From: Planctomycetota bacterium
Lineage (GTDB): Bacteria > Planctomycetota > Planctomycetia > Pirellulales > UBA1268
Reading direction: 5' to 3'
Assembly (NCBI GenBank): GCA_016872555.1
Contig: VGZO01000005.1
Span: 62,001 to 126,000, forward strand
DNA length: 64,000 bases
Shown here piece by piece: positions 1-64,000 of this stretch; within the stretch, counting starts at the first letter, position 1, and each line of letters begins with the position of its first letter. Position numbers and translations under genes: made by a program. Under the pieces are notes generated by a model. That model was not told where the DNA came from, did no database searches, and saw nothing but the letters and a program-made list of their open reading frames with translations.

Positions 1-1172
1 CCGACGAGGTCGGCATTCACCTTGGCGGCGAAGTCGTCGAGGTTGAGGTCGATGTCGTCGATGTCTCCCGACAGTTTCGCCGCGTAGTAGTAGCGCAGCG
101 CCGCCGGATCGAGGTGCTCGAGGTAGGTTCGCGCCAGGACGAACGTCCCCCGTGCCTTCGACATCTTCTCCCCGTTGACGGTGAGGAAGCCGTGGATCCG
201 CACCTTCGTCGGCAGCGTGAGGCCGGCCGCGGCGAGCATCGCCGGCCAGAACAGGGTGTGGAAGTAGGTGATGTCCTTGCCGATGAAGTGGTGGATCTCC
301 GCCGGCGGAGCGTCGCCCGGCTGCCACCAGTCGCGCCACGACCCTCCCCGGGCCGCCGCCCATTCCTCGGTGGCGGCGATATAGCCGACCGGAGCGTCGA
401 ACCAGACGTACCAGTAGTGCCCCGGGGCGTCGGGGATCTCGAAGCCGAAATACGGCGCCGGTCGCGACACGTCCCAGTCGCGGAGCGGCTCGCCGAGGAA
501 GTGGCCGGTGAGGTAGTTGGCGACCTGCGGGGCGAGGGCACCCGACGACTGCGTCCAGCCGCGGAGGAACTCCTGCAGCGGTTCGAGCCGGACGAACAGG
601 TGCTCGGCCGACCGCACCTCGGGGGTCGCACCGGAGAGCGTGCTCCGCGGATCGACGAGGTCGGCGGGCGAATAGGTCGCGCCGCACTTCTCGCAGGCGT
701 CACCATACTGGTCGGTGGCCCGGCAGCGCGGGCAGGTTCCGCGGACGAACCGGTCGGCGAGAAACACCCCGGCCACCGGGTCGAACAGCTGCTCCACGGC
801 ACGGCCGGCGACCAATCCCCGGTCGCGCAGGCTCTGCCACACGATGGCGCACAGCCGGCGATTGGCGTCGCTGTCGGTGCTGCCGTAGTGGTCGAAGCCG
901 ATCTCGAACCCCGCGAAGTCGGCGAGATGGGCCGCGCGCATCTCGGCGATCACCTCGTGCTCGCCGCGCCCCTCGGCACGGGCCCGGATCATGATCGCCG
1001 TGCCGTGGGTGTCGTCGGCGCAGAGGAAGATGCAGTCGTGCCCCCGCAGTTTCTGGAACCGGACGAAGATGTCGGTCTGGACGTACTCCACCAGGTGACC
1101 GAGGTGGATGTGCCCGTTGGCGTAGGGGAGCGCCGCGGTCACGAGGATGCGGCGCGATGCGGGTGAAGCCAT
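1..1172 (-). CDS. metG: Methionyl-tRNA synthetase (3' end beyond window)
   Basis: Class I aminoacyl-tRNA synthetase that charges tRNA-Met with methionine in the cytoplasm. From the ATG at 1172 the protein begins [20 protein letters not shown] and continues into the HIGH-type motif HIHLGH. A zinc-binding pair CPRC/CEKC lies near residues 148-165. The KMSK motif (KMSKARG) starts at about residue 336, followed by the YYYAAKLSG segment that leads into the anticodon-binding region. About 390 residues are visible; the remaining C-terminal part lies beyond base 1. It is divergently oriented from the thioredoxin-protease gene, with about 225 bases between the starts. The family assignment is secure. 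Confidence 0.97.
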
Positions 1173-1397
1173 GCCGGGCGCGAGGGGGTGAGAGGAACGC
1201 GGATTGTAGGAAGGGAGTGTGGCGGGGGAAATGGCGGCGCGAGGATGGAGAACGCCGGCGCCACGCCGCGCCCCACGGCAGGGCTGAAAGTGGCCTTGTC
1301 GGCGCCGCTGGTCGCCGGCACTATCCGCCCCCTCCCGTCAGCCCGGCCGCTGCCTGCCGCGCCCGTCGGTGTCCCCCGGCCCTTCCCGGAGCTTCGG

Positions 1398-3014
1398 ATG
1401 CACGCGTTCGCCTCCGGCCCCGTGCGCGGCGTGATGCGGCTCGGCCGCGGACTGTCGCTGGCGCTGGGGCTACTCGCGCTGGCGCCCTCCGCCCTCGCGC
1501 AGCCGCCCGCGCCGGGCGACGTGGTGCTCCTCGACTTCGCCGCATCATGGTGCGGTCCCTGCCGGGCGATGGCGCCGCTGGTCGCCGAGATCGCCGCCGC
1601 CGGCTGGCCGGTGCGCCACGTCGACGTCGACCGCGAGGGGGATCTCGTCCGCCGCTTCGCCGTCACCGGTGTGCCCTGCTACGTCTTGCTCGTGCGCGGC
1701 GAGGAGGTCGGCCGGATCAATGGCGCGACGTCGCGCGGTGAACTGGAGGGGCTGCTGGCCCGGGCACGCGTCGCGCCCCAGGCGGCGCCCGCCGCTCCCG
1801 CGCCGGTCCCCGAGCTCGCCGGCATCCCGCTCCCGGCCCAAGCCCCCGCGCGGCCGCTGGCGATCGACGCGCGCGTGCCGCGGCCGGCCGCCGCACCGGC
1901 CCAGGTCGTCGCCCCGCCCGCCACCGCGGTGCCGGTGTCGTCGGCCGGGCTTCCCGCTCGCGCGTCCTCCGCGCCGGCCGAGGCGACGATTCCCCCCGCC
2001 GAGCGCGCGGCCCTCGAGGCCCGGCTGCTCGCGGCGACGGCACGGCTCCGCGTCGAGGAGGCGACGGGCGTGTCGTGGGCCACCGGCACGGTCGTCGACT
2101 GCCGCCAGGGGGAGGCGCTGATCCTCACCTGCGGGCACGTGTTCCGCGAATCGAAGGGGCGCGGACGGATCGAGGTCGATCTGTTCGGCCCGCGTGGCCA
2201 GCGCGGTCTCGCCGGGCAGGTGATCGCCTACGATCTCGAGCGCGACGTCGCGCTGGTGAGCATCTTCACCGACGTGCCGATCGAGCCGGTCCGGGTCGGC
2301 GGTGGCGACCGGGTGACCTCCGTCGGCGCCGGCGTCGTCACGGTCGGTTGCGACGGCGGACGAGACGCGAGCCTCCGCTACAGCCGCGTCACGGCCGTCG
2401 ACAAATACCTCGGCCCCGCCAACCTGCTCGTCGCCGGGCAACCTGTCCAGGGACGCAGCGGTGGCGGTCTGTTCGGCCTCGACGGCACGCTGATCGGCGT
2501 CTGCAACGCCGCCGACCCGACCGACGACCAGGGGCTGTTCGCCGCCCTTCCGGCGATCCACGAGCACCTCGACGAGGCCGGACTCGCGTTCGTGTACCGT
2601 GCGTCGTATCCCAGCCAGGCGGTCGCCGAGGCGGCGGGGGCGGCGGTGCCCGCGCTGCCCACCCAGATGCCGGCGGTCGCGTTCGACCGGCGCGACCGCT
2701 CGGGCGCCCTGCCGACGGCGGGATCCGGTCCCGGGCCAGATGCGGCCGGCGTGCCTGCCCCGGGAGGCCCTGCCCCTGCCGCCGTCGGGCCCCGGTTGAG
2801 CGGTGCCGAGGAGAGTCTCCTCGAACACGTCCGTGGACACGGCGATGCCGAGGTGATCTGCATCGTCCGTCCCGCCCGGCAGTCGCCGGCCGCGACCGGC
2901 GACGGCGAGGTGTTCGTCCTCCAGTCGACCAGCCGGGAGTTTCTCGACGGGTTGACGCGGCTCCGCAGCGCCACCGTGGCTCCACCCGCGGGACCCGCGC
3001 CGTCCGGGCGCTGA
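1398..3014 (+). CDS. Exported thioredoxin-trypsin-like protease fusion
   Basis: 538-residue exported protein with an N-terminal signal sequence (hydrophobic stretch ending near ALAQ), a thioredoxin-like domain with active site WCGPC at residues 51-55, and a Pro/Ala-rich linker. A chymotrypsin-fold (S1-like) serine protease domain follows, with a plausible triad of His247 (LTCGHVF), Asp283 (ERDVAL) and Ser354 (GRSGGGLF). The C-terminal 150 residues are low in recognisable features. The start at 1398 is chosen because a GGAG lies 6 bases upstream and the signal peptide follows directly; the frame is open further upstream without a better start. It probably acts in the periplasm or at the cell surface. 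Whether the redox domain acts on the protease or on shared substrates cannot be read from sequence. Confidence 0.85.
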   Translation: MHAFASGPVRGVMRLGRGLSLALGLLALAPSALAQPPAPGDVVLLDFAASWCGPCRAMAPLVAEIAAAGWPVRHVDVDREGDLVRRFAVTGVPCYVLLVRGEEVGRINGATSRGELEGLLARARVAPQAAPAAPAPVPELAGIPLPAQAPARPLAIDARVPRPAAAPAQVVAPPATAVPVSSAGLPARASSAPAEATIPPAERAALEARLLAATARLRVEEATGVSWATGTVVDCRQGEALILTCGHVFRESKGRGRIEVDLFGPRGQRGLAGQVIAYDLERDVALVSIFTDVPIEPVRVGGGDRVTSVGAGVVTVGCDGGRDASLRYSRVTAVDKYLGPANLLVAGQPVQGRSGGGLFGLDGTLIGVCNAADPTDDQGLFAALPAIHEHLDEAGLAFVYRASYPSQAVAEAAGAAVPALPTQMPAVAFDRRDRSGALPTAGSGPGPDAAGVPAPGGPAPAAVGPRLSGAEESLLEHVRGHGDAEVICIVRPARQSPAATGDGEVFVLQSTSREFLDGLTRLRSATVAPPAGPAPSGR

Positions 3015-3053
3015 CGGACGGCGTTCACGGGCAGCGGCCCGGTGCCGTCGCGG

Positions 3054-4802
3054 TCACTGTCCCGAGCGCACGTCGACGGTGACCGGGATCGCGTTGACAG
3101 CCTGCGTCGGCCCGGCACCATCCCGGCCGATCGCCATCAGCGTGACCATGCCGAGTCCGAGCTTGGCGGCCGGAACCTCGACTTCGCCGTCCGGTCCGGA
3201 AATCCGGCCGATCACGCGGCCGCTGGCGAATACGGTGATCGTGTCGATGCCCCGGCCGACGGCGGCGATGTGGACGGTCGCGCGGAGGTCGACCGGATTG
3301 GGATCGACCGACAGCACCAGCTCGCGGCCGTGGTTGGACGTGGTGATCGGCATCACCACGCGCCCCTGCGTCTCGACCGGCGAGGACTCGATCGCCACCA
3401 CGCGCAGGTCGTGGTAGCCGTCGGCGAGCAGCCGGGTGTCGAGCGGAAACCGCTCGCCGCTGCCGTACTGTGCCAGGCGGATCCCGTCGACGAACACCTC
3501 GAAGCGGTCGACTGCCGCCGGACCCGTCGCCACCGCGCGCGGTTCGAGGAGAACCTCGCCCGACAGGCTCTGCCCTGCGGTCAGCGCCTTCATGTCGGGC
3601 ACCGATACCACCTCGACATCGGGAATCCGCGCCCACGGTTGGCAGAGCGGATCGCCGACGACGAGGATCTGGTACGGCGCTTGGATCGACTGGTAGAAGG
3701 CCTCGGCGAGACTCGCGCCGCGGGCGTAGTGGATGTGGATTCCCGGATGGGGGAACTTCGGCTGCAGGGCGAACGGTTCAGTGACGGTGCCGCTCGAACC
3801 GGCCGCCCCGGCACGGAGGAAGACGGAGAGCGGCGTCTGGAACGACGAGGCGGTGAAGATCCCGCCGTAGCTGGTGAGGTTCTCGCAGATCGCCCCGGGA
3901 AGGATCGTGCTGCCGCTGGCCGACCAGTCGAAGTCGGCGACGCCGGTGGTCACCCCGATCACGTCGGGCTTCCGTACCGGCAACGTGCCGGTGACGATCT
4001 CGCAGCCGACCCCGAGCTTCGTCAACTCCCGCGCTACGCCCGGAAAAGCGTTGCTCCGCGTCGTGCTGCGGACGTCGCCGTTCTGCACCAGATAGACCGT
4101 GCCGGCCGGCCGGCTGCCGTCGGCCGTGGCGGCGGAATCGAGGTAGGTGATGATCTCGCGGATGCTGTTCCCGCGTCCCATCGAGACGCCGAGCATCGTC
4201 GACAGGAGGTAGCGCGTGCCGCCGGCCTCGTACAGTTCGCCGAGCCGGCCCCAGCCGTACCAATTCCGGAACCCGAAGGTCGTCACCGGCACCCCGTCGC
4301 CGTCGATCGGCCGGTAGTAATGGTTGCTGGCGACGTCGAGATAGCCGTAGTTGCCGGCGATCACGTTGGCGTAGAGCATCGTCATCCCGGTCAGCGACCC
4401 CGACGGGTACTGGTCCTTGGCGGCGATCTGCGGGGGCAGTTCGTCCTTGAAGTCGACGCGCCACGGGAAATCGGTCGAGTAGACGATCTGGTCGATCTGG
4501 GTCGACAGCCGACGGGCATCGATCGTCTTGAGGATCGGGGTCAGGATCTGGTCGCGGAACGCGCCGATCGACACCGCCTCGCTGCTCCCCTCCCAGGGGA
4601 TCATGAAGACGTTGATCGGGGCGATCCGCCGCAGCCGCACGTAGGCATTGGCGACGGCGATGCTGCCGCCGCTGGTCGAATTGACGACGAGAAACACGTT
4701 TTCCGGCCCGCCGCCCGCGCGGGCGGCGCCGCCGGCACACGTGAGCCCGAGGGCGAGGCAGATCGCCCACCCGCGGCAGTTGCGTCTCGTCTCCCCCGGC
4801 AT
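3054..4802 (-). CDS. TIGR03790-like exported protein
   Basis: 582-residue protein with a signal peptide (MPGETRRNCRGWAICLALGL then AGGAARAGG). The N-terminal two thirds resemble the TIGR03790 family known from Planctomycetes and some other bacteria: ENVFLVVNSTSG, RIAPINVFMIPW, DQIVYSTDFPW, VVGDPLCQPW. The C-terminal third (from about residue 415) looks like beta-sandwich or Ig-like modules with VDPNPVDLRATV. The function of the family is not known. The ATG at 4802 is preceded by an AGGGAGGGG ribosome-binding site and gives an intact signal peptide; the same frame is open for over 3 kb upstream only because of high GC. It is divergent from the M28 peptidase. Confidence 0.8.
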   Translation of the reverse strand: MPGETRRNCRGWAICLALGLTCAGGAARAGGGPENVFLVVNSTSGGSIAVANAYVRLRRIAPINVFMIPWEGSSEAVSIGAFRDQILTPILKTIDARRLSTQIDQIVYSTDFPWRVDFKDELPPQIAAKDQYPSGSLTGMTMLYANVIAGNYGYLDVASNHYYRPIDGDGVPVTTFGFRNWYGWGRLGELYEAGGTRYLLSTMLGVSMGRGNSIREIITYLDSAATADGSRPAGTVYLVQNGDVRSTTRSNAFPGVARELTKLGVGCEIVTGTLPVRKPDVIGVTTGVADFDWSASGSTILPGAICENLTSYGGIFTASSFQTPLSVFLRAGAAGSSGTVTEPFALQPKFPHPGIHIHYARGASLAEAFYQSIQAPYQILVVGDPLCQPWARIPDVEVVSVPDMKALTAGQSLSGEVLLEPRAVATGPAAVDRFEVFVDGIRLAQYGSGERFPLDTRLLADGYHDLRVVAIESSPVETQGRVVMPITTSNHGRELVLSVDPNPVDLRATVHIAAVGRGIDTITVFASGRVIGRISGPDGEVEVPAAKLGLGMVTLMAIGRDGAGPTQAVNAIPVTVDVRSGQ

Positions 4803-4967
4803 GGCCCCTCCCTGATCCGCTGCGACCACCGGCCCTGGCGGAAGGCACCGCCACGGCGACCCCGCGCCCTGGAATGTAGCCGGCGATGGTTGTCCGCTCC
4901 ACCGCCCCGTGCGGGGGCGGCCAGGATGCCATGGATCGATCGTTCCGCCGACCGCTACACTCGGCGC

Positions 4968-5912
4968 ATGAATCGTCGCGTTGCCCCGCCGCTGCAGTTC
5001 CTCTCGGCAGCCTTGTTCTCCGTCGCGCTTGTGGCCGGGGCCGCGGAGCCGACGGCGGACGACTTCTCCGGAGCCCGGGCGATGGCCCATCTCGAAGGCC
5101 TCGTCGGCCTCGGGCCGCGGCCGAGTGGATCGCCGGGGATGGCGCGACAGCGACAACTGCTCTCCGACCACTTCCGCGCCGCCGGCGCGACCGTCGTTCC
5201 GCAGCGCTTCCGTGGCCGCGATCCGCGCACCGGACAGTCGATCGAGATGGAGAACCTGATCGTCGAGTGGCACGCAGACCGGAAGGACCGGATCCTGCTG
5301 GCCGCCCACTACGACACCCGTCCCTTTCCCGACCGCGATCCGGTCGACCCGCGCGGGGTGTTCGTCGGGGCCAACGACGGCGCCAGCGGCGTCGCGGTGC
5401 TGATGGAACTGGCGCGGTGGATGCCGGCGCTGGAGGGGCCGGTCGGCGTCGACTTCGTCTGCTTCGACGCCGAGGAGTGCGTCGTCTCCCCGCGCGATCC
5501 CTACTTCCTCGGGTCGCGGCACTTCGCCCGCGAGTACCTCGCCGGCCGGCCCGCCGGCACCGACGTCCGCCGCTACCGGTGCGGCGTGCTCCTCGACATG
5601 GTCGGCGACGCCGACCTCGCGATCTGGCAGGAGCAGTACAGCGTCGAGTGGGACGACACCCGCCCGGTCGTCGAATCGCTGTGGGGAGTCGCCGCCCGGC
5701 TCGGCGTGCGGCAGTTCGTGCCCCGGCCGCGGTACCGTGTCGACGACGACCACGTGCCGCTGCGCAACATCGCCCGGATCCCGACCTGCGACGTCATCGA
5801 TTTCGACTATCCCCACTGGCACACCACCGAGGACGTCGCCGCCCGCTGCTCGGCCGAGTCGCTCGGGGCGGTGGGGCGCGTCGTCCTCACCTGGCTGCGC
5901 GAGCAGCGCTAG
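4968..5912 (+). CDS. Exported M28-family zinc peptidase / glutaminyl cyclase-like
   Basis: 314 residues with an N-terminal signal sequence (LQFLSAALFSVALVAGAAE). Metallopeptidase M28 metal ligands are recognisable: His114 and Asp116 in AHYDTRP, Asp137 in GANDGASG, the acidic pair in DAEE (Glu169/Glu170), LLDMVGD, and the late histidine in HWHTTED. The compact single-domain layout and the DTRP, GANDGASG and HTTED motifs resemble the bacterial glutaminyl-peptide cyclotransferase-like branch of M28, so it may be either an aminopeptidase or a cyclase. The start ATG at 4968 fits the signal peptide. It is followed after 109 bases by the lipoyl-like gene and lnt. Confidence 0.85.
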   Translation: MNRRVAPPLQFLSAALFSVALVAGAAEPTADDFSGARAMAHLEGLVGLGPRPSGSPGMARQRQLLSDHFRAAGATVVPQRFRGRDPRTGQSIEMENLIVEWHADRKDRILLAAHYDTRPFPDRDPVDPRGVFVGANDGASGVAVLMELARWMPALEGPVGVDFVCFDAEECVVSPRDPYFLGSRHFAREYLAGRPAGTDVRRYRCGVLLDMVGDADLAIWQEQYSVEWDDTRPVVESLWGVAARLGVRQFVPRPRYRVDDDHVPLRNIARIPTCDVIDFDYPHWHTTEDVAARCSAESLGAVGRVVLTWLREQR

Positions 5913-6021
5913 CCGGTGGGGGCCGGGACGTCCGTGACCCGGGGCGGTGGCGGAGCGGCCCGCCCGGTCGAACGACGTCGGCGGCCGCGCGAGACACCGG
6001 CGGCTTCCGGGAGAGACCTCG

Positions 6022-6312
6022 ATGGACGTCGATCCGGCACCCGCCGGCACCTCCCCGGCCGAGCACCTCTTGGTTGTGCCCGATCTCGGTCTCGGCGACG
6101 GGCAGGTGCTGGTGTCGCTGTGGCTCGTGCCCGAAGGGGCCGCGGTCAGCGAGGGAGACCGGATCGTCGAATTGGTGGCCGGCGGCGCGACGCTCGACCT
6201 CGAGGCACCGGTGTCGGGGTGGCTGGTGCACCAGTGCGTCGACGAGGACGCCGTGGTCGCCCCGGGGGACGTGCTGGCGGCGTTCAGGGGCGCTGCGGGG
6301 GCCGCCCCGTGA
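6022..6312 (+). CDS. Lipoyl/biotinyl-like single-domain protein lacking lysine
   Basis: 96-residue protein that is essentially one lipoyl/biotinyl-attachment fold: LVVPDLGLGDG, then LVPEGAAVSEGD, LEAPVSGWLV and VVAPGDVLAAF. In modified members the hairpin reads like ETDKA just before the xVEAPVSG strand. Here the same place reads VAGGATLDLEAP, so the acceptor lysine is absent, and the whole protein contains no lysine. The ATG at 6022 is preceded by GGGAGAG. Its stop overlaps the GTG start of lnt by four bases, so the two are probably translationally coupled. It may be a structural hairpin protein, or part of the envelope machinery served by lnt. The function is unknown. Confidence 0.75.
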   Translation: MDVDPAPAGTSPAEHLLVVPDLGLGDGQVLVSLWLVPEGAAVSEGDRIVELVAGGATLDLEAPVSGWLVHQCVDEDAVVAPGDVLAAFRGAAGAAP

Positions 6313-8078
6313 CCGCTCCCGTCTCCCCCGCCGATGCGGCCGGCACCGGCCCGTGGACGGCGCGGTGGCTGGCGCTCGCCGGCGCCGTGAGCATGTTCCT
6401 CGTCCAGCCACCGGCTGATCTGTGGATGCTGGCCTGGGTGGCACCGTTCCCGTGGCTGTGGTTGGTCCGCTCCCGGGGGGCGATTCCCTGGGGCACGCTG
6501 TTCGTTGCGGGATGGCTCCACTGGATGCTCACGCTCCACTGGCTGCGGCTGCCCCATCCGGCGACGTCGCTGGGCTGGATCGCGCTGTCGGCGTATCTGG
6601 GGTGCTCGCTGCCGCTGTTCGTGGCCGCCGCCCGCCGCATGACGGGAGCCTGGGGCTGGGGGCTGGTGGTGGCAGCGCCGGTAGCCTGGGTCGGCCTCGA
6701 GCAGGCGCGCGGCTGGATCCTCGGTGGGTTCACGCTCGGGGCCCTCGGCCATACACAGTGGCGCGTCCTGCCGCTCCTCCAGGTGGCCGACCTGTTCGGT
6801 GCCTGTGGCGTCGGTGGCCTGGTGATGGCCGTCGCCGCGGCGCTGGCGACGGCGCTGCCGGCACCGCCCGGGTGCGGCTCGGCACCGCGGCACCCCGCCG
6901 GCACGCTCCGGGTGCTGGCCGGTGCCGGGACACTGCTCGGCCTGGCGATGGCCTACGGCGGGTGGCGGCTGGCGACGGAGCCGGCGGCGATCGGCGCGGC
7001 GCGGTCCTGCCTCGACGTGCTCCTCGTCCAGGGATCGATCGACACCGAGCTCAAGCACGACCCCGAAGCCGCCGGCGAGGTGCTCGAACACTACGACGGT
7101 TTGACGCGCGCGGGCCTCGCCGAAGACGACCGGCTCCCCGACCTGATCGTCTGGCCGGAGACGATGTGGCGCTACGGGCTGGTCGACATCGATCCGGCCG
7201 AACGTCTCCCCGACGCCGTCGTCGACCGCGTCCTCGGACCGGCCACGGAACCGCCATCGGCCGCGCTCGATCAGCGACGGCAGCGCGAATGCCGCGAGGC
7301 GATCGAGACCGAGCGGCGCGCGGCGCTGGCGTCCTACGCCCGGCGTTACGGGACCACGTGGCTGGTCGGGGTCGACCGCCAGGAGGTCGATCCCCGCCTC
7401 CCGGCCGGGGCCCGGTACTTCAACACCGCGGTGTGTCTCGACGGCACGGGGCGGATCCGGGCCCGGTACGACAAGATGCATCGGGTGATGTTCGGGGAAT
7501 ACGTCCCGCTGGCGGACCGGATCCCCTGGCTCCAGCGGCTCACCCCTCTCCCGGCTGGGCTGACGGCCGGCCGTGAGCCGGTGGCGGTCGATCTGGAGGG
7601 GTGCCGGATCGCGCCCACGATCTGTTACGAAACCACGCTCCCGGAGGCGATCCGCGCGATCGTCAACCGGCTCGCGGCCGCTGGAGGTCGCCCCGACGTG
7701 CTCGTCAACCTCACCAACGACGGCTGGTTCTGGGGGTCGAGCGAACTCGACATGCACCTCACCAGCGCCGTCTTCCGGGCGGTCGAGGTCCGGACGCCGC
7801 TGGTGGTCGCCGCCAACACCGGGTTCTCCGCGGTGATCGACGGTGCCGGCCGGATCCGGGCCCGGGGCCCGCGCCGGGCGACCGCCACCCTCCGGGCCGT
7901 GGTGGCCACCGACGGGCGTGAAAGTCCCTGGTTGACCTGGGGGAGTGTGCCGACCGGGGTGACCGTGGCGATCCTGGCAGTCGCCCTGACCGGGTGTTTC
8001 CGGGAATGGCTGCGGCGGGATCCGGCGGCGGCGCGGGAGGCTGGAACGGCGGGTCCCGGGCCGCTCCAGACGCGTTGA
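6309..8078 (+). CDS. lnt: Apolipoprotein N-acyltransferase
   Basis: 589-residue inner-membrane enzyme that N-acylates the N-terminal cysteine of mature lipoproteins. The first 230 residues carry several hydrophobic segments, followed by a nitrilase-fold periplasmic domain. The catalytic triad is visible as Glu in VWPETMW, Lys in RYDKMH and Cys in ICYETTLP, with the [10 protein letters not shown] segment downstream and a C-terminal membrane helix ([11 protein letters not shown]). It is longer than the E. coli enzyme (about 510 residues) because of extra sequence between the Glu and Lys motifs. The GTG start overlaps the stop of the lipoyl-like gene (GTGA). Confidence 0.94.
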
Positions 8079-8104
8079 CCCCCCGGCCGATGCACAACTA
8101 TTCT
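8075..8104 (+). promoter_or_regulatory. Candidate sigma-70-type promoter
   Basis: TTGACC at 8075-8080 and TATTCT at 8099-8104 are separated by 18 bases. They match the -35 consensus at 5 of 6 positions and the -10 consensus at 4 of 6. The element overlaps the lnt stop codon and would start transcription about 65 bases before the 8176 gene. This is a pattern match only. Confidence 0.4.
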
Positions 8105-8175
8105 CGGTTGTCAGCACGGCATGCACCGCCGCACCCGCCCCCGTGGGGTGGCCGGGCGCCCTCAGCGGGGATCCC

Positions 8176-9036
8176 ATGAACATCATCGGCAAGATCTTCG
8201 TGTTCGCGGTGTTCGTCATGAGCTTGCTGTTCATGGCGTTCGCCGTCGCGCTTTACTCGACCCACACCAATTGGCGCGACGAGGTATTGCGCACGGCCGA
8301 CCAGGCGCGGCCTGGGCAGACGGTCGGGTACAAGGTCCGGCTCGCCGAGGCCCAGAAGCAACGGGAGCAGTTGACCGCCGAGATCTCCCGGTTGACCGCC
8401 GAGGTGTCCGCCTCCGAGGCCGCCCGCGACCAGGTCGTCGCCAAGATCCAGACCGCGCTCGAGGAAAAGAACAGGGACCTCGAGAGCCTGCGCAAGGACA
8501 AGGAAGCCCGCGAGCTGGAGCGTGAGAAGGCGCAGGCGGAGCTGGTCAAGACGCGGCTCGAGCTGGAAACCGCCACCAAGGTCGTCGCCGACCTCCGCAC
8601 GGAGATCCGCGACATGCAGGCCACCGTCGACGAGCACGTCGACCGTGCCGCCAAGCTCGCCGGCGAGCTCCACGAGCAGGAGTCGTTCCTGGCGATCGCC
8701 AACGAGCGCAAAGCACAGCTCGAGAAGCAGGTCGCCAATGCCCGGCTGCTGCTCCAGCAAAACGGTCTCTCGGTCGACAGCCTGCCGCGCGACAGCGTTC
8801 CGGCGATCGACGGCGTGGTGACTGCTGTCGTGGCCGACTCGGTCGAGCTTTCGCTCGGCGGTGACGATGGCCTCCAGGCCGGCCACGAGGTCGAGGTCTA
8901 TCGCAACGACAAGTACCTCGGCCGGTTGCGCGTGGTGAGCGTCGAACCCGATCGCTCGGTGGCCGTCGTCGTGCCGCAGTTCGTCCGTGGCGTCATCCAG
9001 CGCGGCGACCGCGTGGCCACCCGCCTCAAGGCCTGA
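8176..9036 (+). CDS. Membrane-anchored coiled-coil protein
   Basis: 286 residues. One N-terminal membrane helix (KIFVFAVFVMSLLFMAFAVAL) is followed by a long charged coiled coil covering roughly residues 50-205, rich in Glu, Lys, Arg and Leu heptads. A small C-terminal beta domain contains LSLGGDDGLQAGHEVEVYR and GRLRVVSVEPD, resembling the SH3-like domains often found after coiled coils in envelope proteins. The layout suggests a cell-envelope scaffold whose coiled coil projects from the membrane. No enzymatic motif is seen. The start at 8176 is the only one that puts the membrane helix at the N-terminus. It is followed by a 51-residue membrane protein and probably shares its transcript. Confidence 0.75.
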   Translation: MNIIGKIFVFAVFVMSLLFMAFAVALYSTHTNWRDEVLRTADQARPGQTVGYKVRLAEAQKQREQLTAEISRLTAEVSASEAARDQVVAKIQTALEEKNRDLESLRKDKEARELEREKAQAELVKTRLELETATKVVADLRTEIRDMQATVDEHVDRAAKLAGELHEQESFLAIANERKAQLEKQVANARLLLQQNGLSVDSLPRDSVPAIDGVVTAVVADSVELSLGGDDGLQAGHEVEVYRNDKYLGRLRVVSVEPDRSVAVVVPQFVRGVIQRGDRVATRLKA

Positions 9037-9099
9037 GCACCCGTCCGAGGGCAGGTTCGCGGGGCGATCACCAGATACCCGACGGGTCCGGAGGACCGC

Positions 9100-9255
9100 A
9101 TGGCTGCCGATTCCCAGACCCGCCCGCCGGTCAACGTTTACACGGCGATGCTGGTCCTGAGCTTCATCGCGATCGCGGTGGGCTGCATTTTCCTGGCGCT
9201 CGACCTCAACCGGTACGGGTTCCAGGTGCAGCCCCCGGGCGACGTGAGGTCCTGA
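9100..9255 (+). CDS. Small single-pass membrane protein (51 aa)
   Basis: Short open reading frame with a good ribosome-binding site (GGAGGAC at 9090-9096, four bases before the ATG). The product starts MAADSQTRPPVNVYTAMLVL and continues with FIAIAVGCIFLALDLNRYGF, one clear membrane helix flanked by polar ends. It lies 63 bases after the coiled-coil membrane gene and in the same direction, so the two may work together in the envelope. The family is not recognised. A strong ribosome-binding site, a sensible hydrophobic profile and the position in an operon make it likely to be real. Confidence 0.7.
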   Translation: MAADSQTRPPVNVYTAMLVLSFIAIAVGCIFLALDLNRYGFQVQPPGDVRS

Positions 9256-9385
9256 CCGGTCGCAGCGTCGCTCGGCGCCGGCGTGCGGCCCCGGGGCCCG
9301 GCGGCCGACGAGCCGAGGCGTGACGCGGCCGGTGGACGCTCCCCTTCGTGGGCGCCACCGACCGCGTGACCGAGACACCGCGACG

Positions 9386-10174
9386 ATGCTTTTTTCCTGG
9401 CTCAGGTCCCGGCGGCGTCGTGCCCTCGCCACGGTGCCGTTTCCCGCCGAGTGGGAGCGGCTCCTGGTCGCCGGCGTGCGCCAGGTGGCCTGGCTGCCGC
9501 CCGACGACGGCCAACTCCTCCGCGGCATGGTGGCGGTCCTCCTCGCCGAGAAGCGATTCGAGGGGTGCGGCGGGCTCGAAGTCGACGATGAGATCCGGGT
9601 GGTGACCGCCGGGCAGATGGCCCTGACGGCGCTGGGGCTGTCGGTCGATCTGTTCGATCGGCTCGGGTCGGTGCTCCTCTACCCGGGCGACTTCAAGGCC
9701 CCGCGCGCCGAGTCGCTCGGAAGCGGTGTCGACATCGAATGGCGCCAACCGCTCGAAGGGGAGGTCTCGACCACCGGGGCGATGGCCCTCTCCTGGCCAC
9801 GCGTCCGCGCCGGGGGCCGGCTGCGCGACGGCGCCAGGGCGCTGGTGATCCACGAGACGGCGCACCTTCTCGACGGACTCGACGGGGAGATCGACGGCGC
9901 GATCACCGGGGGCGGTGGTCGCTGGGAGGAGCAGTTCGCTGTCTGCCGCGAACACTATGCGGAAGTACTCGACGAGGGGCGTGCGGTGCCGTTCGATGAC
10001 TACGCCACCACCAGCCCCGCGGAGTTCTTCGCCGTCGCCAGCGAATGCTTCTTCCAGGATCCCCATCCACTGTGGCGGTTCGACCACACGCTGTACGACG
10101 TGTTGGCCATGGCGTGGCGCCAGGATCCGCGCCGCCGCGTGCCGGTCAGCGGGGGCGCTCGTCGCGGTGGCTGA
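9386..10174 (+). CDS. mtfA: M90-family zinc peptidase, MtfA-like
   Basis: 262 residues. The metallopeptidase motif HETAHLLDGLDG (HExxH followed by LDG) is that of the M90/MtfA family, as are the GSVLLYPGDF region upstream and the AEFFAVASECFFQDP segment, whose glutamate is the likely third zinc ligand. MtfA of E. coli binds the Mlc repressor and has aminopeptidase activity. Here the substrate is unknown, and no Mlc homologue is seen in the window. The first residues (LFSWLRSRRRR) are typical of the family N-terminus, which supports the ATG at 9386. It is convergent with the propeller protein gene. Confidence 0.9.
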   Translation: MLFSWLRSRRRRALATVPFPAEWERLLVAGVRQVAWLPPDDGQLLRGMVAVLLAEKRFEGCGGLEVDDEIRVVTAGQMALTALGLSVDLFDRLGSVLLYPGDFKAPRAESLGSGVDIEWRQPLEGEVSTTGAMALSWPRVRAGGRLRDGARALVIHETAHLLDGLDGEIDGAITGGGGRWEEQFAVCREHYAEVLDEGRAVPFDDYATTSPAEFFAVASECFFQDPHPLWRFDHTLYDVLAMAWRQDPRRRVPVSGGARRGG

Positions 10175-10192
10175 CCGCGGCCGCGCGGCGCT

Positions 10193-11686
10193 TCAGCGAT
10201 CGCCCGGGGCCGCGAACGGATCCTCCTCCTCCGGTTTCGCCGGCGCGTCCTCTCCGGTCATGGCATCGTCCGGCCCGGTCTCCGGAGGCGTGTCGAACGG
10301 CGATTCGGGGGCGGGGGGCTCGGGGGTCGGGGCGGCAGGCGTCGCCGTCGGCGTCGGCAGCGCCTCGCGGGCGGCAGCCGCCCGCCGCGCGGCGGTCCCG
10401 CGCGGCGACAGCGCGACCAGCGCGCCGTCGGGGCTGGCGAGGATCAGGCGGTCAGCGACGCGGCTGGGTGCGGCCACAGAGAAGCCGCCGAGGCAGACCA
10501 GATCGCGCGGGGCGCCGGTGGCGGCATCGAGGCTCGCCAGCCGGCCGGCCCGGTCGAGGAACCAGATCCGGCCGGCGCAGGCGGCGACGATCGTGCCGGG
10601 CACGCAGGTCTCCCAGACGAGGTCGCCGGTCGCGGCCGAAAATCCGCGCATCCCCGCCTCGCCGAGCGAGACGACGACGACCTCCCCGGCGAGGAACGGA
10701 CCGTCGTCCGGGGTATTGTCGAGGCGCACGTGCCAGCCGAGCCGCAGCCCGCCGCCACCGATGACCGACGAATCGATCCGCGCCAGGTCGGCGCCGGTCG
10801 TGGCGGCGAAAATCGCCTTGTCGGCGATCGCGAGCGGACCGGCCGGTGTGCTGACGAGGTCGAATTCGGCACGCTGCCAGCCCGACTGGTCCTCCTCGAG
10901 GGCGACGAGCAGGCCGTCGCGGGTGACCCAGGCGAGGCCGTCCTCGAAGGCCTGGGGGGCGAGGTCGAGGGTGCCGCCCGCCTTGAGCGACAGCGGCTCG
11001 CGCGACGCGGCGGTGTCGTTGATCTGCGTGGTGCGAGCGGGCTTCGTCTTCCCCTTGGCCTTCTCACGCTCGGCCTTGGCCGCCGCCTGGGCGGCGACGA
11101 CGGAGGCCGGCTTGCCGAGCGGGTTGGCGGGGAGGCGGAGGATCGAGGAGGCCCCTTCCGGCTGGTAGACCCAATCGCCGATCACGAGCGTGCCGCCGAT
11201 CGGCGACCCTTGGAGGCGGTGCTCCCAGCGGACGGCGCCGGTGCGGCGCTCGATCCCGACGATCCCCCGGCCGCCGGTGACGGCGATGAGGTCGCGGCCG
11301 ATGCCCGCCGGTGGCACCGGTTGCCCGCCGGTGGCGACGTGCGCCGACCACAGCACGGCACCGCGGCACGGTTCGCCGGCGCTGCCGTCGGTCGCAGAGA
11401 TCGCGTGCACGCCACCGTCGCCGGTCTGGACGACGACCAGATCGTCACCGACGACGACGTGGCTGACGCCGTACCCGGACGAATCGAACGGGACCTGGAC
11501 GAGCCAATCACGTTCCAGGCCGAGACGGTCGGCGGTGAGCTCGTCGGCGAGCGTGCCCTGCAGGCAGCCGGCAGGGGCGCGGCCGGCGGCGAGCCCGAGC
11601 AGGATGACGGCCCAGGCGGCGGTATGCCTGCCACGAGCGTTGGATGTGCGGGGGCGTCGGGTCGGAGCAGGGGCGGTGGCAGGCAT
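10193..11686 (-). CDS. Exported PQQ-like beta-propeller protein
   Basis: 497 residues. The signal-like N-terminus (TAAWAVILLGLAAGRAPAGC) has a cysteine that might serve as a weak lipobox. Repeated propeller-type strands follow: DLVVVQTGDGGVHAISATDG, LIAVTGGRGIVGIERRTGAV, MRGFSAATGDLVWET, GRLASLDAATG. These look like a PQQ/quinoprotein-type repeat protein without evident PQQ ligands. A Lys/Ala-rich insertion (KAEREKAKGKTKPA) and a C-terminal Pro/Glu-rich tail lie outside the propeller. The ATG at 11686 has GGGGAG upstream; the frame stays open beyond it without a better start. It probably acts in the periplasm as a structural or binding protein. No enzyme function can be assigned. Confidence 0.7.
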   Translation of the reverse strand: MPATAPAPTRRPRTSNARGRHTAAWAVILLGLAAGRAPAGCLQGTLADELTADRLGLERDWLVQVPFDSSGYGVSHVVVGDDLVVVQTGDGGVHAISATDGSAGEPCRGAVLWSAHVATGGQPVPPAGIGRDLIAVTGGRGIVGIERRTGAVRWEHRLQGSPIGGTLVIGDWVYQPEGASSILRLPANPLGKPASVVAAQAAAKAEREKAKGKTKPARTTQINDTAASREPLSLKAGGTLDLAPQAFEDGLAWVTRDGLLVALEEDQSGWQRAEFDLVSTPAGPLAIADKAIFAATTGADLARIDSSVIGGGGLRLGWHVRLDNTPDDGPFLAGEVVVVSLGEAGMRGFSAATGDLVWETCVPGTIVAACAGRIWFLDRAGRLASLDAATGAPRDLVCLGGFSVAAPSRVADRLILASPDGALVALSPRGTAARRAAAAREALPTPTATPAAPTPEPPAPESPFDTPPETGPDDAMTGEDAPAKPEEEDPFAAPGDR

Positions 11687-11936
11687 CAGGTGGCTCCCCA
11701 GGGAACGCTGGCAAGGGCGCACGGCGTCGGGGGCGTGGTCGTGCCCGGGTGGCGAAACACGCTCGGCCACCCATCCGCGCTCGGCGGACAGTCCACGGCT
11801 CGGGCCGTGGACCACCCGGCAAAGATAGCCCACGCGGCGCGGCCAGGCGGGCGATCCGGCCGGTAGAATGCCGGTCGTCCGTCCGCCCTCCCGACGTACG
11901 AACGACCGGGCCGGGCCGTCTCGTGGGGCCGCGGGG

Positions 11937-14900
11937 ATGCCGCGGCAGGAGTGCACGCTGGCCACCGTTCCCGACGTCGCCGCCCGGATCCTGGGCTACC
12001 TCAACTTCAGTTCCGGAGCGTTCGATCCTGCGGTCTGGGGGGGATTGAACGATCTGTATGCGGCCGTCGAGGAAGGGGACGGCAGCGGTTCGGCGTGCGA
12101 GTCGCCGACGGCGTGGCCCGAGGTAGCGGCCCGGCTGTCACGGCGTCTCGACGACCTCGAACGCGAGGCCCCGGCGTTCCGCGACTCGACGCAGGCCCGG
12201 CGTGTGTTGCGGCTGGTGAGCGACGGCGTGCTCCCTGGGTACCGGGAATTTCACGCCGATCTGCTCGAGCACCAGCCCCCCGGGGGCCTCGAACGCCCGT
12301 ACTTCGTCATGGCCGCCGTGCAGGCCGTGCTCGAGGCGGGGGGGCCATGGCCGGAGAGCGGAACCCCCGGCTGGAGCGCCGCGATCGCCGCCGCGATCGA
12401 CCGTCTCAACGACTACGTCGGCTGGCGCCCGGTCGCCGTGCTCGAGAACGGGCGCCTCTCGGCTCCCTATCCCCATGAACGGGTCCGGCCGTTGCCCCTC
12501 TGGCTGCCGGGGTCCGGGGCCGCCGCCGGGCGCTACCGGACGCTCGTCGGTGCCGCGGTCGGGATCCTCGGTTCCGCCCCCTCCGCGCTCCTCGGCCAGG
12601 CCGACTTCGATCCGGGCCAGATGGAGGAGTTGGCGATCGATCCGCGCGCGTTCGACTTCCTCCATCCGGCCGCCAGCCGGCCCAACTACCTGTTCGGACT
12701 GTGGGATCCCGCCCGGATCGACGAGGCAGGGCGCTACCGGCGGATGGTGGTCCAGCAGGCGACGCTCGACGGGATCCTCTCCTGGTCGGCCGCCGGTGCC
12801 GACCACGGGCGGACCGCCGCGCAGCTCGAGGTCGAGGCCGCCGGCGTCCTCGCCGGCGTGATCCTGATGGCGGCCGGCCTGTCGGGGCACGGTCCGGCGG
12901 CGCGGCACGCGGGGATGCCGCTGGCGGAACTCCTGCCGCGGATCGCCGAGTACCGCGACGGGTTCTACCGCTGGCTCCTCGGGCAGCTTCCCGCCGACCA
13001 CCGCAGCGCCCTCGACGGCGAGACGGCCCGCCTCCGGCAGCCGTTCGGCGGCGTGCGCCGGCACATCAATTCGCTGCTCGCGGGCCGGCGGGCACGGCAG
13101 GTCGAGGCAGTGGCGCTGGCGGCGGTCTTCGCGCGCCTCGGCCGGGCGACCGCGGCCGAACGGCTCACCGCCCGGGTGCCGGCGGCGTCGGCCCGGCTGC
13201 TGTCGCGGATCACGGCGTGCGTGGTGGCGGCCCAGCGCCACCTGCACGACGAAGGCGCCGGGGCGGCGGCCGCGCTCGACGACCTCGACACCGCCGTCGA
13301 GTTGCTGTTCCGTGGCGTGGCCTGCGGAGCGCTGGTCGATCCCTGGAACATCCTCGGGCTGGGCGGTCAGTTTCCCCTCCACGACCCCGGCGGCGAGAGC
13401 CTCCCCGATCCGCGCGTCGACGACCTCGTGGCAACGACCGCATCGATCCTCGAGGGGCAGGCGGCCGCCTGGCGCGCCGCCAGTGCCGCCGCCGACCGGA
13501 CCACCGAGGCCCGCGCCGCCGGGGCGCTGGAACGGCTCGCGACCTGGTGGGACCGCCACGCGACCGCGACCGTATCGGGGGTCAGGCACCTCAGCGGCCG
13601 CGAGATCGTCGACGGGACCCGCGACGTGATCGCGGCGCTCGGTCGCCGCCGCCGCGCCGCACCGGCCGCACCGCCACCGGGATTCTGGCGGACCGAGATG
13701 GCCTCGTTCTCCTCGCCGCGGAGCCATGCCCAGGCCGCCGCCGAGCTGCTCGACGAACACGACCTCGACGGGGCGATGGGGTTGCTCGTCCACTGGGCGT
13801 CGCTCCTCGAAGGTCCGGCAGTGGAGCGCTCTGGGACCGAATGGTTGGCCGCGGCAGGACGGTGGGTGGCGCTGGCCGGAGCCGACCGCTCGCCCGGCGG
13901 CCGGGCCCGGGTGCGGCGCTTCCTCGAACTGGTCGAGGCCAACATCTCGGCCGTCGCTGACTGCGTCGAACAGGCCGGGGCGGCGCCGCGGCGCGGACGG
14001 CGCGGCGACGACGGCGACGCCGACGAGTCGGCCGACGGCGAGGAGCGGCTCGCGGCGGCGTACGAATCGATGGTCTGGCGCGATTCGGCCGACGACGGTC
14101 ACGAGGGGGGCATGCTCGACGCCGGCGGCACCCCCGGGGCGTCGGCGACGGGCCTCGGCGAACTGGAAGGTGCGGCGGAGCTGATCGGCGGCGTCTGCCG
14201 GCTGCTGCGCCAGGCGCTGGCGGCGGCGATCGTCGTTCCCGCCGGTGCCGGCGGCGAGGCGGAGGGGGCGCTGGCCTCGGAGGATCGGCTCGAGCACGAC
14301 TCGCTCGTCGCCTGGCGCCACTTCCTCGAGCGGCTCGGCCGGGCGCTCGTCGCCGCCGCCGACGTCGTCGCCGCCGACGACACGGCGGTGGTCCCCGGCA
14401 CCGTCACGGCCGACGACGAGCGCGCCCGCTGGCAGCGCGACGTGACCGTCGAGCGCCTCGTCGACGCCGCCGTCCAGGCGACCGAGACCCGCTGGTTGGT
14501 GGCGGCCCGTCTCGGGATGCTGCGGCCGCAGCGGCGCGGGCATGCCGTCGGGCGGCTGTTCGCGGCGCTCGCCGCCGGCGACGTGGGGGCGGTCCGCGAC
14601 GCCTTGGAGCGCGTCCGGCAGCGGTTGGTGGGGCGGCCGGTGCTCTACGTCCCGCTGTCGCGCGGGGGGCGCCCGGCGCGCGTCGTGCGGGCCCGGTCGC
14701 GGGAGCGGCTCCTCGAGCGGCTCGCCGCCGCGCTGCCGCGCGTCGGGCTGGTCGCCGAGGGTTCGGCCGCGGTGCAGCTGGCCAAGGCGCTGGAGAGCCG
14801 CCGCCCACCGGGCCCGGCGAGCGTGAGCGAGTTCGACCGCGTCTTCGAGGCAGGGACGACCGCCCTGGTGGAGCGGATCGTCGAGAGCGCCGGCGACGGC

Positions 14901-15929
14901 GACGGTGCACCGCCGCCGGCCGACGTCGTCACCGCCCGGATCCTCGAGGGGCTGGCGCTGTTGGTGCCGCGGCTGCTCGACACTTGGATGACGCACGCCC
15001 GGCAGCTGCGCCTGTCGGTGCTCGAGCGCGTCCGCGATCCGAAGAGCTTCGCGCCGGTCCACGACTTCATCGAGCGCTACGGCGCCGGCCTGTTCACCCA
15101 GCATCTCCTCGCGCCGGCGACGCTGCGCGGCGTGCTCCGCCGCGGGGTGACCGCCTACCTCGAGGCGCTGCTCGAGGAGCACGCCCGCGAAGGGGGGCAG
15201 CCCGTCGACGGGGCCCCGCGCCGCCCGCTGCGGCTGCTGGCCGATCTCGAGTCGGGCGTGCTGCCGCTGCGGCAGGCCGCGGCGCGGATCCGCTTCGTGC
15301 TCGAGGCGGTCGCCGAGAACCACGCCGAGTACCGCGATTGGAACTCGACCACCACGCAGTCCGACCGCGGCGAATGCCTCCACGTGCTGCTCGAGTTCCT
15401 CCGGCTCAAGGCGGAGTACGAACGGATCGCCTGGACGCTGCGTCCGGTGAACATGGCGCACCGCGTCCTCGCCCGGCGCGGCGCGACCGCCGCGGCCGAG
15501 GCGTGGCGCGGACGGATGCGCGACGAGACGCTCGACACCGCCACCGACCTGGTGACCCGGTTGGCGGAGCTCGAGTCGCGCTCGGGCGTGCGCCTGGCGA
15601 GTGTCTCGGACCGGCTCCGCCGGCCGTTCACGGCCGTCCTCGAGCAGGACGAACTGGAAGCCCTTGTCGCACCGGCGGTGGCCGAAGCGGTGGCGGGCCG
15701 CCCCGGGGCCGCCGGGGAGTCGCTCGAGACGCGCGCCGAGTCGTTCCTCGGGCTCGCCGGCGGTTCGGGTGTCGAGGTGCCGGAGTGGTGCGAGCGGCTC
15801 GCGGCGTGCGTCGATCAGGCGCTGGAGACGACTCCCGACGGCGGCGCACGGCGTGCCGACCAACTTCCCGAAGCACTGCCCTGGCGGCGCGTGCCCTGGG
15901 CCGAACTGGTCGCGTCGTTGTCGCCATGA
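11937..15929 (+). CDS. Large conserved-looking protein of unknown function (1330 aa)
   Basis: The protein starts MPRQECTLATVPDVAARILG (an in-frame ATG at 11868 would add 23 residues). No signal peptide or membrane helix is evident, so it is likely cytoplasmic. It is mostly helical, with many short Ala/Leu/Arg-rich segments resembling helical repeats, and has two less repetitive parts. One is an N-terminal region with YLNFSSGAFDPAVW and RPNYLFGLWDP. The other is a centre with an acidic linker (GDDGDADESADGEE) directly before YESMVWRDSADDG. It contains no Walker, HExxH or nucleotidyltransferase motif that I can see. It is transcribed alone, between the propeller gene (divergent) and a DUF1080 gene. 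I do not recognise the family. Its continuous frame and protein-like composition make it a real gene. Confidence 0.75.
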   Translation: MPRQECTLATVPDVAARILGYLNFSSGAFDPAVWGGLNDLYAAVEEGDGSGSACESPTAWPEVAARLSRRLDDLEREAPAFRDSTQARRVLRLVSDGVLPGYREFHADLLEHQPPGGLERPYFVMAAVQAVLEAGGPWPESGTPGWSAAIAAAIDRLNDYVGWRPVAVLENGRLSAPYPHERVRPLPLWLPGSGAAAGRYRTLVGAAVGILGSAPSALLGQADFDPGQMEELAIDPRAFDFLHPAASRPNYLFGLWDPARIDEAGRYRRMVVQQATLDGILSWSAAGADHGRTAAQLEVEAAGVLAGVILMAAGLSGHGPAARHAGMPLAELLPRIAEYRDGFYRWLLGQLPADHRSALDGETARLRQPFGGVRRHINSLLAGRRARQVEAVALAAVFARLGRATAAERLTARVPAASARLLSRITACVVAAQRHLHDEGAGAAAALDDLDTAVELLFRGVACGALVDPWNILGLGGQFPLHDPGGESLPDPRVDDLVATTASILEGQAAAWRAASAAADRTTEARAAGALERLATWWDRHATATVSGVRHLSGREIVDGTRDVIAALGRRRRAAPAAPPPGFWRTEMASFSSPRSHAQAAAELLDEHDLDGAMGLLVHWASLLEGPAVERSGTEWLAAAGRWVALAGADRSPGGRARVRRFLELVEANISAVADCVEQAGAAPRRGRRGDDGDADESADGEERLAAAYESMVWRDSADDGHEGGMLDAGGTPGASATGLGELEGAAELIGGVCRLLRQALAAAIVVPAGAGGEAEGALASEDRLEHDSLVAWRHFLERLGRALVAAADVVAADDTAVVPGTVTADDERARWQRDVTVERLVDAAVQATETRWLVAARLGMLRPQRRGHAVGRLFAALAAGDVGAVRDALERVRQRLVGRPVLYVPLSRGGRPARVVRARSRERLLERLAAALPRVGLVAEGSAAVQLAKALESRRPPGPASVSEFDRVFEAGTTALVERIVESAGDGDGAPPPADVVTARILEGLALLVPRLLDTWMTHARQLRLSVLERVRDPKSFAPVHDFIERYGAGLFTQHLLAPATLRGVLRRGVTAYLEALLEEHAREGGQPVDGAPRRPLRLLADLESGVLPLRQAAARIRFVLEAVAENHAEYRDWNSTTTQSDRGECLHVLLEFLRLKAEYERIAWTLRPVNMAHRVLARRGATAAAEAWRGRMRDETLDTATDLVTRLAELESRSGVRLASVSDRLRRPFTAVLEQDELEALVAPAVAEAVAGRPGAAGESLETRAESFLGLAGGSGVEVPEWCERLAACVDQALETTPDGGARRADQLPEALPWRRVPWAELVASLSP

Positions 15930-15998
15930 AGGGGGCGGCGCGCGATACTCGGCCGTCACGGCATCCGCGCCGGTCCCGGACATCGCCAGGAGGATCCG

Positions 15999-16673
15999 AT
16001 GAAGCCCGTCCCCCGCTGCCACATCGTGTGGGCCGTCGCGATCCTCGTGGCGCTGCCGGTCGCCTCACCGGCGCGCGGCGCCGAGCCGGGGTTCGAGCCG
16101 CTGTTCGACGGCCGCACGCTCGCCGGGTGGAACGGCGACACGGCGACGACGTGGCGCGTCGAGGAGGGGGCGATCGTCGCCGGAGATCCCGCGCGTCCCG
16201 TGCCGCGCAACGAGTTCCTCGCCACCGATCGGGAGTTCGGTGATTTCGAACTGCGTCTCGAGTACCGCCTCGACTTCACCCGCGCCGGCAACGCCGGCGT
16301 GCAGTTCCGCTCGCGGCGGATCCCCGACCACCACGAGGTCAGCGGCTACCAGGCCGACATCGGCCCCGGGTATTTCGGCGCGCTGTACGACGAGAGCCGG
16401 CGCAACCGGATCCTCGTCAAGCCGGCCGACGAAGTCGTCGAGAAGGCGCTGGCTGCCACGCGTGACGGCTGGAACGACTACCGGATCCGCTGCACCGGTC
16501 CGCGTGTCCGGCTGTGGCTCAACGGCGTCGAGACGGTCGACTGGACGGAGCCCGAGCCGGAGTCGGCGGTGGCGCGGCGCGGGATGGTCGCCCTGCAGAT
16601 CCACGGCGGCATGGTGGGCACGGTGCGCTACCGCAACCTGCGCCTCCAGCCGCTCGCGGCCGGGGCGGACTGA
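15999..16673 (+). CDS. Exported DUF1080 / 3-keto-disaccharide hydrolase-like protein
   Basis: 224 residues with a signal peptide ending near PARGAEPG and one DUF1080 (LamG-like) domain: FEPLFDGRTLAGWNGD, ATTWRVEEGAIVAG, FELRLEYRL, AGNAGVQFRSRR, GWNDYRIRCTGPRVRLWLNG and LQIHGGM. DUF1080 domains are abundant in Planctomycetes and some members hydrolyse 3-keto-sugars, so a role in carbohydrate breakdown outside the cytoplasm is plausible. The ATG at 15999 has GGAGG seven bases upstream. The gene is closely followed by the LipB-like gene, with 38 bases between. Confidence 0.93.
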   Translation: MKPVPRCHIVWAVAILVALPVASPARGAEPGFEPLFDGRTLAGWNGDTATTWRVEEGAIVAGDPARPVPRNEFLATDREFGDFELRLEYRLDFTRAGNAGVQFRSRRIPDHHEVSGYQADIGPGYFGALYDESRRNRILVKPADEVVEKALAATRDGWNDYRIRCTGPRVRLWLNGVETVDWTEPEPESAVARRGMVALQIHGGMVGTVRYRNLRLQPLAAGAD

Positions 16674-16711
16674 GCGGTCGCGGCGCCCACCAGCCGTGGT
16701 ACAACCGCCGT

Positions 16712-17497
16712 ATGCCGTCCCCGTCCCCGCGCCGCCGTGACCCGCGCCCCGCGCCGCAGCGCTCGCTGTCGGTGTGGATGGCAGGGCGGATCGGCTGGGA
16801 GGCCTACCTGCGGATGGCCGAGCAGCTCGCCTGGGAGGTGTCGGAGCCCAACGGCCGACCACCGACCCTCGTGCTCGGCGAGCTCGCCGCGTCGATCACC
16901 GTCGGGCGCCTCGGTAGCCGGTCTGACGTCGAATTCACCGACGAAGAGTTGGCGGCCCGGTCGCTGGCCGTGCGCTTCGTCGGCCGCGGCGGCGGGGCGG
17001 TGGTCCACCTGCCCGGGCAGGTGTTCGCGGCGCTGTTCGTGGCGCTCCCCGACGTCGGCCTGGCACGGCATGCCGTCGGACCGTTCGTCGAGCGTTTCGA
17101 GACCGGCCTCGAAGGGGCGATCCGCTCGCTCCGCTGCGGCACCGCCCGCGACTCGCGGGCCGCGGGCGTGTTTGGCCGCAGCGGGCTGTTGGCCGCCGTC
17201 GGGATCGCGATCCGCCGCGGCGTCTCCTGGCACGGCGCCTTCCTCAACGTGTCGCCGGCGCTGGAGACGGTGCGGCGGGTCCGGACGGTGCCGGGGCGCG
17301 GTGCCGGGGGCGGGGCTATGATGGGATCGGTCGAAGCCGACCTCGGCCGCCGTGTCCGTCTCCCCGACGCGCGTGCCGCGCTGGTCGAGCAGATCGCCGA
17401 CGCGTTCGCGTTCGGATCCCCCCACGTCCACGCCGGGTTTCCCCTCCCGGTGCGCGACGCCGAGCCGCAGCAGGAGTCGAGCCGCAGTGTCGGATAG
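16712..17497 (+). CDS. lipB: LipB-like octanoyltransferase with catalytic residues not conserved
   Basis: 261 residues. The fold and motifs match octanoyl-ACP:protein transferase (LipB): a PTLVLGELAASITVGR strand, RGGGAVVHLPGQ in place of the usual RGGQxTYHGPGQ, and GIAIRRGVSWHGAFLNV in place of the usual GLRIRRGxxFHGxALNV. The catalytic lysine just before the xGLRIRR segment is replaced (GRSGLLAAVGIAI). The catalytic cysteine that normally follows in an INPCG context is missing (here LETVRRVRTVPGRGAGGG). The protein contains no lysine at all. It overlaps lipA by 11 bases, so it sits in the normal lipB-lipA operon position. It may be a non-catalytic binding protein, or use other residues. Confidence 0.7.
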   Translation: MPSPSPRRRDPRPAPQRSLSVWMAGRIGWEAYLRMAEQLAWEVSEPNGRPPTLVLGELAASITVGRLGSRSDVEFTDEELAARSLAVRFVGRGGGAVVHLPGQVFAALFVALPDVGLARHAVGPFVERFETGLEGAIRSLRCGTARDSRAAGVFGRSGLLAAVGIAIRRGVSWHGAFLNVSPALETVRRVRTVPGRGAGGGAMMGSVEADLGRRVRLPDARAALVEQIADAFAFGSPHVHAGFPLPVRDAEPQQESSRSVG

Positions 17498-18431
17498 CGA
17501 GCAGGTCGATTCCCGTGCCGGCGCCCGTCCGGCTGCCGTGGCGCTGCCGATCGTGTCGCTCGAGGTGACACCTCCGGCCGGAGCGCGCCGCCTCCCCCCG
17601 TGGCTGCGCCGCAACCTCGAGCCCGGGGGGGGCCACGGCGAGACCGCCGCCCTGATCGCCGAACTGGGCCTGGAGACGGTCTGCAGTTCGGCGAAGTGCC
17701 CCAATCGCCTCGAGTGCTGGTCGCAGCGGACGGCGACGTTCATGATCCTCGGCAACGTCTGCACGCGCCCCTGCGGCTTCTGCTCCGTGCCGCGCGGGCG
17801 CACCGAGGCCCTCGAGGACGACGAGCCGCAGCGCGTCGCCGAGGCGGCGCGGCGCCTGGGCCTGGCCCACGTCGTCGTCACGAGCGTCACCCGCGACGAC
17901 CTCCCCGACGGCGGCGCCGAGCACTTCCGGCGCACCGTGATCGCCGTCCGCGAGGCGACCGGGGCGACCGTCGAGGTCCTCGTCCCCGACTTCCTCGGCA
18001 AGCCGGGGGCCCTCGAGACCGTGATGGCCTCGCGCCCCGACGTCTTCAACCACAACACCGAAACCGTTCCCCGCCTGTACGGCGCCGTCCGCGGCCGCAA
18101 GAGCCGCTACCCCTGGACGTTGCAGCTGCTGGCCGACGCCAAACGGATCCTCCCGGGGGTGAAGACGAAGAGCGGATTGATGCTCGGCCTCGGCGAGACG
18201 CGCGACGAACTGCTCGACGTGTTCGCCGACCTCCGCGACCACGACGTCGACTTCCTGACCCTCGGCCAATACCTCCAGCCGACGGCCGACTCGCTCCCCG
18301 TCGAGCGCTACGTGCCGCCGGAGGAGTTCGTGGAGCTGGGGCGGTTGGCCGAGTCGCTCGGCTTCGCCCGCGTCGCCTCGGGGCCGCTGGTGCGCTCGAG
18401 CTACCACGCCCGCGAGATGGCGGAAGCCTGA
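17487..18431 (+). CDS. lipA: Lipoyl synthase
   Basis: Radical-SAM enzyme (314 residues) that inserts two sulfurs into protein-bound octanoyl groups. Both iron-sulfur sites are intact: the auxiliary cluster motif C-x4-C-x5-C (CSSAKCPNRLEC) and the radical-SAM motif C-x3-C-x2-C (CTRPCGFC). The conserved C-terminal RSSYHA is present, as are VTSVTRDDL and NHNTETV. The GTG at 17487, inside the end of the preceding gene, is chosen because it is preceded by GGAG ten bases upstream and gives a normal length. It is convergent with the sigma-54 activator. Confidence 0.96.
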   Translation: MSDSEQVDSRAGARPAAVALPIVSLEVTPPAGARRLPPWLRRNLEPGGGHGETAALIAELGLETVCSSAKCPNRLECWSQRTATFMILGNVCTRPCGFCSVPRGRTEALEDDEPQRVAEAARRLGLAHVVVTSVTRDDLPDGGAEHFRRTVIAVREATGATVEVLVPDFLGKPGALETVMASRPDVFNHNTETVPRLYGAVRGRKSRYPWTLQLLADAKRILPGVKTKSGLMLGLGETRDELLDVFADLRDHDVDFLTLGQYLQPTADSLPVERYVPPEEFVELGRLAESLGFARVASGPLVRSSYHAREMAEA

Positions 18432-18453
18432 CCGGGGCCGCGTCCCGGCCGGA

Positions 18454-19501
<1,048 letters not shown>

Positions 19502-19530
<29 letters not shown>

Positions 19531-21859
19531 CGGCCTCGGGGGGCGGGAGGGGGGCGCGGACGGTCTCGAGCACCGCGCCGGCCAGATCACGGCCGTCCGT
19601 GTCGGCGGCCCGATTGTAACCCCGCGCCACCTCCGCCAGCCGATCACAGTCGATCGCCGTGCCGAACCGCCCCACGTGGTCGCGGAGGGCCGCCAAGGCG
19701 GCCGTGCGCTCCTCCGCCGGCCGCGCCGGGTCGATGACCCGCTCGACGAGGGCCCCCTGGGCATCGGGGGTGCCGATCGTCGCCAGCAGCCCGAGGGCCG
19801 CCGGGGCGAGGTCGTCGCGGCCGAGGGCCCGCCGCGCCGTGTCGGCGGCGGCGATGACGTCCCAGCCCCGCTCCCCGAGCGTAGCCAGGAGGTCGAGCGC
19901 CTGCCGGGCGCGGACGAGACGGGCAGCGGCGCGGGATTGCCTCGTGGTCGGATCGGCTGCCTCGGGGCCTGCGGCCGCGGCGAGCGCCTCGGGAAACCGC
20001 GGCGCCGTCGTCGCCCCCGACTCCGGGTCGGTGAGCGGTTCGAAAAAGCTGTCGAGCCGGTCGACGAGGGCGACGTGGTCGTGGGCCCGGGCCTGCAGCG
20101 TGAGCTGCGTCAGCTTGCGGCCGCGGCCGAGGTCGTCGAGCGGATCGACGACCACCATCACCGCCGGCAGGTCGCCATGGCCGGTGCCGCGGATGAGCTG
20201 GACCGTCTCGAACGCCGACGGGTGACCGAGCCGCGCCGCGAGGAGCACGAGCGTCACGTCGGGATCGTGGCGCAGCAGGTGGACTGCGTCGAGACCGGTG
20301 CCGGCCCGGAGCGGCCGGTAGCCATAACGCGAGATCGCCGTCGCCAGCTCCTCGACGACGGCATGCTCGGGGTGGGTGACGATCGCCTTGTCGACTCCTT
20401 CCGAGGCCGCCGTCCGTAGCAGCCGGGCGACGACGCGGCTCGCCCCGGGGAACGACGGTCCGCCGCCGCACAGCGCCAGCGTCCGTGCCGCCGCCAGCGC
20501 CAGCGCCTCGTCGGGGGCGTCGAGGAGGCGTGCCAGGCGCTTCCGCGCCGTGAGCGGGAGGGTCGTCGCCAGCGCCTCGGGTGTCGACGAGTGGAGTCGC
20601 TCGAGCTCGCGGAGGACCGCCACGGCCGCCTCCGGCATCTCGCGTGCCACCGCCTCGTCGACGAGGTCGAGCAGCAGTGCCGGATCCTCGCCGTCCGGTC
20701 CGGTGAGCGCGGCGGTGAGCCGCTCGGGATCGACCGAGTCGGTCGCGGTGAGCGGATCGCCGGCGCCGAGGAGCAGGGCCTCGACGCGCGCCAGCAGCAC
20801 CAGCTTCACGGTGTCGGGATCACGGACACCCAGCGCCCCCAGGTCGCGGGCGACGTGGAGGGCGTCGAGGCTGCGCGCCGCGCGCGGCCGCAGCTGGACG
20901 CGGTCGAACCGGCCGGCGGCCGGGTTCCACACGGTCCGGGCGACGGTCGGCGGGCCGGCCAACGGGTCGCACTCGACGGCCGGAAGGCCGGCCGGCGAGA
21001 GGATCTTGCCGAGGCGGTCACCGAGCCGGCCGATCGCGTCGACGACCGTCGGTGGCCGACTCTCGCGGGCGGCCAGTGCGGCCCGCGCCGGGCGGGCGAT
21101 CGCCGGAGGCGTCCCCGGCACGGCCGCCGGGGCGAGGAGGAAGTCGTCGATCCCCGCGGCGGTGCTGGCATCGAGTGCGGCGATCACGGCCGGCCACTGG
21201 TCGGGGGGCGCGGTCGCCAGCCAGGAGAGGAGCGGCTCGCGGGCATCGTCGCCGAGTGCGGCGACGAGCGCCCCCGCCAGAGGTCGGGCCCGGCCGAGTC
21301 GCGGATCGGCCGAGGCCAGCACGCCGGCGAGGGCCGGCAGGGCGTCGACCCCCGCGGCCGCGAGGCGGTCGCCGGCGGCGCGGCGCGCCGCGGCATCGGG
21401 GCTGGCGAGGTCGGCGGCAGCCGCGCGGAGGACCTGCGGATCACGGCGCCGCGCGCGTCCGGTGTCGCGGATCGCGTCGATGACGCGCACCGCATCGTCG
21501 TCGGCGGAGGCGACCGCCCGCGCCAGCCGCGACAGCGCCGCGTCGTCGACCGCGTCGCCGAGGTCGGCGAGGACGCCGGGGCGGGCGGCGTCGTCGAGGT
21601 CGCGGAGCGAGTCGACCAGATCGGCGAAGTACCGCGCCGCTGCCTCGCGGGCATCGACCTCCGCGGCGCGGACGGCGGCGTCGAGCCGCTCGGCGGGCGT
21701 CGTCCGCGGCCGGGCGTCGAGCGAGTCGACGACCGACTGGGCGAGCTGATCGAGGGGCCGGAACGCCGGCCGCGCCGGCTCGGCACCCCGCAGGGCTCCG
21801 CCGAGCAGCCCCCCGGCCGCCACGGCGCACCACACGCTCGCCTGCCGCGACACCTTCAC
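19502..21859 (-). CDS. Exported helical-repeat protein with receiver-like segment
   Basis: 785 residues with a signal peptide ([20 protein letters not shown]), followed by HEAT-like helical repeats such as [21 protein letters not shown] segment at about residues 488-575 looks like a response-regulator receiver fold ([20 protein letters not shown], then [30 protein letters not shown]). The phosphate-accepting Asp expected after the third strand is replaced (LVLLAA). More helical repeats follow, with [11 protein letters not shown] near the end. GTG at 21859 is the start. The coding end overlaps the sigma-54 activator by 29 bases, so the two are likely co-translated. The function is unknown; it may be a peptide- or protein-binding envelope protein. 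Confidence 0.7.
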
Positions 21860-21871
21860 GACGCTGCCCCG

Positions 21872-23305
21872 TCAACGCCCCCCGGGGGCGGCCTCCAGCC
21901 GCCGCCGCCACCACTCCATCTGGTCGGCCACGCGGGCCGGCGCGGTCGAGCCGAAACTCCGCATCCGTTCAACCGCCCGGGAGGCCCCCAGAGCCCCGCG
22001 GAGCGCGGCATTCCAGCCCGCCCACTCCGCCGAGAACTCGCCGTCGGCAAGGTCGGCCAGCGCCACCCCCTTGTCGAGGGCGCGGCGGACGAGACGGCCG
22101 ACCGTCTCGTGGGCGGTGCGCTGCGGCACGCCCGAGTCGATGATCGCCTCCATCAGGCTGGTGGCGTCGAGGTGGCCGCGGTCGAGTGTGGCGGCGATCC
22201 GTCCGGCGTCGAAGCGCGTCGCGGCGACCAGCGGCGCGGCGACCCCGAGCGCGGCTTCGAGGGTGTCGATCGAGTCGAAGATCGCCTCCTTGTCCTCCTG
22301 AAGGTCGCGGTTGTAGGCCGTGGGCAGCCCCTTGAGGAGCACCAGCAGCGTCTGGAGGTTGCCGATCGCCCGTGCCGACTTGCCGCGGACCAGTTCGAGG
22401 ACGTCGGGGTTGATCTTCTGCGGCATGATCGAGCTGCCCGTGCAGAACGCCTGCGGCAGCCGCAGGAACCCGTATTCCTCGCCGCTCCAGAGGATCCATT
22501 CCTCGGCCCACTGCGACAGGTGGACCATCGCCAGCGCGACCACGAACGCCAGCTCGCAGACGAAATCGCGGTCGCTGGCGCCGTCGAGGCTGTTGGCGGT
22601 GACCCCCTCGAAGCCGAGCGTCGCGGCGACGTGGTCGCGGTCGATCGGCAGGCTCGTGCCGGCGAGCGCGCCGCTGCCCAGCGGCAGGAGGTTGGTGCGC
22701 CGCCGGCAGTCGGCGAGCCGCTGCCGGTCGCGGTCGAGGCGCTCGCACCAGCCGAGGAGTTGGTGGGCGGCGAGGAGCGGCTGGGCGCGGCGGAGGTGGG
22801 TGTAGCCGGGGATGACGAGGTCGCGGTGGGCGTCGGCGAGCGCGAGAAAGGCGCGCTGCAAGCAGGCCAGCGCGCCGTCGAGCCGGTCGATCGCCCGCCG
22901 GCAGTGGAGGCGCAGGTCGGTCGCCACCTGGTCGTTGCGGCTGCGCGCCGTGTGGAGCTTGCGGCCGACGTCGCCGAGCCGCGCGGTGAGCGCGCTTTCC
23001 ACGTGGAGGTGGATGTCCTCCTTGGCGATCGAGTAGACGAACGTGCCGGCATGGATCTCGGCGCGGATCTCCTCGAGGCCGCGCTCGATCGACTCGGCCT
23101 CGGCGGCGCTGACGATCCCGGTGGCGGCGAGCATCCGGGCATGGGCGATCGAGCCGTCGATGTCGTCGTCGGCGAGGCGGCGGTCGTAGGAGATGCTCTC
23201 CGAGAAGGCCTCGACGCGCCCGTCGGTCGCCTCGCTGAACACACCCCCCCACGCCTTCGGGGCGAGCGGTTCGGGCCGGTGCTGCGGGGGGACGGGATCG
23301 GTCAT
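21872..23305 (-). CDS. argH: Argininosuccinate lyase
   Basis: 477 residues; cleaves argininosuccinate to arginine and fumarate, the last step of arginine synthesis, in the cytoplasm. Fumarase/aspartase superfamily signatures are present: KAWGGVFSEATD near the start, KLHTARSRNDQVATDLRL, GYTHLRRAQP and the signature GSSIMPQKINPD. The ATG at 23305 gives the standard N-terminus. The gene runs in the same direction as, and 12 bases upstream of, the exported repeat protein, with no obvious functional tie. It is divergent from a glycosyltransferase. Because arginine is a building block of cyanophycin, it is relevant that the window also contains a cyanophycin synthetase. Confidence 0.98.
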   Translation of the reverse strand: MTDPVPPQHRPEPLAPKAWGGVFSEATDGRVEAFSESISYDRRLADDDIDGSIAHARMLAATGIVSAAEAESIERGLEEIRAEIHAGTFVYSIAKEDIHLHVESALTARLGDVGRKLHTARSRNDQVATDLRLHCRRAIDRLDGALACLQRAFLALADAHRDLVIPGYTHLRRAQPLLAAHQLLGWCERLDRDRQRLADCRRRTNLLPLGSGALAGTSLPIDRDHVAATLGFEGVTANSLDGASDRDFVCELAFVVALAMVHLSQWAEEWILWSGEEYGFLRLPQAFCTGSSIMPQKINPDVLELVRGKSARAIGNLQTLLVLLKGLPTAYNRDLQEDKEAIFDSIDTLEAALGVAAPLVAATRFDAGRIAATLDRGHLDATSLMEAIIDSGVPQRTAHETVGRLVRRALDKGVALADLADGEFSAEWAGWNAALRGALGASRAVERMRSFGSTAPARVADQMEWWRRRLEAAPGGR

Positions 23306-23423
23306 GGCGGATCTCTCGGAAAGATGGGAACGCGGCGCGGCCCGCTCGCTGGCCCGCCACGACGGCCGTATGCTACCAATCGCCCCACGGTGGCCCCTCG
23401 CGGGCACGGACGCCACCCCGTCG

Positions 23424-24665
23424 ATGCGCACCTTCCTCATCCTCTCCCAGACCTACCCGCCCGATCCCGCGGCAGTCGGCCAGCACATCGCCGACGTCGC
23501 GGAGCAGATGGCGGCCCGCGGCTGGCGCGTGGTCGTGTACACGTCGCGCCGGGGGTACGACGACCCGAGCCAGCGCTTCGCCTGGCGCGAACGGCTCCGC
23601 GGCGTCGACGTACGGCGGCTGCCGTTCTCGAGCTTCGGCAAGGGGGCGATCGCCGTCCGGCTCGCGGCCCAGGCGCTGTTCATGATCCAGGCCTTGCCGC
23701 GGGCGCTGTTCACGCGCGGGCTCGAGCGGATCCTCGTCAGCACCAGCCCGCCATTCGCCGGTTTCGGTGGCGCCCTGCTGGCGGCCATCCGCCGGGTGCC
23801 GTTCGCCTGGTGGGTGATGGACATCAACCCCGACCAGATGGTGACCTCGGGGCGGATCACGGAGACGTCGCTGGTCGCACGGGTCTTCGATTGGATGAAC
23901 CGCGTCACGCTCCGCGGAGCCCGCGACGTGATCGTGCTCGACCGCTACATGCGCGCGCGGATCCTGCGCAAGGCCGACATCGCGGTGAAGACCGCCGTCG
24001 TGCCCCCTTGGTCGCACGACGTCGTCCGCGACAACGTCCCCCACGAGGACAACCCGTTCCGTGCCGCCCACGGGTTCGGCGACCGGCTGGTGGTGATGTA
24101 TTCCGGGAATCACGGCTACTCGCACCCGCTCGACACACTGCTCGACGCCGCCAAGGCCCTCGAGGGGGAGCCGGGGCTGTTGTTCGTGTTCGTCGGCGGG
24201 GGGGTGCTGAAGCGGGCGATCGATGAGATGGTGGACCGCGACGCGCCCCCCAACATCGTCACCCTTCCCTACCAGCCGCTTCCGGGGATCCGCTATTCGC
24301 TGTCGAGTGCCGACGTCCATGTCGTGTCGCTGGGCAACGACGGCGTCGGGGTGGTCCATCCCTGCAAGATCTACGGGGCGCTGGCGATCGGCCGCCCGAT
24401 CCTCGGCCTGGCGCCTCGCGCCAGCCACGTCTCCGACATCATCGCCGAGCACGGGGTCGGGTGGCGCGTCGAGCATGGCGACATCGCCGGGCTGGTGGCG
24501 ATTCTCCGCGACCTCGTCCGCACGCCGCGCGCGGAGCTCGGTGCGATGGGTGAGAGGGCGCGCGACGTGGCCCGGCGTGAGTTCGCGCGCGAGCGCTTCC
24601 TGGGGAGCGTCTGCGACATCCTCGAGGGGGACGGTCCGGCGGGCCGGCACGACCAGCCTGCCTGA
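23424..24665 (+). CDS. Glycosyltransferase family 4 (WbuB-like)
   Basis: 413 residues with two Rossmann-like domains of a GT-B glycosyltransferase. The N-terminal domain begins [20 protein letters not shown] with a helical [19 protein letters not shown]. The C-terminal donor-binding domain has [35 protein letters not shown] and the nucleotide-sugar site around [20 protein letters not shown] and [12 protein letters not shown]. The layout matches WbuB/GT4 enzymes that act in O-antigen or exopolysaccharide assembly. The start at 23424 is preferred because it matches the family N-terminus. No other polysaccharide genes adjoin it, so its product cannot be named. Confidence 0.88.
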
Positions 24666-24721
24666 CCGCGCCGCGGTGTCCGCCCGATGCCCCCGACAGC
24701 CCTCCCGATGGCGTCCGCTCC

Positions 24722-26770
24722 ATGACGACCCCCGACGACTTCCTCGCGCCCGGTGGCCGGCTGTCGGCGCGCCTGCCGGCGTGGGAGGCGCGGCCGCAGC
24801 AGCTCGAGATGGCGCGGCTGGTCGCCGAGGCGATCGCCGGACGGCGGCACGCCCTGGTCGAGGCCGGTACCGGGGTCGGCAAGAGCCTCGCCTACCTCGT
24901 GCCGGCGCTGTTGGCGGCGACCGGCGACCAGGAGCCGCTCCCGGCCGGCGTTGACGAAGATCCCGACGCCCCGGAGCCGCCGCGCTCCCGGCCGCGGCGC
25001 GTGGTGATCTCGACGCACACCATCGCGCTGCAGGAGCAGCTCATCGGCAAGGACATCCCGCTGGTGGCGGCGGTCCTGCCGCGCGAGTTCTCCGCGGTGC
25101 TCGTCAAGGGGCGGGGCAACTACCTCTCGCGCCGCCGCCTCGACCTCGCGGTCGACCGTTCCGCGAACCTGTTCGGCGAGGAGGAGGAGATCGCCCAGCT
25201 CGAGGCGCTGGCGGCCTGGGCCCGCGACACGGCCGACGGGTCGCTGGCCGACCTCGACCATGTTCCCGCGGCCGCCGTCTGGGACGAGGTTCGCAGCGAC
25301 TCGGGGAACTGCATGGGGCGCACCTGCCCCGAGCACCAGCAATGCTTCTACTACGCTGCCCGGCGGCGGATGGCGCGGGCCCAATTACTTGTCGTCAACC
25401 ACGCACTGTACTTCAGCGACCTCGCCCTCCGCCGCGGCGGCGCCAGCCTCCTCCCCGACCACGACATCGTCGTCTTCGACGAGGCCCACATGGTGGAGGC
25501 GGTGGCCGGCGACCACCTCGGCGTCGGGGTCTCGAGCACCGGGGTCGAGCGGCTTCTCTCCCGGCTCCTCGCCGAGCGCGGCCACCGTGGGCTGCTGCGC
25601 CACTACGGGATGCACGATCTCGAAGCCGACGTGTTCCGCTGCCGGCGCGCGGCCGAGGGGTTCTTCGCCGCCGTCCACGCCGCGGTCGCCGACCGCGGCG
25701 AGGGGCCGTGGCGCGTCAGCGCACCGCCGGCCGTGCCCGACACGCTCGGCGACGCCCTTGCAGCGCTCGCCCGCGGCCTGCGCGCCGCCGCCGAGGAATT
25801 GGCCGCGGAGGCCGAGCGCCACGACCTGCTCTCGGTGGCCGACCGGCTCACCACCCAGGCGGCCGCCGTGGCCGGCTGGCTCGGGCAGGACGAGTCGGGA
25901 AACGTGCACTGGGTCGAGGTGGCGCGCGGCCGCCGCGGCCGGGCGCGGATCACGCTCTCGAGCGCGCCAGTGGACGTCGGCTCCACGCTGCGCCGCGAGC
26001 TGTTCGAGCGGATCCCGACCGTGATCCTCGCCAGTGCCACGCTGGCCGTCGAGCCGCCGCGGGCGGGGGGCGTGGCGCCGGCCGCCGATCCGTTCGCCTT
26101 CGCGCGGGCCCGGCTGGGGATCGACACGGCGCTGGCGGCGCGCCTCGGCAGCCCGTTCGACTACGCCGCGCACGCCGAACTGGTGCTCATCGAGGGGATG
26201 CCCGACCCGGCGGAGCGCGAGGCCTTCGACCGCGCGAGCATTCCGGTCATCCACCGGTTCATCGAGCGCTCCGGCGGCCGTGCCCTGGTGCTGTTCACGA
26301 GCCTCCGGTCGCTCGAGCGCGTCGCCGCCGACCTGGCCGGGTTCTGCGCGCGGAACAACCTCCGCCTCGTCAGCCAGGCCGACGGCCTGTCGCGCTCGAA
26401 GATGCTCGCCGACTTCCGCGCCGGGCCCGGCAGCGTGCTCTTGGGCACCGACGGCTTCTGGCAGGGGATCGACCTGCCGGGGGAGCAACTGGTGACCGTG
26501 ATCATCACCAAGCTCCCGTTCGCGGTCCCCGACCGGCCGCTGGTGGCGGCGCGGATCGACGCCATCCGGGCCGCCGGCGGCAATCCGTTCATGGACTACC
26601 AGGTGCCGGAGGCGGTGCTGAAACTCAAGCAGGGGTTTGGCCGGCTGATCCGCACCGCCACCGACACCGGCCGGGTGGTGATCCTCGATCCGCGCGTCCG
26701 CACCAAGCCCTACGGGAAGGTGTTTCTCGACAGCCTCCCCCCGGCGCGCCTGGTGGTCGAGCAGGCGTAA
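24722..26770 (+). CDS. dinG: DinG-like ATP-dependent DNA helicase
   Basis: 682-residue superfamily 2 helicase of the DinG/XPD type. Walker [10 protein letters not shown], the DEAH box [10 protein letters not shown] and the C-terminal helicase motifs with [14 protein letters not shown] and QGFGRLIRT are present. Iron-sulfur cluster cysteines appear as C-x4-C-x5-C in [12 protein letters not shown], with the spacing of the last three cluster cysteines of E. coli DinG. The first cluster cysteine is replaced by Ser in [12 protein letters not shown]. It unwinds DNA 5' to 3' in family members, including R-loops and D-loops. The ATG at 24722 fits the start of the helicase ([13 protein letters not shown]). 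It is probably its own transcription unit. Confidence 0.92.
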
Positions 26771-26919
26771 CGGGGGCCCTGTGCAACCGGGCGATTTCGG
26801 GTAGTGCGTGCGTTTCCGCGACACCGGCAATCGGCGGGCGTTGAACACCGTGCGGGGACCGTGTCGACTGCAGGTGCAGCCGGGGGCAGATCACCCGGCA
26901 GTCCTTCGGAGAGCGATCG

Positions 26920-28020
26920 ATGCCGACGCTGATCGGGGCACTGTGCCTTACGGCACTCGTATCAGCGACCGCTCTCGCTCCTGCGCGCGACCTGTTTCTG
27001 CCGACCGCCGACGAGACGTGGGAGACGGCGAGCCCCGAGGCACTGGGGTGGGATCGCGCGGCGCTCGACGAGGCGTGCGACTTCGTCCGTGACACCCACG
27101 GCAAGTCGTTCCTGATCCTCAAGGACGGCCGGATCGTCGTCGAGCGCCATTGGACTGCGGCCGGGCCCGCGCACGCGCAGTACGTGATGTCGACCGGCAA
27201 GAGCATCACGGCCTTCCTGGTCGGGGTCGCGAGGGCCGAGGGGAAGCTCACGCTCGGGCAGCCGGTGTCGGAGATCATCGGACCCGGTTGGTCGCGCGCG
27301 ACGCCAACGCAGGAACGCGAGATCCGTGTCGAGCACCTGCTCACGATGACCAGCGGCCTCGACGCCCGGCTGGCCTACGAGGCGCCCCCCGGCGCCGTAT
27401 GGCGCTACAACACCCCCGCCTACCAGCAGCTCCATCCGCTCTTGGAGAAGGCGGTCGGGACGAGCGTCGATGCGTTCTCGGCACGCGTGCTGTTCGAGCC
27501 GTTGGGGATGAAGCACTCCCGGTTCCGCTCCCACAGCTTCGTGATGACCGCCCGCGAGATGGCCCGGTTCGGACTGTTGATCCTCGCCCGGGGCACCTGG
27601 AACGACCGGTCGGTGATCGAGGATCGAGCATACTTCGCCGCCATGCTCGCGCCGTCGCAGCGGCTCAATCGCGCCTACGGCTACCTCTGGTGGCTCAACG
27701 GCCAGGAGTCGTTTCGGACGGTTGGACCTCCGCGTGCCGCCGTGCGCGGCGCGCTGGTGCCCGACGCACCCGCCGACATGGTCAGCGCCAACGGCAAGGG
27801 CGGCCAGCGGATCTCGGTCGCGCCCGGCGCGGGGCTGGTGGTCGTGCGGCTCGGCGAGAACCCTGCCGCGGGCCACGGCGGCGACACCGAGGGGAACGGC
27901 ACGCAATCCCGGTTCGATGTGCAGCTGTGGCGCCGGCTCGCGCGCGCCATTCCGGCGGCAACCGTCCGCGGAGCGGACGGGCCGCCGGTTGGTTCCGATC
28001 GTTCGGAGGACCAGCCATGA
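26920..28020 (+). CDS. Exported serine hydrolase (beta-lactamase class C family)
   Basis: 366 residues with a short signal sequence (LIGALCLTALVSATALAPA). The serine hydrolase motif SxxK is STGK at residues 91-94, with a Tyr-Asn-Thr at 163-165 where related enzymes have YxN, and a GKGG near residue 295 as the third motif. The family contains beta-lactamases, DD-peptidases and esterases; the substrate cannot be read from sequence. The ATG at 26920 is preceded by GGAGAG. The stop codon overlaps the start of the following gene (ATGA), so the two are translated as a pair. Confidence 0.85.
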   Translation: MPTLIGALCLTALVSATALAPARDLFLPTADETWETASPEALGWDRAALDEACDFVRDTHGKSFLILKDGRIVVERHWTAAGPAHAQYVMSTGKSITAFLVGVARAEGKLTLGQPVSEIIGPGWSRATPTQEREIRVEHLLTMTSGLDARLAYEAPPGAVWRYNTPAYQQLHPLLEKAVGTSVDAFSARVLFEPLGMKHSRFRSHSFVMTAREMARFGLLILARGTWNDRSVIEDRAYFAAMLAPSQRLNRAYGYLWWLNGQESFRTVGPPRAAVRGALVPDAPADMVSANGKGGQRISVAPGAGLVVVRLGENPAAGHGGDTEGNGTQSRFDVQLWRRLARAIPAATVRGADGPPVGSDRSEDQP

Positions 28021-30137
28021 CGAGGTTCCGTGTGACGGTTTCGGGCGCCGCCCTTGTGCTGGCCATCGGTGGGGTGGCCCTTGCGGGCCGCGCCGCGGCG
28101 CAGCCGGGGGTCGGCGAACGGTTCGACCGGCTCGACCGCGACGGTGACGGCCGGGTGACCCCCGACGAGTTGCCCGCCCGGGCGTTCTTCGAGCGGCTCG
28201 ATCTCGACGGCGACGGTGCGATCATCAAGCGCGAGGCGCTCGAAGCGGTGCGGGCTGGCGCACTGCGGGACGTGCGCGATAACGCGGGGGCCCCGCCCGC
28301 GGCCCCGGCAACGCCCGCGCCGTCGGCTCCGGCCGAGCCACCGCTGCGCGCGGGACCCAAGCCCGTCCGGCCCGGGGATCATGGCATCGGCCGCCGCGTC
28401 GGCGCTGTGACGTTCACCGCTCTCGACGGCACCGTGCACGACCTGGCGCGGTTCGCGGCCGGCCGGGTCGTGGTGTTCGCGATGACGAGCACCAGCTGCC
28501 CGCTGAGCAGGAAATACCTGCCGACGCTCGCCGACCTCGTGGCGGCGTCGGGGGAGGGGATCGCCTGGATCCTCGTCGATCCCGTCGCGACTGACGACCA
28601 GGCGATGCAGTGCGAGGCGGCCGCACGGTTTTTCGGCCGCGCGGTCTGGGTGCACGACCGGGAGGGGCGCCTCGCCGCCGCGGTCGGTGCGCTCTCCACG
28701 ACCGACGTCGTCGTGCTCGCGCCCGACCGGACCGTGGCCTACCACGGCGCGATCGACGACCAATACGGTTTCGGCTACGCGCTCGACGCGCCGCGGCGGC
28801 GCTACCTCGCCGACGCGCTGAGCGCGCTCGGCCGGGGCAACGACCCACCGGTCGCCGCGACCGAGGCGCCCGGGTGCGTGCTCGACCAGCCGGTCGACGC
28901 CGGCCCGACCGCGGCGGTGACCTACCATGGCCGGGTCTCGCGGATCGTCGCTCGGCATTGCGCCGAGTGCCACCGCGACGGCGGTGCCGGCCCGTTTCCC
29001 CTTGATTCGTACGCCGACCTCGTCGCCCACGCGGGGATGGTGCGCGACGTCGTCGAGCGCGGCACGATGCCCCCGTGGTTTGCCGCGGCACCGGCGCCCG
29101 ATCCGGAGACGGGCCGCGTCCACTCGCCGTGGGCCAACGACCGCTCGGTCGCGGAGGGGGACAAGCGCGATCTCCTCGCCTGGCTGGCCGGTGGCCGGCC
29201 CGAAGGGGATCCTGCCGATGGACCCGCTCCGCGCGTCTATCCGGACGAGTGGCACATCGGCACTCCTGACGCCGTCTTCGAGTTTGCCGAGCCGGTGGCG
29301 GTGAAGGCGACAGGCGTGATGCCCTACCAGACGGTGTTCGTCGACACGCACCTCCCGGAGGATCGCTGGGTGCAAGCGATCGAGGTTGTGCCCGGCGATC
29401 CTGGAGTCGTGCACCATGCCCTGATCCACCTCGCCGGCGAGATCGACTCGCTGGCCGACGTCGCCGCCGCCGCCGAGGAACGGGGGGGCTTCTGGGGCGA
29501 ATACGTCCCCGGGCAGAGCACGCTCGTTTTTCCCGACGGCTTCGCGAAGAAGCTCCCCAAGGGGGCACGGCTGCGGTTCCAGATGCATTACACGCCCAAC
29601 GGTACCGCCACGACCGACCGGACGCGCGTCGGCGTGATCTACGCGAAGGAGCCCCCGAAGCACGAGGTCCGCGTGGCGGGGATCGTCAATCCGCGGATCT
29701 CGATCCCGCCGCACGCCGCCGACCACCGTGAGGAGGCGTCGCTCACCGTGCCGTTCGACGCCACGATCATCGGCTTCCTCCCCCATCTCCACGTCCGCGG
29801 CAAGGCCTGCCGCTACGAACTGGTCCGCCGCGACGGCGGCCGTTCGACGCTCCTCGACATCCCCCGCTACGACTTCAATTGGCAACTCCTCTACCGGCTC
29901 CACGAGCCGCTCGAGCTCCGGGCGGGGGACCGGTTGGTGTTCACCGCCTGGTTCGACAACAGCGCCGCCAACCCCGCCAATCCCGACCCGACGAAGACGG
30001 TTCGCTGGGGGCCGCAGACGTTCGACGAGATGTACCTCGGCTACGTCGAGTATTTCGTTCCGGGGCTCGCGCCGGGGGAGTCGCCGCCGGGGTTGCGCCG
30101 CGGCCGCGGTCTGCTCCGCGGCAGGGCGACACCCTGA
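28017..30137 (+). CDS. Exported EF-hand/redoxin/cytochrome c/copper monooxygenase-like fusion
   Basis: 706 residues. A signal peptide is followed by two EF-hand loops (Asp40/42/44 and Asp62/64/66), a redoxin-like domain with STSCPLSRKYLP, and a c-type heme site CAECH at residues 315-319. A C-terminal domain resembles peptidylglycine alpha-hydroxylating monooxygenase (PHM), the copper type II ascorbate-dependent family. Probable copper ligands are His466, His467 and His524 for one site and His590, His592 and Met672 for the other. Proteins of this overall layout occur in Planctomycetes, but their substrates are not known. The start overlaps the serine hydrolase stop by four bases, so the two are probably made together and act outside the cytoplasm. 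Confidence 0.85.
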   Translation: MTRFRVTVSGAALVLAIGGVALAGRAAAQPGVGERFDRLDRDGDGRVTPDELPARAFFERLDLDGDGAIIKREALEAVRAGALRDVRDNAGAPPAAPATPAPSAPAEPPLRAGPKPVRPGDHGIGRRVGAVTFTALDGTVHDLARFAAGRVVVFAMTSTSCPLSRKYLPTLADLVAASGEGIAWILVDPVATDDQAMQCEAAARFFGRAVWVHDREGRLAAAVGALSTTDVVVLAPDRTVAYHGAIDDQYGFGYALDAPRRRYLADALSALGRGNDPPVAATEAPGCVLDQPVDAGPTAAVTYHGRVSRIVARHCAECHRDGGAGPFPLDSYADLVAHAGMVRDVVERGTMPPWFAAAPAPDPETGRVHSPWANDRSVAEGDKRDLLAWLAGGRPEGDPADGPAPRVYPDEWHIGTPDAVFEFAEPVAVKATGVMPYQTVFVDTHLPEDRWVQAIEVVPGDPGVVHHALIHLAGEIDSLADVAAAAEERGGFWGEYVPGQSTLVFPDGFAKKLPKGARLRFQMHYTPNGTATTDRTRVGVIYAKEPPKHEVRVAGIVNPRISIPPHAADHREEASLTVPFDATIIGFLPHLHVRGKACRYELVRRDGGRSTLLDIPRYDFNWQLLYRLHEPLELRAGDRLVFTAWFDNSAANPANPDPTKTVRWGPQTFDEMYLGYVEYFVPGLAPGESPPGLRRGRGLLRGRATP

Positions 30138-30189
30138 CGGCCGGTGCATCGCACGGGGCGTCATCGGTCGTGCTGGTCGGGTGGAAGGG

Positions 30190-30195
30190 TATGAT
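30190..30195 (+). promoter_or_regulatory. Candidate -10 element of the toxin-antitoxin pair
   Basis: TATGAT matches the -10 consensus at 5 of 6 positions and lies 45 bases before the ATG at 30240. No clear -35 hexamer precedes it. If real, it favours the start at 30240 over the in-frame ATG at 30210, which would leave almost no leader. Confidence 0.3.
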
Positions 30196-30239
30196 GAGGG
30201 ACGATCGGGATGGTCACATGGGACATTGGGTCAGGGTCG

Positions 30240-30569
30240 ATGACGGCTCTCGAACAAGCGCTGGATCTGATCGGCCGCCTGACCCGGGGGGAGAAGGCAC
30301 GGCTTGTCCGGGATATCGTCGCCCAGATCGACGAGACATTTCCCGGTGTCGATTCCCGCCCGGATGTCTGCGGGGGGGAGCCGTGCATCGTGCGAACCCG
30401 GATCCCGGTGTGGCTGCTGGTGCAGACACACCGGCTCGGCACGAGCGAGGCCGATCTGCTTCGGTCATACCCGACACTACGGGCGCAGGATCTCGTCGCG
30501 GCGTGGGCTTACTGGCGCGCCCACCCTGCGGAAATCGAACGGCAGATCCACGACAACGAGGCCGCGTGA
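30240..30569 (+). CDS. DUF433 antitoxin
   Basis: 109 residues from the ATG at 30240 (an in-frame ATG at 30210 would add ten). The DUF433 signature is clear: SRPDVCGGEPCIVRTRIPVW, followed by LVQTHRLGTSEADLLRSYP and LVAAWAYWRAHPAEIERQI. DUF433 proteins are winged-helix-like antitoxins, usually paired with a PIN-like DUF5615 toxin, and that toxin follows after 15 bases. The antitoxin is expected to bind the toxin and repress the shared promoter. The N-terminal extension (LEQALDLIGRLTRGEKARLV) is an amphipathic helix that may contact the partner or DNA. Confidence 0.85.
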   Translation: MTALEQALDLIGRLTRGEKARLVRDIVAQIDETFPGVDSRPDVCGGEPCIVRTRIPVWLLVQTHRLGTSEADLLRSYPTLRAQDLVAAWAYWRAHPAEIERQIHDNEAA

Positions 30570-30584
30570 CGGATCGGGAGGCCG

Positions 30585-30926
30585 ATGGCCCGTCTCTACA
30601 CAAACGAAAACTTTCCCGAGCCGGCAGCCCGGCACCTACGCAGGCTCGGTCATGACGTGGTGACCATCCAGGAGAGCGGTCTGGCGGGCCAGGCGTTGAC
30701 CGATGACGCGGTGCTCGCATTCGCGACCGGCGAGCAGCGTGTGCTAGTCACCCTGAACCGGCGCCATTTCGTCCGCCTTCACGATGAGAGGCCGGGCCAT
30801 GCGGGCATCGTCGTGTGCAGTGCCGATCACGATCTCGAAAGGCTGGCAACGCGGATCGACGAGGCGGTTCGGAAGCCGCAGAGTCTCGATGGACTGCTGC
30901 TGCGGGTGAATCGGCCTGCGCAGTGA
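30585..30926 (+). CDS. DUF5615 PIN-like toxin
   Basis: 113 residues. The protein reads LYTNENFPEPAARHLRRLGH, then VVTIQESG, DDAVLAFATGEQRVLVTLNRRH and HAGIVVCSADHDLERLA, the pattern of DUF5615 PIN-like nucleases that form toxin-antitoxin pairs with DUF433 proteins. In many members the acidic motifs are DEN at the N-terminus and TxDxDF in the middle. Here they are NEN and TLNRRHF, so two positions that often coordinate metal are Asn or His. This variant may be natural to a subfamily, or may be a weakened nuclease. It starts 15 bases after the antitoxin and is surely in the same operon. Confidence 0.85.
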   Translation: MARLYTNENFPEPAARHLRRLGHDVVTIQESGLAGQALTDDAVLAFATGEQRVLVTLNRRHFVRLHDERPGHAGIVVCSADHDLERLATRIDEAVRKPQSLDGLLLRVNRPAQ

Positions 30927-31032
30927 ACGGCGGCCGCTCCCTGCCAATCAACGGCTGATCCCACGGGTTTTCCCGGCGGTCCGCCCTGCTGTTCAGGAGG
31001 CGGCCTCGGTTGGCCAGCCCGGCACCTACCTC

Positions 31033-31686
31033 CTACTCCGCGAGGAGTTCCAGTTCGGCCCAGGTCGTGGGGTCGGAGTCCCACGGGTACTCCGGCGGGG
31101 CGAACAGCGGCACGCGGCCGAGACGGCGGTCGACGAGCGCCGCGAAGAACCCGAGCCGGGGAATCTCCTCCGGATCCCAGCCGGGCAACGCCGCGGCGGC
31201 GACGAAGGCGTCGATCCGCCAGCCGTCGGCGGCCAGCGTGGCGGCGATCGACACGCTCCCCTCGGGAAGCTCGGCGAGCGGTTCACTCTTCCGCGGGATC
31301 GCGCAGGCCACGGCGATCGGCTTGTCGGCCGTGCGCCCGCCGCCGGTGGGCAACAGCGCCAGCCGCCGGCAGTAGCGCCCCGCGCGGTGGCTCTCGCCGG
31401 TGGGCCGCGTGGCGATCCACAGGTGCAGTCCGTCGCTGTCTTCGGCGCGTGTCGGCTGGCACCACCGCGCCGTGCCGACGCCCCGGGCGACGCCGCGGAC
31501 CGCCAGCCCGCGCTCGTTCCAGGCGGTCGACAGTTCGACGACGTCGGGGACCTCGACGACCGCCGCCAGGGACGGCAGCCGGCAGGCGTCGTCGAGTGTC
31601 GCCGAAGCCGGCGGCCACAGCGCGTCGCGCTTCCGGCAGGGAAACCGAAACGTGAACAGCGCGGCCGGATTGACGAGGGGAGTCAC
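31033..31686 (-). CDS. Hypothetical protein, possibly CBM9/DOMON-like
   Basis: 217 residues from a GTG at 31686. No signal peptide is seen. The order of short beta-strand-like segments (DVVELSTAWNERGLAVRGVA, DSDGLHLWIATRPTG, WRIDAFVAAAALPGWDPEEI, LGFFAALVDRRLG and ending WAELELLAE) is reminiscent of carbohydrate-binding module 9 or DOMON-like sandwich domains. I cannot confirm this without a profile search. The start FTFRFPCRKRDALWP looks like a conserved N-terminus. It is divergent from the PVC-type dehydrogenase gene and has no operon partner. Confidence 0.6.
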   Translation of the reverse strand: MTPLVNPAALFTFRFPCRKRDALWPPASATLDDACRLPSLAAVVEVPDVVELSTAWNERGLAVRGVARGVGTARWCQPTRAEDSDGLHLWIATRPTGESHRAGRYCRRLALLPTGGGRTADKPIAVACAIPRKSEPLAELPEGSVSIAATLAADGWRIDAFVAAAALPGWDPEEIPRLGFFAALVDRRLGRVPLFAPPEYPWDSDPTTWAELELLAE

Positions 31687-31739
31687 GGGGCAGTCAGGCG
31701 GAGGGCACCCGGAGGCGTGGCGACCGGAGGATCAACTCC

Positions 31740-31756
31740 CTCCATACTATACTGCC
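31740..31756. promoter_or_regulatory. AT-rich element in divergent intergenic region
   Basis: The sequence around TATACT (31748-31753) is AT-rich within a very GC-rich intergenic gap. It can be read as a -10 hexamer on the plus strand toward the dehydrogenase gene, and its complement gives TATAGT toward the 31686 gene. No -35 hexamers fit well. This may be a shared promoter core, by pattern only. Confidence 0.3.
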
Positions 31757-31850
31757 CGCGCGGGGTGGCTCCGGGGGCGGAACGAGCCGGTGGCCACCGG
31801 CCCGGCCACACCGCTCAACAGGACCTCTTCCACGCATTTCGGAGATGCCG

Positions 31851-34800
31851 ATGCGACGCTCGGGCTTTGCCATCGGGGCCGCCGCTGCCGCAGCCCTCGT
31901 GCTCGTCGCCCCTCGTGCCGGTGCCGCACCGCCGGTCGCCCGGGCGGCGGGGGGCCCGGTCGAGCCGGCCGACGGCCCCGGCACGCTCGTGCTGCCGGAG
32001 GGGCTGGCGGCGACGCTGTTCGCCGGCGAGCCGCTCCTCTCGAGCCCCGCCGACATCGACGTCGACGCGTCGGGGCGCGTGTGGGTGTGCGAGGTCACCA
32101 ACTACCGCGGGCGCAAGGACACGCGCCCCGACGGCGACCGGATCCTCGTCCTCGAAGACACCGACGGTGACGGCGCGGCCGACAAGCAGACCGTGTTCCA
32201 CCAGGGGCGCGACGTCGATAGCGCCCTGGGGATCTGCGTGATCGGCGACGGACCCGGCCGGCGGGCGATCGTGTCGTGCGCGCCGGAGGTATTCATCCTC
32301 CACGACGACGACGGCGACCTCGTCGCCGACCGCAAGGAGGTGCTGTTCACGAAGACCGGCCAGCCGCAGCACGACCACTCGGTCCATGCGTTCGTCGTCG
32401 GCCCCGACGGCCGCTGGTATTTCAACTTCGGCAACACCGGCCACGCCATCCACGACCGCGACGGGCATCCGGTGGTCGACCGCGAGGGGCGCACGGTCGA
32501 CGACTCGGGGAAGCCGTTTCGCCAGGGGATGGTGTTCCGCTGCCGCCCCGACGGCAGCGAGCTCGAGGTCCTCGGCCACAACTTCCGCAACAACTACGAG
32601 GTCGCCGTCGATTCCTTCGGCACGCTGTGGCAGAGCGACAACGACGACGACGGCAACCGCGGCGTCCGCATCAACTGGGTGATGGAGCGCGGCAACTACG
32701 GCTACGTCGACGAGCTCACCGGCGCCGGCTGGCAGCAGTCCCGTGCCAACCTCGAAGACTCGGTCGAGCGCCGCCACTGGCACCAGAACGACCCCGGCGT
32801 CGTCCCCAACCTGCTCCATACCGGCGCCGGCTCGCCGACCGGGATCTGCGTCTACGAAGGCAGGCTGTTGCCCGAGCGCTTCCACGGTTCCCTGATCCAC
32901 TGCGACGCCGGGCCCAACGTCGTCCGCGCCTACCATGTGCGCGCCGCGGGTGCCGGCTACGAGGCCGGTAGCGAAACGCTCGTCGACGGCGCCGCCGACC
33001 GCTGGTTTCGCCCCAGCGACGTCTGTGTCGCTCCCGACGGATCGCTGATCGTGGCCGACTGGTACGACCCTGGCGTCGGCGGCCACGGCATGGGGGACGT
33101 CGAGAAGGGGCGGCTGTACCGGATCGCGCCGGCCGGCGCACGCTGGACGGTGCCCACGGCCGATCTGGCCACGGTCGACGGCGCCGTCGCGGCGCTGGCC
33201 AGCCCCAACCTGTCGACCCGTGCCACGGCGCTCGAGCGCCTCACGCGAGACCCTGCCGCGGCGGGGACGGCGCTGCTCCCCGCGCTCGAGAAGGCGACCG
33301 ACCTGCGCCATGCGGCGCGCCTCGCCTGGGCGCTGGGCACGCTGCCGGGGCGCGACCCGGAGTGGGTGGTGGCGTTTCTCGCCGGGGCGCCGGCGCCGGA
33401 GCTGCGCACGGTGGCGCTGCGGCTCTCGCGGGCGACGCGCGGCGACACGCTCGCGCTTGCCGACGTGCTCGCCGGCGACGCATCGCCGGCGGTGCGCCGC
33501 GAGGTGGCGATCGCACTGGCCGGCCATGGCGGCGGCCGTGCCGACGGAATCTGGGCGCGCCTCGCCCGCGCCCACGTTGCCGGCGACCGGTTTGAGCTCG
33601 AAGCCCTCGGGATCGGCGCCGACGGCCATTGGAACAGCCGCCTCGCCGCCTGGCAGCCCGACCTCCAGGAGCCGCTCTCGCCGGCGGCCCGCGAGATCGT
33701 GTGGCGCAGCCGCGGCACGCGCTCGGCCGAGTTGATCGCCCGGTTGATCGCCGATCCCTCGCTCGGCACCAGCGAGTCGCTGGCGCTGGTGAGGGCGCTC
33801 GATTTCCAGCCGGCCGCCACCGTCCGCGCTGCCCTGCCGGCGATCCTCGCCGCTGCCGCGGGCTGGCCGGCCGACAAACGGAGCGTGATTCTCCCGATCG
33901 TAACGCTGCGACTCGATCCGGCCGATGCGGCCGGGCCGCTGGCCGGGGCGATCGCCGCGGCCGCCGACCTCGCCGCCGGCACGGCGCAGGAAGTGGCGCT
34001 CGTGTCACGGTTCGGCCTGCGGGACCGGGCCGACTCCCTCGTCACCCTCGCGGCGGCGGCCGGGACCGATGAAAAACTCGCCGTCGCCGCCGCGAGCGCC
34101 GCGCTCGAGCTCGGCGCCGGCGATGCCTTCGCTCATCGTGCCCGCGGTGGCGACGAGGCGGCGGCCACCCGGCTCCTCGCCGCGGTCGGGGCGGGCGGGA
34201 GCGGCAAGGGGACCGATCTGCTCGCCGGGCTGCTCGTGAAGGCGGACGTGCCCGACGCGCTGCGCGCCGTCGCCGTCCGCGCTCTGGCGCGCTCGCAGAG
34301 CGGCAGCCGGCGGCTGATCGAGCTGGCCCGCGAGGGCGTGGTCACAGGCGCCTTGGCCCAAGGAGCAGCGCTGGCAATTTCCGCGTCACCCTGGCCGGAG
34401 ATCCGCAAGGAGGCGGCTGGCGTGCTGCCGCTGCCGCCGGCGCGCGGTGGCGTGGTGCTGCCGCCGGTGGCCGAGCTCGTGAAGCGCACGGGGGATGCCG
34501 CCGCGGGGCAGGCGCTCTTTGCCGGTGCCGGCACGTGCGGCAAGTGCCATGTCGTCGCCGGCGCTGGGAAGGCGGTCGGCCCCGATCTGTCGGGCGTCGG
34601 CGCGAAGCTGTCGCGTGAGGGATTGTGGGAATCGCTGCTCGCGCCGTCGGCGGCGATCAGCCACAATTACGAGACCTGGACGATGGTCGGCGAGGACGGC
34701 CGCAGCGTGACCGGCCTGGTCGTCTCGCAGACCCCCTCCGAGGTCGTCGTCCGCGGCGCCGACGGGATCGACGTCACGCTGGCGGCGGGCGATGTCGCCG

Positions 34801-34913
34801 AGCTGGTGAAGCAGCCGGTGTCGCTGATGCCCGCCGACCTCGCGACGACGCTCTCGGTCGACGAGCTGGTCGATCTCGTCACCTGGCTCGAGACCCTCAA
34901 GGTGCCGCGTTAG
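31851..34913 (+). CDS. PVC-type propeller/HEAT/cytochrome c dehydrogenase
   Basis: 1020 residues. A signal peptide (AIGAAAAAALVLVAPRAGAA) precedes an N-terminal six-bladed propeller of the membrane-bound dehydrogenase kind typical of PVC bacteria: PADIDVDASGRVWVCEVTNY, ILVLEDTDGDG, DHSVHAFVVGPDG, NNYEVAVDSFG, LIVADWYDPGVGGH. HEAT-like repeats fill residues of about 430-860. The C-terminal heme c domain has CGKCH at residues 896-900, with VGPDLSGVG after it and ISHNYETWTM near the end. Family members are exported, probably sugar- or alcohol-oxidising electron-transfer proteins; none can be matched to a substrate here. The ATG at 31851 is chosen over 31845 because GGAG directly abuts 31845 and is six bases from 31851. 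It is followed by glgA after four bases. Confidence 0.9.
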   Translation: MRRSGFAIGAAAAAALVLVAPRAGAAPPVARAAGGPVEPADGPGTLVLPEGLAATLFAGEPLLSSPADIDVDASGRVWVCEVTNYRGRKDTRPDGDRILVLEDTDGDGAADKQTVFHQGRDVDSALGICVIGDGPGRRAIVSCAPEVFILHDDDGDLVADRKEVLFTKTGQPQHDHSVHAFVVGPDGRWYFNFGNTGHAIHDRDGHPVVDREGRTVDDSGKPFRQGMVFRCRPDGSELEVLGHNFRNNYEVAVDSFGTLWQSDNDDDGNRGVRINWVMERGNYGYVDELTGAGWQQSRANLEDSVERRHWHQNDPGVVPNLLHTGAGSPTGICVYEGRLLPERFHGSLIHCDAGPNVVRAYHVRAAGAGYEAGSETLVDGAADRWFRPSDVCVAPDGSLIVADWYDPGVGGHGMGDVEKGRLYRIAPAGARWTVPTADLATVDGAVAALASPNLSTRATALERLTRDPAAAGTALLPALEKATDLRHAARLAWALGTLPGRDPEWVVAFLAGAPAPELRTVALRLSRATRGDTLALADVLAGDASPAVRREVAIALAGHGGGRADGIWARLARAHVAGDRFELEALGIGADGHWNSRLAAWQPDLQEPLSPAAREIVWRSRGTRSAELIARLIADPSLGTSESLALVRALDFQPAATVRAALPAILAAAAGWPADKRSVILPIVTLRLDPADAAGPLAGAIAAAADLAAGTAQEVALVSRFGLRDRADSLVTLAAAAGTDEKLAVAAASAALELGAGDAFAHRARGGDEAAATRLLAAVGAGGSGKGTDLLAGLLVKADVPDALRAVAVRALARSQSGSRRLIELAREGVVTGALAQGAALAISASPWPEIRKEAAGVLPLPPARGGVVLPPVAELVKRTGDAAAGQALFAGAGTCGKCHVVAGAGKAVGPDLSGVGAKLSREGLWESLLAPSAAISHNYETWTMVGEDGRSVTGLVVSQTPSEVVVRGADGIDVTLAAGDVAELVKQPVSLMPADLATTLSVDELVDLVTWLETLKVPR

Positions 34914-34917
34914 CCCC

Positions 34918-36378
34918 ATGCGTGTTCTCGAGATAGCCAGCGAAGCGATCCCGTTCGCCAAGACCGGCGGCCTGGCCGACATGGCCGGGTCGCTACCGGC
35001 GGCGCTGGCACGACTCGGCTGCGACGTCACGCTCGTGATCCCGGCGCACCGCCAGGCGCTCGCCCAGGGGATCACGATCGAGCCGGCGGGGATCGGGTTC
35101 GACGTGCCGATCGGCGAGCGCCGCGAGCCGGCGCGGATCCTCCGGGCGCGCGTCGCCGGCGGGTTCGACGCCCTGCTCGTCGACCACCCCGGGTTCTTCG
35201 ACCGCCCCACGCTGTATGGCGACTACCCCGACGACGCGGCGCGGTGGATGTTTTTCGCCCGTGCGGCGGCCGAGCTCTCCGCCCGGCTCGAGGCCCCGTT
35301 CGACATCGTCCATTGCCACGACTGGCAGGCGGGCCTTGTGCCGGCGCTGCTCAAGCTCCTGCCGCCGGTCGTGCCGGCGGCGACGCGGACGGTGATGACG
35401 ATCCACAACATGGCCTACCAGGGCAGCTTCCCCGCCGGCGACATGCCGTTGACGGGGCTCGACTGGCGCTACTTCAACTGGAAGCAGATGGAGTGCCACG
35501 ACCGGGTGAACCTCCTCAAGACGGGGATCGTGTTCGCCGACCTGGTCACGACCGTGAGCCCGACCTACGCGCGCGAGATCCAGTCGAGCCCGGGAGGCTG
35601 TGGCCTGGAGGGGGTGCTCGCGCAGCGCAGCGGCACGGTGGCGGGAATCGTCAACGGCATCGACACCGTCGCCTGGAATCCGGCCACCGACCCGTTCCTC
35701 CCGCGCCCGTATGGCGCCGCCGACGCGGCGGCTGGCAAGCAGGCCGCCAAGGAGGCGCTCCATGCCCGGCTCGGGTCGGCGACCCCCGACGGCCGGGCGC
35801 TGGTGGCGTTCGTCGGGCGCTTGGCGGGGCAGAAGGGGATCGGCCTGGTCGTCGATCTCCTCCACCGTCTCGGCGGGAGCGGCCGGGTGCGGTTCGTGGT
35901 CCTCGGCGCCGGCGACGAGCACTGGGAAGGGGAGTTGAGCCACGCCGCCGCCGTCCATCCCGACGCGATCGACGTCGTCGTCGGGTTCGACGAGGGGCTC
36001 GCGCACCTCGTGCAGGCGGCGGCCGACCTGTTTCTCGTGCCGAGCCTCTACGAGCCATGCGGCCTGACGCAGCTCTACGCCCACCGCTACGGCACGCTCC
36101 CGGTGGTCCGGGCCACCGGGGGCCTGGTCGACACCGTCGTCGACGTGTCCCCCGACACGGTCCGGTCGGGCACGGCCAGCGGCTTCGTGTTCCAGTCGGT
36201 CGACGGCTCGGAGCTCGAGCAGGCCGTTCTCCGCGGGCTCGACGCCCATGCCGACCGCGACCTCTGGGGCCGGCTCGTGCAGCAGGTGATGGGACTCGAC
36301 TGGTCGTGGGCCTCGAGCGCCCGCGAATACGTGCGCCTCTTCGAACGCACGCTCGCCGATCCGCCGCTCGAAGCCTGA
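34918..36378 (+). CDS. glgA: Glycogen synthase (ADP-glucose type)
   Basis: 486 residues of family GT5. The N-terminal KTGGL motif for ADP-glucose binding is present (IPFAKTGGLADMAGSLP), along with DIVHCHDWQAGLVP, FVGRLAGQKGIGLV and the C-terminal EPCGLTQLYAHRYGTLP followed by VRATGGLVDTV. The enzyme extends alpha-1,4-glucan chains in the cytoplasm. The start is four bases after the stop of the PVC-type dehydrogenase, so the two may be on one mRNA, although a functional tie is unclear. No other glycogen genes lie in the window. Confidence 0.97.
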   Translation: MRVLEIASEAIPFAKTGGLADMAGSLPAALARLGCDVTLVIPAHRQALAQGITIEPAGIGFDVPIGERREPARILRARVAGGFDALLVDHPGFFDRPTLYGDYPDDAARWMFFARAAAELSARLEAPFDIVHCHDWQAGLVPALLKLLPPVVPAATRTVMTIHNMAYQGSFPAGDMPLTGLDWRYFNWKQMECHDRVNLLKTGIVFADLVTTVSPTYAREIQSSPGGCGLEGVLAQRSGTVAGIVNGIDTVAWNPATDPFLPRPYGAADAAAGKQAAKEALHARLGSATPDGRALVAFVGRLAGQKGIGLVVDLLHRLGGSGRVRFVVLGAGDEHWEGELSHAAAVHPDAIDVVVGFDEGLAHLVQAAADLFLVPSLYEPCGLTQLYAHRYGTLPVVRATGGLVDTVVDVSPDTVRSGTASGFVFQSVDGSELEQAVLRGLDAHADRDLWGRLVQQVMGLDWSWASSAREYVRLFERTLADPPLEA

Positions 36379-36502
36379 GCGCGGCAGGCCGGGCAAGTTG
36401 CGCTGTGCTGGCAATCGTCGTGCCCGTCGGGCCGGCGTGTCCCGCGCGACGTGTGGCTTTTTCAGCGAATCCCGACGGCGCCGGCTGCCGATACCTCCGG
36501 CC

Positions 36503-36931
36503 ATGCGACGCGCGACACTCCTGATCACGGCGACGGTGATGGTCCTTTCGGCGCTCACGGCGTTGGCCGGTGACTTCTGCGCCACCTGCCGGCCGCCGCG
36601 CCCCTGCAAGCCGTCGGCGTGGGGCATGGAGCCTCCCTGCGGCGACACCGGCTGCGGGCCGCGGTACTGGTGGCCCTGCCACGACGAGCCCTGTCCTCCC
36701 GATCCCTGCGACGCCTGCAACCGCTGGTTCGGCTGCAACGGCGCCCGCCAGGGGCCCGACCTGCTTGCCCCCTGGCAGCTTCCCCCGGGCCGCGGCTTCA
36801 TGCCGCCGGAAACGCAGGGCTACATCACTCCCGATCCGTGCTCAAACTGCACGACCGGCCCCCTGGGTGGCTGCCTCGGCGGCTGCCTGGCGAAGCTCGG
36901 CTGGCTCTGCCCGGCCAACTGGATCCGCTGA
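36503..36931 (+). CDS. Cysteine-rich exported small protein
   Basis: 142 residues. The N-terminal signal peptide (RRATLLITATVMVLSALTALAG) is followed by a mature region with 15 cysteines in short spacings: FCATCRPPRPC, CGDTGCGPRYWWPC, CPPDPCDACNRWFGC, DPCSNCTTGPLGGC, LGGCLAKLGWLC. Pro, Gly and Trp are also frequent. This looks like a disulfide-stabilised or metal-binding envelope protein. I do not recognise a named family, though Cys-rich small secreted proteins are common in Planctomycetes. An in-frame TTG further upstream is less likely than this ATG, which puts the signal peptide first. Confidence 0.75.
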   Translation: MRRATLLITATVMVLSALTALAGDFCATCRPPRPCKPSAWGMEPPCGDTGCGPRYWWPCHDEPCPPDPCDACNRWFGCNGARQGPDLLAPWQLPPGRGFMPPETQGYITPDPCSNCTTGPLGGCLGGCLAKLGWLCPANWIR

Positions 36932-37195
36932 GGCGGCGCACGCATTCGGGTGCGCAGGCTTCGCATGGCCATGTGGCGACCGGGCCTATCGCCGGCCTTG
37001 CCACGGCCGTTGACCAGTCGGATCAGATTCGGCCCGTGGATGACGCCCCACGATCGCCCCTTCGCCCGATCCTCGTCGAATCGGGCCGCGTCCACCCGCT
37101 CGATCCGGTCCATCCGGGTGACGGCGGGAGCCGTGGAGGGTTTCCCGGGTCGCCGTCGGCCGCATCCCGCGGCCGATCGCGCTGCCCTTCGGCTG

Positions 37196-38425
37196 CTACC
37201 GCGCTGCCGCGGCGCGCTCGGCCGCGAGGCTCGCCATGAACGTGATCTCGTCGCCGTGCCGCCGGCAGGCCGCGCGGAGGGCTTCGTGGTCGCCGGCCGT
37301 GGTGGCGAGCTCGACGAGCGACGGCAGCATGCCGGTCGCCGACAGGGCGCTGGGCATCCCGTCGTCGGCCGGACGGTCGAGCGCCGCGTGGAGCGCCTCG
37401 GTGGCGCGGCCGAGGCGATACAGCAGCAGCACCAGGACGTCGGCCGGCAGCGTGCCCGACTCGGCCACCTTCGCCTCGATCGCCGCCTTGCGAAACAGCG
37501 CGACCGCGCCGTCGACGTCGTGGCCGAGCTGGGCGCCGAAGAAGGCGCGCGACGCCGGCCCGACCTGCTCGAACGGCGGCTCACCCGGATACACGACCTC
37601 GCTCGGCAGCCGGCAGGCATAGCCGGCCAGATCCCAGGCGCGCGCGAGCGACGGCCTGTCGGTGCAGACCCGCGCGATCCGCAGCACCGACTGGAGGTGG
37701 GAGACGTCGACGTGGATCGAACCGTCGGCAAGGCCGTCGGCGGTGGCCACGAGCGCCGCGATCGGCGCTTCCCCCTCCGGCACGCGCTCGTCGCCGCGGA
37801 GGCCGCGCCGCGCCAGATCGCCCGCCAGTGACTCGGCCACGTGGCGGTGGAGGTGCTCGACGAGGAGCCGGGCCGCCGGCTCCTGCCGGTCCGCGGGGAG
37901 GCGCGACACGGCCTGCTCGTAGGCGGTGATCGTGTTGCAGGTGCCCGAGCGGGCGAGGAGGATCCGCAGGCCGAGCGCCGGATCGACCCCCTCCCACAGC
38001 GCGACGTGGATCAGCTCCTGGAGCGATTCGTCGGCCGCAGGATCATCCCCCTCGCGAGGCGCGTCGAGGCGGTCAGCGACCTTCGCCAGCGCCGCGGCGA
38101 CATCCGTCGGCTCCGCCGCGGCGCGGAGATACATCCAGCCGGCCGCCACCCGCCCCTCGTCGAGCAGCGGCCAGCCCGCCTCGCGGCAGGCGGTCAGCGA
38201 CGCGGCCTCGAGGGCGTCGCGCGCGTCCTGCGGGGTGGCCGAGAGATCACCGGCGAGCGGCAGCCCGAGGCGCTGGCGCGCCTCGAGCAGCCGGGCATCG
38301 AACAGCGCGTGCCAGCGGCGCCGGGTGGCGAGCGATGCGCACAGCTCCGCGAACGCCGCGGCGACTCCCTCGCGCGTCGCCGTGTCGGCTAGCGCGGTGA
38401 ACGGATCGGCGGCAGGGGATGTCAT
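37196..38425 (-). CDS. Hypothetical helical protein (409 aa)
   Basis: 409 residues, mostly Ala/Leu/Arg-rich helices. Segments such as AWDLAGYACRLPSEVVYPGE, ASRAFFGAQLGHDVDGAVALF and VLVLLLYRLGRATEALHAAL resemble tetratricopeptide-like repeats but are degenerate. No signal peptide or catalytic motif is visible. Its start overlaps the stop of the upstream SpoU methyltransferase gene (ATGA), so it is co-translated with it, and a third methyltransferase gene sits just upstream on the same strand. The composition and the overlap argue for a real protein; the function is unknown. Confidence 0.65.
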   Translation of the reverse strand: MTSPAADPFTALADTATREGVAAAFAELCASLATRRRWHALFDARLLEARQRLGLPLAGDLSATPQDARDALEAASLTACREAGWPLLDEGRVAAGWMYLRAAAEPTDVAAALAKVADRLDAPREGDDPAADESLQELIHVALWEGVDPALGLRILLARSGTCNTITAYEQAVSRLPADRQEPAARLLVEHLHRHVAESLAGDLARRGLRGDERVPEGEAPIAALVATADGLADGSIHVDVSHLQSVLRIARVCTDRPSLARAWDLAGYACRLPSEVVYPGEPPFEQVGPASRAFFGAQLGHDVDGAVALFRKAAIEAKVAESGTLPADVLVLLLYRLGRATEALHAALDRPADDGMPSALSATGMLPSLVELATTAGDHEALRAACRRHGDEITFMASLAAERAAAAR

Positions 38426-39270
38426 CGGGAGCGGTCCTCGGAGGCTCGGCGGGGGCGGATAGTTTCCTGGCGCAGCGCCTCGTATGCCAGCACGGCGGCG
38501 GTGGCGGCGACATTGAGGCTATCGGCGGCGCCGTGCATCGGGAGGCGGACGGTGTCGAGCGTCAGCCGTCCCGCGGCGGCGGCGGCGGCCCAGGCCGGAT
38601 CGATCCCGTGGGCCTCGCTCCCGAGGAGCAGCGCCACCGGGCCGGTGAGGTCGGCGGCGTGCCAGAGCGCGGCGCCAGTGGGAGTGGCTGCGACGACGCG
38701 GCGGCCGTGGGCCGCGCACCACCCGATCGCGGCGGCGGTCGTCGCGGTCGCCAACGGCACGGAAAACACCGTGCCGAGACTCGCGCGGATCGTCGCGGGA
38801 TTGGCCGGATCGGTCCCGCCGCCACAGGCGATCACGCCGCCGAGCCCCGCGGCGTCGGCGGTGCGGAGGATGGCGCCGAGGTTGCCCGGTTTTTCAACCC
38901 CCTCGACCACGAGCACCGGGCGATCGGCGGGCAGCGGCGTTTCGTCGAGCGTGCGGCCGGAGAAACGGACGACGGCGACGCATCCCTCGTTGCGGTCGCC
39001 AAACGCGACCTTGGCGAAGGCGGCGCCGTGGGCCGGAGTGACGCGCGTGCCGCCCGCTTCGAGCCGCGCGAGCCAAGCGGGTGGTGTCGCGAACGCCGCC
39101 GGATCGATGAACACCTCGACGATCTCGACGCCGGCCGCCGCCGCCCGGGCGATCTCCCGCTGGCCGTCGACGAGCGACAGGCCGGTGTCGCGCCGCTGCC
39201 GGCCATCGCGGAGCCGGGCGGCGGCGAGGATCCGGGGATTGGAAGCGCTGGTGATCGGCTCGGAGGGCAT
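38422..39270 (-). CDS. TrmH/SpoU-family RNA methyltransferase
   Basis: 282 residues. The SpoU (SPOUT) methyltransferase motifs are clear: motif 1 EKPGNLGAILRTADAAGLGG, motif 2 LLLGSEAHGID and motif 3 LPMHGAADSLNVAATAAVLA. These form the trefoil-knot SAM site and act in 2'-O-methylation of tRNA or rRNA. An N-terminal substrate-binding part begins MPSEPITSASNPRILAAARL. The exact target base cannot be read from sequence. Its stop overlaps the start of the 409-residue hypothetical gene, and its start is 18 bases after the stop of another RNA methyltransferase gene, so all three are likely one operon. Confidence 0.92.
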   Translation of the reverse strand: MPSEPITSASNPRILAAARLRDGRQRRDTGLSLVDGQREIARAAAAGVEIVEVFIDPAAFATPPAWLARLEAGGTRVTPAHGAAFAKVAFGDRNEGCVAVVRFSGRTLDETPLPADRPVLVVEGVEKPGNLGAILRTADAAGLGGVIACGGGTDPANPATIRASLGTVFSVPLATATTAAAIGWCAAHGRRVVAATPTGAALWHAADLTGPVALLLGSEAHGIDPAWAAAAAAGRLTLDTVRLPMHGAADSLNVAATAAVLAYEALRQETIRPRRASEDRSR

Positions 39271-39288
39271 CGCGGATCCAAGCGAGGG

Positions 39289-40302
39289 CTAGCGAGAGTG
39301 TGCCGCGCCACCCGCGCGGGCGAATACCCCGAGCGCGAGCCGGCGGCCCGACTCGGCGTCGAGCACGAGTGAATCCGCTTCGATCCGCGCGCCCGGCCTG
39401 CCGGCACGGGCCAGCGTTCCCTCGACGACGTGGCGCAGTCGGTCGGCGGGCCAGCGCGGCGAATGGCAGGTGACCAGGAACGTGCCCGGCCCGTCGGCGG
39501 AGAGGAGCCGGGCGACGTCGTCGAGGAGTGGCTCGAGGTCGCGGTCGATGGCAAACGCCTCGCCGCGCGTACCATGGCCCCACGACGGCGGATCGAGGAC
39601 GACCGCGTCGAAGCGCTCGCCGCGCCGCCCGAGCCGGCCGACGACCTTCCGGGCGTCGTCCTCGATCCAGGCGATCGGCCGGTCGGCGAGGCCCGACAGC
39701 GCGGCGTTGCCACGCGCCAGTGCCGTGGCCGGCCGCGACGCATCGACACTCACGACGGCGGCGCCTGCCGCGGCTGCCGCCAGCGACGCGGCACCGGAAT
39801 GGGAAAACAGCGACAGCACCCGCTGCCCCATCCCGACGCGCTGTGCCAGCCAGCGCCACTGCGGGAGCTGCTCGAGAAACAGGCCGATCTGCCCGGAGGG
39901 CGCGGGCCGCACCGCGAGTGTGATCGTGGCAGGTCCGATCGGGAGCACCACCGACCAGGGCTCGGGGACGCCGCCGCTGATCGCCCACTCCGCGCCAGGG
40001 CCAGACGGTGTGGCGCGGGGTGGAGGAACGCGGGAGGGCGTGACGCGAGGAAGCCCGGCGCCGAGTGCCGCGGCGCCGGAAAACCCAGATGGACTGGCCT
40101 CAGGTGATCCAGATGGCGCAGCCCCAGATGGCGTGACATGACGGACCGTCGCCTGTGCCCAGGCGGCGGGATCGGCCGGGGCCCCGAGCGCGGCGGCGCA
40201 GGGTCGGTCGACGAGGATGCCGCCGAGCCGATCGAGGCGCCGGCCGCCCCCGTGGTCGACGAGCGCCGGATCGAGCGGTGTTCCCGGTGCCGGAGCGTTC
40301 AT
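39289..40302 (-). CDS. Class I SAM-dependent methyltransferase (RlmI-like)
   Basis: 337 residues. An N-terminal part (TPLDPALVDHGGGRRLDRLG) precedes a Pro/Ser/Gly-rich linker of about 60 residues with repeated PSG units. The catalytic Rossmann domain follows: IGLFLEQLPQWRWL, VLSLFSHSGAASLAAAAAGA, VSVDASRPA, FDAVVLDPPSWG and FLVTCHSPRW. FLEQ and LDPPSW are typical of the RlmI/RlmK-type rRNA (cytosine-C5) methyltransferases, although the linker is unusual. The ATG at 40302 is chosen by homology of the N-terminus; the frame stays open further upstream. It is the first gene of a three-gene operon with SpoU and the 409-residue protein. Confidence 0.88.
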   Translation of the reverse strand: MNAPAPGTPLDPALVDHGGGRRLDRLGGILVDRPCAAALGAPADPAAWAQATVRHVTPSGAAPSGSPEASPSGFSGAAALGAGLPRVTPSRVPPPRATPSGPGAEWAISGGVPEPWSVVLPIGPATITLAVRPAPSGQIGLFLEQLPQWRWLAQRVGMGQRVLSLFSHSGAASLAAAAAGAAVVSVDASRPATALARGNAALSGLADRPIAWIEDDARKVVGRLGRRGERFDAVVLDPPSWGHGTRGEAFAIDRDLEPLLDDVARLLSADGPGTFLVTCHSPRWPADRLRHVVEGTLARAGRPGARIEADSLVLDAESGRRLALGVFARAGGAAHSR

Positions 40303-40706
40303 GAGGCTGTGACGAAGGGCGCGGACGACCGACGCGGAGCGCGGAACCCGCCCCGTCCGTGTCGGGCGGCAGTCACCCCTACGATACGTTCGACCCGGTA
40401 AGGGGCGGCGAGCTCCCGAGCAACGCCCGTCCCCGCCTTCTTCTATCGAGGACCCGCGGAGCCCCTCCGCCGTCGCCCTCGCATCGGCCCGTCGCAATGT
40501 CGTGCGGGTCGATGCGAGGGCAGAGGCGCGGGGGGCGGCCCCTCTGCAGAGCCCGAGCAGAGGCGTCTTCCTCGCGGCAATGGATCTGGCAGGGGTTTCC
40601 CAATGGCTGATCCATCTCCCGATCCATTGGAAATCCCCGAACCCCCCCGCGATACTGTCGGGCGTTACCGGAACGCGATCCGGGTATCCGACAGAGGAGC
40701 ATCACG
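40303..40706. other. 404-base intergenic region
   Basis: Divergent gap between the methyltransferase operon and the 40707 coiled-coil gene. I see no convincing coding sequence. It holds an inverted repeat (CCAATGG at 40600-40606 and CCATTGG at 40624-40630) and a candidate promoter right after it. The remainder shows no clear structure to the eye. Confidence 0.6.
40600..40656 (+). promoter_or_regulatory. Inverted repeat overlapping a candidate promoter
   Basis: CCAATGG at 40600-40606 and CCATTGG at 40624-40630 form seven-base arms 17 bases apart; flanking TTTC and GAAA lengthen the match imperfectly. A candidate promoter has TTGGAA at 40627-40632 (overlapping the right arm) and GATACT at 40651-40656, with 18 bases between. 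A protein bound to the repeat would cover the -35 box. This is upstream of the 40707 gene. Confidence 0.35.
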
Positions 40707-41807
40707 ATGCGACGCATGATCATCGGCGAGGTGTCATTGGGACTGGTCGTCGGATCCTGCCTGGCCGGCAGCGCCGGAGCGACGCCGGTCGATACCCGCG
40801 AGACCGTGGCCGAGGCGGTCGACCGGTGGCGCGACGCCACCGACATGCTCGCACAGCGCGATCGGCGGCCACCCGAGGACCCGGCCTTCGAACCGCGCGG
40901 AGGCGAGCGCGATAGCGGCCCACGGCGCGACGCTCCCGTTCCGCCGCGCCGCCCCGATGGCGAGCAGCCGAGCGCGCGGCAGGAGATCGACCGCCGGCTC
41001 GACACGATCATGCAGCGCCTCGAGCAGATCGAGCGGCGGATGGCGGAGGGGGCGCGATCGGGTGGCGCTCGTCAGGGCAGCGGGCCGCGCCCGATGGGGC
41101 CGCCCGCCCGGCCCGGCATGCAGCCGGGGCCGCGCTTCGGCGGTCCTGGTCAGATGATGCGTCCAGGACAGTTCCAGCAGGGGCCGATGCATCAGGGCCC
41201 GCATCAGCCTGGTCTTGGTCCCCAGGGGCCAGGTCCGCAGGGGCCCGGTCACCAGAGCCATGGTCCGCACGCTCCCCATCTGCCGATGGCACAGCAGCCG
41301 GGACCGCAGCCCCCGGCGCCGCCGATGGCCCCCGTCGCGCCCCCGCAGGCTGTCGTGCCTCCGGTGCCGGTCGCGCCGCCGCCGCCTGGTGTGGCGATTG
41401 CCGTCCCGGCCGTGCCCGGTCAGCCGGTTGCCGTCGCGCCGCAGGTGTTTCGGTTCGAGGCCCGGACGCTGAAGGCGTCGGACAAGCCGGAGGACCACGG
41501 TGACCCCGCAGCGCATGTCCGCGACTTGAAGGAGCAGCTCGAGCGGATGCTCACCGAGCGCTTCGAGGCCCATTCCCAGAAGGCCGGCCAGGGGATCCGC
41601 GGGGTCAGAGAGGAGATGGAACGGGCGGTCGGCGAGCGCTTCGAGGAGGTCCGCCGCGTCCTCGAGGAGACGCGCCGGGCCGTCGGCGAGCAGCGCGAGC
41701 GTGCCGAAGACACCAAGCGGCGCTTGGCCGCGTTCGAGGAGCGGCTCGAGCGGATCGAGCAGGCGCTGCGGCGTGAGGGAGCGGCGGAGGGTCCGCGGCG
41801 CGAGTGA
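40707..41807 (+). CDS. Exported low-complexity coiled-coil protein
   Basis: 366 residues. The start MRRMIIGEVSLGLVVGSCLA is a signal peptide cut near SAGA. A first charged part with a short coiled coil follows (IDRRLDTIMQRLEQIERRMA). A Pro/Gly/Gln/Met/His-rich region of about 130 residues (QGPMHQGPHQPGLGPQGPGP is a sample) and a Pro/Val/Ala-rich linker come next. A long C-terminal coiled coil ends the protein (LKEQLERMLTERFEAH, then EEMERAVGERFEEVRRVLEE). No catalytic motif is seen. It may be an envelope spacer or an assembly protein. The ATG at 40707 has GAGGAG upstream. Confidence 0.7.
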   Translation: MRRMIIGEVSLGLVVGSCLAGSAGATPVDTRETVAEAVDRWRDATDMLAQRDRRPPEDPAFEPRGGERDSGPRRDAPVPPRRPDGEQPSARQEIDRRLDTIMQRLEQIERRMAEGARSGGARQGSGPRPMGPPARPGMQPGPRFGGPGQMMRPGQFQQGPMHQGPHQPGLGPQGPGPQGPGHQSHGPHAPHLPMAQQPGPQPPAPPMAPVAPPQAVVPPVPVAPPPPGVAIAVPAVPGQPVAVAPQVFRFEARTLKASDKPEDHGDPAAHVRDLKEQLERMLTERFEAHSQKAGQGIRGVREEMERAVGERFEEVRRVLEETRRAVGEQRERAEDTKRRLAAFEERLERIEQALRREGAAEGPRRE

Positions 41808-41823
41808 GCTCGGTCGTGGCCGG

Positions 41824-43056
41824 TCAGCCGCGATCCCGCGCCGTCCTGCCAATCACGTCGGCGAGCCGACTGCTGTAGGCCTCGAGGTCGAATTGACGGT
41901 ACGACCGCGCGGCGGATCGCCCCATCTCGAGGCGCAGATCACGGTCGGCGATGAGCCGCTCGAGCAGCGCGACGTGCGTGTCGATCGCGTCGTACGGGGC
42001 GATGAACGCTTCCTCGCCTTCGCGGGCGACGGTGCCGCTGTTCGGCGAGGTCACGATCGGCAGGCCGGTCGCCATCGCCTCCATGAGGACGTAGGCCGAT
42101 CCCTCGCAGGTCGTCGGGAAAAAGAAGATGTCGAAGCGTCGTAACCACTCGACGCCCTCCGACCGCGGCACCTTGCCCACCAGCTCGACGCTTGCCCCGG
42201 CTTCGCGCCGGCCGTGTTCGGTCAGTTCGATCGGCCCGACCGCGACGAACCGGACACGGCCCGGTCGCGCGAGTCGCTTCGCGACCTCGGCGAAATACGG
42301 AATCCCCTTGCGGAGGCCGACCGTCCCCATGAATCCGACGGTGATGACGTCGCGATCCGCGCTGCGGTCTTGGGGTGTGTATTGTTCGCCGACCGCGTAA
42401 TTGACGACGGACACGAGGTCGGCGGACACGCCGTGCCGCACCATTTCGTCCTTCACGTAGCGCGACGGCGCGACGACATGATCGACGTTCTGCCACGTCG
42501 ACCGTTCCACCTCGTCGATGGCACTGAAGAAATCGTCGTTCTCGGTGCCACCCGCCTGCCAGCCGGGCCAGCGCTGCTGCTGGATCCGCATCTCGGCCCG
42601 CTCGGTCGCTGCCGGAGCGATCATCTGGTCGCCGATCACGGTGAGACCGCGGTCGCGGCACCAGCGACACAGGTCGGGGTCGATGTTGCGGACGAATCCG
42701 ACCACGACGTCCGCGTTGCCGAGGCCGACGCGGCGCACCCACCGGCCCACTCGCTGCGATGCCCAGCGGTAGTATGCCGACACCGGATGGATGAACCGGG
42801 AGCCGACCTGGAGGGAGGCGGCGAGCGGCAGGCTTTGCCGGATCGTGACATCCTGCAGCTGCGGCGCGTAACGCTCGCTCATCCGCTTGCCGACGGCAGG
42901 TGCCATCCGGGAAACACCGGCGGCGACGGCGGAATGCACCGTCGCCGGGGTGGCGTAGAAGTCGGTGTACACCGATTCGAGGATGCCGGCCCGTCGTAGC
43001 GCGATCGCCAACCCGTAATGCCCGCGGGCTCCGTCCTGGATCAAGGCGACGCGCAT
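41824..43056 (-). CDS. Glycosyltransferase family 4
   Basis: 410 residues, GT-B fold. The start MRVALIQDGARGHYGLAIAL is followed by VVAPSRYVKDEMVRHGV, ITVGFMGTVGLRKGIPYFAE, VRFVAVGPIEL and the donor-binding region FFFPTTCEGSAYVLMEAMAT with GLPIVTSPNSG, in which the EGSAYVLMEA motif is like the E-x7-E of GT4 enzymes. It probably adds a sugar to an envelope polysaccharide or to a secreted protein; no sugar can be assigned. The ATG at 43056 is chosen by family N-terminus. It is convergent with the exported coiled-coil gene. Confidence 0.88.
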   Translation of the reverse strand: MRVALIQDGARGHYGLAIALRRAGILESVYTDFYATPATVHSAVAAGVSRMAPAVGKRMSERYAPQLQDVTIRQSLPLAASLQVGSRFIHPVSAYYRWASQRVGRWVRRVGLGNADVVVGFVRNIDPDLCRWCRDRGLTVIGDQMIAPAATERAEMRIQQQRWPGWQAGGTENDDFFSAIDEVERSTWQNVDHVVAPSRYVKDEMVRHGVSADLVSVVNYAVGEQYTPQDRSADRDVITVGFMGTVGLRKGIPYFAEVAKRLARPGRVRFVAVGPIELTEHGRREAGASVELVGKVPRSEGVEWLRRFDIFFFPTTCEGSAYVLMEAMATGLPIVTSPNSGTVAREGEEAFIAPYDAIDTHVALLERLIADRDLRLEMGRSAARSYRQFDLEAYSSRLADVIGRTARDRG

Positions 43057-43143
43057 CGATAGGCCAGTTGCCGGTGAACATCCCGCCGTTGGACGAGCTC
43101 CATCCTGCCGCGAGCCGGCACGCTGCGGCCGCCCGGGAGTGAA

Positions 43144-43182
43144 GTCTGCAGACAGTGGAAACGACGATATCGTACCACGTGG
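43144..43182. promoter_or_regulatory. Cluster of three perfect palindromes
   Basis: Within 39 bases lie GTCTGCAGAC (43144-43153), ACGATATCGT (43164-43173) and CCACGTGG (43175-43182), each a perfect palindrome. They sit between the topoisomerase VI B stop and the glycosyltransferase start, about 90 bases upstream of the latter. They may be operator sites. No promoter hexamers are convincing. Confidence 0.35.
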
Positions 43183-43256
43183 CACACGCACCGTTCCCGA
43201 TGGGCTTGCCGGGAGCGAGGGTTTCGGTGGACAGGCACCGGTTCCTCCGGCGCGCG

Positions 43257-45509
43257 TCAGCGACTCGGGCGCTTCGCCTTCCCGCGGGTTTCCGCGGCCG
43301 CCCGAGGATCAGGCCGAGAGGGACGTGAGTCGGCGGCCACGGGATCGTCGCCAGCGGCGGAGTGGCGACGAGTCTTTCCCCTCCCCTTGGCCGGGAGCTT
43401 TCCTTCCTGCCGCGGTGTCGCCCGCCCGGCCGAGATCTCGTCGTCGACGGCGTCGGCCGCCGCCGGGGTCAGCCCGACCTCACCCTGGGCGACGATGATG
43501 CAGTTGTCGCCGAAGTCGAGGTCTTCCTCCTCGGCCACCGGGCGGCCGCGGTCGTCGAGCTTGACGTCGGCCTCGGCCGTCTTCCGCTTCGCGACCGCGA
43601 GCAGGTCTTCGTAGAGCCGGGCCCGGTCGGTGCCGTTGATCACGCTGACGGCGCTGGCGACCTCGCCGAGGTAGCGGAGGAAGATGCTCCGCCGCTGCCC
43701 CTCCTGGGCGACGCGCTGGCGGCGGCGGAGGTACATGCCGAGCTTCCGCCCCACCGCCTGGAGCGCGAGGCGGATCTCCTTGAGGATCTCTGGGTACGAG
43801 GCGATCGCCTCCTTCGACTCGCTCGTGAACGGCACCCAGACGCTCGCCACGTGGACCATCACGGTGACCGGGCCGGCGGGGAGCGAATTGCGTGACTGGG
43901 ACAGGCCGTAGGCGCGCCAATTGGTGGACAGGATCGTCTGCGTCACGGCACAGGCGCCGTGCTGGAATTGGAGCGGCACGCGGTTGGCGTAGCGGAGGAC
44001 GGTCATCGTCTGGCCGTCCTCGGCGTTGACGTGCTGCATGGCGCCGTGGAGGGCCTCGAGCGCCGCCTTCTTGAGCTTCGACGGCGACTGCCGGGGAGCG
44101 AGCTTCGCCTCGTCGAGGATCGCGTCGGCGGCCTCGGCGCCCAGCCCGGCGAACGTCGTGGTGAGGAATTGCCGCAGGCTCCGCGCGTCGGACTGGCCGG
44201 CCAGCTCGACCAGCGCCTCGAGCGACACCTTCTGCGCCCCCGGGCCGCCGCCGTAGGCGAGCGCGGCCTCGATCACGAACGGGTTGCCGCGGTACACGCC
44301 GGGGGGGCGCGTGGCGGCGGTGAAGAACTCCCCGGGCACGACCTGGCGGAGCCCGGCGAGGAGGCGCTGCTCGCCGATCGGCACCACGCAGTCGGTCGCC
44401 GGCGGCGGGATCCGCGTTTCCTGGATCGCCTTGTAGAGGGCGTCGGCCTCGCCGCGGCCGAGCTTGGCGCCGGTGGCCCGCGGCGAGAGCTTCGCCGCCT
44501 CACAGAGCTTGCGGGCGATCCCCGGCGAGACGCGCGAGAACGACTGGGTGAGGAACTGCGACAGCGTGGCCTTGGGCTGCTGCTGGAGGAGCGTCACCAG
44601 CCGGCCGAGCTCGACGCCGTAGGGATGGGGCTTGATCTCCTTCGGTTCCGGCGGGAGCTCGTGGCTCGATCGCTCGAGCAGCACTTCCTCCCCCTCGGGA
44701 GGTTGGAAGTGGATCCGGGCGTGTGGGTTGGAGATCGCCGTTTGCTGGAGATACTCCTCGACGCTGCCCCGGCCGCGGTGGTACTTCGCCTCCATCTCGA
44801 TCGTGACGCGCGTGCCGTGCTCCAGCGCGTCGCCGCGGTCGTTGGCCGCGACCCACTCGATGGTGTGCTTGCGCATCAGTTCGTCGCCGGCCTTGCCCGG
44901 CGGGATGTCGACGCCCGCCCCCTTGCCGTTGAGGATCTCCGGCTGGTTGGTCTTGGTGTCGATGCGCAGCTCGGTGTAGTGGGCCGGCTCCTTGGCGGCG
45001 GTCTTGGAGATGATCTTCACCGGCTTGCCGGTGGTGAGCACGCCGTACATCCCGGCGGCCGAGATCCCGATCCCCTGCTGACCGCGGCTCATCCGCAGGC
45101 GGTGGAACTTGGACCCGTAGAGGAGCTTGCCGAAGATCAGCGGGATCTGTTTGGAGACGATTCCAGGCCCGTTGTCCTGGACCGCCATCCGGTAGCGGCT
45201 CACCCCCTCGCCGACCGCTTCGATCCGGACCCAGATCTCCGGGAGGATGCCCGCCTCCTCGCAGGCATCGAGGGCGTTGTCGACCGCCTCCTTGACGCTC
45301 GTGAGCAGCGCCTTGCGCGGCGAGTCGAACCCGAGGAGGTGGCGGTTCTTGGCGAAGAACTCGCTCACCGAGATGTCGCGCTGCCCGGCGGCGAGGGCCT
45401 GGGCGGTGGCCCGCCGCTTCGTCGGCGCAGGCGCGGGAGGCGACGTCCCCTCCGCCAGCGCGACGGCCGGGCGGGGGACGGGTGCCGTTTTCTTCGCGGG
45501 AGTGGCCAT
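43257..45509 (-). CDS. top6B: DNA topoisomerase VI subunit B
   Basis: 750 residues, the ATP-binding subunit of a type IIB topoisomerase. The GHKL ATPase motifs are present: KEAVDNALDACEEAG (N box), VQDNGPGI (G1) and SRGQQGIGISAAGMY (G2). The transducer region follows with the VTVMVHVASVWVPFTSESKE segment. A charged, Lys/Arg-rich C-terminal tail is low in complexity. No gene for the partner subunit A adjoins it. The type is mainly archaeal and plant-like, with scattered bacterial cases. The ATG at 45509 begins MATPAKKTAPVPRPA and gives a short disordered N-terminus; an upstream in-frame start would add about 48 low-complexity residues and is less likely. Confidence 0.93.
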   Translation of the reverse strand: MATPAKKTAPVPRPAVALAEGTSPPAPAPTKRRATAQALAAGQRDISVSEFFAKNRHLLGFDSPRKALLTSVKEAVDNALDACEEAGILPEIWVRIEAVGEGVSRYRMAVQDNGPGIVSKQIPLIFGKLLYGSKFHRLRMSRGQQGIGISAAGMYGVLTTGKPVKIISKTAAKEPAHYTELRIDTKTNQPEILNGKGAGVDIPPGKAGDELMRKHTIEWVAANDRGDALEHGTRVTIEMEAKYHRGRGSVEEYLQQTAISNPHARIHFQPPEGEEVLLERSSHELPPEPKEIKPHPYGVELGRLVTLLQQQPKATLSQFLTQSFSRVSPGIARKLCEAAKLSPRATGAKLGRGEADALYKAIQETRIPPPATDCVVPIGEQRLLAGLRQVVPGEFFTAATRPPGVYRGNPFVIEAALAYGGGPGAQKVSLEALVELAGQSDARSLRQFLTTTFAGLGAEAADAILDEAKLAPRQSPSKLKKAALEALHGAMQHVNAEDGQTMTVLRYANRVPLQFQHGACAVTQTILSTNWRAYGLSQSRNSLPAGPVTVMVHVASVWVPFTSESKEAIASYPEILKEIRLALQAVGRKLGMYLRRRQRVAQEGQRRSIFLRYLGEVASAVSVINGTDRARLYEDLLAVAKRKTAEADVKLDDRGRPVAEEEDLDFGDNCIIVAQGEVGLTPAAADAVDDEISAGRATPRQEGKLPAKGRGKTRRHSAAGDDPVAADSRPSRPDPRAAAETRGKAKRPSR

Positions 45510-45988
45510 CGGAATGCTGTGCGGGCGGGGCGCGCCGGCGACCCGGCCGGGCTTTCCCCCGACTCTCGTCTGCGGGGCGGGGGCTGGCAAGCGGGGCGAA
45601 GTATACCGGTCGCGGTGACCGTGCGGCGGGAGGGGTGGGGTGGTGCCGTTCATGCCGGATGTGCCCGGGACGTAGCCGGTTTGGCGCCGCGGCCTGCCGG
45701 ATCAACCGGCCCTGCCACGGTTGCCGAACCTTCCTCTTGTCCGGACGGTGCGGCGCGACAGCGCGGTGCCTCTCCGGGGCGGGTCGGGACCGAATTCCAT
45801 GGAGGGATCCGGCCGGCCCGTCGGGCTGTCCCGCAGCCGATGGCTCACGGAGGAGCGCGGCGCGGGAAGGCACGGCCGGTCCGCCGTGGGATGCGGCGGG
45901 CGGTGACGGGAGGCGGGCCTCCCGTGGACGACGGACTCCGGCGGCCATGGACGGCCGCCGCCACGGACAGCACAGCGGAGGTGCGACG
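45510..45988. other. 479-base intergenic region
   Basis: Divergent gap between topoisomerase VI B and a small secreted protein gene. I see no convincing gene. It holds a possible minus-strand -10 hexamer (TATACT, complement of 45600-45605) in front of topoisomerase VI B, without a good -35, and a strong hairpin at 45906-45925 in the leader of the secreted protein gene. Confidence 0.6.
45906..45925 (+). repeat. Perfect inverted repeat in a 5' leader
   Basis: ACGGGAGGC at 45906-45914 and GCCTCCCGT at 45917-45925 are perfect inverted repeats separated by GG, so at least eight base pairs could form with a four-base loop. It lies 63 bases before the ATG at 45989. The left arm also holds a GGAGG. 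No run of T follows, so it is not a typical terminator. Confidence 0.45.
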
Positions 45989-46333
45989 ATGACAACGTCG
46001 ACGCGGACGGGCCGGTGGATCCTCGCGGCGGTGGCGCTGGAACTGGCGACGATGGCCGTCGCCACCGCCGCGCCGATCAACTGGGGCGTCGACGCCCCGA
46101 CGCCCGACGTCTTTCACAACTACTGGGTGCCGCCGGTGCCGGCCGGATCCGCCCCCGGATTCGGCGCGCAGCTCTACGTCGCCCCGCGCCCCGTGCCGCC
46201 GCACGTCGGCCACACCTGGTACACGTACCCGCCGTTCATGCCGCACGAGTTCCTCTACAAACACCGCCGCAAGTACGTCCGCCCTGCCGGCGCCACCGGC
46301 CTGCGGACGGTCGCCCACGGCCACTGGTGGTGA
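45989..46333 (+). CDS. Small secreted protein (114 aa)
   Basis: 114 residues. A signal peptide (GRWILAAVALELATMAVATAA) precedes a mature chain rich in Pro, Tyr, Trp, His and Phe (VFHNYWVPPVPAGSAPGFG, then HVGHTWYTYPPFMPHEFLYK and HGHWW at the end). GGAG sits eight bases before the ATG. The protein has no cysteine and no recognised domain. It is followed 34 bases later by another small secreted protein of similar aromatic/Pro composition, and the two are likely co-transcribed. Confidence 0.72.
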   Translation: MTTSTRTGRWILAAVALELATMAVATAAPINWGVDAPTPDVFHNYWVPPVPAGSAPGFGAQLYVAPRPVPPHVGHTWYTYPPFMPHEFLYKHRRKYVRPAGATGLRTVAHGHWW

Positions 46334-46367
46334 GCCCCGCCCCGCGTTCCCTTCGAGGATTCCCCCG

Positions 46368-46763
46368 ATGAAGTCCCTCCCGGTCCGTCCTGCCCGGGCG
46401 CTGCTCGCGCTGGCACTGCTCGCGCTCGGTGCGGTCGCCGCCCCGAGCGCTGCGGAGGCGGGCGACAGCGCCATCGCCCACCGCTACTTCCTCCGCAGCC
46501 GCAACAAGGCGTGGCACAGCGTCTGGTACGACCCGTCGATCGGTCGGCCGATGGCGCTGGTCGTGCCGCCGACGGCGGAGTTCACCGCCGAGTACGCGTG
46601 GGGCGTTCCCAGCCACCGCGTCGTGCCGCTGTATCACCAGTTCCGGCGTTCCTATCCGGGGCCGGGGGCGGTGCCGGGGAACGGCGGCGGTCTGTACCCG
46701 ACGCCGATGTGGCCCAGCGACACCGTGCAATTCGGTGTCCATCCGGTCCGGGGGCCGTGGTGA
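46368..46763 (+). CDS. Small secreted protein (131 aa)
   Basis: 131 residues with a signal peptide (ALLALALLALGAVAAPSAAEA). The mature part (IAHRYFLRSRNKAWHSVWYD, then YAWGVPSHRVVPLYHQFRR and GLYPTPMWPSDTVQFGVHPV) is rich in aromatic residues, His and Pro, like the gene just upstream. No domain is recognised. It sits in an apparent two-gene operon and faces the MerR-TPR gene, which ends 30 bases beyond its stop (convergent). Confidence 0.72.
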   Translation: MKSLPVRPARALLALALLALGAVAAPSAAEAGDSAIAHRYFLRSRNKAWHSVWYDPSIGRPMALVVPPTAEFTAEYAWGVPSHRVVPLYHQFRRSYPGPGAVPGNGGGLYPTPMWPSDTVQFGVHPVRGPW

Positions 46764-46793
46764 ACCGACGCCGGTGACCGCCGCGGGAGCGGT

Positions 46794-47816
46794 TCAGTTC
46801 CGCCCCGCGCCGGGATCGTCGTCGCCGGCCGGAGCGGCCTCGTCGAGCCAGCGCCGCGCGACGGCGGTCCACGGTCCGGCCGGTGCGAGATCGACGAACG
46901 TCCGCAGCCGGCGCCGCGCCTCGGCGTCGCGCCCGAGCGCGCGGAGCACGCCGGCGGCGTGGAAGTGGGCGTCGGGATAGGCGGGCGCGCGGGACATCAC
47001 CCCCTCGAGCGCCGCGAGGGCGACCTGCGGTTGGCCGAGCGCCGCCAGCACCCTCCCCAGCCCGGTGCGCGCCGCGAGGTGGTCGGGATCGATCTCGATC
47101 GTCGCGTAGTAGCGCTCGCGCGCGGCGGCGAGGTCGCCGGAGCGGAACAGCAACTCGGCCAGGGCGAACGCCGTCTCGGCGCTCGGGCCCGTCGCCTGGA
47201 GCACGGCGCGGAGGACGTCGGCAGCCTCGTGGGCCTCCCCACCGGCCTCGAGATCGGCGGCCAGCGCCAGCAGGTCGTCGAGCCCCTCGCCGTCGTCCGC
47301 CGGCGGATCGTCGTCGGTCGGTTCGCTGCGGAGGCGTGATGCCGGCCAGGGGATCACCGGAGCGTCGTCTTCGTCGATCGCCGTCGCGCCGAACGGCAGA
47401 TCGAGCTGCCCCCCCGGGCCGACGAGTCGGCCATGCCGGCGGAGGCGGATCCGCCGGCCGTCGAGGACGAGCCGGTCGAGCGGCAGTTCGGCGCCGTCGG
47501 CGGCGAAGCCGGCGAGCGCCGCGTCGATCTCGCGCAGCGACAGGCCCGCGGCGAGGAACGTGGCGAGGTGGCGTGCCGCGACGATCTGCGGATAGTCGAA
47601 CCAAGCCACCCCCGCCTCGTGCGTCACCGGCCGGAGCAGGCCGCGACGGACCCAGTGGGCCAGCGCTGCCGGAGAGATCCCGAGCAGGTCGGCGACCAGG
47701 GCGGCGGTGTGGAACTGCCGCTCGCCGCGCTGCTGCCGCGCGAACAGCGAATCGTCGATCCCGGGGCCCGCGGCTCCGGGGATCGCTCGGCGCCGATCGC
47801 TCGCGTCGCCTGCCAT
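46794..47816 (-). CDS. MerR-type HTH and TPR fusion protein
   Basis: 340 residues. A MerR-like winged helix-turn-helix is at residues of about 32-95 (TAALVADLLGISPAALAHWV, then GLLRPVTHEAGVAWFDYPQI and GLSLREIDAAL). A middle DUF-like part with GRLVGPGGQLDLPFG follows, then an acidic linker and a C-terminal TPR array (TAFALAELLFRSGDLAAARE, RYYATIEIDPDHLAARTG, LAALGQPQVALAALEGVM). It probably binds DNA, with the TPRs as a protein-binding arm. The ATG at 47816 is chosen by the fit of the HTH; other in-frame starts further upstream are not preceded by better sequence. It ends a three-gene minus-strand run after icd and the ThuA gene. Confidence 0.82.
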   Translation of the reverse strand: MAGDASDRRRAIPGAAGPGIDDSLFARQQRGERQFHTAALVADLLGISPAALAHWVRRGLLRPVTHEAGVAWFDYPQIVAARHLATFLAAGLSLREIDAALAGFAADGAELPLDRLVLDGRRIRLRRHGRLVGPGGQLDLPFGATAIDEDDAPVIPWPASRLRSEPTDDDPPADDGEGLDDLLALAADLEAGGEAHEAADVLRAVLQATGPSAETAFALAELLFRSGDLAAARERYYATIEIDPDHLAARTGLGRVLAALGQPQVALAALEGVMSRAPAYPDAHFHAAGVLRALGRDAEARRRLRTFVDLAPAGPWTAVARRWLDEAAPAGDDDPGAGRN

Positions 47817-47845
47817 GCGCGGGTCCCGTGCGGATCGGCCGCCGT

Positions 47846-48721
47846 TCACGGGGTGAACGGGCGGCTCCGGGATTGGTCGGCGGAGGGGAAATCGTCGGGG
47901 AGCGGGGCGGTCACGGCCCCGGTCGCCGCCCACTCGGTGCCGCGGACGAGGGTCGTGATGAAGCCGACGCACTCCTGGGAATCGTCGCCGTGGCCCATCG
48001 GCGTGTGGAACACCCGCCCCTGGCCGTAGCGGATCGTCATCAGCATCGGCTCGTGACGCTTGGTCTGCGGGGACCAGGCCGTCGCCAGCACGTCGAGGGC
48101 GGCGGCCGGGCCACGGAGCCGGTCGTAGAGTTCGTCCTTGGCGTGCATCCAGGTCGCCGGCATGCCGCGGGTGATCGGATGGTCACGGTCGCGGACGATG
48201 ACCGCGAACGGAGCCTGCGGCCCGTGGCTGCCCCCGGGCCCCGGGCTGTCGTCGCGGACGAGCCGGCCGTCGTCGGTGTAGTAGACGTAGGGGCCGCTCG
48301 CCTCGTTGCGGCCGCCCCAGCCGCCGAGCCCGATCATCTCGTTGTAGGCCGGCCAGTCGGGAAACGAGTTGTCGGCGGCATGGACGACGACGAAGCCGCC
48401 GCCGCCACGGACGAACTGCTCGAACGCGGCACGCGTCGCGCCCGGCCACGGCGCGGCTCCATGGCCGAAATTGCTGATCACGACGGCGTAGTCGGAGAGC
48501 CGTGGCTGGAATGCCGGATCCTCCCCCTGCGGGGCATGCGTCGCGACGTCGACGCGGAACCGGCCGCTGTCCTCGAGGTAGCGCCGCATCATCCGTGTCG
48601 TCCGCGGCCAGTTGGCATGGTTGTTCTGGCCGTCGACGATCAGCGCGGCCAGCCGTTCGGCCGCCGCGGCGCCGGCGGGGGTGAGGAGGGCGACGAAAAC
48701 CAGCGCGGTCCGGAGCGTCAT
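47846..48721 (-). CDS. Exported ThuA-domain protein
   Basis: 291 residues. A signal peptide (TALVFVALLTPAGAAAAE) is followed by one ThuA-like (trehalose-utilisation-type, glutamine-amidotransferase-fold) domain: ALIVDGQNNHANWPRTTRMM, DYAVVISNFGHGAAPWP, FVRGGGGFVVVHAADNSFPD and VFHTPMGHGDDSQ. ThuA domains are abundant in Planctomycetes; the enzyme activity is not established for this type. The ATG at 48721 gives the signal peptide. The gene starts 12 bases after the stop of icd and is likely in the same operon. Confidence 0.93.
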   Translation of the reverse strand: MTLRTALVFVALLTPAGAAAAERLAALIVDGQNNHANWPRTTRMMRRYLEDSGRFRVDVATHAPQGEDPAFQPRLSDYAVVISNFGHGAAPWPGATRAAFEQFVRGGGGFVVVHAADNSFPDWPAYNEMIGLGGWGGRNEASGPYVYYTDDGRLVRDDSPGPGGSHGPQAPFAVIVRDRDHPITRGMPATWMHAKDELYDRLRGPAAALDVLATAWSPQTKRHEPMLMTIRYGQGRVFHTPMGHGDDSQECVGFITTLVRGTEWAATGAVTAPLPDDFPSADQSRSRPFTP

Positions 48722-48733
48722 GGCGGGCCTCCT

Positions 48734-49960
48734 TCAGGCGTTCATCGCACGGCGGAGATTGTCGTCGATCGCAGCGAGGAACGCCCGGGTCTCGAGATAC
48801 GGCTGATCGGGGCCGATCAGCACCGCCAGATCCTTGGTCATCTTCCCCGACTCGACGGTCGCGACGCAGACGCGCTCGAGCGTCTCCGCGAAGTGCACCA
48901 CCGCGGGCGTGCCGTCGAGCCGGCCGCGGTGGGCCAGGCCGCGCGTCCAGGCGAAGATCGAGGCGATCGGATTGGTCGAGGTCGGCTTGCCCTGCTGGTG
49001 CTGGCGGAAATGCCGCGTCACCGTGCCGTGGGCCGCCTCGGCCTCGACCACCTTGCCGTCGGGTGTCATCAGGACGCTGGTCATCAGCCCGAGCGAGCCG
49101 AATCCCTGGGCGACGACGTCGCTCTGCACGTCGCCGTCGTAGTTCTTGCAGGCCCAGACGTAGCCGCCGTCCCACTTCAGGGCGCTGGCCACCATGTCGT
49201 CGATCAGGCGGTGTTCGTAGGTCAGGCCACGGGCGGCGAACTCGGCCTTGAACTCGGCGTCGAAGACCTCCTGGAAGATGTCCTTGAAGCGGCCGTCGTA
49301 CGCCTTGAGGATCGTGTTCTTCGTCGACAGGTAGACCGGAAACCCGCGTGCCAGGCCGTAGCGGAAGCTGGCCCGGGCGAAGTCGCGGATCGAGTCGTCG
49401 AGGTTGAACATCGCCATCGCGACCCCGGCCGAGGGGAACTGGTAGACCTTCATCTCCATCGGCGCGCCGCCGTCGGCCGGTGTGAAGGTGAGCGTCAGCG
49501 TGCCCGGTCCGGGGATCCGCGCGTCGGTCGCGCGGTATTGATCGCCGAAGGCGTGGCGGCCGACGACGATCGGCTTGGTCCAGCCGGGGACGAGCCGGGG
49601 GATGTTGTCGATGATGATCGGCTCGCGGAAGATCACGCCGCCGAGGATGTTGCGGATCGTGCCGTTGGGGCTCTTCCACATCGACTTCAGCGCGAACTCC
49701 TTGACCCGCGCCTCGTCGGGGGTGATCGTGGCGCACTTCACCCCCACGCCGCACCCGAGGATCGCGTGCGTTGCGTCGATCGTCACCTGGTCGCCGGTGG
49801 CGTCGCGATTCTGGATCGAGAGATCGAACTCGCGGAGATCGAGGTCGAGGTAAGGGAGGATCAGCTGGTCCTTGATGAACCGCCAGATGATCCGCGTCAT
49901 CTCGTCGCCGTCGAGATCGACGACGGGGCCCTTGACCTTGATGCGCGTGTGCTTCGTCAC
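48734..49960 (-). CDS. icd: NADP-dependent isocitrate dehydrogenase
   Basis: 408 residues; decarboxylates isocitrate to 2-oxoglutarate, forming NADPH, in the cytoplasm. The sequence is the dimeric type also found in eukaryotes: [84 protein letters not shown] and [12 protein letters not shown], with the [13 protein letters not shown] segment. The GTG at 49960 ([18 protein letters not shown]) has GGAG upstream and gives the normal length; an in-frame TTG further upstream would add 21 low-complexity residues. It is the first gene of a run with ThuA and MerR-TPR. Confidence 0.96.
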
Positions 49961-50126
49961 GGTCGCTGGCTCCGGTGGTGGCACGACCGCGGAGAAGCTA
50001 CCCCCTGCCAGGGACGGCGACAAGGATCGGCGCGCGTCGGTTGGATGCCGTGACCGCGACCGCGTGGACCGACACCACCCGGCAGGGAGGTGATCCGAAA
50101 CCCGGCCGCGCTGCCCGCGCGACCGG

Positions 50127-52133
50127 TCAGGTCGTCGGGCCGGCGCTTGCCGCCGGTGCAGAGCCGGCAGCCGGCAGGGCGGGCGGGGTGGCGCCGCGCA
50201 CGGGAACCATCGGCTTGATGATCACCGGCCCGGTCCGCTCGGCGCGCCCCGATGCCGCCGGCAAGGGGGCGGGAATCGTCTCGACCGCGATCGTGGCCGG
50301 AACGGGACGGATGGCGCCCTGGCTCGGCGCCGGCGGAGTGACGGTCTTCGGCGCGGTCGCCGCGGGATTGCCGGACGTCGGATCGGGAGTGGTCGCGGGC
50401 TCGACCGGCTTCTCGAACCGGATCGTGCCGGTCGCTTCACTGCCCGTGGCGGCGGCGTCGGTGGGGTCGACGTGCGGCAGCGCCGAACCGGTCCAACCGT
50501 TCTCCACCGGCGGGCTGGCGCCGGTCGACCCGCTGGAAAACGTGCGGGTCGCACTCTCGGCCTCGGCCGCCGACAGCGCCGGAGGCGCCGTGGTCGGCCG
50601 GGCCGCCGCGGCGCTGCCCGTCTCGGCCGGCCGGGGGCTCGCCGGGACGACGGCCGACGTCGACGGTGAGAACGTCGCCGCCGGCACGACCGCCGGGGCC
50701 GACGTGACCGCTGGCACGAGCGGGGCGGCGCTGGCGGTGGGGAGGGGATTGCCGCACGGATCGAGCGGGATCCTCAGGACCACCGTCCGCGGCGTCCGCA
50801 CGGTGTAGGTGTAGGGTGTGCGCTTCTCGACGACGCGCGGCACCTGGACGGTCTTCTGCTCGGCGACGTATTTGAGGACCTGGACGGTCACCGGTTCGAC
50901 CTTCTCCTCGGTGACGAACTTGCAGGACTGGACAGGCACCTGACGGACCTGCTCCTCGGCGACCATCCGGCAGACCTGGATAGGGACCTTGTTCTCGATC
51001 CGCTCGACCACCTTGCGGACGGTCTGGACGGGAACCTGACGAACCTGCTCCTCGGCGACCATCCGCGTGGTCTGGACGGGGACCTGCTGGACGACCTGCT
51101 CGTCGACGTAGCGCATCGTCTGGACGGGAACCTGCTGGACGACCTGCTCGTCGACGTAGCGCATCGTCTGGACGGGGACCTGCTGGACGACCTGCTCGTC
51201 GACGTAGCGCATCGTCTGGACGGGAACCTTGCGGTTGACCACGCGGTTGACGACCGTCGTCTCCGGAACCTGGACCGCGACCATGTTGGGCTGGTAGACG
51301 CGGTTGACCTGGTTGACGACCACGCCGGGCGTCATCGTCCAGCCGTAGCCGCCGCGCTGCCACGTCGCCAAGCCGTTCCACGGATTCACCGCCCAACCCC
51401 CCGGTACCCACGAGAGCTGCGTCGTGCCGGGGGCGACCATCGGCGTCACCTGGTCGACGTAGCCGCCCTGGTCGGCGTAGGCGGTGCGCATCGTCGTCAT
51501 CGGCTCGGCGACCGTGTAGGCCTCCTCGCGCTCGGCGGTCTCGTAGACCGGCTTGCGGACGACACTCACCTGCTGCTGCATGACGGTCTCGGCGACCGGC
51601 TTGCGGACGATGCTGACCTGCTGCTGCATGACGGTCTCGGCGACCGGCTTGCGGACGACGCTGACCTGCTGCTGCATCACGGTCTCGGTGACCGGCTTCA
51701 TGACGGTGAAGCGTTCCTCGCGCGTGCTCGTCTCGACGACGTCGCGCACCTGGTCGTAGCTCCGGTCCTGCACGACCGTCTCCCAGACCGGCTTCATCAC
51801 CGTGTAGCGTTCCTCGCGCGTGCTGGTCTCCCAGACGGGGCGTTGGACGGTGTAGCGCCGCTGGGTGGTCTGCGTCTCCCAGACCGGACGGCTGACTGTG
51901 TAGCTGCGGGTGTCGTAGACGGTTTCGTAGCTGACCAGCGACGCGCTCACCTGGCGCTCGTCGTAGACGGTCTGGTACTGCAGCCGGTAGGTCTGGGTGA
52001 CGACCGGGGCCGTGGCGACCTCGCCACAGCACTGCCCCCGGGCGATCACCAGCGGGCTGGCCGCGACCTGGGCGGCGCACACGACGGCGATCAGCTGGCG
52101 GCTGAAGATCGACTTGGACCGCGCACGAAGCAT
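50127..52133 (-). CDS. YTV-repeat exported surface protein
   Basis: 668 residues. A signal peptide ([19 protein letters not shown]) is followed by short repeats typical of the planctomycete YTV family: [48 protein letters not shown], three copies of a [15 protein letters not shown]-like unit, then three copies of [16 protein letters not shown] and further variants. A Gly/Trp-rich segment ([20 protein letters not shown]) lies in between. The C-terminal 200 residues are Pro/Ala/Thr-rich and disordered-looking. YTV proteins are thought to be cell-wall proteins of Planctomycetes. A strong GGAGGAG precedes the ATG at 52133. Confidence 0.9.
51084..51227. repeat. Three tandem 48-base repeats inside the YTV gene
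   Basis: Units begin at 51084, 51132 and 51180, each starting CTGCTGGACGACCTGC, and encode the 16-residue [16 protein letters not shown] unit. They are nearly identical at the DNA level, with a single G/A change seen between units, which points to recent duplication or gene conversion. Confidence 0.9.
51570..51713. repeat. Second set of tandem 48-base repeats inside the YTV gene
   Basis: Three units starting at 51570, 51618 and 51666 (CTGCTGCTGCATxACGGTCT) encode the 16-residue [16 protein letters not shown]-like unit. They are highly similar to each other; the last one diverges at its 3' side as read on the plus strand. Confidence 0.88.
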
Positions 52134-52197
52134 CGGATCTCCTCCTGGTTCGATCCTCCGAGACTAATCCCGCGAATGCGACCTTCAAGCGGTTTGT

Positions 52198-52229
52198 TCA
52201 GTTTTTTCCGGCATTTTTCCCGAAAAAAA
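52198..52229. other. T/A-tract cluster upstream of the YTV gene
   Basis: A run of six T at 52202-52207, a run of five T near 52213-52217 and seven A ending at 52229 stand out from the GC-rich surroundings. They lie about 70-95 bases upstream of the YTV start, where an upstream promoter element or bent DNA would be placed. No protein site can be named. Confidence 0.35.
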
Positions 52230-52394
52230 CCGACCGCCGGGCCGCACCGTCGGCGCAACCGGCGCAGCTTCCGCCCCCTGCCGTGCCGCCGCGCGGACAG
52301 CGGCAGGCTGGGGAACGTGGCGCCGGGCCGGCGGGGTCGCAGGGGCCGACGCGGGAGGCGACGACGATGCCCAAGCCCGGCGTCGCCCGAGGCC

Positions 52395-52862
52395 TCAGAG
52401 GTTCTTCTCGAACAGCCGACGGCTGGCGGCGTCGAGTGCCGCCAGCGAGGGGATCCGGTAGCGGACACCGTGGGTGTCGGTGATCACGGCGCTGCCGTCG
52501 CCTGGCCGGCTGACATCGTCGCTGCCGGCGACACGGAAGCGGCGCGGCCCGCGGTCGGTGACGACCGACCATTCGGCCGGCTCGGCGTCGTTGACGGCGT
52601 CGATCCGGGCGATGAGCGGAAGGAATTCGCGGGCCGCCAATTCGGCGCGGAGATCGGCCGCACGTTCGTCGCCGAGGGCGGCGAGCGACTCGATCCAGGC
52701 CAATTCGCTGCCGTCGGCAGCGACGATCGCCACCAGCCCGTCGGGGTGCGACAGCGGGAAGGCGCGGACGACGTCGACGTCTTCGTGGCGCTGTCCAGAG
52801 GCGGCGAGGAAGTCGACGCGGCCGTGGGGGAGACGCTCGAGGCGCCAGCCGGGGTCGGGCAT
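52395..52862 (-). CDS. DUF1854 protein
   Basis: 155 residues. The match to DUF1854 rests on VVRAFPLSHPDGLVAIVAAD, ELAWIESLAALGDERAADLR, LAAREFLPLIARIDAVNDAE and the end YRIPSLAALDAASRRLFEKN. In proteobacteria such proteins occur beside an ABC transporter in cyanophycin-related loci, which is also the layout here: the ABC transporter ends 42 bases before this start, in the same direction, and a cyanophycin synthetase is transcribed divergently. The biochemical role of DUF1854 is not known. No signal peptide or membrane segment is seen, so it is likely cytoplasmic. Confidence 0.85.
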   Translation of the reverse strand: MPDPGWRLERLPHGRVDFLAASGQRHEDVDVVRAFPLSHPDGLVAIVAADGSELAWIESLAALGDERAADLRAELAAREFLPLIARIDAVNDAEPAEWSVVTDRGPRRFRVAGSDDVSRPGDGSAVITDTHGVRYRIPSLAALDAASRRLFEKNL

Positions 52863-52903
52863 AGGGTGGCTCCGTCGTGGATTCCGGCGCCGCGGCGGCC
52901 GGG

Positions 52904-55228
52904 TCAGGCGGCCGCCTCGGCTTCCTTCGTCTGGGCGTGGTACAGCCGGGCGTACGTCCCGGCCCGGGCGAGGAGGTCCTCGTGCGTGCCGATCTCGACG
53001 ATCCGCCCCGCCTCGAGCACGACGAGCCGGTCGGCGCGGCGGAGGGTCGACAGGCGGTGGGCGATGGCGATCGTCGTCCGTCCGGTGACGAGCCGGTCGA
53101 CGGCCGCCTGGATCACGCGCTCGGTCTCGGCATCGACCGCCGACGTGGCCTCGTCGAGGATCAGGATCCGCGGGTCGACGAGCAACGCCCGGGCGATCGA
53201 CAGCCGCTGCCGTTCGCCGCCAGACAGCGAGCTGCCGCGCTCTCCCACCCGGGAGTCGTAGCCGGCCGGAAGCCGGAGGATGAAGTCGTGGGCGCCGGCG
53301 GCGCGGGCGGCGGCGACGATCCGCTCGGGCGTGGCGTCTGGGCAGCCGTAGGCGATGTTCTCGGCCACCGTGCCGAAAAACAGGAACGGCTCCTGGAGCA
53401 CGCAGCCGAGGTTGCGGCGGTAGTCGCCGATCGCCAGCCGGCGGAGGTCGACGTCGTCGATGCGGATCGATCCGCTCGACGGATCGTGGAACCGGCAGAC
53501 GAGGTTGGCGAGCGTCGTCTTTCCCGAGCCGCTCGCGCCGACCAGGCCGATCATCTCCCCCGGCTCGATGACCAGGTCGATGCCGTGGAGGACCTCGCGG
53601 GCCCCGTAGCGGAAGTGCACGCCGTCGATCGCGATCCGGCCGCGGATCCGCCCGACCGGCACCGGCCGCGGATCCTCGGCGACCGTCGGCTGGCAATCGA
53701 GGATCTCGAAGATCCGCGCGGCGCTCGACGCGGCGCGCTGCGTCGCCGGCACCATCCGGATCATGCTCTCGACGCGGCCGTAGAACCGGGCGATGTAGCC
53801 GACGAACGTCGTCAGCATCCCCACGGTGACCGATCCGGAGAACACCAGCCACGCGCCGGCCGCCCAGACCACCAGCAACCCCGTCTCGCTGAACAGGCTG
53901 ACCAGCGGCCCGCAGAAGCTCCACACCACGTTGACCCGGTCGTTGGCCTCCAGCACGCGGTCGTTGGCGTCGCGGAAGCGCTGCATCTCGCGCGGCTCCT
54001 GGGCGAACGCCTTGACCACCCGGATCCCGGGGATCGCGTCGGCCAGGACGCTGGTCATGTCGGCCCAGGCGACGTTGGCCCGCGAGAAACCACGCCGCAG
54101 CCGCTCGCGGACCGCGTACACCAGCCACAGGACCAGCGGGAACGGGGCCAGCGTCACCAGTGCCAGCCCGGGGGCGATCCACAGCACGGCCGCCGCCGTG
54201 AGCAGCACGATCGTCACGTCGGAGGAGAAGTCGATGAGGTTCACCGAGAGGAAGTTGCAGATCCGGTCGGTGTCGTTGCCGACGCGCGACATCAGGTCGC
54301 CGGTGCGGCGGGCGGCGAAGAAGTCGAGCGACAGCGACTGCATGTGGGAATAGGTCCGGACGCGGAGGTCGGCGGCGACCCGCTCGCTCATCCAGGCCAG
54401 TGTCCACGACTGCGCCCACGCCAGCAGCCAGGCGACGACCGCGGCGATCGCCAGGCCGCCGAGGTACCACCACACCTGGGCGAACGGCACGTCGCGCCCC
54501 GCCTGCCGCGGGATGAGGACGTCGTCGACCAGCGGCATCGTCAGGTAACCGGGAACCAGCGTGGCGGCGCTGGCGGCCAGCGACAACAGCGCCCCGAGGA
54601 GGGCGACGCCGGCGTGGGGACGCATGAACCACGCCAGGCGCACGAGGTTGGTCAGCGAGACGTCGCCGCTCGGCGGGGCGAGGTCGTCGTCGCCGTGGCG
54701 CGACGGGGGCGGGGCGGTGTCGTCGTCGTCGGCACCCGAAGCGTCGGCGTCACCGCGCGCCGCATCGTCGGCCGCGGCGGCGACGGGAGACGCGTCGGCG
54801 GGGCGGTCGCGGTGCGCCCCACGGCGGCTCCGCTCGTCGAAGGCGTCTTCGAGGGCGTGGAGACCGGCCGCCCGGGCCGGCGTGAACAGCCAGCGGGCGA
54901 CGATCGTTCCCCGGCGCGACAGTTCCACCCGGCCGACCGCGCCGCGGATCCGGATTTCCAGCTGGCAGTCATCGTCGAGCGGCCAGGAGGTCAGGCCGCC
55001 GGGGGTGGTCCTCACCACGGCGGACGGGTCGGCCGACGCCGGCCGGTCGGCGAGCAGGCGCTGCCCGGTGAACACCAGCCAGCCGTCGGTGAAGCGCAGC
55101 TCGGCGTCGAGATCGAATCGCGCCGCGGCGATCACCGTTTCCCCCGGCTCGAGCCCGAGGACGGCGGCATCGGGGAGGGTGGGCGGCAGGGGGGGGACGG
55201 GGGTGGCGGACGAAGCGGTGGGCGGCAT
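52904..55228 (-). CDS. ABC exporter with fused ATPase (DUF1854-associated)
   Basis: 774 residues. An N-terminal extension of about 130 residues with small beta strands (TVIAAARFDLDAELRFTDGW, LTSWPLDDDCQLEIRIRGAV), reminiscent of a PH-like fold, and an acidic linker precede six membrane helices of the type-1 exporter fold. The ATPase domain has Walker A GASGSGKTT, the signature LSGGERQR, Walker B ILILDEATSAVD and the H-loop IAHRLS. It resembles ABC transporters placed beside DUF1854 proteins in cyanophycin loci. The exported molecule is unknown. The ATG at 55228 lacks a good ribosome-binding site; an upstream TTG is possible. It is transcribed together with DUF1854 and divergently from the cyanophycin synthetase. 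Confidence 0.9.
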   Translation of the reverse strand: MPPTASSATPVPPLPPTLPDAAVLGLEPGETVIAAARFDLDAELRFTDGWLVFTGQRLLADRPASADPSAVVRTTPGGLTSWPLDDDCQLEIRIRGAVGRVELSRRGTIVARWLFTPARAAGLHALEDAFDERSRRGAHRDRPADASPVAAAADDAARGDADASGADDDDTAPPPSRHGDDDLAPPSGDVSLTNLVRLAWFMRPHAGVALLGALLSLAASAATLVPGYLTMPLVDDVLIPRQAGRDVPFAQVWWYLGGLAIAAVVAWLLAWAQSWTLAWMSERVAADLRVRTYSHMQSLSLDFFAARRTGDLMSRVGNDTDRICNFLSVNLIDFSSDVTIVLLTAAAVLWIAPGLALVTLAPFPLVLWLVYAVRERLRRGFSRANVAWADMTSVLADAIPGIRVVKAFAQEPREMQRFRDANDRVLEANDRVNVVWSFCGPLVSLFSETGLLVVWAAGAWLVFSGSVTVGMLTTFVGYIARFYGRVESMIRMVPATQRAASSAARIFEILDCQPTVAEDPRPVPVGRIRGRIAIDGVHFRYGAREVLHGIDLVIEPGEMIGLVGASGSGKTTLANLVCRFHDPSSGSIRIDDVDLRRLAIGDYRRNLGCVLQEPFLFFGTVAENIAYGCPDATPERIVAAARAAGAHDFILRLPAGYDSRVGERGSSLSGGERQRLSIARALLVDPRILILDEATSAVDAETERVIQAAVDRLVTGRTTIAIAHRLSTLRRADRLVVLEAGRIVEIGTHEDLLARAGTYARLYHAQTKEAEAAA

Positions 55229-56028
55229 GGTGACGGAGGGAAGGGAGCGGCACGGGGGCCGCAAGAACCGGCAGGGCGTTTGTCGAGTATCCCAGCGTGC
55301 CGGAATCCGCCAACCGGATGCCGGCCGGGAGGGACCCGGGAGAGGGTGATCGCGGTGTTTCCACCGGAAAAACCGGTGCAGTCGGCAGGTGACGCTGCAC
55401 GCCTCCGGGGGGTGGGGGGTTCGATCGGCGCCGATTGCCGGGGCCGGTCATTCGCTTTCGCCGTGGCGAGTCGTAAAATCTCCACCGCGTCGGGTGCGTC
55501 GCGGCAAAACTGCGGTGCGTTCGACGGGTCGGCAGGGCGGAAAGCGATCCTTTTCGCGCGGTCGGCCGTTCGATTCATGGTGCCGGTGGAACGTGGCATC
55601 GCGAGCGAACGCACGTCCGCGCGGCGTGCGGCGGTGCCGGACGGTCCCCCGGTTCAGGACATCGATCGACCCATGGCCCTCACGGCCGGTTCGTTGGTCT
55701 TCGGTTCCCGGATCCATCATCGCCCGACTGCCAGGCGCGTCTGCGGCAGGGGTGTCTCTCCCGCGGCCCGGGATTGTTGGCCGCCATGATCAGGGTGCCT
55801 GTCGGCCGCGGTGGCCTTCCGCGGAGGACGGGCAACCAATCCCCCCGGCCATTTTCCTGACGGCCCCGGCCGTCCGTCCGCGGTGGCGACGCGCCGCCGC
55901 GGTCGGCACCCCAGCGTGCAGGTCCCCAACCCAGGCCTGCCGGAGCGTCCGGCGGCCAGAGGACCGGCACACCCCACCAGCCCGCGCACGCGTCGGCGTC
56001 GGGCCCCGAGGCGACCACCGAACCGACC
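55229..56028. other. 800-base intergenic region between ABC exporter and cyanophycin synthetase
   Basis: Divergent gap, long for this window. I see no convincing gene: the open frames in it are short, lack ribosome-binding sites and resemble no family. It contains a short hairpin at 55362-55378. A TAAAAT hexamer at 55474-55479 lies 17 bases after a weak TTCGCT on the plus strand, which could start transcription toward the synthetase with a 540-base leader. It is a likely place for shared regulation. Confidence 0.55.
55362..55378. repeat. Small A-loop hairpin
   Basis: CACCGG and CCGGTG form a perfect six-base stem around a five-base AAAAA loop. It lies in the divergent gap between the ABC exporter and the cyanophycin synthetase. 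It has no T run after it and may be an operator half-site pair rather than a terminator. Confidence 0.4.
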
Positions 56029-59000
56029 ATGGAGATCACGAAGATCAAGGTGTTGCGGGGCCCCAACGAGTGGGCCGCGTTTCCGGTCCTCGAGGTGTGG
56101 GTCGACCTCGGCCACCTCGAGGATTTCCCGTCGCACGTCATCCCCGGCTTCAACGACAAGCTGAAGCGCTGGCTGCCGGGGATGATCGAGCACCGCTGCA
56201 ACATCGGCGAGCGCGGTGGGTTCTTCCAGCGGCTCGACACCGGCACCTGGATGGGACACGTGCTCGAGCACGTGACGCTCGAACTCCAGACCGCCGCGGG
56301 CACGGCGGTGGGCTACGGCCGTGCCCGTGAGCTCGACCAGCGCGGTTGCTACCGGGTGGTCATCGAGTACGTCGAGGAGAAGTTCGCGCTGGAGTGCCTG
56401 CAGACGGCGCACCGCCTGATCATGACGGCGATCGACGGTGGGGAGTTTCCCATCGCCGCGGAGCTCAAGCGGCTGCGCGGCCTGCTCCTCGAGGTCCAGC
56501 TCGGTCCGAGCACGCGCTCGATCGTCGATGCGGCGCTGGCCCGGGGGATCCCCTGCCGGCGGCTCAACGAAGGAAGCCTCGTGCGGCTCGGTCAGGGGGC
56601 GAAGCAGCGGCGGATCATCGCCGCCGAGACCGACCGCACCCCGGCGGTCGCCGAGTCGATCGCCCAGGACAAGGACCTCACCCGGGCGCTGTTGGCCGAG
56701 GCGGGGATCCCGGTTCCCGAGGGCCGGCCGGTGACCGATGGCGCCGAGGCCCAGGCGGTGGCGGCGGAGTTCGGCGGTCCCGTGGTCGTCAAGCCGCGCT
56801 ACGGCAACCAGGGGCGCGGGGTGTCGGTCAATCTCACCACGCCCGACGAGGTCGCCCGGGCGTGGGAATTCGCCCGCACGCACGGCGACGATGTCGTCGT
56901 CGAGCGCTTCATCCCCGGCGGTGATCACCGGCTCCTCGTCGTCGGCGGCAAGGTCGTCGCGGCCGCGCGCCGTCACCCGCCGACCGTCACCGGCGACGGG
57001 GTCAGCTCGATCGAGCAGCTCGTCGCCAAGGCCAACGAGGATCCGCGGCGCAGTGGCGACCATGCCACCTCCCTGAGCCCGATCGTCATCGACGCGGTCG
57101 CCATCGCCGTGCTCGCCGAGCCGGGGATGACGCCGGCCTCCGTTCCCGAGGCAGGGCGGACGGTGTTGCTGCGGCACAGCGCCAACCTCAGCACCGGCGG
57201 CACCGCCGAAGACGTCACCGACAGGGTCCATCCCGAGGTCGCGGCCCGGGCGGTCGAGGCCGCCCGCGTGGTGGGCCTCGACATCGCGGGGATCGACGTC
57301 GTCACCGCCGACATCGGCAGGCCGCTCGACGGCCGGAGCGGCGCCGTGATCGAGGTCAACGCCGGCCCCGGCCTGCGGATGCACCTCGAGCCGACGATCG
57401 GCACGCCGCGGAACGTCGGGGCGGCGATCGTCGACACGCTGTTCGGACCCGGTGACGACGGCCGGATCCCGGTGGCTGCGGTCACCGGCACCAACGGCAA
57501 GACGACCGTCGTCCGCCTGATCTCCCACCTCGCCGCCGCCGGCGGGGCCACGGTCGGCACCACCTGCACCGAAGGGGTGTGGATCGGCGACCGGATGATC
57601 GACTCCGGGGATTGCAGCGGGCCGCAGAGCGCGCGGCGTGTGCTCGCCAATCCGACGGTCACCGCCGCCGTCCTCGAGACGGCGCGGGGCGGCATCCTTC
57701 GCGAGGGCTGTGGGTTCGACCGCTGCGACGTCGCCGTCGTCACCAACATCGGCCGTGGCGACCATCTCGGCATCGGCGCCGTCGACACCCCCGAGAAGCT
57801 CGCCTGGGTGAAGGGGGCGATCGTCTGCGCCGTGAAGCGCGACACCGGCGCCGCCGTGCTCAACGCCGCCGACCCGCTCGTGGTCGGGATGCGGCAGTGG
57901 TGCAAGGGGCAGGTCGTGTACTTCTCCGCCGACCCGTCCGCGCCGGTGCTCGTCGAGCACCTCGCCGCGGGAGGCCTGGCCGCCACGGTGCGCGACGGCT
58001 GGATCGTGCTCTGTGACGGCCCCCGCGAGACGCGGCTGGCACACCTCGACCGCGTGCCGCTGGTGCACCGCGGGCTGGTACGGTTCCAGGTCGACAACGT
58101 CCTCGCCGCCGCGGCCGCCGCCTGGCGTCTCGGCGTGCCGCTGGAGATCGTCCGCCTCGGGCTGGAGACCTTTCCGGCGGGGATGGCCGGATCGCCGGGG
58201 CGATTCAACGTCGTTGAACTGGCCGGTGCGACTGTCGTCGTCGACTACGGCCACAACCGCGACTCGCTGGAGCTGATGATCGCGACGCTCCGCCCGCTGC
58301 CGCACCGCAAGCGGACGGCCGTCTACTCCGCCGCCGGCGACCGTCGCGACGAGGATATCGTCGAGCAGGGCAAGCTCATCGCCGCCGCCTTCGACCGGGT
58401 TGTCGTCTACGAGGATGCCTACATGCGTGGCCGGGCGCCGGGGGAGATCACACGCCTGATCGCGTCCGGTGTCGCCGCGGTCAGACCCGACGCCGAGAGC
58501 TTCGTCGTCGCCGGTGGAAGTTGGATCGAATCGGCTTCCGGCGTGCTCGACAACGTGACCGCCGGGGAGCTCGTCCTCCTCCAGGCCGACACGATCGACC
58601 AGGCGGTGACGTGGCTCGAGAGCCGCTACGGGACGCGGATCACCGGCACCTCGCTCGACCGGCTCATCGGCCTTCCCGAGGGGGAGCCCGCGGCGGCGAG
58701 CCACGGCCCGGTGACCGTGCACGTCGGCCTCGGTGGCCGCGGATTGCGGGCCTCGCGTGGGATCGCCGCCGGCGAGACGATCCTCCGGGCCTGGGGACCG
58801 CAGGTTCCCGCCCGTGGCCCCGACACGATCCAGGTCGACGTCGGCACGCACGTCCGCCCCGAGGGGCCGCTGGTGCTGTGCAACCACTCGTGCGAGCCGA
58901 ACTGCGGATTGCTCATCCGCACCGGGGTCCGCGAGATCGAGATGCGGGCGCTGCGGGCGATCGCCGCCGGCGAGGAGCTGTCGATCGATTACGAGACGTT

Positions 59001-59175
59001 CGAGTACGTCATCGAGCATCAGGGGGCGACGTGCCGCTGCGGGGCGCCCGCCTGCCGCGGCCGGCTCCCCGGCTACAAGCTGCTTCCCGCGGAGATCCGC
59101 GCCCGCTACGGCGAGTTCATCGCCGAGTACCTGCGTGTCCTCGAGCCCGACGTGTCGGCGCCGGTCGTGAAATGA
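56029..59175 (+). CDS. cphA: Cyanophycin synthetase fused to a C-terminal SET domain
   Basis: 1048 residues. Residues of about 1-880 are a complete CphA: start KIKVLRGPNEWAAFP, an ATP-grasp domain with VVKPRYGNQGRGVSV, LRHSANLSTGGTAEDVT and DVVTADIG, then a Mur-ligase-like domain with P-loop TGTNGKTT at residues 486-493 and the CphA hallmark AAGDRRDEDI. CphA makes the Asp-Arg polymer cyanophycin without ribosomes. From residue 895 a SET domain follows: GGRGLRASRGIAAGETILRA, NHSCEPNC at 952-959, ELSIDYETFEY with Tyr988, and a post-SET CRCGAPAC (Cys1002, 1004, 1009). SET domains methylate lysines. Plain CphA proteins are about 870-900 residues, so the SET part is an added module. No clear ribosome-binding site is seen, but the start matches the family N-terminus. 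Confidence 0.9.
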   Translation: MEITKIKVLRGPNEWAAFPVLEVWVDLGHLEDFPSHVIPGFNDKLKRWLPGMIEHRCNIGERGGFFQRLDTGTWMGHVLEHVTLELQTAAGTAVGYGRARELDQRGCYRVVIEYVEEKFALECLQTAHRLIMTAIDGGEFPIAAELKRLRGLLLEVQLGPSTRSIVDAALARGIPCRRLNEGSLVRLGQGAKQRRIIAAETDRTPAVAESIAQDKDLTRALLAEAGIPVPEGRPVTDGAEAQAVAAEFGGPVVVKPRYGNQGRGVSVNLTTPDEVARAWEFARTHGDDVVVERFIPGGDHRLLVVGGKVVAAARRHPPTVTGDGVSSIEQLVAKANEDPRRSGDHATSLSPIVIDAVAIAVLAEPGMTPASVPEAGRTVLLRHSANLSTGGTAEDVTDRVHPEVAARAVEAARVVGLDIAGIDVVTADIGRPLDGRSGAVIEVNAGPGLRMHLEPTIGTPRNVGAAIVDTLFGPGDDGRIPVAAVTGTNGKTTVVRLISHLAAAGGATVGTTCTEGVWIGDRMIDSGDCSGPQSARRVLANPTVTAAVLETARGGILREGCGFDRCDVAVVTNIGRGDHLGIGAVDTPEKLAWVKGAIVCAVKRDTGAAVLNAADPLVVGMRQWCKGQVVYFSADPSAPVLVEHLAAGGLAATVRDGWIVLCDGPRETRLAHLDRVPLVHRGLVRFQVDNVLAAAAAAWRLGVPLEIVRLGLETFPAGMAGSPGRFNVVELAGATVVVDYGHNRDSLELMIATLRPLPHRKRTAVYSAAGDRRDEDIVEQGKLIAAAFDRVVVYEDAYMRGRAPGEITRLIASGVAAVRPDAESFVVAGGSWIESASGVLDNVTAGELVLLQADTIDQAVTWLESRYGTRITGTSLDRLIGLPEGEPAAASHGPVTVHVGLGGRGLRASRGIAAGETILRAWGPQVPARGPDTIQVDVGTHVRPEGPLVLCNHSCEPNCGLLIRTGVREIEMRALRAIAAGEELSIDYETFEYVIEHQGATCRCGAPACRGRLPGYKLLPAEIRARYGEFIAEYLRVLEPDVSAPVVK
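58711..59133 (+). other. SET domain coding segment of the CphA fusion
   Basis: Region of the fusion gene coding residues 895-1035. The catalytic pocket pieces are intact: the N-terminal GxGxR-like segment GLGGRGLRAS, the NHSCEPN motif, the IDYETFEY motif and the post-SET cysteines. The cysteine of NHSC plus the three post-SET cysteines can form the zinc site known from histone lysine methyltransferases. The frame runs from the CphA part into this segment without a stop. Confidence 0.85.
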
Positions 59176-59187
59176 CCGGCGCGGGGA

Positions 59188-60255
59188 TCACTTCACCCCC
59201 ACCTTGCGGTCGAGGGCGCCGCGCACGCCGAGCTGCTCGGGGTGGCGGGCGATCTTGTCGGTGAACACCCGCACGTCGTCGACGATCGGGCGCAGTTCGC
59301 GCGTCAGGCGGTTGACGTTGGCGGCGGCCTGCGCGAGCTCCTCGTAGACCTTGGGATCGCGGACGAGGCGCCCCAGCGTGCCGTCGGATTGCGTCAGCGC
59401 GCGGGTGAACCCCGACGCCTGCTGGAGGACCTCGTCGAGCCGGCCGATCGTGCGGTCGATCTGGGCGACCATCGCGGCCCCACGGTCGCCGAGCGGCTTG
59501 GTGAGTCCCTCGATGTTGCGGAGGTTGCGGTCGGCGCTCTCGACGGTGGTGCCGATGCCCTTGACGGTGGCGCGGAGGTCGGCCATCACCTCGGGGAGGG
59601 CCTCGAGCGTGTCGGCGATCCGCTCCCGTGAGGCGGGGTCGCCGACGACGGCGTTGATGTTGTTCATCGCCACCGAAAACGAATCGAGCGCCGCCTCGGT
59701 CTTGCGGACGATCGTCTCGAAGCGGTCGTCCTCGCCGAGGAACATCCGGTCGAGGTTGCCCGACAGCTTGGTCACGGAGTCGCTCGCCTGGACGAGCGAG
59801 TCGAGCGCTCCGCCGAGCTTCGGTTCCAGCGACGCGAACACGTCGAACGGGTTGCGGGCGACGGCCCCGACGAGGACCTCGTCCGGGGCGAGACGCTGCC
59901 GGGGCGGCACCACGCGCCCCGGGACCAGCGCGATTTCCGCGTCACCGAGGAGCGATCCGGTGATCCGCGGCTCCTCGTCGCGGTACACGGGGACGTGGGA
60001 GTCGATGTTCGCCACGACGCTGACGCCGCCACGCTCGTCGAGCGCGACGTCGGAGACGCGGCCGACGAGGATCCCGTTCTTCCGGATCGGCGTCCCGGGG
60101 GCGACGCCGCGCGCGTCGCCGAAGCTCATCCGCAGCGGGTAGGTCGATTGCACCAGTGCCGGAAGGTCGCCGAACAGGACGATGAGGATCCCGGCGATGA
60201 TCGCCGTCGCCAGGACCATCACGCCGACGCGGAACTGCATCGTGCGGTCGCTCAT
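59188..60255 (-). CDS. mlaD: MlaD-like MCE-domain protein
   Basis: 355 residues. One N-terminal membrane helix (FRVGVMVLATAIIAGILIVL) is followed by an MCE domain (PLRMSFGDARGVAPGTPIRK, NGILVGRVSDVALDE) and a long helical C-terminal part (SLVQASDSVTKLSGNLDRMF, VESADRNLRNIEGLTKPLGD). MlaD-type proteins form the periplasmic hexamer of a phospholipid transporter between inner and outer membrane. The ATG at 60255 overlaps the mlaF stop (ATGA), so mlaF and mlaD are translated as a pair. It is convergent with the cyanophycin synthetase, 12 bases apart. Confidence 0.9.
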   Translation of the reverse strand: MSDRTMQFRVGVMVLATAIIAGILIVLFGDLPALVQSTYPLRMSFGDARGVAPGTPIRKNGILVGRVSDVALDERGGVSVVANIDSHVPVYRDEEPRITGSLLGDAEIALVPGRVVPPRQRLAPDEVLVGAVARNPFDVFASLEPKLGGALDSLVQASDSVTKLSGNLDRMFLGEDDRFETIVRKTEAALDSFSVAMNNINAVVGDPASRERIADTLEALPEVMADLRATVKGIGTTVESADRNLRNIEGLTKPLGDRGAAMVAQIDRTIGRLDEVLQQASGFTRALTQSDGTLGRLVRDPKVYEELAQAAANVNRLTRELRPIVDDVRVFTDKIARHPEQLGVRGALDRKVGVK

Positions 60256-61088
60256 GACCCACCTCCGGCAGCCGCTTCCACGAGGCGATTCCCCGCCCGG
60301 CCCTCGATGAATTGGCGGATCCGCGGGTCGCGGCTGCGGTCGAGCTCGGCGGGCGTGCCGGAGAACACGATCTGCGGAGCGTCGGCGGCGAGCCGGGCGA
60401 GCGGATGGAGCATCACGATCCGGTCAGCGACCTTGCGGGCGGTGTGCATGTCGTGGGTCACGACCACGCTGGTCACGCCCCCCCGGGCGCGGACCTTGAG
60501 GATCAGTTCACCGATGACGTCGGTCATGATCGGGTCGAGGCCCGTGGTCGGCTCGTCGTAGAGCACCACCGGGGGATCGAGGGCCAGCGCCCGGGCGAGC
60601 CCGGCCCGTTTCCGCATCCCGCCAGAGAGCTCCATCGGCTTCCGCGACCGCACCTGGGGCGGCAGCCCGACCTCGGCGAGGAGCTGGTCGACGATCGCCG
60701 CGATCTCGGCCTCGGCCAGACGGGTGTGTTCGCGGAGCGGGAAGGCGATGTTGTCGGCGATCGACAGGCTGTCGAACAGGGCCGCCCCCTGGAACACGAA
60801 GCCGCACTTCGTGCGGAGGGAGGCCAGGGAGCGCTCGCTGTGGCGGGCCAGCGACCGCCCTTCGAAGCGCACCTCGCCGCTGCTCGGGCGGATCAGCCCG
60901 ATCAGGCACTTGAGCAGCACCGTCTTGCCGCAGCCACTCTCGCCGAGGATCACCAGCGTCTCCCCGGGGGCGATCGCCACGCTGATGTCGCGGAGCACCG
61001 TGACGAGTCCGAAGTGCACCGTCAGCCGCTCGGCGGCGAGCACCGGAAGGGCGGGATCGACGGGTGTGGCGGGGGGTGAGGAGGCCAT
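60252..61088 (-). CDS. mlaF: MlaF-like ABC ATPase
   Basis: 278-residue ATP-binding subunit of an Mla-type lipid transporter. Motifs: Walker A GESGCGKTVLLK, the Q-loop FVFQGAALFDSLSI, signature LSGGMRKRAGLARAL, Walker B VVLYDEPTTGLDP and the H-loop VVTHDM. The combination GAALFDSL and LSGGMRKR is typical of MlaF. It lies between mlaE (42 bases upstream) and mlaD (4-base overlap), the usual permease-ATPase-MCE order. Confidence 0.94.
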   Translation of the reverse strand: MASSPPATPVDPALPVLAAERLTVHFGLVTVLRDISVAIAPGETLVILGESGCGKTVLLKCLIGLIRPSSGEVRFEGRSLARHSERSLASLRTKCGFVFQGAALFDSLSIADNIAFPLREHTRLAEAEIAAIVDQLLAEVGLPPQVRSRKPMELSGGMRKRAGLARALALDPPVVLYDEPTTGLDPIMTDVIGELILKVRARGGVTSVVVTHDMHTARKVADRIVMLHPLARLAADAPQIVFSGTPAELDRSRDPRIRQFIEGRAGNRLVEAAAGGGS

Positions 61089-61130
61089 GGCGGGTGGAGG
61101 TCGGCAGGCCGGGACGGCCGCCGCGGGCGT

Positions 61131-62003
61131 TCACAACAGGCGGCGCGGGCCTTCGGGGCGGAAGAAATCGTGGACGTTGTTGAGCCACATCCCCAGGAAC
61201 AGGTCGAGGATCAGGATCAGCACGAACGAGTGGACGAAGGCGTTGGTGGCCGCGCGGCCGACTCCCTCTGCACCGTGGCCGGAATGGAAGCCGTGGTGGC
61301 AGCTGACCAGCGCGATCGCGGCCCCGAAGAAGAAGCTCTTGAAGATCCCCATCAGGAAATCGAAGGCGTCGACGTACTCCCGGGAGTTGTTCCAGTAGTG
61401 GTGGTAGTCGATACCGAGGACGAGGTGCGAGTAGAGGTAGCCGCCGAGCACCCCCATGAAATCGGCCATCACGGTCAGCGTCGGGATCAGGACCAGACAG
61501 CCGAGGAACCGGGGCACGACGAGGTAATAGACCGGGTTGGCCCCCATGCTCTCCAGCGCGTCGATCTGTTCGGTGACGCGCATCGTGCCCAGCTCGGCGG
61601 CCATCGCGCTGCCGACCCGGCCGGCGAGCATCGTCGCGGCGAGCACCGGCCCGAGTTCGCGCACCAGCGACAGGTTGATGACGCTGCCCAGCCGTGTCTG
61701 CAGGCCGAGCGCCCGGAACTGTGCGTAGCTCTGCACTGCCAGGACCATCCCGATGAACAGCCCGGTCAGCGCCACCACCGGTAGCGACAGGACGCCGATC
61801 TGGTAGAAGGCCGGCACGAGCACGTCGCGGCGTTGCCGCCGGGCGACGATCCAGGCGAGCGTGCGGAACGTGAAGATCGCGACGTCCCCCACCGCGGCGA
61901 CCCGGTCGAGCATGAACGCCCCGAGGTCGGCGACGCGGTCGGCGATCCAGTCGGAGAAACCTCCGCGGAGTCTCGCGACGGGCGTGGTGGGATCGGTCGC
62001 CAT
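61131..62003 (-). CDS. mlaE: MlaE-like permease
   Basis: 290 residues with about five or six membrane segments. The MlaE family features are present: [58 protein letters not shown] and [13 protein letters not shown]. Together with mlaF and mlaD it makes the inner-membrane transporter for phospholipids. MlaA, MlaB and MlaC are not seen in the window. It is the first gene of the operon; the 210-base gap before clpC contains an inverted repeat. Confidence 0.94.
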
Positions 62004-62045
62004 GGTGCAGCCCGGAAGTCACGGCGGCGCGGCTGACGCGGCGCA

Positions 62046-62082
62046 CCCGACCGTGCCGGTAGCATCGGCTCTGCCGGTCGGG
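62046..62082. repeat. Inverted repeat between clpC and mlaE
   Basis: CCCGACCG at 62046-62053 and CGGTCGGG at 62075-62082 are perfect eight-base arms 21 bases apart. They lie after the clpC stop and just before the mlaE start on the same strand. They could be a weak terminator of clpC or an operator of the mla operon. No T run follows on the transcribed strand. Confidence 0.35.
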
Positions 62083-62213
62083 AGGATTGAGCCGACCGTG
62101 GAGAATTTCCAAGGGACGCGCGGGGCCGGCAAGCTGGGAAAGCCTGTCAAGCGGGCCTCGGTCCGCCCCGGCGCGGCGGACCACGCCGGCCGGGACGGCC
62201 GATGGCAACAGAG

Positions 62214-64000
62214 CTACGCCGACTCGCCCGTCGCCGGGGCGCTGGCGACCGGCTCGGCGGTGACCAACCCCTTGAACACGAGCTGCTTCTTGCCGGCCAC
62301 CTCGACGCAGTCGACCTGGATCGTGTCCTTGCCCTCAAACTCCCCCTTGAGGAGCTCCTCGCTGACAGGATCCTCGATGAAGTTCTCGAGGGCCCGGCGC
62401 AGCGGCCGGGCGCCGAAGTCGGTGTCGGAGCCCTTCTTGATGAGGAACTTCTTCGCCTCGTCGGTGAGCTCGAGCTTCAGGCCGCGCTCGCCGAGGCGCT
62501 CGCGGACCTTCGCCAACTCGATGTCGATCACCCGCTTGAGGTCGTCGACGTTCAGATGGTGGAACACGATCACGTCGTCGACGCGGTTGAGGAACTCTGG
62601 GCGGAACACCTTCTCGATCCGCTCGTTGACGCGCCCCTTCATGCTGTCGTAACTGGCGTCGCCGTCGGGCTTCTGGAATCCGAACGCCGCTTCGTTCTTG
62701 ATCGCCTCGGCACCGGCGTTGGTGGTCATGATCAGGATCGTGTTACGGAAGTCGACGTTCCGACCGAACGAGTCGGTCAGCCGCCCCTCCTCCATCACCT
62801 GCAGCAGCATGTTGAACACGTCGGGATGCGCCTTCTCGATCTCGTCGAGGAGGACGACCGAGTAGGGACGGCGCCGGATCTTCTCGGTGAGCTGCCCCCC
62901 CTCCTCGAAGCCGACGTAGCCCGGCGGGGCGCCGATCAGCCGGCTGACGTTGTGCTTCTCCATGTACTCGCTCATGTCGATCTGGATCAGCGCCTCGTCG
63001 TCGCCGAACATGAACTGCGCCAGCGCCTTGGCCAGGAGCGTCTTCCCGACCCCCGTCGGCCCGGCGAAGATGAAGCAGCCTGTCGGCCGTTTCGGGTCCT
63101 TGAGCCCGGAGCGGCTGCGGCGGACCGCTTTCGAGACGCTCTTGATCGCGGCGTCCTGGCCGATCACCCGGCGGTGGAGCTCGTCCTCCATCGCCATCAG
63201 CCGCTGGCTGTCTTCCGTCGACATCCGGGTCAGCGGGATCCCGGTCATCTTGGCGACGACCTCGGCCACGACCTCGCCGTCGACGACGCCGTCGGCCTCG
63301 CGCGACTTCTCGCGCCAGTCGCGGGTCATCGACTGCTTCTTCTTCTTGAGCTTGTCGGCCTGGTCGCGGAGGGCCGCCGCCTTCTCGAAGTCCTGGTTGG
63401 CGACCGCCTCCTCCTTCTCCTTGTTGAGGCGCTCGACCTCGTCGTCGATCTCCTTGAGATCCGGCGGCTTGGTCATCGCCTTGAGCCGCACCCGGGCACC
63501 GGCCTCGTCGATGACGTCGATCGCCTTGTCGGGAAGGCATCGGCCGGTGATGTAGCGGCTGGAGAGTTCGACGGCGCTGTCCAGCGCCTCGTCGGTGATC
63601 TGGACGCGGTGGTGGCTCTCGTAGCGATCGCGGAGCCCCTTGAGGATCTCGACGGCCTCGGTCTTGCTGGCCGGCTCGACCATGATGATCTGGAACCGGC
63701 GATCGAGCGCCGAATCCTTCTCGATGTACTTGCGGTACTCGTCGAGCGTCGTGGCGCCGATGCACTGGATCTCGCCGCGGGCGAGGGCAGGCTTGAGGAC
63801 GTTCGAGGCGTCGATCGCCCCCTCCGCACCACCGGCGCCGACGAGGGTGTGCAATTCGTCGATGAACAGGATCGTGTTCTTGGCGCGGCGGACCTCGTTC
63901 ATCACCGCCTTGATCCGTTCCTCGAACTGGCCGCGGTACTTCGTCCCGGCGACCATCATCGCCAGGTCGAGGACGACGATCCGCCGGTCGGAGAGGAGCT
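62214..64000 (-). CDS. clpC: ClpC-type ATPase of the Clp protease (5' part beyond window)
   Basis: C-terminal 594 or so residues of an HSP100 unfoldase. The visible part begins inside the first AAA+ domain ([20 protein letters not shown], Walker [13 protein letters not shown]). A UVR-like coiled linker follows ([20 protein letters not shown]), which marks ClpC. The second AAA+ domain has [12 protein letters not shown] and [16 protein letters not shown], and the C-terminal part has [15 protein letters not shown]. It delivers substrates to ClpP and controls regulated proteolysis. The N-terminal domain lies beyond base 64000. It runs in the same direction as the mla operon, with a 210-base gap. 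Confidence 0.96.

Follow-up and report, generated by a model that had tools for sequence, protein, structure and literature searches.

The window, i.e., the whole stretch of 64,000 nucleotides of planctomycete DNA analyzed here, contains at positions 56029–59175 (+) a single open reading frame that starts with an ATG at 56029, ends with a stop codon at 59173–59175 and comprises 1048 codons with no internal stop. Its 1048-aa product is a cyanophycin synthetase (CphA) joined to a C-terminal SET domain, an architecture common to at least 28 loci. A promoter scan upstream of this CphA-SET gene found nothing. Divergently oriented from it lie the genes for a cyanophycin metabolism-associated ABC transporter (52904–55264, −), which scores 994 bits against NF052233 (cutoff, 880), and for a DUF1854-family partner of that transporter (52395–52862, −), whose NF052234 score of 146 bits is just below the cutoff of 150. 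This ABC/DUF1854 arrangement beside CphA is syntenic in relatives with or without SET. Farther on, at 50127–52133 (−), is a gene for a repeat-rich protein built from a 16-residue and a 15-residue unit; a similar protein adjoins the corresponding locus in L028.

Residues 1–866 match TIGR02068 with 1043.4 bits (cutoff, 850) and PRK14016 with 1160.7 bits (cutoff, 877), align end to end with CphA1s of solved structure, and score above the cutoffs of the Pfam models for the Cyanophycin_syn N-domain, RimK ATP-grasp, Mur_ligase_M and Mur_ligase_C. The N domain (residues 1–160; 56029–56508, +; PF18921, 127 bits) contains a Cx19HxxEH motif (C57...H77VLEH81; 56197–56271, +), overlooked in an earlier note on this DNA, that is intact in all 27 aligned CphAs and predicted to cleave primers; such an N-domain site is the primer-making endo-cyanophycinase (PMC9262961). 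The ATP-grasp G domain (residues 161–470; 56509–57438, +; PF08443 above cutoff) is predicted to add Asp to the backbone, and the Mur-ligase type M domain (residues 471–866; 57439–58626, +; PF08245 and PF02875 above cutoff), with its P-loop TGTNGKTT at residues 486–493 (57484–57507, +), is predicted to attach the side-chain amino acid. In an alignment mapped by hand, the ATP-site residues of TeCphA1 named in PMC9427784 have counterparts in both domains: K255, R301 and R315 of the G domain correspond to K261, R309 and R323, while K491, T514, E550, F686, R725 and H742 of the M domain correspond to K499, T522, E558, F692, R731 and H748. The full-length match, the three domains, the N-domain site and these residues place the protein among the CphA1 cyanophycin synthetases. 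One stretch of the M-domain lid differs: where CphA1s with known structures have EDDD or RDDD, the window protein and its relatives have YEDAY. Because of this difference, which could suggest a side-chain amino acid other than that of the solved enzymes, Arg should not be assumed as the side chain. We take the stretch to be the counterpart of the DNPR motif of MurE, with which it was aligned.

The SET and post-SET domain occupies residues 894–1030 (58708–59118, +). PF00856 matches residues 903–988 with 45.1 bits (cutoff, 22.4), and the domain contains NHSCEPNC at residues 952–959 (58882–58905, +), the catalytic-type DY at residues 987–988, IDYETF, and a zinc-type post-SET CxC....C at residues 1002–1009 (59032–59055, +). 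Among 61 SETs, Q51, H69, S70, C71, N74, C75, D103, Y104, C118, C120, C125 and R126 (SET numbering) are invariant; catalytic, SAM-binding and zinc-type positions are all represented in this set. An AF2 model of the SET segment (pLDDT 87.2; pTM 0.83) adopts the SET fold, so that the Pfam match, HSCxPN, DY, the post-SET cysteines and the fold are all those of the SET methyltransferase superfamily; the family models test sequence, and the SET and CphA assignments made with them are accordingly at sequence level. The earlier note had described an uninterrupted 1048-codon frame holding a complete CphA and, from residue 895, a SET domain, with the motifs TGTNGKTT, GDRRDEDI, NHSCEPN, IDYETF and a post-SET cysteine set. 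The frame and every one of these motifs are present, TIGR02068 and PF00856 both score above cutoff, and homology to the relatives starts at about residue 894. Between the two parts runs a variable linker (residues 867–893; 58627–58707, +): only 4 of 29 columns at residues 867–895 are invariant, and residues 884–892 have AF2 pLDDT values below 50. Because this linker is modeled with low confidence, the full-length AF2 model (pLDDT 84.6; pTM 0.73) does not fix the placement of SET relative to the M site.

The fusion recurs widely. Full-length fusions were found in 20 of 36 genomes of the same family (that of the window included), and CphA is cut by a contig end in 2, lacks SET in 5 and is absent from 9. 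With the SET as query, a CphA-type SET (E < 1e-40) was identified in 29 of 72 family genomes, whose remaining SETs are distant standalone proteins. A further SET gene in the window's own genome (G000:C43, in L001) stands alone and belongs to a different subtype; standalone SETs similar to it are found in most genomes of the family. A wider scan with two short patterns over 84,980 species, one genome per species, in which all counts are lower bounds, returned at least 80 loci. At least 28 of these have SET in frame behind CphA (at least 26 with most of CphA and 2 cut by the contig start); the fusion loci listed are all from Planctomycetota and include the cultured Zavarzinella formosa DSM 19928. 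L096, from an Isosphaeraceae MAG, has CphA immediately followed on the same strand by SET as a gene of its own, with a gap of ~120 bp if SET starts at the Met at 9998. The SET locus L095 lies at a contig edge, and among the matches listed L094 and 49 others are standalone SETs with no CphA recognized nearby. A Crocosphaera MAG has a SET gene ~1 kb downstream of CphA (L153:5146–5418, −), which was considered as kin of the fusion and rejected; it is a standalone SET of a different type and probably unrelated.

That two genes were joined by assembly or annotation, for instance through a frameshift at residues 880–895, is virtually ruled out: the source of the window is a draft genome of 162 contigs, but the identical in-frame join, with identical synteny, is found across many independent assemblies, a cultured isolate among them. 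As the earlier note had supposed, no description of a CphA-SET fusion was found in the open-access literature.

The CphA-SET fusion is conserved and under purifying selection. The mean pairwise identity is 64% for SET and 76–79% for CphA, and dN/dS of SET in close pairs is 0.03–0.12 in 8 of 9 cases, comparable to that of CphA; the remaining pair, with very few changes, gives 0.30. In the CphA tree, which forces three changes in SET presence, SET-less family members nest inside the fused group, for which SET loss is the simplest reading. The three changes are read as one gain and two losses in the family, plus SET-less outgroups. A strict single clade of fused SETs is neither shown nor refuted by the branching of the SET tree. 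Only 1 of 493 conserved CphA columns changes with SET loss, and no interface signal was found among these columns. That CphA barely changed in step with two or more losses of SET indicates that the polymerase does not depend on it.

A second CphA is found near the CphA-SET gene in L088, L089 and L092. The G domain of the fused protein has lost its ATP-grasp loop region in L088 and L089 and is missing in large part in L092 (where the sequence is partly masked), but the M-domain P-loop, the N-domain motif and SET are kept in all three; in L089, the partner CphA has kept its G loop and lost its M-domain P-loop. Given a degenerate G domain and an intact M domain in the fused CphAs of these three loci, SET appears to travel with, and may be tied to, the side-chain ligase half of CphA. 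The window's genome also encodes a second, diverged CphA elsewhere (39% identity; L066:6501–8435, −; G000:C17), which is a possible partner of CphA-SET.

Of 28 family genomes, 25 have an ABC transporter that exceeds the NF052233 cutoff, while the cyanophycinase TIGR02069 is present in only 3 of these 28. The latter was not found in the window's genome (a draft, ~98% complete) or in the draft assemblies of 24 of 27 relatives, which sets the window apart from the classical cyanophycin storage system and removes the ground for the suggestion in the earlier note that methylation confers resistance to cyanophycinase. With ABC/DUF1854 linked to CphA, even if NF052234 falls slightly under its cutoff, and with cyanophycinase rare, the window enzyme is judged from these family matches to come from a CphA locus of another type than the one linked to cyanophycinase; the product of the window's locus type appears to be undescribed in the open-access literature. 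Among 399 sampled genomes of Pseudomonadota, 28 have a CphA over cutoff, accompanied by the ABC transporter in 20 of the 28; CphA occurs in two places in 19 of the 20 ABC-positive genomes and in none of the 8 ABC-negative ones. The M-lid reads YQD[AQ]xQRGR or similar in the ABC-positive Pseudomonadota and has DD in half of the ABC-negative CphAs; we dropped the claim that this motif tracks ABC association, because the remaining ABC-negative enzymes deviate too, and treat it as suggestive only. In three family members (L147:8310–9746 of G026, L149:7682–9118 of G030 and, similarly, L148 of G010), an ATP-grasp_3 protein adjoins the ABC transporter of the ABC/DUF1854 pair and no CphA was found, as if the transporter module had swapped its peptide ligase.

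By both sequence and fold, the nearest solved SET is BurB (E 2.6e-9 and 32% identity for the best PDB match of the SET model), a free-methionine S-methyltransferase (PMC12542666). MLL1, NSD2 and ASH1L follow in the fold search, and MLL1, ASH1L, NSD and SETD2 are close behind BurB in sequence and fold. Of the ligand residues of BurB, H93 and Y124 are conserved in CphA-SET and R42, S88, R133 and H138 are not, so that the SET could not be filed as a BurB-type methionine S-methyltransferase; H72 of BurB is kept in most fused SETs and is Asp in the window. The window SET has the KMT-type Asn of NHSC that BurB lacks, and this Asn is missing from the SET of L010. With free methionine as the substrate of the nearest characterized SET, protein lysine is no more plausible a substrate here than a small molecule or a polymer, and the protein-lysine chemistry assumed in the earlier note needs revising.

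We propose a four-site enzyme of the DUF1854/ABC-associated CphA system, in which the N, G and M domains would build and trim a poly-Asp chain with amide-linked side-chain amino acids, and SET, which continues from the C-terminal end of the M-domain lid, would use SAM to methylate either an amino-acid substrate or the polymer, the latter at a side-chain amine or the chain end; the ABC transporter would then handle the product. The activity of SET, the nature of its substrate and the role of the transporter in handling the product are all inferred. We put the likelihood that SET methylates what the M domain handles, be it amino acid or polymer, at not far short of even. This reading is favored by CphA and SET signatures above curated cutoffs, invariant SET residues and low dN/dS, by the recurrence of the fusion in at least 28 loci, with the two genes separate but side by side in L096, and by the retention of SET together with an intact M domain in the G-degenerate CphAs of L088, L089 and L092. 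The kind of substrate is favored by the amino-acid chemistry of BurB and by the plasmid SET relatives that sit among amino-acid or small-molecule genes. In Eleftheria, the relative lies in a bur-like cluster with SET, dioxygenase, aminotransferase and aldehyde dehydrogenase genes, and in Tabrizicola piscis (L200:1124–6128) it stands in a row with genes for a GHMP kinase, a PLP-dependent enzyme, a DMT transporter and an alanine racemase, possibly an uncharacterized amino-acid pathway. Against it count the BurB ligand side chains R42, S88, R133 and H138 that are not conserved and the two or more losses of SET within the family that left CphA nearly unchanged. The more specific proposal, in which an Asp-based polymer or oligopeptide is methylated, may carry a non-arginine side chain and may be moved by the ABC transporter, is rather unlikely; the M-lid YEDAY in place of EDDD/RDDD is compatible with an altered side chain, with the proviso that ABC-less CphAs vary in this motif too. 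The polymer methylation suggested in the earlier note survives in that the fusion is real and conserved and a polymer or amino acid is still the leading hypothesis for the substrate; its cyanophycinase-resistance part is not supported, and its assumption of protein-lysine chemistry needs changing.

The strongest rival is that SET methylates protein lysines (its own, or those of the second CphA, the ABC transporter or the DUF1854 protein) as a regulatory switch for polymer synthesis. SET enzymes are mostly protein-lysine methyltransferases, the matches to MLL1, ASH1L, NSD and SETD2 are close, and the NHSCEPNC motif, with its KMT-type Asn, and the post-SET cysteines are canonical, so that such chemistry retains some likelihood; BurB is nevertheless the nearest solved relative, an obvious protein substrate is absent, and CphA in particular, even when G-degenerate, is what SET is fused to or sits beside, which leaves this role unlikely, if worth serious consideration. 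Another candidate product, a methylated amino acid (S-methylmethionine, for instance) that stays free instead of entering the polymer, has precedents in BurB (PMC12542666) and in the bur-like plasmid cluster, but appears improbable given the unconserved SAM/substrate residues of BurB and the finding that no bur-like genes were recognized at the CphA-SET loci examined. Equally improbable is a non-catalytic appendage, e.g., a polymer-binding or oligomerization module: two SET losses without visible change in CphA and the missing Asn in L010 would fit it, but the catalytic-type Tyr and all zinc-type cysteines are invariant in 61 sequences and dN/dS is low.

Until now, cyanophycin-like material has been altered only by chemical means, by added enzymes or through the choice of substrates (PMC8560796). 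Should SET methylate the polymer, as proposed, it would provide a natural, built-in covalent modification of such material, and the range of the SET family would extend from protein and free methionine to a non-ribosomal polymer; a methylated Asp-based product would make this the first SET domain to modify a non-ribosomal amino-acid polymer. The planctomycetes with CphA-SET may make a methylated polymer, or methylate something handled alongside it. CphA-SET also highlights the DUF1854/ABC type of CphA locus and offers, in the cultured host Zavarzinella formosa and a candidate chemical mark, two handles on it.

Among the known systems, CphA1 (PDB 7WAC and 7LG5; TIGR02068) shares the N, G and M domains over residues 1–866 and the three active-site motifs; the window protein differs by its extra C-terminal SET, by a Gln that replaces the His of GNHGRG, by the M-lid and by a genome in which cyanophycinase was not detected. 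The DUF1854/CphA-associated ABC loci of Pseudomonadota, with their tandem CphAs, resemble the window in combining an ABC transporter with CphA, and L088, L089 and L092 in having a second CphA, but no SET was found in the 1.5-kb flanks of 30 CphA loci of Pseudomonadota. BurB (PDB 9L4T and 9L4V), the best SET match, has HSCxPN, DY and the post-SET cysteines in common with the window SET, which in contrast to it lacks several of the ligand residues, has the canonical Asn before HSC and is fused to CphA. Finally, the eukaryotic SET lysine methyltransferases MLL1, ASH1L, NSD and SETD2 share NHSCEPNC, DY, the post-SET zinc cysteines and the fold, but their similarity is lower than that of BurB, and the window SET falls in a bacterial class with C-terminal helices of its own.
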